DNA from: Bacteroidetes bacterium RIFCSPLOWO2_12_FULL_35_15
GTDB taxonomy: Bacteria > Bacteroidota > Bacteroidia > 2-12-FULL-35-15
Length of the DNA: 35,373 nucleotides
NCBI GenBank assembly: GCA_001769385.1
Contig: MEPB01000042.1
Span: forward strand, 1-35,373
Reading direction: 5' to 3'
Every line of letters begins with the position of its first letter. The stretch's first letter is position 1. The notes beneath the pieces are model-generated. The model was not told the DNA's origin. It worked only from the letters and a program-made list of their open reading frames with translations, and searched no databases. Both the position numbers and the translations under genes were made by a program. Below are positions 1 to 35,373 of the stretch, in pieces.

Positions 1-165
1 ATCGTTTGATCTAGTTCTTCTCTGAAGAATTGTTTCTTTTTTATCATGAAAAAAGAAAAAAGGTGCAAAGAAATTTCATGTTTTTAATAGAAATGTTTGT
101 ATCAAATAAAATAAAAAAGGCTTAAATGATCCTACAACATTGCTTTTCTTAGTGGTAGAGTGAAC
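1..165 (+). repeat. Dispersed intergenic repeat, copy 1 (cut by window start)
   Basis: There is no gene in this stretch, which lies downstream of the esterase stop codon. It shares a series of blocks, in the same order and orientation, with 8527-8686: ATCGTTTG, a T-rich/A-rich hairpin, GGTGCAAAGAAA, a variable middle, then TTTTCTT...GTGAACC. The hairpin is made by a run of T and C pairing with the following AAAAAAGAAAAAAGG. The left end is lost at the window edge. It looks like a non-coding dispersed element and not a decayed gene, because only the blocks are conserved and no reading frame is. Confidence 0.6.
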
Positions 166-166
166 C

Positions 167-1606
167 CTACTTCATCTTGGCTTTCAAAGCAGCATCAAAA
201 TCGCTATAGGCAGCTGTGTTTTTGAATCTATAAAAAACCGTGTCATTTTCGAATCGTTTAATATCGGCATATCCATTTTTAATGGCATTGGATAGATTTT
301 TGAATGTTTCCTCCGAGTTCCCCTGTAGTGCATTTATACTTGCTGTCAGATAATACGCTTCCGTATTTGTAGGATCCACTAAAACATAAATTTTACAAAA
401 TTGTTCAGCAGCAGCAATGGCATTTTGTTTTAATGCTCCACTTGCTTGCATATATGCAACGAGACTTAAATAGTTGAGTGTACGTTTTAAAATCAATACG
501 TTATTTTTATCTTTTTCAGTTTTTATTTTTTTATTTACAACAGCAATTTCTTTCTTCCACCATGCAAAATTTTGTTGTTGAAAAGCTTCCGTATAATATT
601 GTTTTAATTTCTCTTCTTTGTCCCAGGAAGCTTCTTCCAGCTTCAATTGCCTGTCCACCTCTTCATTTGTTTGCAATGCTTTATAGGCCTCAATAAAATA
701 AGTCAGATCAACTAAGCCATCATAAAAATTAATTGTCTGGCGACAAAAATTATAGGCTTCAAACGCCTGTTTTTTTGTTTGTAATTCTTTCATCTTTTTT
801 AAGAGAGGTTGAAAGTGCTGAGCGACCAAGGAATCATTTTTTGAGACCAAATTCATTCTCATTTCATTTAATTCCAGCCACCACCATGCTTCATCCATTG
901 TTTCAACCGGAGGCCATTCATGTTTGCCATCAAATGTAATTAAAGTATGTTTTATTTTTTTTCCTGCCAGATCAACTTTGTGGTATTTCCTGAATTCAGT
1001 GTAATTAAAATCTTCAGTACCAACAATTCCTATAAAAAAATAATCAGTACGCGGGTGGTCTGAATTGGTGGCTGGAAGTGCTGCACCACAACAAATAACT
1101 CCGGTAATTCCACCATTGGTAATTGCAATGCCATTTGCAACACGTGCACCTCCTGAAAATCCTAACAGATATGTTCTTTTAGTATTAATGGATAATCGGC
1201 TTTGGACATCTTCAAATAATTTTTCGGATATAATTGTTGATTCTTCCCATGAGTTTCCATTCTTCGAATTATTGGAACCAATAAGTATGAAGCCATATTT
1301 TTCGGCAAGCTCCTTGTAAATTGAAACAGGGATTTTTCCATTGCCATGTGCATCAAAAGCATAAATAACCGGATACAGTTTTTCTGTAGAATAAGTAGAA
1401 GGTAAGTACATCGAATAATTTTGTGATGCATCATGTTGGCATACAACTTTTTCAATTAGTTGTCCGGTAGCAAATTTTTCTTTTGGCAGGATCGAATCTT
1501 TTTGTGGAAGATCGTCAGCAGTGTTTTTTATTTTGTCATTACCTGATGAACAGGCCTGTAAGATCAGTAAGGAAAAAAGAATTGAATATAGGATTCGAAA
1601 TTGCAT
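167..1606 (-). CDS. Lipoprotein with alpha/beta-hydrolase esterase domain and C-terminal TPR-like helices
   Basis: The N-terminus is a lipoprotein signal with lipobox LQAC (Cys19), so the protein is probably lipid-anchored in the envelope. Residues about 50-245 form an alpha/beta-hydrolase domain of the poly(3-hydroxybutyrate)-depolymerase/dienelactone-hydrolase type. The nucleophile elbow is GFSGG (Ser151); Asp199 in GTEDF and His229 in GKHEW are at the right spacing for the other triad members. Residues about 255-479 are helical, and the end resembles a TPR followed by the 'ND..F..F....Y..F' tail common in Bacteroidota TPR proteins. The substrate cannot be read from the sequence; an ester of a sugar, peptide or polymer is possible. 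The gene is the last of a minus-strand run after purB and a glycosyltransferase, but a 233-base gap with a strong hairpin separates it from them, so it is probably transcribed alone. Confidence 0.75.
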   Translation of the reverse strand: MQFRILYSILFSLLILQACSSGNDKIKNTADDLPQKDSILPKEKFATGQLIEKVVCQHDASQNYSMYLPSTYSTEKLYPVIYAFDAHGNGKIPVSIYKELAEKYGFILIGSNNSKNGNSWEESTIISEKLFEDVQSRLSINTKRTYLLGFSGGARVANGIAITNGGITGVICCGAALPATNSDHPRTDYFFIGIVGTEDFNYTEFRKYHKVDLAGKKIKHTLITFDGKHEWPPVETMDEAWWWLELNEMRMNLVSKNDSLVAQHFQPLLKKMKELQTKKQAFEAYNFCRQTINFYDGLVDLTYFIEAYKALQTNEEVDRQLKLEEASWDKEEKLKQYYTEAFQQQNFAWWKKEIAVVNKKIKTEKDKNNVLILKRTLNYLSLVAYMQASGALKQNAIAAAEQFCKIYVLVDPTNTEAYYLTASINALQGNSEETFKNLSNAIKNGYADIKRFENDTVFYRFKNTAAYSDFDAALKAKMK

Positions 1607-1710
1607 AAGTAGATAATTTATTTTTAATTGCCAATGGCTATTTCACTTTAGACTTCATAATTTAATTGATGGAAATTGCTTTAAATAAAACCGAAAATTA
1701 TATTTTGAAT

Positions 1711-1780
1711 GTCATTGCGAGGAACGAAGCAATCTCCACGCGTAGTGCTGCTTATTAACTGTTTCGTTCCTCGCAATAAC
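1711..1780. repeat. Palindromic intergenic element, ATTGCGAGGAACGAA type
   Basis: The arm ATTGCGAGGAACGAA at 1714-1728 is exactly reverse-complementary to 1763-1777. Allowing one mismatch and one G-U pair, the arms extend to 1711-1730 and 1761-1780, around a 30-base loop. It lies between two minus-strand genes. This arm sequence is a familiar interspersed palindrome in Bacteroidota and other bacterial genomes (recalled, not searched). The transcript could fold into a long hairpin and act as a processing or stabilising element; no T-run follows on the minus strand, so it is not a classical terminator. Confidence 0.75.
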
Positions 1781-1839
1781 ACTGCTAAAAGAATTTATTA
1801 AACAGTTATAATTCGCACATTTTAATTGCATAATGTCTA

Positions 1840-2709
1840 TTAACTGATTTTATAATTTTTATATTCTCCAATTTTCCAACCGAATTTACTTTCAATAAAT
1901 GATGTTAATTTTTGCTTAAATGATAATTTTTGTTTAGTGGGGTCAAACGAAAATTTCCAGTTCATTTTTGCAATCCTGCTTTGCATGACTTGCGGATGTG
2001 TTTCTTTAAAATGTATCAATGAATCAATTTGAGAATAATCAAACTCTTCTACTTGAGGAATGTTTTTTTTCATCCACTCATCATCATGCCAAAGTTTATT
2101 AAATGATTCTTGTTTTGCTTGTTGTGCAGCAGGAGGCTTTACCCATCCGTAATGATAAACCCATGCATCTACTTGTTTTACTTTTAATTTCTCTCCGTTT
2201 TTTCTGAATCCCTGGGCATCTCGATAGGAAGAAATTGCTTTATCATTTCTTACTATTCGAATTTCTTTTCTGTACCATTGCCTTGAATTCCCGACATAAT
2301 CATACGATCCATAAAAATGAGTGTAGTTAAATAACAACCCTTCAACCTGTGTATCATCTTTATAGTGCTGCATTGCTGATTTTATGGCAGGCAAATATTT
2401 TTCATGAATGACTTCATCACCCTGAATATAAAAACACCAGTCACTTTCTTTTGAGATTGCAGCAAATGCTTTATTCGTTTCATCAGCAAGCACTTTTCCT
2501 CCTTTGCGTAAGGACTCCTCCCAGACCGTTTCAATGATCTTTATTTTATCGGATGAAATAGATCTTATTAATGCTAATGTTTCATCATCTGAATTTCCTA
2601 CGGCAACAATTACTTCGTCACAAAGTGGAAGTATTGACGTAATTGCTTCAACGATCGGATAATCGTATTTAATGGCATTTCGCACAAGGGTGAATCCGCT
2701 TACTTTCAT
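1840..2709 (-). CDS. Family 2 glycosyltransferase
   Basis: This is a 289-residue cytoplasmic or membrane-associated GT-A fold enzyme. It opens with the GT2 pattern: the first strand GFTLVRNA at residues 4-11, then a predicted helix, then DEVIVAVGNSDDET at about 31-44, where the acidic pair would bind the nucleotide sugar. The metal-binding DxD position is taken by the acidic stretch QGDEV near residue 95, following a WCFYI strand. There is no transmembrane helix at the C-terminus, so it is probably soluble or peripheral. It starts 34 bases after the purB stop and may be read from the same transcript. Donor and acceptor are unknown; a role in surface polysaccharide or lipid A core decoration is typical of the family but is only inferred. 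Confidence 0.8.
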   Translation of the reverse strand: MKVSGFTLVRNAIKYDYPIVEAITSILPLCDEVIVAVGNSDDETLALIRSISSDKIKIIETVWEESLRKGGKVLADETNKAFAAISKESDWCFYIQGDEVIHEKYLPAIKSAMQHYKDDTQVEGLLFNYTHFYGSYDYVGNSRQWYRKEIRIVRNDKAISSYRDAQGFRKNGEKLKVKQVDAWVYHYGWVKPPAAQQAKQESFNKLWHDDEWMKKNIPQVEEFDYSQIDSLIHFKETHPQVMQSRIAKMNWKFSFDPTKQKLSFKQKLTSFIESKFGWKIGEYKNYKIS

Positions 2710-2743
2710 TATTGCAAATCCTCTTTTGGAGATAAATGATTAT

Positions 2744-4087
2744 TTAAATTCCTGTAAAATTACGCGGTGAAATGGCTTTTAATTCTTTTTTCACAGCATC
2801 CGAAACAGTAAGCGTATCAATAAATACAGCGATACTGTTTTTTGTGATAGGTGTATTTGTTCTGGTTAATTCTTTTAAAGCTTCATAGGGTTTAGGATAA
2901 CCTTCTCTTCTAAGAACTGTTTGAATAGCCTCCGCAACTACCGCCCAGTTATTTTCCAGATCCTGTTCGATTGCTTCTGTATTCAGGATCAGTTTTTCAA
3001 GACCTTTTAACAAGGATCTGTAAGCGATTAACGTATGTGCCAGAGGTACACCAACATTTCGTAAAACAGTAGAATCTGTAAGGTCGCGTTGCAAACGTGA
3101 AATTGGCAACTTCGCTGAAAGATGTTCAAACAATGCGTTTGCAATTCCAAGATTCCCTTCGGAATTTTCAAAATCTATAGGGTTTACTTTGTGCGGCATT
3201 GCGGATGAGCCAATTTCTCCCTCTTTTATTTTTTGCTTGAAATAATTCATTGAAATATAGGTCCAGATATCCCTATCAAGATCAATAAGTATTGTGTTGA
3301 TCCGTTTTAGTGCATCACAAAAAGCAGCAAAATTATCATAGTGTTCAATTTGTGTAGTAGGGTGGGAGCGGTGCAGACTTAATGATATATTTACAAAATT
3401 AGTTGCAAAAGTTAACCAGTCAATTTTTGGATAAGCAACATGATGAGCATTTAAATTTCCGGTAGCTCCACCAAATTTTGCACTGTATGGAATTGATTTT
3501 AACTGAGCAATTTGATTTTGTAAACGAACAACAAATACTTGTATCTCTTTCCCTAAACGTGTTGGAGAAGCCGGTTGCCCGTGCGTTCGGGCAAGCATCG
3601 GTATTTCTTCCCATTCGTTCGACAACGAATAAAGTTTAGCAACAACCTCTTCTAAAACAGGAACTAAACATTCATTCATCGCATCTTTTAAAGAATAGGG
3701 AATAGCAGTATTATTTATATCCTGGGAGGTTAATCCAAAATGAATAAATTCTTTTTGTTCATTAAGCTGAAGTGCAACAAATTTTTCTTTGATAAAATAT
3801 TCAACCGCTTTTACATCATGATTCGTTGTTTTCTCAATGTCTTTTATTTGTTGTGCATCTGCTTCACTAAAATTTTTGTAAATTTTACGTATGGCAGGAT
3901 AGTTCGTTTTATCGAATTTTTCTAATTGTGGTAAGGGTAGTTCGCACAGTGCAATAAAATATTCAATTTCTACCAGTACACGGTACTTTATTAATGCTGC
4001 CTCCGAAAAATAATCGGCAAGTTTTTCAGTAGTGTTGCGGTAGCGACCATCAATTGGAGAAATGGCCGAAAGTTTGGTTAATTCCAT
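2744..4087 (-). CDS. purB: Adenylosuccinate lyase
   Basis: The enzyme makes fumarate from SAICAR and from adenylosuccinate, two steps of purine synthesis in the cytoplasm. The fumarase/aspartase signature GSSAMPHKVNP is at 293-303, with the mobile-loop catalytic serine at 294-295. The general acid/base histidine is in RTHGQPA (His169). TTNHDVKAVEYF (88-99) and the opening MELTKLSAISPIDGRY match the E. coli PurB branch closely. At 447 residues it is slightly shorter than E. coli PurB, ending at ISPRNFTGI where the homologue carries a few more residues; I see no frameshift there. The gene is divergent from the PKD protein across a 321-base gap. A TATCTTCG box at 4110-4117 (minus strand) is close to the Bacteroidota -7 consensus. 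Confidence 0.97.
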   Translation of the reverse strand: MELTKLSAISPIDGRYRNTTEKLADYFSEAALIKYRVLVEIEYFIALCELPLPQLEKFDKTNYPAIRKIYKNFSEADAQQIKDIEKTTNHDVKAVEYFIKEKFVALQLNEQKEFIHFGLTSQDINNTAIPYSLKDAMNECLVPVLEEVVAKLYSLSNEWEEIPMLARTHGQPASPTRLGKEIQVFVVRLQNQIAQLKSIPYSAKFGGATGNLNAHHVAYPKIDWLTFATNFVNISLSLHRSHPTTQIEHYDNFAAFCDALKRINTILIDLDRDIWTYISMNYFKQKIKEGEIGSSAMPHKVNPIDFENSEGNLGIANALFEHLSAKLPISRLQRDLTDSTVLRNVGVPLAHTLIAYRSLLKGLEKLILNTEAIEQDLENNWAVVAEAIQTVLRREGYPKPYEALKELTRTNTPITKNSIAVFIDTLTVSDAVKKELKAISPRNFTGI

Positions 4088-4408
4088 AGTATTTTCTTAA
4101 AAAGAGGAACGAAGATAAGAAAAATAGATGATTAGGGATAAAATGGAAACGATAAACCGGTAAAAAAACTCAACTAATTAATAAGTTTTTTTCTGTTCGC
4201 TTTTCTACAGAACATGCCCGAATCCATCGTTTAACAATGAATAAATAATTTGCAAATAATATCATTTTGACTTAGTAAAACAACTGTTTTAAAGAAGAAG
4301 CAAATAAGTTAGTAGTTAATAACAATTTGACCTTAATAAAAAACTTCTGATAATTAGTGTTGTTTGGTTTACTTAATTAAATTTGTTATGTTTTGAAAAT
4401 TATGTAAA
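4088..4408. other. Divergent promoter region between purB and the PKD protein
   Basis: This 321-base gap is very AT-rich and has no plausible coding frame. It must hold both promoters. On the plus strand TAAATTTG at 4378-4385 fits the Bacteroidota -7 consensus TAnnTTTG and lies 23 bases before the PKD protein start; an upstream TTTG at 4363-4366 is closer than the usual 19 or so bases. On the minus strand TATCTTCG at 4110-4117 is a near match. No strong hairpin or repeat is evident. Confidence 0.45.
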
Positions 4409-7400
4409 ATGAAAATAAGATCACTCGTATTTTTTGTATTTATTTTTTTTGTGTCTCCGTCACTGACATTCAAATTAAATGCACAAGCAGTAGTCGCAAA
4501 TTTTTCTGCAAGTTCTACACAAGGATGTGCCCCGCTTAGTGTTAATTTTACTGATCTTTCAACGGGTTCGCCAACTGCCTGGGCCTGGAGCTTCGGAAAC
4601 GGAAATACTGCCGCAACTCAAAACCCTAGTGCTACCTACTTAACCCCCGGAACATACACTATAACCTTAACCGCTTCAAAACCTGGTTCTTCAAGTAATT
4701 TTTCAATTTCAATAACAGTATTTTCAAAACCTGTTGCAGATTTCACTAGCAATGTTACTACTACCACATGTATTGGCGACCTAGTAACATTTACCGATGC
4801 TTCAACTCCGGGAGGTGGAACATTAACAACCTGGAACTGGGATTTTGGCGATGGCTCAACTCAAATTACATCAAATGGAATTGGAACACACACATATTCA
4901 ACAGCAGGAACTTACCCGGTAAGTCTATTGCTTTTCGATAACAATGGATGTTCCGGAAGCATCATAAAAAATATAATTGTATTGCCGGCACCGGCAGCTG
5001 CTTTCTCCGGCTCTCCTTTACATTCCTGTATAGCACCCTTAACTGTTACGTTTACAAATTCATCAGCATTTACAGGAACTGTAACCTATATCTGGGATTT
5101 TGGTGATGGAGGCTCCTCCACACTGGTAAGTCCTGCACATACATACAATTCCACAGGAACATATACTGTTACATTAGTTATAGTTCAGGGAGCATGTACC
5201 GATACAATCGTTAAAAATAATTATGTCGTTATTGAAGATATGCTTGCTGATTTTTCTGTAAGCAATGATTCTATTTGTTTAGGGCAATCCGTTACTTTTA
5301 CTGATGTATCAACTCCTCTTTCTGTTTCCAGGACATGGGATTTTGGTGATGGTAGTACTTCTACAATAGCTAATCCATCTCATATTTATGCTGCTGCCGG
5401 CACATACACTGTTTCGTTACTGAATGCTACTGATCCTTTCTCCTGTTCTGATTCTGAAATAAAAGTTGGGTATATTACTGTATTTCCTATTGCTGTTGCA
5501 GCATTTACAGCAAATAACACAGCAGGTTGTGCTGTTCCTTTTACGGTTAATTTTACTGATAATTCTACAAATGCAACTACCTGGTCATGGAATTTTGGTG
5601 ATGGAGCAACTTCTCTTCTTCAAAATCCATCTCATGTATATACCTTACCGGGCACTTACACCGTGACTTTAATTGCATCAAATGCGAATGGTTGTTCGAA
5701 TACAATTATCAAAACAAATTATATTGTTATTTCTCTTCCTGTTGCAAACCTTACTGCAACGCCTCGTAACGGTTGTGTGCCCTTGACTGTGAATTTTACA
5801 AGTACAAGCACTTCCAGTATTGATCCAATTGCAAATTACAATTGGAATTTTGGCGATGGAACAATTATAAATACCGCAGTTTCTACAACATCTAATGTAT
5901 ATAATTTACCGGGTGTTTACACAGTTACTTTGATCATTACTACAACATCGGGTTGCTTGGATACGATTATTATGAACAATTATATTAGAACAGGAACTAC
6001 TCCAACTGCCAATTTTAGTGTAGTTGATAGAAATCTCTGTCATGGTGCAATGGCAACGTTTACGGATCTATCAGTCGGGGCCGACTCTGCTTATTGGAAA
6101 TTTGGCCTTCCTCCGGAACTTGCGGAAGGAACTTTTTCTACCCCTTCCGGTGCTGTGATGCCATACAATCCTGTAACATCCGTGTTTCCGGATACCGGCA
6201 CTTTTTCTGTAATGCAAATAGTTTATTACAATGGCTGTCCGGATACCCTTATTCTTAATGATACCATACGAATACTGCCTCCTAAGCCACTGTTTAATTA
6301 TAGATTGAACTGTTCAAATTATTATACCGTAACTTTTGCAGATACTTCATGGGGTGCAACTACCTGTGATTGGTATTTTGGCGATGGAAATAGTTTGCTG
6401 GCACAACCTCCATTAACTCCTTTTACACACACCTACTTAACAAGAGGAACATATACTGTTAATATGGTTGCACATAATTCAGTTGTAAATTGCCAGGATT
6501 CAATTACCCATACATTTACTATCGCTGAGCCACTTGCACAATTTACCACATTGCCTGTTAAAGGCTGTTATCCTTTACCCGTTTCCATCTCCAATACTTC
6601 GCAGGATGCAAGTGCTTTACTTTGGGATTTTGGCGATGGAACTGCTACTTCCAATTTAGTGAATCCTCCTGTTCATACATTTGCATTACCTGCAACCGAT
6701 ACGGTAGTGCTTATAATTACTGATGTGAATGGCTGTAAGGATACAACAACACAGCAAGTTGTTGTGCAAGGTCCTGTTCCATTATTTACTGCCGATACCT
6801 TAACAGGTTGTACTCCCTTACTTGTCACCTTTGCTGACACATCGATCTCGGATTCAACACTTACTAATTGGACATGGAATTTTGGTGATGGAACGGCTGT
6901 TCAAAATACAAACAATGATACCATCTCTCATACTTATTTTACACCGGGTTTATATACGGTAACAATGACTGTTACTGATATAAACTTATGTACAAAAACA
7001 ATAGTTAAAACAAATTATATTCAACCAACCTTCCCTTCTCCTTCATTTACGCTTGACACCTTTGCCTGCAGAGGAGATCTGCTTACTTTCAATGCTACTG
7101 CAACCAGTGCAGTCGGGCCGGGAGTAATTTATTCCTGGAACTTTGGTGATGGAACTAATGGTAATGGATTGATAGTTACGCATTCCTATGCACTTGATAA
7201 TTTATATGCTGTTACACTTACTGTTACTGATAAAAATGGTTGCGATTCTTCTTTAACGCAAACAGTTTTAATTCAAAAACCAGTAGCCGGATTTAAGGAT
7301 ACTGTTCTTTTGGAAGGTTGCGGTTTTGCGAATATACAATTTACGGATACTTCTGCTGGAACATCCATAAATTCATGGCAATGGAATTTTGGCGATGGAG

Positions 7401-8323
7401 GTTCTTCCACCTCACCTGATCCAACCCATACCTATACTGTTCCGGGAATGTACACGGTTAGCCTGATCGTAACAAATGCCGGTGGTTGTATTGATACCGT
7501 TTCTTTGGATAGTATCGTTATTGTTCCGGGTCCTTTTGGAACATTCTCATTTACACCAAATAGCGGTTGCCGGCCTCTTGAAGTTACCTTCACATCCTTC
7601 AGTGATAATTCAACAAGTTACATTTGGGATTTTGGTGATGGAACTGTTGTACCAACAACCGATACCACTATTACTCATATTTATACAAATGATATTGTGG
7701 CAACTCCAATTTTGCTGATGAGCAATACCCTTTCTGATAGCAGTACGTGCCAGCTGGCTGCTCCATCGGCAGGACAAATAAATGTATCTACTCTTATCAA
7801 TGTAACTATTGATTCTTCGGTTGTTACCCTTGATCAGGATGAAGCATTTACCATATTATCTACAGTTGGAAATGTAACAGGTGTTGCTGTTTATTCCTGG
7901 TCACCGGCAGATGGGTTGAGTTGCACAACTTGTCAAACGCCTATCATTGTTGGAAATGGAAGCGGACAAACTGTTACCTATACTTTAACTGTAACCGATC
8001 CTACTTCCGGATCTTGTATTGGTGATGATATAATAAATATTATTTTCACGGTCTGCGAAAACGACATTTCAATTCCAAATGTATTTACACCCAATGGGGA
8101 TGAAATAAATGATTATTTTGATATCAAAGGAACTTGCGAAAGCGATAGTTATTTATTCCGGATTTATGATAGATGGGGAATAAAAGTGTTTACGTCTGAA
8201 TTTGGAAAACTTTCCTGGGATGGCCGCACAACAAGTGGAATGGAAGCTGTAGAAGGAGTTTATTATTATGTACTTCAGATGAATGATAAATTCCTTACAG
8301 GATTTCTTCAGTTGATCAGATAG
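4409..8323 (+). CDS. Giant PKD-repeat surface protein with CHU_C type IX sorting domain
   Basis: This is a 1304-residue secreted protein. The signal peptide runs to about residue 26 (LNAQA). Tandem PKD (immunoglobulin-like) domains of roughly 80-95 residues follow, each marked by a W-x-F-G-D-G core. I count twelve clear copies plus a degenerate one near residue 560 reading YWKFGLPPE, which has lost the GDG turn. The last ~90 residues, starting IPNVFTPNGDEINDYF, are the gliding-motility-associated C-terminal (CHU_C) domain, the signal for export and surface attachment by the type IX secretion system. The likely role is adhesion or an extended surface or extracellular-matrix fibre; no catalytic domain is visible. 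Most repeats start with a Cys in GC.P and have a second Cys in a GC.DT motif, so each may carry its own disulfide. The gene stands alone between two non-coding repeat regions. Confidence 0.9.
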   Translation: MKIRSLVFFVFIFFVSPSLTFKLNAQAVVANFSASSTQGCAPLSVNFTDLSTGSPTAWAWSFGNGNTAATQNPSATYLTPGTYTITLTASKPGSSSNFSISITVFSKPVADFTSNVTTTTCIGDLVTFTDASTPGGGTLTTWNWDFGDGSTQITSNGIGTHTYSTAGTYPVSLLLFDNNGCSGSIIKNIIVLPAPAAAFSGSPLHSCIAPLTVTFTNSSAFTGTVTYIWDFGDGGSSTLVSPAHTYNSTGTYTVTLVIVQGACTDTIVKNNYVVIEDMLADFSVSNDSICLGQSVTFTDVSTPLSVSRTWDFGDGSTSTIANPSHIYAAAGTYTVSLLNATDPFSCSDSEIKVGYITVFPIAVAAFTANNTAGCAVPFTVNFTDNSTNATTWSWNFGDGATSLLQNPSHVYTLPGTYTVTLIASNANGCSNTIIKTNYIVISLPVANLTATPRNGCVPLTVNFTSTSTSSIDPIANYNWNFGDGTIINTAVSTTSNVYNLPGVYTVTLIITTTSGCLDTIIMNNYIRTGTTPTANFSVVDRNLCHGAMATFTDLSVGADSAYWKFGLPPELAEGTFSTPSGAVMPYNPVTSVFPDTGTFSVMQIVYYNGCPDTLILNDTIRILPPKPLFNYRLNCSNYYTVTFADTSWGATTCDWYFGDGNSLLAQPPLTPFTHTYLTRGTYTVNMVAHNSVVNCQDSITHTFTIAEPLAQFTTLPVKGCYPLPVSISNTSQDASALLWDFGDGTATSNLVNPPVHTFALPATDTVVLIITDVNGCKDTTTQQVVVQGPVPLFTADTLTGCTPLLVTFADTSISDSTLTNWTWNFGDGTAVQNTNNDTISHTYFTPGLYTVTMTVTDINLCTKTIVKTNYIQPTFPSPSFTLDTFACRGDLLTFNATATSAVGPGVIYSWNFGDGTNGNGLIVTHSYALDNLYAVTLTVTDKNGCDSSLTQTVLIQKPVAGFKDTVLLEGCGFANIQFTDTSAGTSINSWQWNFGDGGSSTSPDPTHTYTVPGMYTVSLIVTNAGGCIDTVSLDSIVIVPGPFGTFSFTPNSGCRPLEVTFTSFSDNSTSYIWDFGDGTVVPTTDTTITHIYTNDIVATPILLMSNTLSDSSTCQLAAPSAGQINVSTLINVTIDSSVVTLDQDEAFTILSTVGNVTGVAVYSWSPADGLSCTTCQTPIIVGNGSGQTVTYTLTVTDPTSGSCIGDDIINIIFTVCENDISIPNVFTPNGDEINDYFDIKGTCESDSYLFRIYDRWGIKVFTSEFGKLSWDGRTTSGMEAVEGVYYYVLQMNDKFLTGFLQLIR

Positions 8324-8788
8324 TTACGGTTCACTCAAAAAGTTGCGCTCCGCATTTGTTGGAATCAATGATGCTTAATTTAAAAAAATGCTTGTTAGTT
8401 TGATGTGTGCGAGCTTTGAGCAAACGCGATGTCGAGAAGCAGTGAACTCGGTTTTTATTGAAGGTCTTGGTGCGAGCTTTAGCCGCGCACTTAGACATTC
8501 AAAAAAATGGAGAGAGGAGCGGAGGAATCGTTTGCTCTTGAATTTTTGTTTCCTTTTTGTTCAAGCAAAAAGAAAAAGAGGTGCAAAGAAAATAAGGATT
8601 TTGTGTTTAAGCATTTGCACCAGACACAATTAGAATTCTTTGAAAGCATCTACAATTTTTGTTTTCTTGGGGGTTAAGTGAACCATAATTAAAGCAAAGT
8701 CAAATATAAGACAGACCAATGAATTTTTGCTTTTCAAGGAGAGGGTTTGGCTGAGGTCTTTAAAAAACTGTTTAAAATTTGAATGTTT
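8324..8788. repeat. 465-base gap made of dispersed repeat elements
   Basis: No convincing gene lies here. A frame at 8388-8633 exists, but its peptide (rich in K, R, C and F) looks like a translated repeat. 8406-8491 contains GTGCGAGCTTT twice (8406 and 8471). 8527-8686 is the second copy of the element seen at the window start (hairpin, GGTGCAAAGAAA, ..., GTGAACC). 8734-8775 (AAGGAGAGGG, then TGAGGTC, then AAAAACTGTTT) matches part of the element at 16912-16963. The region is convergent between the PKD gene and the TonB-dependent receptor gene, so it also has to end both transcripts, but I see no canonical terminator. Confidence 0.6.
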
Positions 8789-11167
8789 TTAAAACTCTAT
8801 CCGATATCCGAAATAAGGAAACAAACCTAATTGATATTCGTTCTGCAGGCTTTGGGTATCCTTATTATAGGATTGTTGTAATATATTCTGTGTATCGAAA
8901 ATATTCTCTACCACTACAAATAAACTTTGCGAAGTTTTTTTTCTATTGGTTTTAAAGGAAAGCTTTACATCAAAGCGCGAATAATCTTTTAGTTTTTTAG
9001 AAAACGCTTCCTTATCAATGTAAATAGCTGTGTTCGCCAGTTTGGATCTTTTCAGGTCAATGGGGGTATAGCGGTTTCCACCTGCCTGAGTATATTTTAA
9101 ATCGAGGGATAATGCCCTGTTTTTATTTTTACCCAAAGTCAATTCATATCCTGCAAGGGTATTAAAAACATAGCCTCCGTTGTAACTCGTATTGTGTTCA
9201 ACATTGTTGCTTCCCTTGTATTTGGAATCATAAACAGAAGCTGTCACTAAAAAATAATAATGTTTGCTGAAGAATTTTTCTATCGTAATTTCTAACCCAT
9301 AGTTTTGTCCATTACCATTATTTACCAATGTATCAACCAGTGGGATTCCATCTAAAGCATTACCAACATTGATCATAGAAAAGGAAGAGTTCCAGTTTTT
9401 CTGAACAGGTACATTATAAACATATTGATAATACGATTCGAATTTGAAACGAAAATTTTTCGCGAAATTAAAGTCATAACTTAAAATGGCATGTTGACTT
9501 TTTGAAAGATCCAGATTTCGATTGCTTCTGTAATAGCTATTAGCAGAAGGAATGTACGTTTCGTAAAAATAATATATAGTAGGCTGCATCTGGCTGTGCA
9601 TACCATATCCAATACTTAAACTTTGTTTTGGTGATAATTGAAAACGCATTCCCAGTCTTGGTTCCAGGGCTTGTGTTGTATTCAACAAAAAATTCTGGTA
9701 ATGGATTCCGGTATTAATTGAAATTTTATTACTTGGCCGGAATTGCCAATGAACAAAGCTTTGTATTAATCCGGCATAAGAATTATTTACATTTAATTTA
9801 TCGATGTATTTTCCATATTTCGTTGAATAAGTAAATTGTCGGGCATCAAAATAAAGTTCCTGATAAGTGATTCCGGTTTTAATTAAATGACGCGAATTCA
9901 GTTTAGCTGTGATGGTATAATTAGCAACATAATTTGCTTCTGTAGATAAATTTTTTGCAGTTAAAAATTTAGCCCTGTTGGTAGGAGATAGTGTATCAAT
10001 GTATGCATCCAGATATGTTCCGGAAACGGAGAGCGAAAGTTTTCCTGAAACCTTCGTATTGAAAAAATAGATATTGGAAATTCCGCAGGCACCCATACTG
10101 CTTTTAAAGATCAGATCTTCACCTTTCGAGATATAGGACCAATCACTTGATTTATGCTCACTATCCAAAATGGATAATTTACTCATCCCTCCAATGCCCC
10201 ATAATGTAAATACTCCCGCTTTTTGTGTGGGCACATTTACTTTAAAGGATAGGTCCTGGTATTGCGGACTGGCAGAAACACCAAAACGAATTCCCAATTT
10301 ATTAAAAATTTCTAATGTGGAATACCTGTAATTTATCAGATACGAACTTCCCTGTTTTTTAGAGATGGGGCCTTCTGCGCCAAGCTCAACACCATTTACA
10401 CCAAGCTGACCGGTGTATTCATTTCGTTCGTTGTTCCCGTTACGTAATTTCAGATCAAAAACAGCAGCTACTTTATTCCCATATTCTGCAGGAAAAGCGC
10501 CGGTTAAAAAATCGGAATTACCCAATACATTATTGTTCAACATGCTGATTGGTCCGCCTGTAGCGCCTTGTGCCGAAAAATGATTGGGATTCGGAATGTC
10601 AATTCCTTCCAGGCGCCACAATACGCCAAGCGGTGAATTACCGCGAACAATAATATCATTACGTGCATCATTGCCCGATGAAACACCTGCATAGTTGGCA
10701 ACCATTTTACTAGGGTCGCCCCTGCTGCCTGCATATCTGCCGGTTTCTTCTGCCTGAAAATTACGGGAGCTAACCGTAACCAAATCGTTATTTGCTTTTG
10801 TTTTATCTGTTTCTGCAACAACTTCAACAGCAGCTGAGGTATATACTTTTTCCTGTAATTCAATTGTTAAAACAACTTCTTTCCCGGATGTAACAATGAT
10901 GTTGCTTAACACCGCATCTTCATAACCTATGGAGGTAACTTTTAATGCCCGTCTCCCAACCGGAATTTTTTCTAACCGGAATTTTCCATCTACATCACTT
11001 GTTGAACCGATCAATGTATCACTGTTGAGCAAAATAATGTTCGCACCGAATAATATCGATTTTGAATCAGCATCAATTACTTTTCCACGAATGGTTTGTG
11101 TATAGGTTTGGGCATTCCCAAGAATGGAAATTAAAAAGAATAAAAATAGAAAGAAGTATTTTTTCAC
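8789..11167 (-). CDS. TonB-dependent outer-membrane receptor with N-terminal carboxypeptidase-like domain
   Basis: The 792-residue protein begins with a signal peptide (cleavage after GNAQ, about residue 19). Residues 24-110 form a carboxypeptidase-regulatory-like beta-sandwich (IRGKVIDADSK...GKFRLEKIP), typical of Bacteroidota TonB receptors. The plug domain follows, about 130-235, with IIVRGNSPLGVLWRLEGI and the usual GxFPAEYGN turn. A 22-stranded barrel is predicted from about 240 to the C-terminal aromatic GYRIEF. No SusD partner is adjacent, so this is not a standard polysaccharide-utilisation pair; siderophore, peptide, vitamin or other small ligands are possible. A promoter-like TACTTTTG (minus strand, 11172-11179) sits only four bases before the ATG, so either transcription begins elsewhere or the message is nearly leaderless. 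The gene appears to be monocistronic. Confidence 0.9.
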   Translation of the reverse strand: MKKYFFLFLFFLISILGNAQTYTQTIRGKVIDADSKSILFGANIILLNSDTLIGSTSDVDGKFRLEKIPVGRRALKVTSIGYEDAVLSNIIVTSGKEVVLTIELQEKVYTSAAVEVVAETDKTKANNDLVTVSSRNFQAEETGRYAGSRGDPSKMVANYAGVSSGNDARNDIIVRGNSPLGVLWRLEGIDIPNPNHFSAQGATGGPISMLNNNVLGNSDFLTGAFPAEYGNKVAAVFDLKLRNGNNERNEYTGQLGVNGVELGAEGPISKKQGSSYLINYRYSTLEIFNKLGIRFGVSASPQYQDLSFKVNVPTQKAGVFTLWGIGGMSKLSILDSEHKSSDWSYISKGEDLIFKSSMGACGISNIYFFNTKVSGKLSLSVSGTYLDAYIDTLSPTNRAKFLTAKNLSTEANYVANYTITAKLNSRHLIKTGITYQELYFDARQFTYSTKYGKYIDKLNVNNSYAGLIQSFVHWQFRPSNKISINTGIHYQNFLLNTTQALEPRLGMRFQLSPKQSLSIGYGMHSQMQPTIYYFYETYIPSANSYYRSNRNLDLSKSQHAILSYDFNFAKNFRFKFESYYQYVYNVPVQKNWNSSFSMINVGNALDGIPLVDTLVNNGNGQNYGLEITIEKFFSKHYYFLVTASVYDSKYKGSNNVEHNTSYNGGYVFNTLAGYELTLGKNKNRALSLDLKYTQAGGNRYTPIDLKRSKLANTAIYIDKEAFSKKLKDYSRFDVKLSFKTNRKKTSQSLFVVVENIFDTQNILQQSYNKDTQSLQNEYQLGLFPYFGYRIEF

Positions 11168-11171
11168 AATG

Positions 11172-11179
11172 CAAAAGTA
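11172..11179 (-). promoter_or_regulatory. Candidate -7 box for the TonB receptor gene
   Basis: On the minus strand the sequence reads TACTTTTG, matching the Bacteroidota TAnnTTTG consensus. No good -33 TTTG lies 19 or so bases upstream. The box is four bases from the ATG, so a start here would give an almost leaderless message. Confidence 0.3.
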
Positions 11180-11218
11180 ATATTGTTATTGAAACTATTA
11201 AAAGAATATATATATGTT

Positions 11219-11346
11219 AAGCGGAGCGTCCCGCTCCGCTTTGTTTAACCGGCATCTTGCCGTATTAATTATAAATATTTTGATGAAATGTTTTACCAAA
11301 GGCGGGGTAACTTTGTTAGAAAGGTCAGAGCGGGACACTCTGACAA
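11219..11346. repeat. Element bounded by two related GC-rich hairpins
   Basis: Three hairpins sit in an otherwise AT-rich gap. AAGCGGAGCG (11219-11228) pairs with CGCTCCGCTT (11232-11241). CGGCA pairs with TGCCG (11250-11262). GTCAGAG (11324-11330) pairs with CTCTGAC (11338-11344). The outer two share the core GTCCCGCTC when one is read on the opposite strand, so the element's ends look like diverged inverted copies. A 61-codon frame running through it (11214-11399) overlaps the small membrane protein gene and is not credible. Confidence 0.6.
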
Positions 11347-11355
11347 ACTATTTTA

Positions 11356-11559
11356 TCAGTTGGTCTTCGAAATGTTTTTATTATAAATTTTTCGTATAAA
11401 AATTATTAAAAAATAAAAGATAAATACAGTTACCGCATAAAGAACTTTATCAAATGTTAACGAGCCATTAAAAAGTTGGATAACTATAATTAGCCCAGTC
11501 ACAATAGCAAATGTGCCTACCATCATAAATAATAAATCAACAATGTTTTTAAGCTTCAT
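11356..11559 (-). CDS. Small membrane protein, two predicted helices, unknown function
   Basis: This 67-residue protein has two hydrophobic segments, about residues 8-29 and 38-55, separated by a short polar loop, and a basic tail (KIYNKNISK). I do not recognise the family. The ATG is 11 bases after the stop codon of the 535-residue secreted protein on the same strand, so the two are probably co-transcribed, and that spacing is the main support for a real gene. It could be a helper or anchoring subunit for the upstream product, but nothing in the sequence shows this. Length and composition leave some chance that it is a non-coding AT-rich frame. Confidence 0.55.
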   Translation of the reverse strand: MKLKNIVDLLFMMVGTFAIVTGLIIVIQLFNGSLTFDKVLYAVTVFIFYFLIIFIRKIYNKNISKTN

Positions 11560-11570
11560 TTTTTGATCGT

Positions 11571-13178
11571 TTAATAATTTACTTTTTCAAAAACAAACGA
11601 CTTTTTTGAAGGAATAAAACGGTAATATGAAATTTCATCTCTATTAAAAAATCTAGCAAGAGGTTGATCTTCTATTATACTTATATCCGTTATTAATTTG
11701 TGAGAAAAAATTCCATTAGCATAGTTTAATGAAATGTAATTATTTCCTGAATTGTATAGGACTCCTGTATTCTTATCATTTGAAGTTTGATATGAAAATT
11801 TATAATATCCTGCCTCTTTTCTTTTTAAAAGTGCTCCCAAAAGATCCTGTTCGTAAACCATTCCTTGAAAACCTGAATTTGCAGGCGTTTTTTTATCAAA
11901 ATCTGATAGCTTATTATTTTTTACCCATTTTAGTGTTTCATATTTTGTTGAAACAGGTTTTAGTTCAGGATTGATCTCAAGAAAAGTAAAACCATACGTT
12001 TGATAACAAACAGACGATGAAGCACTCGTAGTAATTCCACCCGTTGCACTCTGAGACTGAGCTGTACCCGTTTTCGTGTAAATCCTCATATTCTCTCCTA
12101 GAAGTTCATAATTCCCTTTTTGATTTTTTGTTATTTTTTGAAAACGCATGAACTTTCTTTGCATCTCATCCTCATCTATGTTTGCAATTGTGAGTTGACT
12201 AAATTCAAAATTGCTTTTATGTATAATTTTACCTGCCTTATTCAAACTGAGAAAATAATACCCATGCATTTGTTCTAATTGTTCTCTTTTGGGAAGTGTT
12301 TTTATTTTTTCGTTATCATAATAATTTCCAGCTAAGAGTATAGAACCATTTGATTGATCAAAATATAAATCAGATAAGGCAAGTTTCAAGTCAGTATTAT
12401 CAAGTTCAAGTTTGGTTACAAATAGAATCTTACCTTCCTTATAATTGATACTCAATAAATATTCTCCACTATTGTCTCCCCAATTGCTTATATATAAATA
12501 GACCCAATCATTATTTGAATAGAAATTATATGTTCTAACATTATCAAATTTCGATAAATCAATTTCCCATTTATGAGAATAGGATTGAAATAACTCATTA
12601 TCATTTCTTTTATAACCAATTAATTTAGTCGGTTCTTTATACGCATTATTGTTTATGTTTGAGATGCCAAAACCTGTAGAAACTCTGTTTTTACGGAACA
12701 ATTTCAGCATATTTTCTCCAATCTCTAAATCATATTCCCCATGCATATTATCTATTATACTATTAGGATAATACTTGTTTTGATCTTGCTTGGCATAATC
12801 TTCTTTAAGTATAGAGATTTCATTTTTTCCGTATTCATCAAACGATAAGAACTTCAAATTTTTATCTAATTTTAAGACTGCTCCTTTAGTGCCCAATAAG
12901 TTGTATGCAAAGCTAAATTTATACCCATAAAAATATGTTTGACATGAAGCCCCTTTCGCCTCTATAAGTTGCATAAAATTTTCTATTTCATTTAATTTTT
13001 TGTCATACTTTAGTACATGAAAATTATTTTCTTTTCCTTCTTTTGTAACCCCATATATCAAATAACCGTCTTCATTTTCTAAAATATTTGAATTGTTAAC
13101 TTCGGAGGTTATTTTTTGCGCAAGTGAAAGGAATGAAAAAGTAAAATATACCAGGAGCAATAAGAGTGTTTTTTTCAT
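11571..13178 (-). CDS. Secreted protein of unknown function (535 aa)
   Basis: A clear signal peptide (MKKTLLLLLVYF..., cleavage after LSLAQ, about residue 20) sends this protein to the periplasm or beyond. The rest is rich in short beta-strand-like stretches alternating with K/N/D turns (for example DGYLIYGVTKEG and NGSILLAGNYYDNEKI). This is the texture of a beta-propeller-like periplasmic protein of Bacteroidota, but there are no PD40 or WD40 signatures and I cannot assign a family. There is no CHU_C or Por-type sorting tail and no lipobox. It is followed after 11 bases by a small two-helix membrane protein. Base composition is more AT-rich than the neighbouring housekeeping genes, with many AAT/AAA/TTA codons, which could mean a variable accessory gene. 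No motif suggests an enzyme. Confidence 0.75.
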   Translation of the reverse strand: MKKTLLLLLVYFTFSFLSLAQKITSEVNNSNILENEDGYLIYGVTKEGKENNFHVLKYDKKLNEIENFMQLIEAKGASCQTYFYGYKFSFAYNLLGTKGAVLKLDKNLKFLSFDEYGKNEISILKEDYAKQDQNKYYPNSIIDNMHGEYDLEIGENMLKLFRKNRVSTGFGISNINNNAYKEPTKLIGYKRNDNELFQSYSHKWEIDLSKFDNVRTYNFYSNNDWVYLYISNWGDNSGEYLLSINYKEGKILFVTKLELDNTDLKLALSDLYFDQSNGSILLAGNYYDNEKIKTLPKREQLEQMHGYYFLSLNKAGKIIHKSNFEFSQLTIANIDEDEMQRKFMRFQKITKNQKGNYELLGENMRIYTKTGTAQSQSATGGITTSASSSVCYQTYGFTFLEINPELKPVSTKYETLKWVKNNKLSDFDKKTPANSGFQGMVYEQDLLGALLKRKEAGYYKFSYQTSNDKNTGVLYNSGNNYISLNYANGIFSHKLITDISIIEDQPLARFFNRDEISYYRFIPSKKSFVFEKVNY

Positions 13179-13280
13179 GAAATAAAGTTTTAGGAAGGTG
13201 TAATTTGCTTTTTTTTACCGCAATCTACAAACTAAAACATATTCCTTCCAAACATTAAAAACTTAATCCATCATTATCAT

Positions 13281-13288
13281 TAACTTTG
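13281..13288 (+). promoter_or_regulatory. -7 promoter box TAACTTTG for the EI24-family gene
   Basis: TAACTTTG matches the Bacteroidota -7 consensus TAnnTTTG and ends 18 bases before the ATG at 13307. It overlaps the TTG at 13286 that would extend the reading frame, so translation should start at the ATG and not at the TTG. No clear -33 TTTG is seen. Confidence 0.5.
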
Positions 13289-13306
13289 AACTCTAAAATA
13301 TTACAA

Positions 13307-14068
13307 ATGAATTTTTTTGAACAGTTCGGTATAGCAATTAAAGCATATATAAAAGCAATTTCATTTGTTTTTAATAATGGCTTGTGGATCTATTTTTTAT
13401 ATCCATTTATTATTTCTCTTTTACTATTTTTTGGCGGATTTGCGTTGGTTCACCAGTTCTCCGATTTTGTCAGAAGCTGGTTGATGGGTATTGTTGATCC
13501 ATACATGGCGAGTTCTTCATGGCTGAGTTATCTTACAAATGCTTTGAGTTTTATAGTGAACATTTTATTTGCAATTATTTTTTATTTTTTTTATTCTGCA
13601 ATTGTAAAATATATCGTTTTGATAGTGATGTCGCCAGTAATGGCTCTGCTTTCTGAAAAAGCGGAAGAAATAATTACCGGTAAAAAATATAAATTTAATT
13701 TCTCTCAATTGTTAAAGGATGTTTTAAGAGGCATTTCCATAGCTATTCGAAATATGCTTATTGAATTAAGTATCATTTTGATTTGCTTTATTTTAGTTTG
13801 GATCCCTGTCATCGGTTGGTTGAGTCCAGTTTTTTTATTCATAGTTTCCTATTACTTTTACGGCTTTTCTATGATTGATTATACCAGTGAAAGACGCAAA
13901 TTGAATGTATCGCAAAGTGTTGCCTACATTCGAAAAAATAAAGGATTGGCTATTGGAAATGGTTTTGTTTTTGCTTTACTTTTTGCCTTTCCAATCATTG
14001 GAGCAATAGCAGTAGCGGTGCTTGCCCCTGTTGCAGCAACTATTGCAGTGTTGGAGATAGAAAAATGA
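13307..14068 (+). CDS. EI24/CysZ-like integral membrane protein
   Basis: From the ATG at 13307 the product is 253 residues. A TTG seven codons upstream lies inside the promoter box and is rejected as the start. Four or more hydrophobic segments are visible: about 25-50, 72-105, 145-185 and 213-245. The cytoplasmic-loop pattern MSPVMALLSEKAEEI near residue 110 and the AIRNMLIE segment about 40 residues later are typical of the EI24/CysZ family. CysZ in E. coli is a sulfate transporter beside cysK, but most Bacteroidota members have no sulfate-gene context and none is present here, so the substrate is open. The next gene, mqnA, follows after 131 bases on the same strand and could be read from the same promoter. 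Confidence 0.75.
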   Translation: MNFFEQFGIAIKAYIKAISFVFNNGLWIYFLYPFIISLLLFFGGFALVHQFSDFVRSWLMGIVDPYMASSSWLSYLTNALSFIVNILFAIIFYFFYSAIVKYIVLIVMSPVMALLSEKAEEIITGKKYKFNFSQLLKDVLRGISIAIRNMLIELSIILICFILVWIPVIGWLSPVFLFIVSYYFYGFSMIDYTSERRKLNVSQSVAYIRKNKGLAIGNGFVFALLFAFPIIGAIAVAVLAPVAATIAVLEIEK

Positions 14069-14199
14069 GTAAAGATTTAGGAAGTTTAAATGAAGGAGCA
14101 GGGTGTCAGGTGGGGTTGTGGTCATGACTTTTTCGAAGGGAGGGAAGAAGATTGAAATCCGGAAAAACAAGAAAAAATTAGATGCTATTGTTATAGAAT

Positions 14200-14955
14200 G
14201 TGTTTATGGAAAAAATTAAAATATCAGTAGTATCCTATTTGAATTCAAAACCATTTATTTATGGTTTACAACATGCTGAGATCTTAAATGAAATTGATCT
14301 TCAATTGGATATTCCATCCGTTTGTGCTCAAAAACTATTGGATGGAAAAGTGGATATAGGTTTAATTCCTGTTGCGGTAATTCCGAAATTAAAGGAACAT
14401 TACATCATCAGCGATTATTGTATTGGTGCAGTCGGAAAAGTCGCATCCGTTATGTTATATAGCAATGTTCCTTTACAGGAGATCAAAACGGTTTTGTTGG
14501 ATTATCAGTCGCGCACTTCGGTAGCATTGGTAAAAGTATTGGCCAAAAATTTCTGGAAAATTGATCCGGAATGGATCCCGACTACAACTGATTATGAAAA
14601 TAATGTTTCCGGAACTACTGCTGCCGTAATTATTGGTGACAGAACATTCGGAATGGAAAACAAATATGCTTATTCTTTTGATCTGGCCGAAGAGTGGCAA
14701 AAATTCACCCAATTACCTTTTGTCTTCGCTTGCTGGGTTTCTACTAAAAAATTAACGGAACAATTTCTTTATGATTTTAACCGGGCTTTAAAACATGGTC
14801 TTGAAAATCGCCCCTTGTTAATCAATGAATTAGAGGCAAGTGGAAAATATAAAACGAATGTTGATGAATATTTAAATAAAAGCCTGAGTTATGAGTATGA
14901 TGCTGCTAAAAGACAAGCTTTAGCTTTATTTTTGAACTATCTGGTAAAAGTTTAG
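14200..14955 (+). CDS. mqnA: Chorismate dehydratase, futalosine pathway of menaquinone synthesis
   Basis: MqnA dehydrates chorismate to 3-enolpyruvoylbenzoate, the entry step of the futalosine route to menaquinone, in the cytoplasm. The 251-residue protein has the periplasmic-binding-like two-lobe fold of the family. Recognisable segments are the N-terminal SVVSYLNSKPF (9-19), the ligand-binding stretch GKVDIGLIPVAVIPK (about 49-63), LLDYQSRTSVALVK and IGDRTFG. Either the ATG at 14200 or the one at 14206 (MEKIKI...) could be the start; the latter is closer to typical MqnA N-termini. The other futalosine genes (mqnB, C, D, E) are not in this window. Nothing indicates a dedicated regulator. An alternative assignment to the related MqnD is unlikely, because the SYLNSKP opening is characteristic of MqnA. 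Confidence 0.9.
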   Translation: MFMEKIKISVVSYLNSKPFIYGLQHAEILNEIDLQLDIPSVCAQKLLDGKVDIGLIPVAVIPKLKEHYIISDYCIGAVGKVASVMLYSNVPLQEIKTVLLDYQSRTSVALVKVLAKNFWKIDPEWIPTTTDYENNVSGTTAAVIIGDRTFGMENKYAYSFDLAEEWQKFTQLPFVFACWVSTKKLTEQFLYDFNRALKHGLENRPLLINELEASGKYKTNVDEYLNKSLSYEYDAAKRQALALFLNYLVKV

Positions 14956-14986
14956 AAATAATATTCTGTATTTTGGTTTTAATCAA

Positions 14987-14994
14987 TATATTTG
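14987..14994 (+). promoter_or_regulatory. -7 promoter box TATATTTG for the TPR/PD40 gene
   Basis: TATATTTG is a perfect TAnnTTTG match, 57 bases before the ATG at 15052. TTTG at 14972-14975 lies 11 bases upstream, nearer than the usual -33 spacing. Its position between mqnA and the next gene indicates that the TPR/PD40 gene has its own transcript. Confidence 0.5.
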
Positions 14995-15051
14995 TTTCTA
15001 TTCAAAAAATGAAGAATGAGATATTGAATGTGACAAAAAAATTATCTACAC

Positions 15052-16692
15052 ATGAAAAAAATTATGACTATTTCCTTGTTGATTTTCTTTTCCATGGGAA
15101 ATTTGCCGGCTCAAAAGAATATACTTGAAAAAAGTGAGGATCAGGTGAAAATGTTTAATGCGCAGCAACGTTTTTTTGCCGGAGATTTCCAGGGGGCATT
15201 AAATATCTACAGCGATGTATTAAAAGGAAAACCGAATGATGCAAGTCTTACATTTCATATTGCCGAATGTTATTTTGAATTGGGACAATATGAGCAAGCA
15301 CTCGAAAATGCCGAGAAAGCAAGATCCATTGATCCAAAAGCAAATGAAAATATTCCATTATTATTAGGAAAACTATACCAGCGAAATGTAAAATTTGAAG
15401 AAGCACTTACTGAATTTGCAAACTATAAAATAGTAGTTGCCGCAGATGCAAAAAAGATAAAAGAAAGCGATGTTGATTATTATATTGCACAGGTTAATAC
15501 TGCTAAAGATATGATGACAAAACCTGTAGATGTTAAGATTGATAATATGGGTGATCTGATCAATTCAGAATATGATGATAAGGGGCCATCCATTACAGCC
15601 GATGGCAAAATGCTGATCTTCAATTCCAGACGACCGGGTAAGTCAACAAAATTGGATTTGGAAGGCGATAAAAAATATTTTGAAGACATTTATGTTTCAC
15701 GATGGGACAGTGTTAATAAGCTATGGAGTACTGCAGAATTAATTACTGGCTCAATCAATACAGAAGGACATGATGCATGTACCAGTATTTCTCCGGATGG
15801 CAAACAAATTTTTATTTATAAAAATGATATCGAAAGTGAATCACGCGGAGGGGATATTTATTTTTCCCGTTTAGGTTCTTCCGGAAAATGGGGCGCTCCT
15901 CAGTCAATGGGAAAACCTATAAATACTACCTATTGGGAAGGTGGGGCCTGTATCTCTCCGGATGGAAAAACCCTTTATTTTGTAAGCGAACGTCCGGGTG
16001 GTATTGGGCATAGTGATATTTACATGGTGAACAAAAAAAGTCGTACAGAGTGGGATGTGCCTGTAAACATTGGAGATGTTGTAAATACAACAGAGGATGA
16101 AGGAGGGATATTTTTAGCACCTGATGGAAAATCTTTATTTTTTAGTTCAAAGGGTCACAACAGCATGGGTGGGTACGATATTTTTAAAACTGTTTTTGAT
16201 AAAGGGCTGTGGTCAACACCTCAAAATTTAGGTTATCCAATTAATAGCATTAATAATGATGTTAGTTTTACCATATCCATTGATGCGCAAACCGGTTACT
16301 TTTCAAGCGATAGAAAAGGTGGTTTAGGGGAGCGTGATATTTATAAAGTGGATCTTACTAATTATCCTGTTCTTGAAAAAGAAATGAAACTTAAGGTTGT
16401 AAACCTGGGGCCGGCTATGGCTATTTTAAGAGGTGATATATTTAATGCCACAGATGGTAATGCCATGGAAGCTGAACTTTTCATATATGATGCGGAGGGA
16501 AAACAAGTCGGTAACACTTCTTCCAATTCCGGAAGTGGAGAATATTTTATTACCCTTGAAGCAAATAAAACCTACCAGGTAAAAATTAATATGCCGGGTT
16601 ACAAACCAATTGATGAAAAAGTGGAAGTAAAAGCAGCCAAAGAAGGTGCTACTACTGTTGTAAAACACTACTTGTTATATAAAGAGAAGTAA
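15052..16692 (+). CDS. Periplasmic TPR/PD40 beta-propeller protein, PorE-like but without OmpA domain
   Basis: The signal peptide ends near residue 20 (NLPAQ). TPR repeats cover about 32-150 (FFAGDFQGALNIYSDVL, YFELGQYEQALENAEKA). A PD40/WD40-like propeller follows, about 165-440, with five or more blades marked by SPDGK..YF.S (ISPDGKTLYFVSERPGG, LAPDGKSLFFSSKGHN) and DIY endings. The tail, about 455-546, is a carboxypeptidase-regulatory-like beta-sandwich (GDIFNATDGNAMEAE...GEYFITLEANKTY). This architecture is that of the type IX secretion protein PorE and of many Bacteroidota OmpA-family proteins, but the peptidoglycan-binding OmpA domain that normally closes them is missing: the frame ends at KEK with a terminator shortly after. 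The protein is therefore probably soluble or held by partners. It has its own promoter box at 14987 and a terminator at 16715. Confidence 0.85.
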   Translation: MKKIMTISLLIFFSMGNLPAQKNILEKSEDQVKMFNAQQRFFAGDFQGALNIYSDVLKGKPNDASLTFHIAECYFELGQYEQALENAEKARSIDPKANENIPLLLGKLYQRNVKFEEALTEFANYKIVVAADAKKIKESDVDYYIAQVNTAKDMMTKPVDVKIDNMGDLINSEYDDKGPSITADGKMLIFNSRRPGKSTKLDLEGDKKYFEDIYVSRWDSVNKLWSTAELITGSINTEGHDACTSISPDGKQIFIYKNDIESESRGGDIYFSRLGSSGKWGAPQSMGKPINTTYWEGGACISPDGKTLYFVSERPGGIGHSDIYMVNKKSRTEWDVPVNIGDVVNTTEDEGGIFLAPDGKSLFFSSKGHNSMGGYDIFKTVFDKGLWSTPQNLGYPINSINNDVSFTISIDAQTGYFSSDRKGGLGERDIYKVDLTNYPVLEKEMKLKVVNLGPAMAILRGDIFNATDGNAMEAELFIYDAEGKQVGNTSSNSGSGEYFITLEANKTYQVKINMPGYKPIDEKVEVKAAKEGATTVVKHYLLYKEK

Positions 16693-16714
16693 AAAATTTT
16701 ATTATATTGAAAAG

Positions 16715-16746
16715 TCCCTTCATTTTATTAATGGAGGGATTTTTTA
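16715..16746 (+). terminator. Rho-independent terminator after the TPR/PD40 gene
   Basis: TCCCTTCATT (16715-16724) pairs with AATGGAGGGA (16730-16739) with one G-U pair, around a five-base loop, and six T's follow. It begins 22 bases after the stop codon. Confidence 0.85.
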
Positions 16747-17172
16747 TGCTCCTGTTTAATCAATAGAATTCCTCGAAGCTTTGATGGTGTAAAGTGTTTG
16801 CCGCAGATTTGCAGATTATGTTTTTGTATTTGAAATTACATTATACAATTACCGAATGTATTTTGATCCAAATACAATACCATTAGCTTATATAAAATAT
16901 ACCAATTATTTCCCTCTCTTTCGGAGAGGGACTAAGGGTGAGGTCAGAAAAAAAAACTGTTTTATATAAGCTATTGATATTACCACATAGGAACATAGAT
17001 TTTAACGCTCTTATGACAAATATCATAAAAATAAATGCGCATAAAAGTTGTTGATAATCAGTCGATTAAATCATTTTCGTTATTTTGAGTAATTCTAAAT
17101 AGGTTTGATGACATTTTCATGACATTAACCTCCTAATAACATAGGAAATTTGAGGAAAGAAAAATAAAAGTT
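16747..17172. other. Gap before hemA: repeat element plus promoter region
   Basis: No gene is seen. 16877-16980 is an inverted-repeat element (separate entry). 16983-17008 (CCACATAGGAACATAGATTT and AACGCTCTTA) looks like a fragment related both to the polA-upstream element and, on the opposite strand, to TAAGAGCGTT in the hemA-hemC gap. TAGGTTTG at 17100-17107 fits the -7 consensus for hemA with a 66-base leader. Confidence 0.5.
16877..16980. repeat. Inverted-repeat element with central CCCTCTC/GAGAGGG hairpin
   Basis: The terminal repeat TAGCTTATATAAAA (16884-16897) is exactly reverse-complementary to 16960-16973, and the similarity continues outward imperfectly. In the middle CCCTCTC (16912-16918) pairs with GAGAGGG (16924-16930), followed by ACTAAGGGTGAGGTC. 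The central part is the family that also occurs at 8734-8775 and, in coding DNA, inside polA at 22681-22714. It resembles a miniature inverted-repeat element; no transposase is in the window. Confidence 0.75.
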
Positions 17173-18405
17173 GTGATTAGAACAAAAATTATAGCATTTA
17201 CCCACAAAACTACTGACTTAAATGAGATCGGAAAATTGCACATTGACGAAGCTCAATTGCAGGAACGCTTAGATCATTTGAAAATAACATCAGTAGTGGA
17301 TGAATTACAATATCTTTCTACCTGTAACCGTGTTGAATTTATGCTTTCCTATAATGGAAACATCGATAAAAAATTTCTAAAATTGTTTTTCGGAGCATTT
17401 GATTCTAAATGGAAAGAAGCTGATATAAATTGGGCAATTAACAATGCACAGGTTTTTGAAGGCGAAGAGGCGTTGCGTCATTTGTTTAATGTAGCATCTT
17501 CAATCGATTCATTGGTTGTTGGTGAAAGAGAAATAATTACACAAGTTCGTAATGCATATGAAAAATGTTCGAACTTAAATCTTACAGGTGATTTGATCCG
17601 TTTGGCAATCAAGAGAACAATTGAAGTTGCCAAAGACGTTTATACGCATACCAACATTGCTCGCAATCCCGTTTCCGTTGTCTCATTGGCTTACCGTAAG
17701 TTACGTGCATTGAATGTAAAACAAGATGCACGTTTCCTGATCATCGGTTCAGGTGTTACGAATACAACCATGGCGAAATATTTGAAAAAACATGAGTTTG
17801 CTAACTTCTCTGTTTTTAACCGCACCTTGGAAAATGCACAAAAATTAGCTGAAGAATTAAAAGGGAAAGCATATCCTCTGTCGGAACTAAAAAACTTTAA
17901 ACTAGGTTTTGATATTATTGTTACGTGTACTGGTGCTGCTGAAAGTATTATTACTCCTGAAATTTACAAGAGTTTGGTTGGAGACGACAGATCTAAAAAA
18001 ATTGTAATTGATCTTGCAATTCCGAATGACCTTGATGCAGAAATTTTAAAGAATTACGATGTTAATTTAATTGCAATAAATAATTTACAGGAAGTTGCAA
18101 AAGAAAATTTGTTGGCTCGTGAACAGGAAATGCAAGCTTGCAATGCGATCATCGAACGGAATATTGAAGAGTTCAAGCAGATCATCAAAACACGTAAGGT
18201 GGAGTTAGCAATGAGCGAAGTGCCAAAGAAAATGAAAGCAATTCGTGAAACAGCAAACGAAGTTTTTGCAAAGGAATTAGAAAGTCTGGATGTTCAATCA
18301 AAAGAAACATTGGATAAAATTCTTTCCTACATGGAAAAAAAATACATCAGCGTTCCGATGAAAATAGCAAAAGAAATTTTGATAGAGGACGCTAAAACAA
18401 AATAA
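17173..18405 (+). CDS. hemA: Glutamyl-tRNA reductase
   Basis: HemA reduces glutamyl-tRNA to glutamate-1-semialdehyde with NADPH, the first committed step of C5 tetrapyrrole synthesis. The catalytic cysteine is in STCNRVEF (Cys51). SIDSLVVGEREI (near residue 110) is the glutamate-recognition and domain-junction segment, and the NADPH-binding Rossmann turn reads IIGSGVTN near residue 195. The C-terminal helical dimerisation domain runs from about 310. At 410 residues it has normal family length. The start is a GTG at 17173: the N-terminal strand IIAFTHKTTD belongs to the family, and the next Met in frame (residue 57) lies beyond the catalytic Cys, so a later start is impossible. It heads a plus-strand hem block (hemC-hemD fusion, hemB), but repeats fill both gaps, and a short terminator follows hemA, so co-transcription is uncertain. 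Confidence 0.95.
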   Translation: MIRTKIIAFTHKTTDLNEIGKLHIDEAQLQERLDHLKITSVVDELQYLSTCNRVEFMLSYNGNIDKKFLKLFFGAFDSKWKEADINWAINNAQVFEGEEALRHLFNVASSIDSLVVGEREIITQVRNAYEKCSNLNLTGDLIRLAIKRTIEVAKDVYTHTNIARNPVSVVSLAYRKLRALNVKQDARFLIIGSGVTNTTMAKYLKKHEFANFSVFNRTLENAQKLAEELKGKAYPLSELKNFKLGFDIIVTCTGAAESIITPEIYKSLVGDDRSKKIVIDLAIPNDLDAEILKNYDVNLIAINNLQEVAKENLLAREQEMQACNAIIERNIEEFKQIIKTRKVELAMSEVPKKMKAIRETANEVFAKELESLDVQSKETLDKILSYMEKKYISVPMKIAKEILIEDAKTK

Positions 18406-18411
18406 AATGTG

Positions 18412-18432
18412 AGCCCGAAAGGGCTTTTATTT
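18412..18432 (+). terminator. Short terminator after hemA
   Basis: AGCCC (18412-18416) pairs with GGGCT (18421-18425) around a GAAA tetraloop, and TTTATTTTAT follows. It begins seven bases after the hemA stop codon, and part of it is duplicated in the adjoining tandem repeat. Confidence 0.7.
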
Positions 18433-18726
18433 TATAAATAAAAAAATTGGAACGCAGATTTATTAAGAGCGTTAAGATTAAAAAATGATAAAATAAATTT
18501 ATATTACATTGAATCATAAATCACGCGTTACAAAAAAAATCTAATTTTATCTTAATAATCATAAAGAAGGACTTTTGTTTTATAAATAAAAAAGTTGGAA
18601 CACAGATTTAGCAAGATCGTTATGATTTAAAATAATAAATTAAATTTGCGTTACATAAAATCATAAATCACCCAGTACAATCATAAAATCTTAGTTTATC
18701 ATAATAATCATAAAGATCCGCGTTCC
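18422..18726. repeat. Tandem ~147-base repeat between hemA and hemC-hemD
   Basis: Two diverged units lie head to tail: 18422-18568 and 18569-18716. Both open with TTTTATAAATAAAAAA and contain TTGGAAC.CAGATTTA, then AATCATAAATCAC, then AATAATCATAAAGA. The left boundary GGAACGCAGAT (18449-18459) is complementary, with one mismatch, to ATCCGCGTTCC at 18716-18726, so the pair together is closed by an inverted repeat. The single copy after hemC-hemD (20344-20468) has the same ends. The remaining bases to 18749 hold no other feature than a possible promoter. No gene is present in this 344-base gap. Confidence 0.75.
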
Positions 18727-18749
18727 CATATTTGGAATGACATAAACAA

Positions 18750-20333
18750 ATGGAGAGAAAAATAATCATAGGAAGCAGAGGAAGCGATCTTGCTTTATGG
18801 CAAGCAAATCATATTTTACGTAAGGTTCAGAAACTTGGACTAACAGCAGAATTAAAAATTATCACCACACAAGGTGATGCCATTCAGGATCTCAGTTTTG
18901 ATAAACTCGAAGGAAAAGGTTTCTTTACCAAGGAAATTGAAGATGCCTTATTAAAAAAAGAAATTGATCTTGCGGTTCATTCACACAAGGATCTGCCAAC
19001 CACATCACCTGAAGGATTAAAGATAGCAGCTGTTTCGGAGCGGGAAGATGCTGCTGAACTTGTTTTGATCCTTAAAGAAAGTGTGGACAATGGTCAAAAA
19101 TTTGCATTCAAAAAAAATGCAATTGTTGGTACATCCTCTGCGCGCAGAAAATCACAATTACTGGCTTTTCGTAATGATATAAAAATTGAAGACTTACGCG
19201 GAAATGTTCCTACACGAATTCAAAAATTGCGGGATAAAAAATACGATGCCATCATGTTGGCTGCTGCAGGTGTAGAACGGTTGCATATTGATCTGAGCGA
19301 ATTTAAGGTTCTGCGATTGGATCCAAAAGAATTTATTCCTGCCCCCGCACAAGGTGTTTTAGGTTTGCAGATTAGGGAGGATGATCATGAATTATTTGAA
19401 TACATCAATAAATTAAATTCCGAAAAAGTAGAAGATATTATTGGTGTGGAACGTAAGGTCTTGAATTTATTTGATGGTGGCTGTCAATTACCATTAGGTG
19501 TTTATTGCATAAAAGAAGATAATAAATTTAAAGTGTGGACATCAAAAGCCGATGCCTGGAATACAATGCCAAAACGTTTGTATTTCGAGTCGTTTACCGA
19601 TGAAGGATTGGCAGAAAAAATTGTAAATGCCTTAAACACTATAAAAGGAAAATCTGTTTTAATAACCCGTGACCTGAAAGAGGACTCCTTCTTTAAAAAA
19701 GTGCTGGAAGGTAACGGATACAAGGTACAAGGTGTTTCGTTCATCGAAACAAAAAAAGTAAACATTTCCAGCATACCACATACTGATTGGATATTTTTTG
19801 CAAGCTCCAATGCAGTGGAACATTTCTTCGGACAGAATCCCGAATTAAAACCAAAAACAAAATTTGGGGCAATTGGAAAATCAACGGAACTGGAATTAAA
19901 AAAACACAACCGGAATGCTGCATTCGTTGGTTCTATCAATGATACAAAAGTGGTCGGAAAAAAATTCGCAAAAGCTGTTGGAGAAGAAACTGTTTTATTT
20001 CCCCAGGCAAAAGGTGGATTACGAACCGTTCAACAGCAGTTTACTGATGACGCGAAATTAATTGATCTGGTTGTTTACGAAACAGTAAAAAAAGAAAATA
20101 CAAAACTACCGGAAGTTGAAATACTCGTATTTACAAGCCCATCAAACGTGGTTTCTTATTTTGCCCAAAGGGCTCCTAACGGAGAAAAAGGAAAAATTAC
20201 TGCTGATCAAAAAGTAATAGCAATCGGTAAATCAACAGAAAAAAAATTGAAAGAGTTAGGAGTAGAAAACTGTTTGCTACCTGCTTCATTTGATGAAGTA
20301 GGATTAGCGGAAGCGGTTTTCGGAATTAGCTAA
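18750..20333 (+). CDS. hemC-hemD: Fused porphobilinogen deaminase / uroporphyrinogen-III synthase
   Basis: One uninterrupted 527-residue frame carries two consecutive heme enzymes. Residues 1-~290 are HemC: IIIGSRGSDLALWQA at the N-terminus, VHSHKDLPT (76-84), GTSSARRKSQL (127-137), LRGNVPTRIQKL (149-160), and the dipyrromethane-cofactor Cys245 in DGGCQLPLG. Residues ~300-527 are HemD: KSVLITRD at the start, the IFFASSNAVEHF segment near residue 350, and IAIGKSTEKKLKELG near the end, matching the conserved IGxxTxxxLxxxG pattern. HemC makes the linear hydroxymethylbilane, which HemD cyclises before it can close spontaneously to the wrong isomer, so fusion would help channelling. No internal start with good spacing separates the halves. 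Similar fusions are known in some bacteria; in most Bacteroidota I recall the two as separate genes. Related repeats lie on both sides of the gene. Confidence 0.93.
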   Translation: MERKIIIGSRGSDLALWQANHILRKVQKLGLTAELKIITTQGDAIQDLSFDKLEGKGFFTKEIEDALLKKEIDLAVHSHKDLPTTSPEGLKIAAVSEREDAAELVLILKESVDNGQKFAFKKNAIVGTSSARRKSQLLAFRNDIKIEDLRGNVPTRIQKLRDKKYDAIMLAAAGVERLHIDLSEFKVLRLDPKEFIPAPAQGVLGLQIREDDHELFEYINKLNSEKVEDIIGVERKVLNLFDGGCQLPLGVYCIKEDNKFKVWTSKADAWNTMPKRLYFESFTDEGLAEKIVNALNTIKGKSVLITRDLKEDSFFKKVLEGNGYKVQGVSFIETKKVNISSIPHTDWIFFASSNAVEHFFGQNPELKPKTKFGAIGKSTELELKKHNRNAAFVGSINDTKVVGKKFAKAVGEETVLFPQAKGGLRTVQQQFTDDAKLIDLVVYETVKKENTKLPEVEILVFTSPSNVVSYFAQRAPNGEKGKITADQKVIAIGKSTEKKLKELGVENCLLPASFDEVGLAEAVFGIS

Positions 20334-20343
20334 TGAAAAGGTG

Positions 20344-20468
20344 GGAACGCAGATTAGTTAGGATTTTTAAGATTAAAAATGATTAAATAGTTTTTTTTTA
20401 ATCATAAAACATCATAGTAAATAGTTAAAATCTTGTTTTATCATAACCATCATAAAAATCTGCGTTCC
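20344..20468. repeat. Inverted-repeat element between hemC-hemD and hemB
   Basis: GGAACGCAGATT (20344-20355) and AATCTGCGTTCC (20457-20468) are a perfect 12-base terminal inverted repeat around an AT-rich interior with TCATAAA motifs. The 125-base element starts 10 bases after the stop codon and ends 20 bases before hemB. It is related to the tandem units upstream of hemC-hemD. Confidence 0.8.
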
Positions 20469-20488
20469 AATAAAAAGTATAAAAATCA

Positions 20489-21469
20489 ATGTTCAATAAT
20501 ATGATACAACGTCCCCGTAGATTAAGAAAAAATACAATCGTTCGTGAAATGATTGCCGAAACACGTCTTTCGAAAGACATGTTTATTTATCCCTACTTTG
20601 TAGTAGATGGAAAAAATATTGTTCATCCAATTGATGCAATGCCGGGAATCAATCATTATTCAGTGGATGAATTAGTGAAGGATGTTGAAAAGGGATTGAA
20701 AGTGGGCATCAATAAAATATTATTATTTGGTGTGGGGGAACAAAAAACGGTGGATGCAAGTTCTTCGTTCAGTAACAATTCTATTGTTGTAAAAGCTGTA
20801 AGAGCTTTGAAAGAAAAATTTGGAGAAAGTGTTTATGTGATCACAGATGTGTGTGTATGTGCCTATACAACACATGGTCATTGCGGAATATTACATGATG
20901 ATTATGTTCACAATGACTCCTCAGTGGAGGTGCTGGCAAAAATGGCCTTGGCTCATGCTCAGGCAGGTGCTGATATGGTCGCCCCAAGTGACATGATGGA
21001 TGGCAGAATTGCAGCAATGCGCACATTGCTTGATAAAAATAATTTTGAGAATGTTGCCATCATGTCTTATTCTATTAAGTATGCATCAGCCTATTATGGA
21101 CCTTTCCGCGAAGCAGCCGACTCTGCACCACAAAAAGGCGATCGGAAATCCTATCAGATGGATTACAGAAATGGAAATGAATCAATGGTGGAAGGAATGT
21201 TGGATGAAGCAGAAGGTGCAGATATTTTAATGGTAAAACCTGCATTGGCATATATGGATGTGATCTTTAATTTAAGACAAAATACCCTTCTGCCAATAGC
21301 ATGTTATAATGTTTCCGGTGAATATTCAATGGTGAAGGCAGCAGCGAAAAATGGTTGGATCGATGAGCAAAAAATTGTGATGGAAAATATGTATGCTTTC
21401 GCAAGAGCAGGTGCTAATCTCATTATTACCTATCATACAAAGGATATTTTAGAAAAAGGCTGGTTGTAA
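20489..21469 (+). CDS. hemB: Delta-aminolevulinic acid dehydratase (porphobilinogen synthase)
   Basis: HemB condenses two 5-aminolevulinate molecules to porphobilinogen. The zinc-site cysteines are present in DVCVCAYTTHGHCG (Cys122, Cys124, Cys132), so this is the zinc-dependent active-site type and not the Asp-rich magnesium type. The two substrate-binding lysines are Lys197 in YSIKYASAYYGPFR and Lys250 (Schiff base) in LMVKPALAYMD. Length (326) is normal for the family. The ATG at 20489 and another at 20501 (MIQRPRRLRK) are both possible starts; the latter fits the family N-terminus well. HemB acts before HemC in the pathway but is third in the gene order. A terminator follows at 21552. Confidence 0.97.
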   Translation: MFNNMIQRPRRLRKNTIVREMIAETRLSKDMFIYPYFVVDGKNIVHPIDAMPGINHYSVDELVKDVEKGLKVGINKILLFGVGEQKTVDASSSFSNNSIVVKAVRALKEKFGESVYVITDVCVCAYTTHGHCGILHDDYVHNDSSVEVLAKMALAHAQAGADMVAPSDMMDGRIAAMRTLLDKNNFENVAIMSYSIKYASAYYGPFREAADSAPQKGDRKSYQMDYRNGNESMVEGMLDEAEGADILMVKPALAYMDVIFNLRQNTLLPIACYNVSGEYSMVKAAAKNGWIDEQKIVMENMYAFARAGANLIITYHTKDILEKGWL

Positions 21470-21551
21470 TTGGTTGATTAGTTAAATAGTTGATTGGTTG
21501 ATTTGGTAAGGGGGATTTGAAAATTGTTTTTGTTTTTTAAATTTGTTTAGG

Positions 21552-21586
21552 AAAACGTCTGTTTATTTTTATGGACGTTTTTTTTG
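21552..21586 (+). terminator. Rho-independent terminator after hemB
   Basis: AAAACGTC (21552-21559) pairs with GACGTTTT (21574-21581), and further T's follow. It lies 82 bases after the hemB stop codon and closes the hem block before polA. Confidence 0.75.
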
Positions 21587-21801
21587 TTAATAATCCATTT
21601 CAAATCGCATACTATTTTCGGTTATTTTTATAAATTCAATTTAACCACATTTGACATAGGAAAAAGATAAAAACAAAGACAAATTAATTTTGCACATAGT
21701 ATTTCTATGAATAAAGCAAGGCGTCTATGGAATAAACTTAAACACTATGTTTCTATGTGGTTAAAAATTAGTTGACAGTCATTAAAATTTATTTCAACCG
21801 C
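21587..21801. repeat. Gap before polA with TTAACCACAT terminal-inverted-repeat element
   Basis: TTAACCACAT (21641-21650) and ATGTGGTTAA (21755-21764) are perfect inverted repeats. With a one-base gap the arms extend to about 19 bases (CTATGT...ATGTGGTTAA), giving a 124-base AT-rich element. It ends 37 bases before the polA ATG, so it probably contributes to or overlaps the polA promoter. The rest of the gap back to the hemB stop has only the terminator and a low-complexity GGTTGATT stretch at 21471-21504. Confidence 0.75.
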
Positions 21802-24702
21802 ATGTCCGAAACACCAAAAAAACTTTTTTTACTTGATGCCTTTGCATTAATTTATCGTGCTTATTTTGCCTTTGCTAACAATCATCGCATCAACTCAAAG
21901 GGCTTAAATACTTCTGCCATTCTGGGTTTTACAAACACTTTGTTGGAAGTTCTTAAAAAAGAAAAACCTTCGCATATCGCTGTTGTATTCGATACTTCTG
22001 AACCTACTGTTCGTCATATTGAGTTTGCCGAATACAAAGCACATCGGGAAGCAATGCCCGAAGATCTTTCTTTGTCCATCCCATATATCATAAAGGTGAT
22101 TGAAGGATTTAATATTCCAGTACTTTATTCAAATGGGTTTGAAGCGGATGATGTGATCGGAACTCTTGCGAAAAAAGCGGAAGCAAAAGGTTTTATCACC
22201 TATATGATGACGCCTGATAAGGATTACGGGCAATTAGTCTCTGATAAAATTTTTATTTACAAACCTGCCCGCATGGGAAATGGTGCAGAAATAATGGGGG
22301 TAAATGAAGTTTGTAAAAAATGGGATATAAAAAATGTAGATCAGTTAATTGATATTTTGGGTTTGATGGGCGATAAGGTGGATAATATTCCGGGTATTCC
22401 GGGAGTAGGCGAAAAAACAGCCATTCAGCTGGTCAAGGATTTTGGTACCATTGAAAATTTATTGCAAAATACCGATCAATTAAAAGGTAAATTAAAAGAG
22501 AAAGTGGAGCAAAATAAGGATAAGGCCATTCAATCAAAATGGTTGGCAACAATCATTTGTGATGTTCCAATTGAGCTGGATGAAAAAGCGTTGGAAATAG
22601 AAGAGCCCAACAGAGATGCATTGAAGGAATTGTTTCTGGAATTAGAATTCAGAAGATTAGCTGAGCAGATGGGAATGGCAAACCTCACCCCAACCCTCTC
22701 CGAAGGAGAGGGAGTTGTATTAGTTGAAAAAACAAAAGCACAAGCGAAAAAAATAAGCACAAATCCCAACCAAATAGACCTGTTTGGTGTTGAAGAAGAA
22801 ATTGCCGAACAAGATAGCCCCGACAACTCCCCTCTCCTTCTTTCAAGGAGCGAGGCCGGGGAAGGGGTTCTTTCGGAAACTAATAGAGCCACTATTTCAA
22901 CAACTCCACACACCTATTTCCTGATTGATACCAAAGAAAAACTTGAACAATTAATTTCAGATCTTAACAATCAATCTGTTTTTTGTTTTGACACTGAAAC
23001 AACCGGATTAGATGTTCAAACTGCTGAACTGGTTGGAATGTCTTTTGCATTCACCATTTCAGAAGCGTATTACATACCTGTTCCTGAAAATCAGGAAGAA
23101 GCACAACAACTGGTTAATGAATTCAAATTCGTTTTTGAAAATGAAAATAGTACCAAAATTGGACAAAATATTAAATATGATCTGTCGATTTTAAAGAGAT
23201 ATGGAATAGAAATAAAGGGAAAATTATTTGATACCATGGTGGCGCATTTCCTTATTCAGCCGGAGATGCGACATGGGATGAATGTGCTTGCCGAAACGTA
23301 TTTGAATTATTCTCCTGTTTCAATTGAAACATTGATCGGTAAAAAAGGCAAAGGGCAATTAAATATGCGTGCTGTTCCAATCGAAGAAATAAAAGAATAT
23401 GCAGCGGAAGATGCAGATATTACTCTTCAGCTTAAAAATGTATTTGAGCCATTGCTTATTGAAACACATACAAAAAAATTATTTGAGGAAATTGAAATTC
23501 CACTTATCCCTGTATTGGCTGATATGGAAGCCGAAGGTATTGCACTGGATAAAAATGCTTTGCAGGACTTAGCACTTGAATTAGAAAAAGATATTCTGGT
23601 GGTGGAAAATGAAATCCAAGCTATGGCAGGTACACCATTTAATGTTTCATCACCAAAACAAGTAGGAGATATTTTATTTGAAGTACTACGAATAGTTGAA
23701 AAACCAAAGAAGACAAAAACAGGACAGTATGCAACAGGCGAAGATGTATTGTCAAAATTAGTTGGCAAACATGCAATTGTTGGAAGAATATTGGACTATC
23801 GCGAACTCGTAAAATTAAAAAATACCTACGTAGATACATTGCCATTATTGGTGAATCCACGTACAGGTAGAATTCATACTTCATATAATCAGGTGGTGGC
23901 GGTTACCGGCAGATTGAGTTCTGATAATCCTAATTTGCAGAACATTCCTATTCGGACCGAGCGTGGAAGAGAAATTCGAAAAGCATTTGTTGCGCGAAAC
24001 GAAAATTACATGTTGCTTTCTGCCGATTACTCCCAGATTGAATTACGGATAATAGCCGAATTAAGTAAAGATGAAGGAATGATCGAAGCATTTCAAACGG
24101 GATTAGATATTCACAAAGCCACAGCAGCAAAGGTTTATAACGTTCCCTTAGAAGAAGTAACATCTGACATGCGAAGAAATGCGAAAATGGTAAACTTCGG
24201 GATCATCTATGGAATATCAGCTTTCGGACTTTCTGAGCGATTGAACATTCCACGTAAAGAAGCAGCGGCTATCATCGAAAATTATTTTGAAAAATATCCA
24301 CGTATAAAAGCATATATGGATGAAAGTATTGAAATTGCCCGTGAAAAAGGATATGTAGAAACGATTATGGGACGCAGAAGATACTTACGTGATATCAATT
24401 CTAACAATCATACTATTCGAAGTTTCGCAGAACGTAACGCTATTAATTCCCCCATACAGGGAAGTGCAGCCGACATGCTTAAAATTGCAATGATACAAAT
24501 TCATCAGGACCTGAAATCAAAAAAATTGAAATCAAAAATGTTGTTGCAGGTGCATGACGAATTAGTTTTTGATGTGTTGAAAGAAGAGTTGGAAGAAGTA
24601 AAAATTATTGTAGAAAGCAGAATGAGAAATGCAATTTCAACATTAAGTGTACCGATGGAAGTTGGAATAGGAGTGGGACATAACTGGCTGGAAGCACATT
24701 AA
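21802..24702 (+). CDS. polA: DNA polymerase I with repeat-derived peptides in the interdomain linker
   Basis: From the ATG at 21802 the protein has 966 residues; a TTG ten codons upstream is less likely because MSETPKKLFLLDAFALIYRA is the family start. The 5'-3' exonuclease domain covers about 1-285 (EADDVIGTLAKKA, LMGDKVDNIPGIPGVGEKTA). The 3'-5' proofreading domain, about 375-570, keeps its metal residues: Asp397 and Glu399 in FDTETTG, and Tyr533 and Asp537 in EYAAEDAD. The polymerase domain has motif A Asp742 (SADYSQIELR), motif B RRNAKMVNFGIIYG (Lys795) and motif C QVHDE (Asp919). All three activities should work. The linker at about 294-370 holds two peptides encoded by palindromic repeats, NLTPTLSEGEGV (294 on) and NSPLLLSRSEAGEGVLSE (342-359), around a native-looking QIDLFGVEEE. 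The HAD phosphatase gene follows after 50 bases. Confidence 0.97.
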   Translation: MSETPKKLFLLDAFALIYRAYFAFANNHRINSKGLNTSAILGFTNTLLEVLKKEKPSHIAVVFDTSEPTVRHIEFAEYKAHREAMPEDLSLSIPYIIKVIEGFNIPVLYSNGFEADDVIGTLAKKAEAKGFITYMMTPDKDYGQLVSDKIFIYKPARMGNGAEIMGVNEVCKKWDIKNVDQLIDILGLMGDKVDNIPGIPGVGEKTAIQLVKDFGTIENLLQNTDQLKGKLKEKVEQNKDKAIQSKWLATIICDVPIELDEKALEIEEPNRDALKELFLELEFRRLAEQMGMANLTPTLSEGEGVVLVEKTKAQAKKISTNPNQIDLFGVEEEIAEQDSPDNSPLLLSRSEAGEGVLSETNRATISTTPHTYFLIDTKEKLEQLISDLNNQSVFCFDTETTGLDVQTAELVGMSFAFTISEAYYIPVPENQEEAQQLVNEFKFVFENENSTKIGQNIKYDLSILKRYGIEIKGKLFDTMVAHFLIQPEMRHGMNVLAETYLNYSPVSIETLIGKKGKGQLNMRAVPIEEIKEYAAEDADITLQLKNVFEPLLIETHTKKLFEEIEIPLIPVLADMEAEGIALDKNALQDLALELEKDILVVENEIQAMAGTPFNVSSPKQVGDILFEVLRIVEKPKKTKTGQYATGEDVLSKLVGKHAIVGRILDYRELVKLKNTYVDTLPLLVNPRTGRIHTSYNQVVAVTGRLSSDNPNLQNIPIRTERGREIRKAFVARNENYMLLSADYSQIELRIIAELSKDEGMIEAFQTGLDIHKATAAKVYNVPLEEVTSDMRRNAKMVNFGIIYGISAFGLSERLNIPRKEAAAIIENYFEKYPRIKAYMDESIEIAREKGYVETIMGRRRYLRDINSNNHTIRSFAERNAINSPIQGSAADMLKIAMIQIHQDLKSKKLKSKMLLQVHDELVFDVLKEELEEVKIIVESRMRNAISTLSVPMEVGIGVGHNWLEAH
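22681..22714 (-). repeat. Palindromic repeat inside polA (first copy)
   Basis: CCCTCTCC (22694-22701) pairs perfectly with GGAGAGGG (22705-22712) around GAA, preceded by CCTCACCCCAA. On the minus strand this reads as the GAGAGGG...GGTGAGG family seen in non-coding DNA at 16912-16944 and 8736-8757. It keeps the polA frame and encodes NLTPTLSEGEG. Confidence 0.85.
22826..22874 (+). repeat. Palindromic repeat inside polA (second copy, related type)
   Basis: CCCCTCTCCTTCTTTCAAGG, then AGCGAGG, CCGGGG and AAGGGGTT: CTCCTT pairs with AAGGAG around CTTTC, and the outer C-runs can pair with the following G-runs. It is GC-rich against AT-rich surroundings and keeps the frame, encoding NSPLLLSRSEAGEGVL. 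It lies 111 bases after the end of the first copy. Confidence 0.75.
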
Positions 24703-24752
24703 TTTTTCCTTAAGATCATTGTTAAAAATAAAGGAAATAAAATTTTTATAGT

Positions 24753-25412
24753 ATGACAGACAAAATCGAAAACATATTATTTGATCTGGATGGAACATTA
24801 ACAAATCCCAAAGAAGGAATTGTTAACTCAATTTTATATGCGCTGAATAAAATGGGCATTGAGGAAAATTCACCTCACGAGCTGGATTCCTTTATTGGAC
24901 CGCCACTTAGAGAGTCTTTTCAAATGCGTTATAATCTTTCTGATAAAGCTTCTGAGGAAATTGTGGTTGCGTATCGTGAATATTTTTCAACAAAGGGACT
25001 TTATGAAAATAAACTTTACGATGGTATCACTGAGCTTTTAGAATCATTGCATGCTCAAAAATATAAATTGTTTGTGGCAACTTCAAAACCTACTGTTTAT
25101 TCAGAGCAAATTCTGGAGCATTTTAAACTCAAAAAATATTTTACAGAAATCATTGGTAGCAATGTTGATAATACGCGAACAGATAAAACAGAAATAATTG
25201 CACTTGTGGTTTCTTCACATGCTTTACAAGCAAGTAAATCAATTATGGTTGGCGATACGAAATTTGATATGATAGGAGCAAAAAATAATGCAATTAAAAC
25301 AATAGGCGTAACCTATGGTTATGGTTCTTTTGAAGAACTTTCTTTCCATCAACCGGACTTTATTGTTAATACTTGTGGGGAAATAAAATCAATAATTAAC
25401 AGAGGATCTTAA
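24753..25412 (+). CDS. HAD-superfamily phosphatase, phosphoglycolate-phosphatase-like
   Basis: This is a 219-residue cytoplasmic phosphatase of the Gph/PGP (HAD-IA) group. Motif I is FDLDGTLT with nucleophile Asp11 and acid/base Asp13, motif II is the ATSKP threonine-serine at 110-111, motif III is Lys145 in TDKTEI, and motif IV is VGDTKFDMIGAK with Asp168 and Asp172. Between motif I and II lies a helical C1 cap (about 20-80) as in phosphoglycolate and 5'-nucleotidase members. The substrate cannot be decided: phosphoglycolate, nucleoside monophosphates or pyrophosphate are all possible for such proteins. The gene begins 50 bases after polA on the same strand, and no terminator is evident between them, so it may share the polA transcript. 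Confidence 0.85.
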   Translation: MTDKIENILFDLDGTLTNPKEGIVNSILYALNKMGIEENSPHELDSFIGPPLRESFQMRYNLSDKASEEIVVAYREYFSTKGLYENKLYDGITELLESLHAQKYKLFVATSKPTVYSEQILEHFKLKKYFTEIIGSNVDNTRTDKTEIIALVVSSHALQASKSIMVGDTKFDMIGAKNNAIKTIGVTYGYGSFEELSFHQPDFIVNTCGEIKSIINRGS

Positions 25413-25442
25413 CAGTTTAAATTTTGTCCAGATTTTTATTTT

Positions 25443-25568
25443 TCATTTCGAGTATTCCATAGTGAAACAGATATATCGAGAAATCTTTTTGCTCGTTTGT
25501 AAAGCAGGAGCAAAAAATAAAGATTTCTCTATGAGTTTATTCAGATCAAATTCGATTGTTCGGAATGA
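25443..25568. repeat. Nested inverted-repeat element, TCATTTCGAG type
   Basis: The outer ends TCATTTCGAG (25443-25452) and TTCGGAATGA (25559-25568) are complementary at 8 of 10 positions. Inside, GAGAAATCTTTTTGCTC (25478-25494) pairs with 25508-25529, with a five-base bulge, to form a long hairpin. The GAGAAATCTTT arms flanked by CATTTCGAG resemble a common interspersed palindrome of Bacteroidota (recalled, not searched). It lies between the HAD gene and the TPR-phosphatase gene and may end the polA-HAD transcript. Confidence 0.7.
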
Positions 25569-25648
25569 CATTTTTAAATACTGTTAAATTATTTTAAGAA
25601 ATTTAAGTTTCTCCCGACAAAATCTACCTTCTCCTCTTTAAAATTAAT

Positions 25649-25656
25649 TATATTTG
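25649..25656 (+). promoter_or_regulatory. -7 promoter box TATATTTG for the TPR-SpoIIE gene
   Basis: A perfect TAnnTTTG match 38 bases before the ATG at 25695, downstream of the repeat element. No good -33 TTTG is seen at the usual distance. Confidence 0.5.
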
Positions 25657-25694
25657 TTTAGATCAATAACAATTTCAGTTCAGTAAAAAAATTG

Positions 25695-27902
25695 ATGAGA
25701 GTACTACTAATTTTGTTTGTGTTATTTAGTAATGGGTTGCTCATCGCGCAACCTTCCGATTTACTTAACAAATTAAATGCTGCCCAAACGGACACTGCTA
25801 TAATTAATGTATTAAACGAATTAACCGATTATTATATCGGACAAAAAAACGATTCTGCAAATTATTATAACCAAAGATCTTTAACTATCTCTACACAGAA
25901 AAAAATTGAGAAATACAATTTTGAAGGGTATTACCTGCAAGCCAGGCTGAAGAAAATTAACAAACAATTCGATGAGGCTTTGTCTATTGCTTTAAAAGCA
26001 ATAGAAATTGCAAAGATCAATAACAATACAATAGACCATGCAAGAGCACTTATATTGTCAGGGAATATTTTCGAATCGAAAAGTGCTGTAAAGCAAGGAG
26101 TAGAAAAATATTTAGAAGCATTTGAGCTGAGCAAATCCCGGCAGAATAAAAAAGGAATGTTGCTGGCAAATATTGCTTTGGGTCTGAGCTTTAAAAAACA
26201 TGATGAATTAACCAATGCTTTAAAATATTTTTTAGAGGCAATGAAATTAGCGGAAGAGATCCCTGATTCTTCTGCAATATTTACATGTTGCATAAATCTG
26301 GGTACCCTTTATGAAAATACGAACGATGATGTTAAGGCTCTCCAGTTTTATCACAAAGCCTCGGTAATAAATCAAAGGGACAATGATGAAAATGGCCAAG
26401 CAATCTGTTTCTTTAAAATTGGCCGCATGTATCTGCAAATGAATAAAATTGACAGCGCTAAAATTTTTCTTCAAAAAACTCTGGAAATACATTTAAAAAG
26501 AAATGATGAAATTGGTTTAATATTCGATTATTCCTTTATGGCCTCCTCCTTTAACCATGAAAAAAATTTCGCGAAGGCGGATGAAAATTGGAACAAAGCA
26601 TTGGCCCTGTCATTTAAACACAACGACTCCATTCGCATAAATATGGTTTATTCATATATGGCTACCGGACAAGTGGATAGAAAAAATGATAAGAAAGCGC
26701 TGGAGTATTATGAGAAAAGTTTGCAATATATATGTTCTACCGTGCAAAAAGAGACAATAGCTGCTGTTTATGAAAAGATGGCTACCATTTCAAATAGATT
26801 GGGTTTATACAAACAGGCATATGATTATCATGTGTTGTATAAGATTTGGGCAGATTCTTCGAATAATGTGAATGACACTAAAAAACAGACAGAGCTGAAA
26901 CTTGCTTTTGAATTTAATCAGGTTCAGGAAAAAATTGCTGCCGAATCGGAAGCTAAAGAATTGAAAAATAAAACAGAGATGGAAAAACAGCGGATGCAAC
27001 GTAACTTTTTATTTTTGGGTTTGGGCTTAATTAGTTTATTGCTTGTTGTAGCTTTCAGAAGTTTTAAGATGAAACAAAAAGCCAACTTCATTTTGCAGGA
27101 TCAAAAACAAGAGATTGAGCATCAGAAAAAATTAGTTGATGAAAAGAATCGTGAAATAAGTGATAGTATAAATTATGCGCTGCGTATTCAGACAGCAAGC
27201 TTGCCGGAGAAAAAGGAATTATCATTTTGCTTTCCTGAATATTCCTTGTTTTTTAAACCAAAAGATATTGTCAGTGGAGATTTTTATTGGGCTGCCGGAG
27301 ACGAAAATAAAGTGTTGATCGCAATTGCAGATTGCACCGGACATGGTGTTCCGGGGGCAATAACAAGTATGATGGGGAGTATGATTTTAAATGAAATTTA
27401 TTATGTTAAAAAAATAATTCAACCCAATGAAGTACTTTCTGAATTGAACCGATTGGTTAAGTTGACATTGCGTCAGGAAGCAGATTCCTTATCAAAAGAT
27501 GGAATGGATATCGCATTTTGTCAGTGGGAGAAAAAAACAAATACGCTCTTGTATTCAGGAGCAAACCGTCCGCTTTATATTTTACGCGGGAACGAATTGA
27601 TCGAATATAAACCAACAAAAGTATCTGTTGGTGGTTATGTGCCAATGGAGCAGCAATATGAATTACATGAGATAATTCTTAGTAGTGGTGATACGGTTAT
27701 TCTTTCCAGTGATGGTTATGTGGATCAGTTTGGGGGACAGCATGAGAAAAAATATACAAGCAAAGCTTTCAAACGTTTACTTAAAGAAATTGCTCATTTA
27801 GATATTTCTGAACAGGGAAAAATGATTGAACAGAATTTTAATAATTGGAAAAGCGGTTTTGATCAAACAGATGATGTATTGATCTTTATGTGGAAAGTAT
27901 AG
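25695..27902 (+). CDS. TPR sensor with transmembrane helix and cytoplasmic SpoIIE-type PP2C phosphatase
   Basis: The ATG at 25695 is used; a TTG directly before it would add one residue only. The 735-residue protein has a signal peptide (about 1-19, LLIAQ), a periplasmic stretch of six or more TPR repeats (about 40-410, for example ALKYFLEAMKLAEEIPD and AIKIAKINN-type helices), a coiled coil, one transmembrane helix at about 437-457 (LFLGLGLISLLLVV), a second cytoplasmic coiled coil, then a SpoIIE/PP2C domain (about 500-735). Metal-binding acidic residues are visible in SGDFYW, ADCTGHGVPGA, SDGYVDQFGG and QTDDVLIF. Proteins of this design sense something through the TPRs and dephosphorylate a partner, often an anti-sigma-factor antagonist. 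No such antagonist or kinase gene lies nearby, so the target is unknown. The SpoIIE module appears catalytically intact. Confidence 0.88.
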   Translation: MRVLLILFVLFSNGLLIAQPSDLLNKLNAAQTDTAIINVLNELTDYYIGQKNDSANYYNQRSLTISTQKKIEKYNFEGYYLQARLKKINKQFDEALSIALKAIEIAKINNNTIDHARALILSGNIFESKSAVKQGVEKYLEAFELSKSRQNKKGMLLANIALGLSFKKHDELTNALKYFLEAMKLAEEIPDSSAIFTCCINLGTLYENTNDDVKALQFYHKASVINQRDNDENGQAICFFKIGRMYLQMNKIDSAKIFLQKTLEIHLKRNDEIGLIFDYSFMASSFNHEKNFAKADENWNKALALSFKHNDSIRINMVYSYMATGQVDRKNDKKALEYYEKSLQYICSTVQKETIAAVYEKMATISNRLGLYKQAYDYHVLYKIWADSSNNVNDTKKQTELKLAFEFNQVQEKIAAESEAKELKNKTEMEKQRMQRNFLFLGLGLISLLLVVAFRSFKMKQKANFILQDQKQEIEHQKKLVDEKNREISDSINYALRIQTASLPEKKELSFCFPEYSLFFKPKDIVSGDFYWAAGDENKVLIAIADCTGHGVPGAITSMMGSMILNEIYYVKKIIQPNEVLSELNRLVKLTLRQEADSLSKDGMDIAFCQWEKKTNTLLYSGANRPLYILRGNELIEYKPTKVSVGGYVPMEQQYELHEIILSSGDTVILSSDGYVDQFGGQHEKKYTSKAFKRLLKEIAHLDISEQGKMIEQNFNNWKSGFDQTDDVLIFMWKV

Positions 27903-27927
27903 AAAGCATCCCTTCGCATAATTATAA

Positions 27928-28839
27928 TTATTTAAAGAAAGTATTTATTCCTAATTTAAAACCGATAGTTGCCATCGGATAATCTTGATCTAAATGGTAA
28001 GACCCCGTTGGATAACCATAGTTAATCTTCAAAATTGTATAATCTCTTATCCTCCTACGATAACCTAATGAAGCGAATGTTTCCAGATTTAATAGGGATT
28101 GAGGTTTTGTTAACTGAAAGCCAATTAATAGATCCCATCCATATACTTTTGCCTTTTCTGAAATAAAAGAAATAATAGGCCAATAACCACCATCCCTATT
28201 TTCATACAAATGGTTGTTATAGCTTAATGTTTTATATAATAACTGCACAGAAAGTGATAGTCTTCGCCTTTCCATAAGGAAATATTTATAATTTATCCGA
28301 AAGGTTGTTCCTTTATAAACACATCCAGGCCAACGTTCTTGTTGGTTTGCTAAAACATTCACTCCAACAATTGCACTCGGATATTGATTACCTAAGCTAA
28401 ATCCAAATGAATGTCTGTACTTATAACAGTAATCAAAATCTATTCTCTCCTCATAAAGAATCAATGGAAACAAACTCGTAGAAATACTTAAACGATGTTT
28501 TTTAGAATTTCGAGTTTCAATACGTGAAGGAGCAGGTTTCTTTTTTTCTGTTGGTTCTGTAAAAGAAGGCTCTTCTTGTTTTTTTGTAATTATTTTTTCT
28601 TCCGCTGTATTGAATAATTCTTTTATTCCATTGCTGTAAGTAATAGAGGAGATCTCTGATTTTGATATGGTCAAAGAACCTCTCTCTTGTGAGTTGTAAA
28701 GTGAATAGTTTATTTCAGTTGGCGATATTTCCAGAACTTTTGCAATAATTAGTGTTCTGTCGAGCTTAACAATGGTGTCTTGCGAAAATAAATTAAAAGT
28801 AAAAAAGCAGAGTGATATAAACGCAATTTTCGTCTTCAT
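27928..28839 (-). CDS. Secreted protein with N-terminal DUF-like beta domain and barrel-like C-terminus
   Basis: The signal peptide ends near residue 19 (LFSQD). Residues 20-75 are a small beta domain found at the N-terminus of many Bacteroidota envelope proteins: DTIVKLDRTLIIAKVLEI, then INYSLY, then ISKSEISSITYSNGIKELF. A charged, proline-rich linker (about 78-112, KKQEEPSFTEPTEKKKPAP) follows. The C-terminal ~190 residues alternate short amphipathic strands and turns with many Tyr, Arg and Gly and end in INTFFK, suggesting an eight- or ten-strand outer-membrane barrel. Function is unknown. It is convergent with the TPR-SpoIIE gene across only 25 bases and stands alone on the minus strand. 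Confidence 0.75.
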   Translation of the reverse strand: MKTKIAFISLCFFTFNLFSQDTIVKLDRTLIIAKVLEISPTEINYSLYNSQERGSLTISKSEISSITYSNGIKELFNTAEEKIITKKQEEPSFTEPTEKKKPAPSRIETRNSKKHRLSISTSLFPLILYEERIDFDYCYKYRHSFGFSLGNQYPSAIVGVNVLANQQERWPGCVYKGTTFRINYKYFLMERRRLSLSVQLLYKTLSYNNHLYENRDGGYWPIISFISEKAKVYGWDLLIGFQLTKPQSLLNLETFASLGYRRRIRDYTILKINYGYPTGSYHLDQDYPMATIGFKLGINTFFK

Positions 28840-28874
28840 TATTGAAGCAGATTTGTCTTGCTAATATAGAAAAA

Positions 28875-28897
28875 AATAAAACGTAAGCGCTTTTATT
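28875..28897 (-). terminator. Possible terminator after the hexapeptide-repeat gene
   Basis: Read on the minus strand, AATAAAAG/CG and CG/TTTTATT can pair around CTTA with one bulged base, and a run of T's follows. The stem is mostly A-T, so it is weak. It lies 60 bases after the stop of the gamma-carbonic-anhydrase-like gene. Confidence 0.35.
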
Positions 28898-28956
28898 CTA
28901 TTCTCTATTTTTAATAAGTAGTTGACAAGCCTTGCTTAATTAGCTTTAGAATTTAT

Positions 28957-29478
28957 TTACTTTTCTTCCTTAAACCAACCGCTATACATGATATAATTAT
29001 CTGCAATACGATTTATTTCACCATGTATTAATTCCTGATTGATGTCTTTTACTTTTTTTGCAGGAACACCTGCATAAATTACCCCGGATTCAACTTTCGT
29101 GTTTTCAAGTAATACAGCACCTGCGGCAATAATAGTGTTGCTGCCTATTTCACAATTATCCATCACAATGGCTCCCATACCAATCAATACATTGTCGTGT
29201 ATGGTGCAGCCATGCACCAAAGCATTGTGTCCGATAGAAACATTATTACCGATAGTAGTTTTTGTTTTTTGATAGGTACAATGTATTACAGCACCATCCT
29301 GCACATTCACTTTGTTTCCCATCCGGATGGAATTTACATCACCACGAATCACTGTATTAAACCATACACTACATTGGTTTCCCATAATTACATCACCAAC
29401 AACAGTTGCGTTTTCAGCTAAATAACAATCATCACCAAATACAGGATGAATGCCTTTAACAGATTTTATTAAAGCCAT
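28957..29478 (-). CDS. Gamma-carbonic-anhydrase-like hexapeptide-repeat protein
   Basis: A 173-residue left-handed beta-helix protein of the YrdA/PaaY/CaiE group. Hexapeptide repeats run from about 20 to 135 (VVGDVIMGNQCSVWF, IGNNVSIGHNALVHG, CEIGSNTIIAAGAVL), and a C-terminal helix packs on the outside (about 147-168). The three zinc-ligand histidines of gamma carbonic anhydrases are at the expected places, His66, His84 and His89 (VIHC and GHNALVHG), together with Arg46, Asp48 and Gln60. Catalysis is therefore possible, although many proteins of this clade show little or no carbonic anhydrase activity and some bind CoA esters. It is a cytoplasmic trimer in homologues. An inverted-repeat element lies just upstream of its start. 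Confidence 0.88.
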   Translation of the reverse strand: MALIKSVKGIHPVFGDDCYLAENATVVGDVIMGNQCSVWFNTVIRGDVNSIRMGNKVNVQDGAVIHCTYQKTKTTIGNNVSIGHNALVHGCTIHDNVLIGMGAIVMDNCEIGSNTIIAAGAVLLENTKVESGVIYAGVPAKKVKDINQELIHGEINRIADNYIMYSGWFKEEK

Positions 29479-29533
29479 AAAATTTAGAATTTTAAATGTT
29501 TTGTGTAAACGCTTTGCGTTAAAAATAAAAAAA

Positions 29534-29616
29534 CAGCCACGTATTCAAGATTTTAAAACTTAAGCGTTTTAAGAAATAGAATATTTTTTAAAATTTAATC
29601 TGTGAATCTGTGGCTG
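29534..29616. repeat. CAGCCACG...GTGGCTG inverted-repeat element
   Basis: CAGCCACGTATTCAAGATT (29534-29552) is nearly complementary to 29597-29616 (AATCTGTGAATCTGTGGCTG), with two one-base indels. The 83-base element has an AT-rich centre with a small CTTAA/TTAAG stem. It lies between two minus-strand genes, the HMA protein upstream and the hexapeptide protein downstream. Confidence 0.75.
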
Positions 29617-29658
29617 GTCAAAAGCTATGTGGTGGAGGTAAAAAACCGGAATCGATTT

Positions 29659-30009
29659 TTATTCCATTTTCCCTTCATTTTCTTTTTTGCAGCAATCATC
29701 CAGCTTTTTGTATGCTTTCGGATTTGCTTTTACAGCATCTGCATCATAACCGGCATTTGAAATTGCTAACCTGATTTTATCAGGATTGGTAATAGCCGCA
29801 TCATAAGTAACAGTTACCACTTTTGTTGGAACATCTAATGATGATTTTGAAACACCTTTTTCAGCAGTTATGGCTTTATCAATTGTTTTTTTACACATTT
29901 TACATACCGAAGAAGTTGTAATTTTAATTTCAGAAGACGTTTGTGCTTTAACAGTTATGTTAAAAAAAACAAGAACAGCTACAATACTAGATAATGTTAA
30001 TTTTTTCAT
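29659..30009 (-). CDS. Secreted heavy-metal-associated (HMA) domain protein
   Basis: The 116-residue protein has a signal peptide (about 1-22, VKAQ) and one ferredoxin-like HMA domain (about 26-92). The metal site VCKMCKK contains Cys36 and Cys39 in a CxxC motif, as in CopZ, MerP and Atx1, followed by typical strand and helix pattern (KVVTVTYDAAITNPDKIRLAISNAGYD). A short basic tail carries a second cysteine pair (DDCCKKENEGK, about 103-104). Location in the periplasm suggests copper or other soft-metal capture. It starts two bases after the stop codon of the PKD/CHU_C gene, so they share a transcript; no metal-transport ATPase or regulator is nearby. Homologues in Bacteroidota are often described as heavy-metal-associated proteins of unknown role. 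Confidence 0.88.
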   Translation of the reverse strand: MKKLTLSSIVAVLVFFNITVKAQTSSEIKITTSSVCKMCKKTIDKAITAEKGVSKSSLDVPTKVVTVTYDAAITNPDKIRLAISNAGYDADAVKANPKAYKKLDDCCKKENEGKME

Positions 30010-30011
30010 TT

Positions 30012-31844
30012 TTATTTTTTATTTTTTAATAATTGAATAAATCCATTGGTACTATAATCTTTTGTGGTTTGAGATACTGCTTTTAAAATAAAATAATAAG
30101 TACCCTCGCTTAATTCAATTCCGGCAGTGCTGCGTCCATCCCAGGTTACATTTGCTGACTCGGCTTCAAATACTTTTACTCCCCAGCGATTGAATATTTC
30201 TAATTTGTATTCCTTTAAACCGGAATTGCTGATAAAAAAATAATCATTTGTTCCATCACCATCAGGAGTAAATACATTTGGAATAGTTACATATTCAAGT
30301 AAACTAACGTCATATGTTTTGCAAAGAGTATCAGCACAACCGTTAGTGTTTTGGGTATATAAACAAACATTTTCAGGACCATTTCCGGAAAAAGTATGTG
30401 TAGGGTTTTGTAAATTTGAAGTTGAACCATCACCAAAATCCCACAACCAATCAGTTGCACCACCTGTTGATTGATCGGTAAAGTTATAATCAAAACCAGA
30501 TGTTGAAGCAGTATCAAAAGCAGCTACCGGTGGGGCAGAAACAGTAACTGTGCATGATGCTGGATTGGAGGCACAACCCAATGCACTTGAAGTAGTAACA
30601 CTAACCGGACCTGAGCCTGAGCCCCAATCAATTGTCACAGCGTTTGTTCCCTGGCCGGAAGTAATGCTTGTTCCAACAGGAGAAGTCCATGTATAGATAG
30701 AGCCCGTGCCGGTTGCTGAGAAGTTATTTCCTAAAGAGTTCTGACAAACAGGGGCACATGCCAATACAGGCATTGCCGGTTTTTGGCGCGATAAAATATA
30801 AGGAGAATTAGAAAAATCTGTCCAGTTAACTTTTAAAACATCATTAAATGGAACAGCAGAAGTTGCTGTTACTGTTCCCATGCTGTTCCAGAGAGCTGCT
30901 GTTGGGGTGTTCCATTGTGCTAATCCATCCCAACCCCCATCGGCTGCCTGATCATAAAAAACATCAATAGTTGCATTGTCGGTTCCTGCACTTCGGGTGA
31001 TCTGATGGTAAAATAATGAATTTACAGTACACAGAGCTGTATCCAATGACGCTGTGTTAAATCCGTCAACAGTTGCGTCATTATTACCCATACGAGCAGT
31101 ATAGGTATTTGCAGAAACGGATGCCGGTGTGAGTTGTGCCGGACGGTAACGTGTTGTTACCACACTTGAACCCGTTGGATAAAGATAAACAGAGGTTGTA
31201 TTGGTCGCCCTTGATAAACTACCACCAACAGAACTGCTGACAAATCCTTCGCTTCCAAAGGTTGTAGAATTTGTTACACAGGCAGTAGATGGATTAAGAA
31301 CAAACATGGTATTTGTTAGAGTTTCAAGCTCACGATCGTTAATTGTCAACGTTCCGGTTGCCGAGATGCTTGCATTAACAAGTTGTAATGTTTTTTTACG
31401 ATCGGCACCAGCTCCCGTTCCTGAAAGTATCAGGTCGTTAAATGTAGTTGCTGTTCCAATTGTACTGGTAATGAATTCCTGAAGATTACCGGTAAAATTT
31501 ACGGCACTTGTTCCTGCTGTAAAAGTAGCATCGTTTATCCAGTCTTGTTCCACTAAATAACTCCCATTACCTTGTAATACAGAGCTGTTTTTTAGAAATA
31601 CACTTCCGGGAGTTACGCTGTTGGAGATGGTCATTGTCCCATTGTTTTCAAAAACTCCTGTAACTCCATCATTCTGAAATCCACCATTAACTTTCACAAT
31701 AGACGTAGGACCCGTATAAACCTGTGCACCATTATTGAATAATATGGTCTGTGCAAAAGATTCACCTGCAAGGCTTCCTAATATAGCTGCTGCCAGTAAG
31801 GATCTTTGAAATGCCATTTTTGAAGATTTTGTACTGTTTTTCAT
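30012..31844 (-). CDS. Secreted PKD-domain protein with CHU_C type IX sorting domain
   Basis: The N-terminus is a signal peptide with a positively charged n-region, ending near residue 32 (GESFAQ). The first ~350 residues are Gly/Ser/Thr/Asn-rich beta structure without a recognised enzyme fold, opening with FNNGAQVYTGPTSIVKVN. Residues about 360-440 look like one immunoglobulin-like repeat, and about 440-515 is a PKD domain with WLWDFGDGST. The final domain, IPNVFTPDGDGTNDYFF to the end, is CHU_C, so the protein should leave through the type IX system and attach to the surface. It is half the size of the other PKD protein of this window and has mainly one PKD copy. A well-formed promoter lies upstream (31885-31915). 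The HMA gene follows two bases after the stop. Confidence 0.88.
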   Translation of the reverse strand: MKNSTKSSKMAFQRSLLAAAILGSLAGESFAQTILFNNGAQVYTGPTSIVKVNGGFQNDGVTGVFENNGTMTISNSVTPGSVFLKNSSVLQGNGSYLVEQDWINDATFTAGTSAVNFTGNLQEFITSTIGTATTFNDLILSGTGAGADRKKTLQLVNASISATGTLTINDRELETLTNTMFVLNPSTACVTNSTTFGSEGFVSSSVGGSLSRATNTTSVYLYPTGSSVVTTRYRPAQLTPASVSANTYTARMGNNDATVDGFNTASLDTALCTVNSLFYHQITRSAGTDNATIDVFYDQAADGGWDGLAQWNTPTAALWNSMGTVTATSAVPFNDVLKVNWTDFSNSPYILSRQKPAMPVLACAPVCQNSLGNNFSATGTGSIYTWTSPVGTSITSGQGTNAVTIDWGSGSGPVSVTTSSALGCASNPASCTVTVSAPPVAAFDTASTSGFDYNFTDQSTGGATDWLWDFGDGSTSNLQNPTHTFSGNGPENVCLYTQNTNGCADTLCKTYDVSLLEYVTIPNVFTPDGDGTNDYFFISNSGLKEYKLEIFNRWGVKVFEAESANVTWDGRSTAGIELSEGTYYFILKAVSQTTKDYSTNGFIQLLKNKK

Positions 31845-31884
31845 CGGCTCAATAAGTTTTTTTCTTCTGGCACCTTGTATCAGA

Positions 31885-31915
31885 CAAATTTATTTAAATT
31901 TTATCTGAAATCAAA
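31885..31915 (-). promoter_or_regulatory. Consensus Bacteroidota promoter for the PKD/CHU_C-HMA operon
   Basis: On the minus strand TTTG (31912-31915) and TAAATTTG (31885-31892) are separated by 19 bases, matching the -33 TTTG / -7 TAnnTTTG promoter of the phylum exactly. The box ends 40 bases before the ATG. Confidence 0.75.
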
Positions 31916-31951
31916 ATTTATGCTATGGTTCATAGGATGATAAAAATGAGC

Positions 31952-32287
31952 TTAAGGTTGCTTTGGAGCAATTAATTTCATTTTTTCAGCAAAATGCTGA
32001 GCAAAGCCACGCATCTCTTTAGCTGTTTCAGTTTCTCCGGTTGCGCGGTCAAAAGTATCTGCCATTGATAATAATGATTGATGATAAAACAATTTCATTT
32101 CATCCACCATCATATCTTTGGTCCATAGATCAATTCGTAAGGTGTTGTTTTCTTTCGCATCCCATAATGCAATCATTACGGCTTTGCTAACACTTTTTTC
32201 ATTTGCATCAGTTGCACTCCAATCTATTTTTTCAGGTAAATTGTTTTCATCAAGTGTTACTGTAAATTTAATTTCTGAAGTTTTCAT
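31952..32287 (-). CDS. gldC: Gliding motility protein GldC
   Basis: A 111-residue cytoplasmic-looking protein without signal peptide that opens with KTSEIKFTVTLDENNLPEKIDW, the hallmark of GldC. The middle DLWTKDMMVDEMKLFYHQSLLSMADTFDRAT and the helical end RGFAQHFAEKM fit the family, which has about 110 residues. In Flavobacterium johnsoniae gldC is co-transcribed with gldB and aids colony spreading; its biochemical role is not known. Here it lies downstream of gldB in the same direction but separated by a 105-base gap carrying a heptamer tandem repeat and a palindrome. That gap could tune read-through or give gldC its own start. Confidence 0.92.
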   Translation of the reverse strand: MKTSEIKFTVTLDENNLPEKIDWSATDANEKSVSKAVMIALWDAKENNTLRIDLWTKDMMVDEMKLFYHQSLLSMADTFDRATGETETAKEMRGFAQHFAEKMKLIAPKQP

Positions 32288-32290
32288 ATC

Positions 32291-32322
32291 TACGAATTAC
32301 GAATTTGTACGAATGTACAAAT
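32291..32322. repeat. TACGAATT repeat with ATTTGTAC palindrome before gldC
   Basis: TACGAAT occurs three times (32291, 32298 approximately, 32308), and ATTTGTAC (32303-32310) is complementary to GTACAAAT (32315-32322) around GAAT. It lies four bases upstream of the gldC start, so it would be in the message leader. Confidence 0.6.
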
Positions 32323-32350
32323 CCTTGTTAAAAATGATTTATTGTTAATT

Positions 32351-32392
32351 CCCTATTCCCTATTCCCTATTTCCTATTCCCTATTCCCTATA
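32351..32392. repeat. Heptamer tandem repeat (CCCTATT)6 abutting the gldB stop
   Basis: Six consecutive copies of CCCTATT, with single changes in copies 4 (TCCTATT) and 6 (CCCTATA). The array ends exactly at the base next to the gldB stop codon (32393-32395). It is too short and spacer-free to be a CRISPR. Slippage would alter the gldB-gldC spacing without touching either reading frame. Confidence 0.9.
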
Positions 32393-33409
32393 CTACTTCC
32401 CCGGTTTATACTTTGCTTTTGCCAATATTTTTTGAGCATCAGTTTCCTCCATTAATTGTTTCAAACTAATATCAGGATTATTTTTCATGTATTGTCTGAT
32501 TATTTGCCAACCTATCCAATAACCAACACGTGGCGGAGAATCTTTACTAAATGCCGTGGTGAACGGCCCTTCACTTGTAAATTTCATTATTTCGGCCTGA
32601 TCAGTAGTATAAAGTAATTTTTGTGCAGCAAAATAACTCCACATATTAAATTCATTCTGCTTACAGTATTCCAATTGTTTTTGAGTGTATTGCATTTTTA
32701 AAGTATCGGAAGTAGTTGGTAACAAGGCATCAGTCAAATACATTATTTTCCCATAATAAACTATTTCACTCAAAAAATCATTTTGGGTCATATTGTAAGG
32801 GAACTCATTCGTCATCCATGCACGAACAACATCGGAGGGGATGTTTTCTTTATTCATGAACATTGATTTATAGCGGGGCATGGCAAGCATTTGATAGAAT
32901 TTATTGGTGCTGCCCAAATACATTTCAAGTCCAATACCAATTGTGCTGTCCAGCATTACAGTAGAATAATTAAATCCTGACATCATGGTTATTACTTTCG
33001 GTAAATTCTTATTGGGGAAATAATGTTTGAAATGTTTAAAGATCTCAGTTATTTGTTCCTTTAAAGTATCAGTAGTTGGATAAGTTTTTTGACAATTTTC
33101 ATATGCTTCTCTCATATCTTTATCACTTATGAATTGTTTCAGCCGAAAATTGTAAGAAGAATCGCGTAAGCCTCCATTATTGATAATTCCTGTAATAAAG
33201 GAGGTGTAAAAATGTCCGTATTTACTTTCTAACAGCTTTGTTGAGGCTATCATATTGCTTGTGTCTATCTTAAAAATATCCTGCTCTAATCTATTTATAG
33301 TGAGTTTCGGAATTTCAATATTAGAAACATCAACATTCATTGGATCGGTGCCACAAGAGGAAAAAAATAGCAAACAAATCGCGAATAAATAAAACAGGTA
33401 GTTTTTCAT
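32393..33409 (-). CDS. gldB: Gliding motility lipoprotein GldB
   Basis: The lipoprotein signal ends in FSSC (Cys19), so the protein should be lipid-anchored in the cell envelope. Family features include VSNIEIPKLTINRLEQDIF (29 on), the STKLLESKYGHFYTSFITGI segment at about 56-75, and the VGYWIGWQIIRQYMKNNPDIS and AKAKYKPGK end. Length (338) is near that of other GldB proteins. In F. johnsoniae GldB is required for gliding and is counted with the core motility/type IX set. Conserved C-terminal parts resemble DUF2268-like peptidases, but I do not see an HExxH motif, so protease activity is unlikely. It is divergent from the outer-membrane protein/nadE pair across 66 bases. Confidence 0.93.
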   Translation of the reverse strand: MKNYLFYLFAICLLFFSSCGTDPMNVDVSNIEIPKLTINRLEQDIFKIDTSNMIASTKLLESKYGHFYTSFITGIINNGGLRDSSYNFRLKQFISDKDMREAYENCQKTYPTTDTLKEQITEIFKHFKHYFPNKNLPKVITMMSGFNYSTVMLDSTIGIGLEMYLGSTNKFYQMLAMPRYKSMFMNKENIPSDVVRAWMTNEFPYNMTQNDFLSEIVYYGKIMYLTDALLPTTSDTLKMQYTQKQLEYCKQNEFNMWSYFAAQKLLYTTDQAEIMKFTSEGPFTTAFSKDSPPRVGYWIGWQIIRQYMKNNPDISLKQLMEETDAQKILAKAKYKPGK

Positions 33410-33475
33410 ATAAAAAATATACTTAATATTGCATAAAGAAAATTAGTATCAGCATAAAATTAAAAACTCAAAATT

Positions 33476-34333
33476 ATGAAAAATATGAAGAAGTTACTTA
33501 CAATATCTATTATGGCATTAATTGCACATGTTGCATTTGCCGGAGATGGCGAAAATGAACTTAAAAATTTCCGTTTCGGCTTAAAAGTTACCCCATCAGT
33601 AAATTGGTACAAACCGGAAGGTAAAATTATGGAAAGCAATGGTGCAGGAGTGAAGTTTGGAGGCGGATTGGTTCTTGAATTCCGTTTAGCAAAAGTGATC
33701 TCGATTCAAACAGGTGTTCAGATTGATATGGATGGAGGCAAAATAAAATATAATAATGCCGGACTTAGCAATCCAAACGCTAATTCGGTTAGTTATTTCT
33801 ATAATAATGCCGATGATAAAATTGTAAAATACAGTGACACTTATGCGACTGACCCAGCATATACGCATTATCAAGTAAATGAGCGCCAGTACAAAATTTC
33901 CTACATTACTATTCCTTTATCGTTAAAAATGAAAACTAAAGAAATTGGTACCATGACTTATTTTGGTCAAATTGGTGTGAACACTTCAGTTAGATGGAAA
34001 GCTACGGCAAATGATAAGGTAACTGTGATTAATGATACACCAATACCTACTTTAGGTGCTACCGATAGCAAATCAAAGGTGGATGTTACTAAAGATGTAA
34101 GTTTAATTCACGAAACATTAAATTTTGGGTTAGGAACAGAATTAAATCTTTCCGGCAGCACTTCAATCGTATTTGGTTTAAATTATAATTTAGGATTTAC
34201 TAATGTTGTAAAAAATGAATCGGATTATTTGGAAAGACGTGTAAATGATTCGTATGGTGTTGGTACATTTTCACACATGCCACAATCTTTTAAATCTAAT
34301 GCAGTTATTTTAACTGTTGGAGTTTTATTCTAA
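33476..34333 (+). CDS. Outer-membrane beta-barrel protein (PorT/porin-like family)
   Basis: A signal peptide (about 1-22, HVAFA) precedes a 260-residue protein of amphipathic strands. Recognisable beta-barrel turns include FRFGLKVTPSVNWYKPEG, GGGLVLEFRLAKVISIQTGV and YITIPLSLKMKTKEIGTMTYFGQIGVNTSVRW, the IPL.LK pattern common to Bacteroidota OMP_b-brl_2 proteins such as PorT. The end AVILTVGVLF has the terminal aromatic residue used by the barrel assembly machinery. An eight-strand barrel is likely. It could be PorT itself, a type IX component, which would suit the gldB/gldC neighbours, but sequence reading alone does not separate PorT from other porin-family proteins. ATGs at 33476 and 33485 are both possible starts. 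A terminator follows at 34356. Confidence 0.8.
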   Translation: MKNMKKLLTISIMALIAHVAFAGDGENELKNFRFGLKVTPSVNWYKPEGKIMESNGAGVKFGGGLVLEFRLAKVISIQTGVQIDMDGGKIKYNNAGLSNPNANSVSYFYNNADDKIVKYSDTYATDPAYTHYQVNERQYKISYITIPLSLKMKTKEIGTMTYFGQIGVNTSVRWKATANDKVTVINDTPIPTLGATDSKSKVDVTKDVSLIHETLNFGLGTELNLSGSTSIVFGLNYNLGFTNVVKNESDYLERRVNDSYGVGTFSHMPQSFKSNAVILTVGVLF

Positions 34334-34355
34334 ACAAGTAATGGTTAGTAAAATT

Positions 34356-34393
34356 AATCCCGATCTCAATTTTAAGAGGTCGGGATTTTTATT
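34356..34393 (+). terminator. Rho-independent terminator after the barrel gene
   Basis: AATCCCGATCTC (34356-34367) pairs with GAGGTCGGGATT (34376-34387) with one G-U pair, around an eight-base loop, followed by TTTTTATTTTT. It ends six bases before the nadE start, so nadE must be expressed from a promoter inside or before this hairpin, or by read-through. Confidence 0.9.
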
Positions 34394-34398
34394 TTTGA

Positions 34399-35181
34399 AT
34401 GATGAAAAAAAGAGAGGTTATTGATCATATCGTAAATTGGTTAAGCAACTATTCGAATCAAAGTAAAACCAATGGTTTTGTAATCGGTATTTCCGGAGGA
34501 ATAGATTCTGCATTAACATCCACACTTTGTGCAAAAACCGAAAAGTCGGTTATCTGTTTGAATATGCCTATTCATCAGCATAAAGCAGAATACGACAGAG
34601 GTCATGAACACATAAATTGGCTAAAGAGCAATTTTAAAAATGTTACTTCCCAGGAAGTCGAGCTGACGGAAACATTTAAAAGTATCAGTGTCGCATTGCC
34701 TTCCGATATTCAGGATTGGTTGACAATGGCAAATACACGTTCGCGTTTGCGAATGACCACCTTGTATGCGTTTGCCTGCCATCATAAAATGCTTGTTGTT
34801 GGTACCGGAAATAAAGTAGAAGATTTTGGGATCGGTTTTTTTACAAAATATGGCGATGGTGGTGTTGATATTAGTCCGATTGCTGATCTTATGAAATCAG
34901 ATGTATTTGCGTTAGCAAAAGAAGTAGGAGTTGTAACTTCAATTCAATCGGCAAAACCTACAGATGGCTTATTTGCAGACAGCAGAAGTGATGAAGATCA
35001 AATTGGTGCAACATATGATGAATTAGAGCAGGCAATGAAATTTATTGCAAATCCTCAGAATTTCTCCACGTTAACCGAAAGACAAAAAACTGTTTTAGAT
35101 ATTTATACCCGAATGAATAAAGCAAATCAGCACAAAATGAATCCGATACCGGTTTGCATTATTCCCCGTGAATTGAAATAA
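34399..35181 (+). CDS. nadE: NAD synthetase, ammonia-dependent type
   Basis: NadE amidates nicotinic acid adenine dinucleotide to NAD with ATP and ammonia. The PP-loop is SGGIDS at 32-37, and the nucleotide-site segments TRSRLRMTTLYAFA (about 112-125), GTGNKVEDFGIGFFTKYGDGGVD's acid-rich core (near residues 135-157), PIADLMKSDV and the PTDGL loop are all present. The length (260 residues) equals the stand-alone synthetase; there is no N-terminal nitrilase/glutaminase domain, so the enzyme must use free ammonia or a separate glutaminase. The start may be 34399 or the next codon, also ATG. In several Bacteroidota nadE is near gldB/gldC (recalled), which this region repeats. A direct-repeat element begins at its stop codon. 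Confidence 0.95.
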   Translation: MMKKREVIDHIVNWLSNYSNQSKTNGFVIGISGGIDSALTSTLCAKTEKSVICLNMPIHQHKAEYDRGHEHINWLKSNFKNVTSQEVELTETFKSISVALPSDIQDWLTMANTRSRLRMTTLYAFACHHKMLVVGTGNKVEDFGIGFFTKYGDGGVDISPIADLMKSDVFALAKEVGVVTSIQSAKPTDGLFADSRSDEDQIGATYDELEQAMKFIANPQNFSTLTERQKTVLDIYTRMNKANQHKMNPIPVCIIPRELK

Positions 35182-35300
35182 CGGAACTCATTCCCAGCCG
35201 GAGAAAGGGCAAGGGTGTGTAAAATAACAATAGGATTAAATAATTTTATTCTGACAAATTAATATAACGGTGCTCATTCCCCTCTGGAGGGCAATGTCAT
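35178..35300 (+). repeat. Two direct copies of ATAACGG..CTCATTCCC repeat
   Basis: ATAACGGAACTCATTCCC (35178 on, continuing GGAG, AGGGCAAGGGTGT) and ATAACGGTGCTCATTCCC (35264 on, continuing TCTGGAGGGCAATGT) are diverged direct copies 86 bases apart. The first includes the nadE stop codon. The CCGGAG...AGGGCAAGGGTG part recalls the GAGAGGG/GGTGAGG repeats elsewhere in the window. Confidence 0.6.
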
Positions 35301-35318
35301 ATGATAAGGTAGAATTAT

Positions 35319-35326
35319 TATATTTG
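35319..35326 (+). promoter_or_regulatory. -7 box TATATTTG before the window-edge gene
   Basis: A perfect TAnnTTTG match ending four bases before the ATG at 35331, after an AT-rich stretch. It supports a gene starting at the window edge, with a very short or absent leader. Confidence 0.45.
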
Positions 35327-35330
35327 TAAA

Positions 35331-35373
35331 ATGGAACTAATAGAAATTACAAAAAAACTGAATACACAAAAGC
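35331..35373 (+). CDS. Start of a possible gene, cut by the window end
   Basis: An ATG opens a frame (MELIEITKKLN...) that stays open for 14 codons to the end. The promoter-like TATATTTG just before it supports a real start. Too little is visible to name a family. Confidence 0.4.
   Translation, partial: MELIEITKKLNTQK

Follow-up and report, generated by a model that had tools for sequence, protein, structure and literature searches.

In the window, the whole 35,373-nucleotide stretch of DNA analyzed here, the linker between the two exonuclease domains of DNA polymerase I (polA) contains two members of a single palindromic repeat family, both in frame. They are probably solo copies of a selfish palindrome in a tolerated linker, the same repeat forming the ends of cassettes with DUF559 genes whose product would drive the spread while DNA polymerase I stayed unaffected. 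Its observed basis is family membership, the in-frame copies and their positions, DUF559 genes bracketed by the repeat, and a site that cassettes and solo copies have in common. The palindrome family is spread throughout this Bacteroidota genus, and polA is one of many conserved genes hit genus-wide; an earlier note on this DNA had missed both this and the role of the repeat as bracket of a nuclease cassette. In the following, G000 is the source genome of this polA, other G numbers are the genomes compared and L numbers are loci.

Two oppositely oriented palindromes in the polA linker

The relevant features of the window are as follows.

21802..24702, + strand: polA (DNA polymerase I), likely ATG start (MSETPKK); the mechanical open reading frame begins at TTG 21772
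22682..22714, - strand (antisense to polA): element copy 1, ACCTCACCCCAACCCTCTCCGAAGGAGAGGGAG, read in frame as NLTPTLSEGEG (R1 50.7 bits)
22694..22712, no strand given: perfect 8-bp palindromic stem of copy 1 with a 3-nt loop (stem search, linker comparison)
22715..22824, + strand: native linker separating copies 1 and 2; contains the NPNQIDLFG block common to relatives (linker alignment)
22825..22869, + strand (sense): element copy 2, read in frame as NSPLLLSRSEAGEG (local score 50; right arm and tail degenerate)
16910..16944, + strand: non-coding copy (R1 51.8 bits, but one of the 12 R1 training copies)
8727..8757, + strand: degenerate non-coding copy (R1 9.3 bits, E 0.23)

The polA frame scored 1133.8 bits against NCBIfam PRK05755 and 973.5 bits against TIGR00593, contains the Pfam domains 5_3_exonuc_N, 5_3_exonuc, DNA_pol_A_exo1 and DNA_pol_A, and is uninterrupted across both palindrome copies. 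For detection, a covariance model of 34 positions and 9 base pairs (R1) was built from 12 copies outside polA. Its alignment (A2) used short-loop copies because variable loop lengths misaligned the arms in an earlier alignment (A1); degenerate or long-loop copies escape the model. With no polA copies in training, copy 1 reached an E of 3.8e-15 in the window and 5.8e-13 in the whole genome, and 0 of 300 codon shuffles attained its score. Copy 2 scored 5.3 bits with R1 because of its long loop and decayed right arm. Against long-loop consensus forms its local score far exceeded the best of 2000 codon shuffles, which gave 30 (0/2000 as good). The earlier note's two in-frame repeats, their peptides as translated repeats and the perfect stem of copy 1 on the other strand are confirmed, and the closest relative examined (G024) has neither peptide. 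Left unstated at the time was the relation between them: copies 1 and 2 belong to one palindrome family and lie in opposite orientation, with their GGTGAGG tails pointing outward.

Non-coding sequences at 16912 and 8736 had also been assigned to the family of copy 1. The first is a member, set within longer AT-rich inverted arms (~16884-16898 and ~16960-16974, by eye); the second is only a degenerate copy, which an 18-mer of copy 1 matches with 2 mismatches, a level at which shuffled sequence averages 0.01 matches. The proposal of two insertions fits copy 2, apparently an almost clean gain of ~33 nt relative to the G024 linker, but copy 1 adds a net of only ~9 nt and is therefore not a simple insertion into G024-like sequence.

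In the PolA structure model, runs of at least 3 residues with pLDDT below 50 occur only at 294-359, and both copies lie inside this run, consistent with the predicted flexible interdomain hinge that had been suggested. A genic copy would persist only if its stop-free core reads in frame and the protein tolerates the insert, and in PolA this disordered linker separating the 5'-3' and 3'-5' exonuclease domains would be the tolerant place. Most likely the peptides are mere passengers, with DNA polymerase I presumably working normally.

A benefit to the enzyme or its message, whether through a tether that is longer or structured or through a hairpin in the mRNA slowing the ribosome between domains, is improbable. 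Element-bearing linkers are longer on average (117-130 aa, compared with 100-139 aa without an element; p 0.016), several lineages have copies in the linker, and at one shared position of it, the N-site, G000 and G030 each have a perfect 8-bp stem, the two differing by a change in both arms. The hairpin of copy 1 has a predicted RNA folding energy of -14.6 kcal/mol (z -1.77). Copy 2, however, folds no better than shuffled sequence (z -0.39), 28 of the 35 genus linkers have no significant element, and the same repeats occur in many unrelated genes. The looser tether of the 3'-5' domain imagined in the earlier note is not distinctive, since the longest linker in the genus (139 aa) is element-free.

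Copies in polA linkers across the genus

Relatives without the inserts therefore exist, as the 28 element-free linkers show. Copies whose scores were reached by 0 of 300 shuffles are present in 6 of the 35 linkers, and G005 is marginal (3/300). All R1 matches within polA at E≤1e-5 are located in the linker; three weak PolA matches outside it (L107, L124 and L181; 8.6-9.7 bits, E 2-5) were put down to chance. Genome-wide, R1 matches number 63 to at least 149 in the 6 genomes whose polA linker holds a copy, compared with 0-120 in the other 29, G005 included (p 3.5e-4, relatedness uncorrected).

Decayed-looking relatives of the element occupy the N-site in several species. By eye, the N-site copies of G000 and G030 are read in a different frame from those of G008 and G021 despite G030 and G008 being sisters (99/97), which favors at least two events at this site. 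The linker tree, built without L178 (G043), whose linker had been cut at a wrong start, and without four outgroup linkers that the linker pattern did not recover (L171, L173, L176 and L177), has open forks.

The coordinated arm changes of G000 and G030 and the decayed-looking N-site relatives would also fit palindromes formed in place in a coding segment under low constraint, imperfect ones being made perfect by slippage or template switching with no mobile element involved. Such an origin is very improbable because it would not recreate the tail, and the full core with its GGGGTGAGGT tail matches ~90 places in G000.

A repeat family also present in conserved genes

The repeat has a stop-free core of ~33-45 nt, CCCTCTCC-loop-GGAGAGGG, followed by the tail. 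A search for further genomic copies, as the earlier note had advised, gave 92 R1 matches at E≤1e-3 in G000 (a few being both strands of one copy) and none at this threshold in G024 or G020. As scoring covered 150 candidates per genome, the highest counts are probably lower bounds (at least 149 in G004). Reversed-pattern controls in the pattern searches gave 0 vs 6 and 25 vs 57 matches; a third pattern had nearly equal counts in many genomes and was not used, because its reverse is nearly the same sequence and hence a weak control.

For placement, 93 distinct G000 copies were kept out of 101 matches. Fourteen of these copies lie within frames open for at least 100 aa on either side, in genes that include ileS, valS, leuS, metH and gpmI, while 78 do not lie deep in a long frame; the same rule puts 2417 of 3040 random positions of the same loci in the latter class. 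Longer complementary arms flank 37 of the 78 non-genic copies, as in MITEs. Unlike MITEs, the deep in-frame copies have no such arms (0/14 above score 20). Inspection of leuS sites A-C by eye showed no target-site duplication.

Two known systems of in-frame palindromes are comparable. Intragenic REPs of the GTAG and CGTC superfamilies have DNA polymerase I among their named targets, and their neutrality via flexible linkers has already been argued (Di Nocera et al. 2013, PMC3733652). Like these, the present repeats are short palindromes in many copies (20-40 nt for REPs) that occur in frame in replication, repair and tRNA synthetase genes. Unlike them, they have GGGGTGAGGT-like tails, the GTAG/CGTC tag being absent from the 12 aligned copies, which places them outside these superfamilies, and they are linked to DUF559 rather than RAYT genes. 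Intragenic REPs share roughly the same insertion site in recB of two Xanthomonas species and use different sites elsewhere (PMC3733652), whereas the present repeats reuse the same sites repeatedly across species.

The second system comprises Rickettsia RPE-1 to RPE-7 and Wolbachia WPE, in-frame palindromes in conserved genes including ileS and DNA polymerase III alpha, in which the repeat group found at a given gene site can vary between species (PMC3767692, PMC2229807). The present family is likewise in frame within conserved genes, ileS and a DNA polymerase included, but RPEs measure ~100-150 bp and belong to Rickettsiales, so repeats of ~33-45 nt in Bacteroidota are not of the RPE/WPE kind.

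The repeat often brackets DUF559 genes

DUF559, which we take to be a Vsr-like nuclease of the PD-(D/E)XK type, matches the solved "endonuclease-like protein" 3hrl (E 2.1e-20). An R1 pair brackets DUF559 with tails outward in 18 of 30 genus loci and RAYT in 0 of 29 (Fisher p 1.9e-7); L316, one of the 18, supplied three R1 training copies, and without it the count is 17/29. The remaining 12 DUF559 loci have a one-sided match (3), another orientation (3) or none (6), some of them ending at a contig edge. Independently of R1, flanking inverted repeats exceeded the 95% control at 22 of 23 DUF559 loci in the genus and at 16 of 23 in the class. A scan of 19 cassette loci recovered the conserved core motif in 18, L285 failing the pattern. 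We propose that the tails-out pair would constitute both ends of a small cassette encoding the nuclease-like protein, which would spread by cutting followed by copying through repair, and that solo copies may be internally deleted or trans-mobilized remnants.

These cassettes also reach into conserved genes. Of the 67 DUF559 matches in the genus, 20 lie within frames 700 aa or longer, and the host enzymes in 10 scanned frames are metH, leuS, acs, ileS, paaZ and one unnamed. At leuS site C, cassettes are present in 4 of 32 loci and clear solo copies in 5, in different species (a sixth "solo" in G013, with the motif GEA alone, was uncounted, and the site was not located in G015). In a leuS listing of 49 rows, 21 duplicated another row on the opposite strand and were removed. 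A solo copy at the cassette's own target site could shield it against cutting by the nuclease.

The two polA copies likewise point their tails outward, yet enclose native linker and not DUF559. On account of this native linker with its NPNQxDLF block, a deleted DUF559 cassette spanning both copies was rejected. A scan of the PolA linkers in 109 frames (some genomes twice) gave no DUF559 motif, and none of the PolA frames listed exceeds 1052 aa.

The repeats could instead be ordinary REPs moved by host RAYT/Y1 tyrosine transposases, with DUF559 genes merely hitch-hiking in repeat-rich sites, which we consider unlikely although several observations fit it. Matches to the Y1_Tnp family number 11 in G000, R1 matches at E≤1e-9 lie near, without bracketing, three RAYT-bearing stretches (L297, L290 and L182), and the tail GGGGTGAG agrees with the GGGGWSAS motif of TIRYT transposase terminal repeats (PMC3733652). 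The number of RAYT matches also follows repeat copy number more closely (Spearman 0.55, p 5e-4, 36 genomes) than that of DUF559 matches does (0.34, p 0.04), a correlation that speaks against our choice. However, besides the lack of bracketing expected of a REPtron, the inverted repeats at RAYT loci differ from the element (10/22 loci above control), and it is for this reason that RAYT is not our main reading. Seven genomes without a RAYT match have 0-46 repeat matches, and G029 combines 5 RAYT matches with 2 copies.

Spread by the DUF559 cassette remains the reading we prefer. The literature searched gave no account of a link between DUF559 and palindromic repeats, and we tentatively suggest, at somewhat below even odds, that this is a kind of mobile element undescribed there: a cassette of a Vsr-like nuclease with REP-like ends, inserting in frame without splicing and seeding solo palindromes in genes including polA and those of tRNA synthetases. 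The repeat-bracketed nuclease gene is a testable candidate for spreading the palindrome.

Homing endonuclease genes include Vsr-like (EDxHD) ones, and they resemble the cassettes in being a small predicted nuclease gene within a conserved gene at a recurrent site. The cassettes would differ in that the predicted nuclease domain seems to remain in the host protein; no intron or intein was noticed. In-frame nuclease domains in metH, leuS, acs, ileS and paaZ would then represent genetic parasitism via protein tolerance and not splicing. The recurrent sites would show at which positions essential enzymes accept an insert, and inserts of this kind could mislead both annotation and phylogeny.

Two individual genes show arrangements that count against the cassette reading. 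In G024, a DUF559 gene is present with no R1 match and is flanked by another palindrome, and the repeats flanking the G000 DUF559 gene on C87 have their tails pointing inward.

Two palindromic inserts in the PolA linker

The genome that holds the window, G000, spans 5.39 Mb in 110 contigs, of which the window is contig C42, and the named records closest to it are MAGs with the label Bacteroidetes. Three features of the window are considered here:

21802-24702, plus strand: polA, with NCBIfam and Pfam matches over its length
22682-22714, minus relative to the family consensus: palindrome copy 1, scoring 50.7 bits with a covariance model (R1) built from 12 copies outside polA
22825-22869, plus: palindrome copy 2, degenerate, scoring 5.3 bits with the same model

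The two copies form an inverted pair with tails outward, separated by 110 nt of native linker. Despite its low model score, copy 2 scores 50 in local comparison with long-loop forms of the consensus, the maximum over 2000 codon shuffles being 30. Both inserts lie within AlphaFold residues 294-359 (counted from MSET), the sole run of at least three residues with pLDDT below 50. The earlier note had described the catalytic motifs on either side of the inserts as intact, and this agrees with the sequence, in which FDTETTG, NIKYDL, YAAEDAD, DYSQIE, NFGIIYG and QVHDEL, which we take to be the PolA polymerase and exonuclease motifs, are all preserved.

That note had also called for a relative lacking the inserts and for further genomic copies, and both were found. 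The closest relative by PolA (G024, 91% identity) carries neither peptide in its linker and has no palindrome match in its genome. With G024 as reference, copy 2 accounts for some 33 nt, gained almost cleanly, and copy 1 for no more than about 9 nt, which implies that either its site was reshaped or G024 holds a decayed remnant. In G000, the covariance model gives 92 matches at E<=1e-3 over the whole genome, a few of which are both strands of one copy.

Separately, G000 (C52:15752-17617) and G027 (C61:100905-102701) each have another gene resembling family A DNA polymerases, whose match to PolA begins at about residue 364 or 389 and leaves out the 5'-3' exonuclease part.

Distribution of the palindrome among genomes and genes

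At least one match is present in 34 of the 36 genus genomes, with counts from 0 (G024 and G020) to at least 149 in G004, a figure close to the limit of 150 candidates scored per genome. Of 93 distinct G000 copies with context, 14 are flanked on both sides by at least 100 residues of open frame, compared with 623 of 3040 random positions in the same loci, and copies are therefore not unusually frequent in genes. Longer AT-rich complementary arms (score >20) surround the core in 37 of 78 non-genic G000 copies and in none of the 14 deep inside frames; what is seen in these deep copies is the bare, stop-free core. Besides metH, with three copies, G000 genes found to carry a copy inside include ileS, valS, leuS, gpmI, a copper P-type ATPase, rmlD-like, DUF58 and thioredoxin-like genes and reverse transcriptases, and a D-Ala-D-Ala ligase-like gene has one close to its end.

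In the reverse transcriptase-like genes at C43:3773, C95:2403 and C62:105, the first two of which match RVT_1, the copy sits directly ahead of the YVDD motif. Two PorP/SprF genes (C33:14237 and C5:29254; L226 and L246) have a copy at the frame start, within or close to the signal peptide, perhaps owing to a misplaced start.

Comparison of 35 genus polA linkers (G018 had no polA match) identified six with a copy scoring beyond all 300 codon shuffles (G000, G008, G015, G030, G004 and G021), and a marginal seventh, G005, whose score was reached by 3 of 300. The linker contains all polA matches at E<=1e-5, and they occupy two positions in it, either directly after the 5' nuclease domain (the N-site) or closer to the 3'-5' exonuclease. 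Genome-wide, these six carriers have 63-149 matches and the remaining 29 genomes have 0-120 (p = 3.5e-4, without correction for relatedness). Carriers are spread over several lineages of the PolA tree, whose open forks allow more than one history of gains and losses. Outside the genus, the same linker holds a strong copy in a Flavobacteriales MAG (L119, 35.6 bits) and weak ones in two Bacteroidales records (L155 and L156; about 14 bits, E about 0.1). The N-site copy of G021 contains extra sequence in the loop, a pattern that would fit the entry of one repeat into another.

For leuS, 27 of 28 placed matches (49 rows minus 21 opposite-strand doubles) are intragenic; they come from 13 of 30 genomes and fall at recurring sites. 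Among the leuS loci L257-L286 (sites B and C), one site holds the palindrome in some species and a run of AAAGTTC units in G008, G025, G030, G032 and G035, and different repeat families seem to use common landing sites. The loop at site C of G016 seemingly holds another repeat (CATCCTGAGCGGAGTCGAAGGA).

Association with DUF559 genes

In metH of G000, three palindrome copies accompany an in-frame DUF559 domain in the activation domain (contig C81, L316:1301-1855), and the DUF559 domain lies between two of them. A genus search for DUF559 yielded 67 matches, spread over 31 of 36 genomes; in 20 cases the surrounding frame was 700 aa or longer. Among the frames scanned, the hosts were metH, leuS, acs, ileS and paaZ, with L333 lacking a named host. 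The domain matches a solved 'endonuclease-like protein' (3hrl, E 2.1e-20), and 18 of the 19 scanned cassette loci contain its core motif, one of the 18 having glutamate for the final glycine.

The palindrome model brackets DUF559 tails-out in 18 of 30 loci, taken one per genome (17 of 29 without a locus that gave three training copies), compared with 0 of 29 loci of RAYT tyrosine transposase genes (Fisher p = 1.9e-7). The other 12 DUF559 loci were one-sided (three), in another orientation (three) or without copies (six, some of which end at a contig edge). In a model-free test that left out cut-off loci (10 DUF559, 7 RAYT), flanking inverted repeats scored above the 95% control in 22 of 23 DUF559 loci from the genus, 16 of 23 from other Bacteroidia, and 10 of 22 RAYT loci, where the repeats differ from the palindrome. 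DUF559 is present in 65 of 119 Bacteroidia genomes. Among the matches listed, at least 38, including 4 from this genus, sit in frames of 700 aa or more, some of which may be true multidomain proteins.

Solo and cassette forms meet at the leuS editing-domain site, whose 32 loci comprise 4 DUF559 cassettes, 5 clear solo repeats (including a degenerate copy in G000) and 15 plain 9-residue loops, the remainder having other or doubtful sequence or no site found.

A proposed origin of the inserts

On the best reading, the palindrome would form the terminus of a DUF559 nuclease element. Its copies may arrive at many places, moved by the nuclease, and those surviving in genes would be in-frame, stop-free cores within tolerant loops or linkers. 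The PolA linker would be one such place, with both inserts as solo copies that are probably neutral for Pol I. Consistent with this, the five genomes without DUF559, three of them less than 90% complete, have 0, 2, 3, 7 and 19 copies against a median of 44 in the rest (p = 0.0026), and the RAYT-free genome G011 has 46. Counting against it, copy number correlates more strongly with RAYT number (rho 0.55) than with DUF559 number (rho 0.34), G024 has a DUF559 gene and no palindrome copies, and no full cassette was found among the PolA frames scanned or listed.

PMC3733652 describes REPs located within genes and counts DNA polymerase I among the REP-decorated proteins, and PMC3767692 records RPEs in both ileS and DNA polymerase III alpha; in-frame palindromes within Pol I are thus of a known kind. 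PMC3733652 also argues that linkers may render intragenic REPs neutral and speculates on mutator effects, and PMC3767692 leaves undecided whether such RPE sites are hotspots. The literature covered also included PMC10969869, PMC2229807 and PMC12306157. The link between DUF559 and the palindrome was not found in the literature searched, with subscription papers mostly outside it, and may have been described earlier.

Other repeats

A Y1_Tnp-family gene of G000 (L043, contig C61) lies amid palindromes of its own type, CGTCCTCGTTTGCAACGAGGACG, although PMC3733652 reports that in the species it lists no tyrosine transposase gene has CGTC repeats on its flanks. Within the window, an inverted repeat with TCATTGCGAGGAACGAAGCA arms lies between genes at 1695-1796 and represents another repeat-like family. 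AT-rich direct repeats of the GGAACGCAGATT type recur between genes at 18419-18730 and 20314-20472. Finally, a large open reading frame at 4409-8323 encodes 1304 aa with at least 10 repeats around W-[ND]-FGDG, which are presumably PKD-like.
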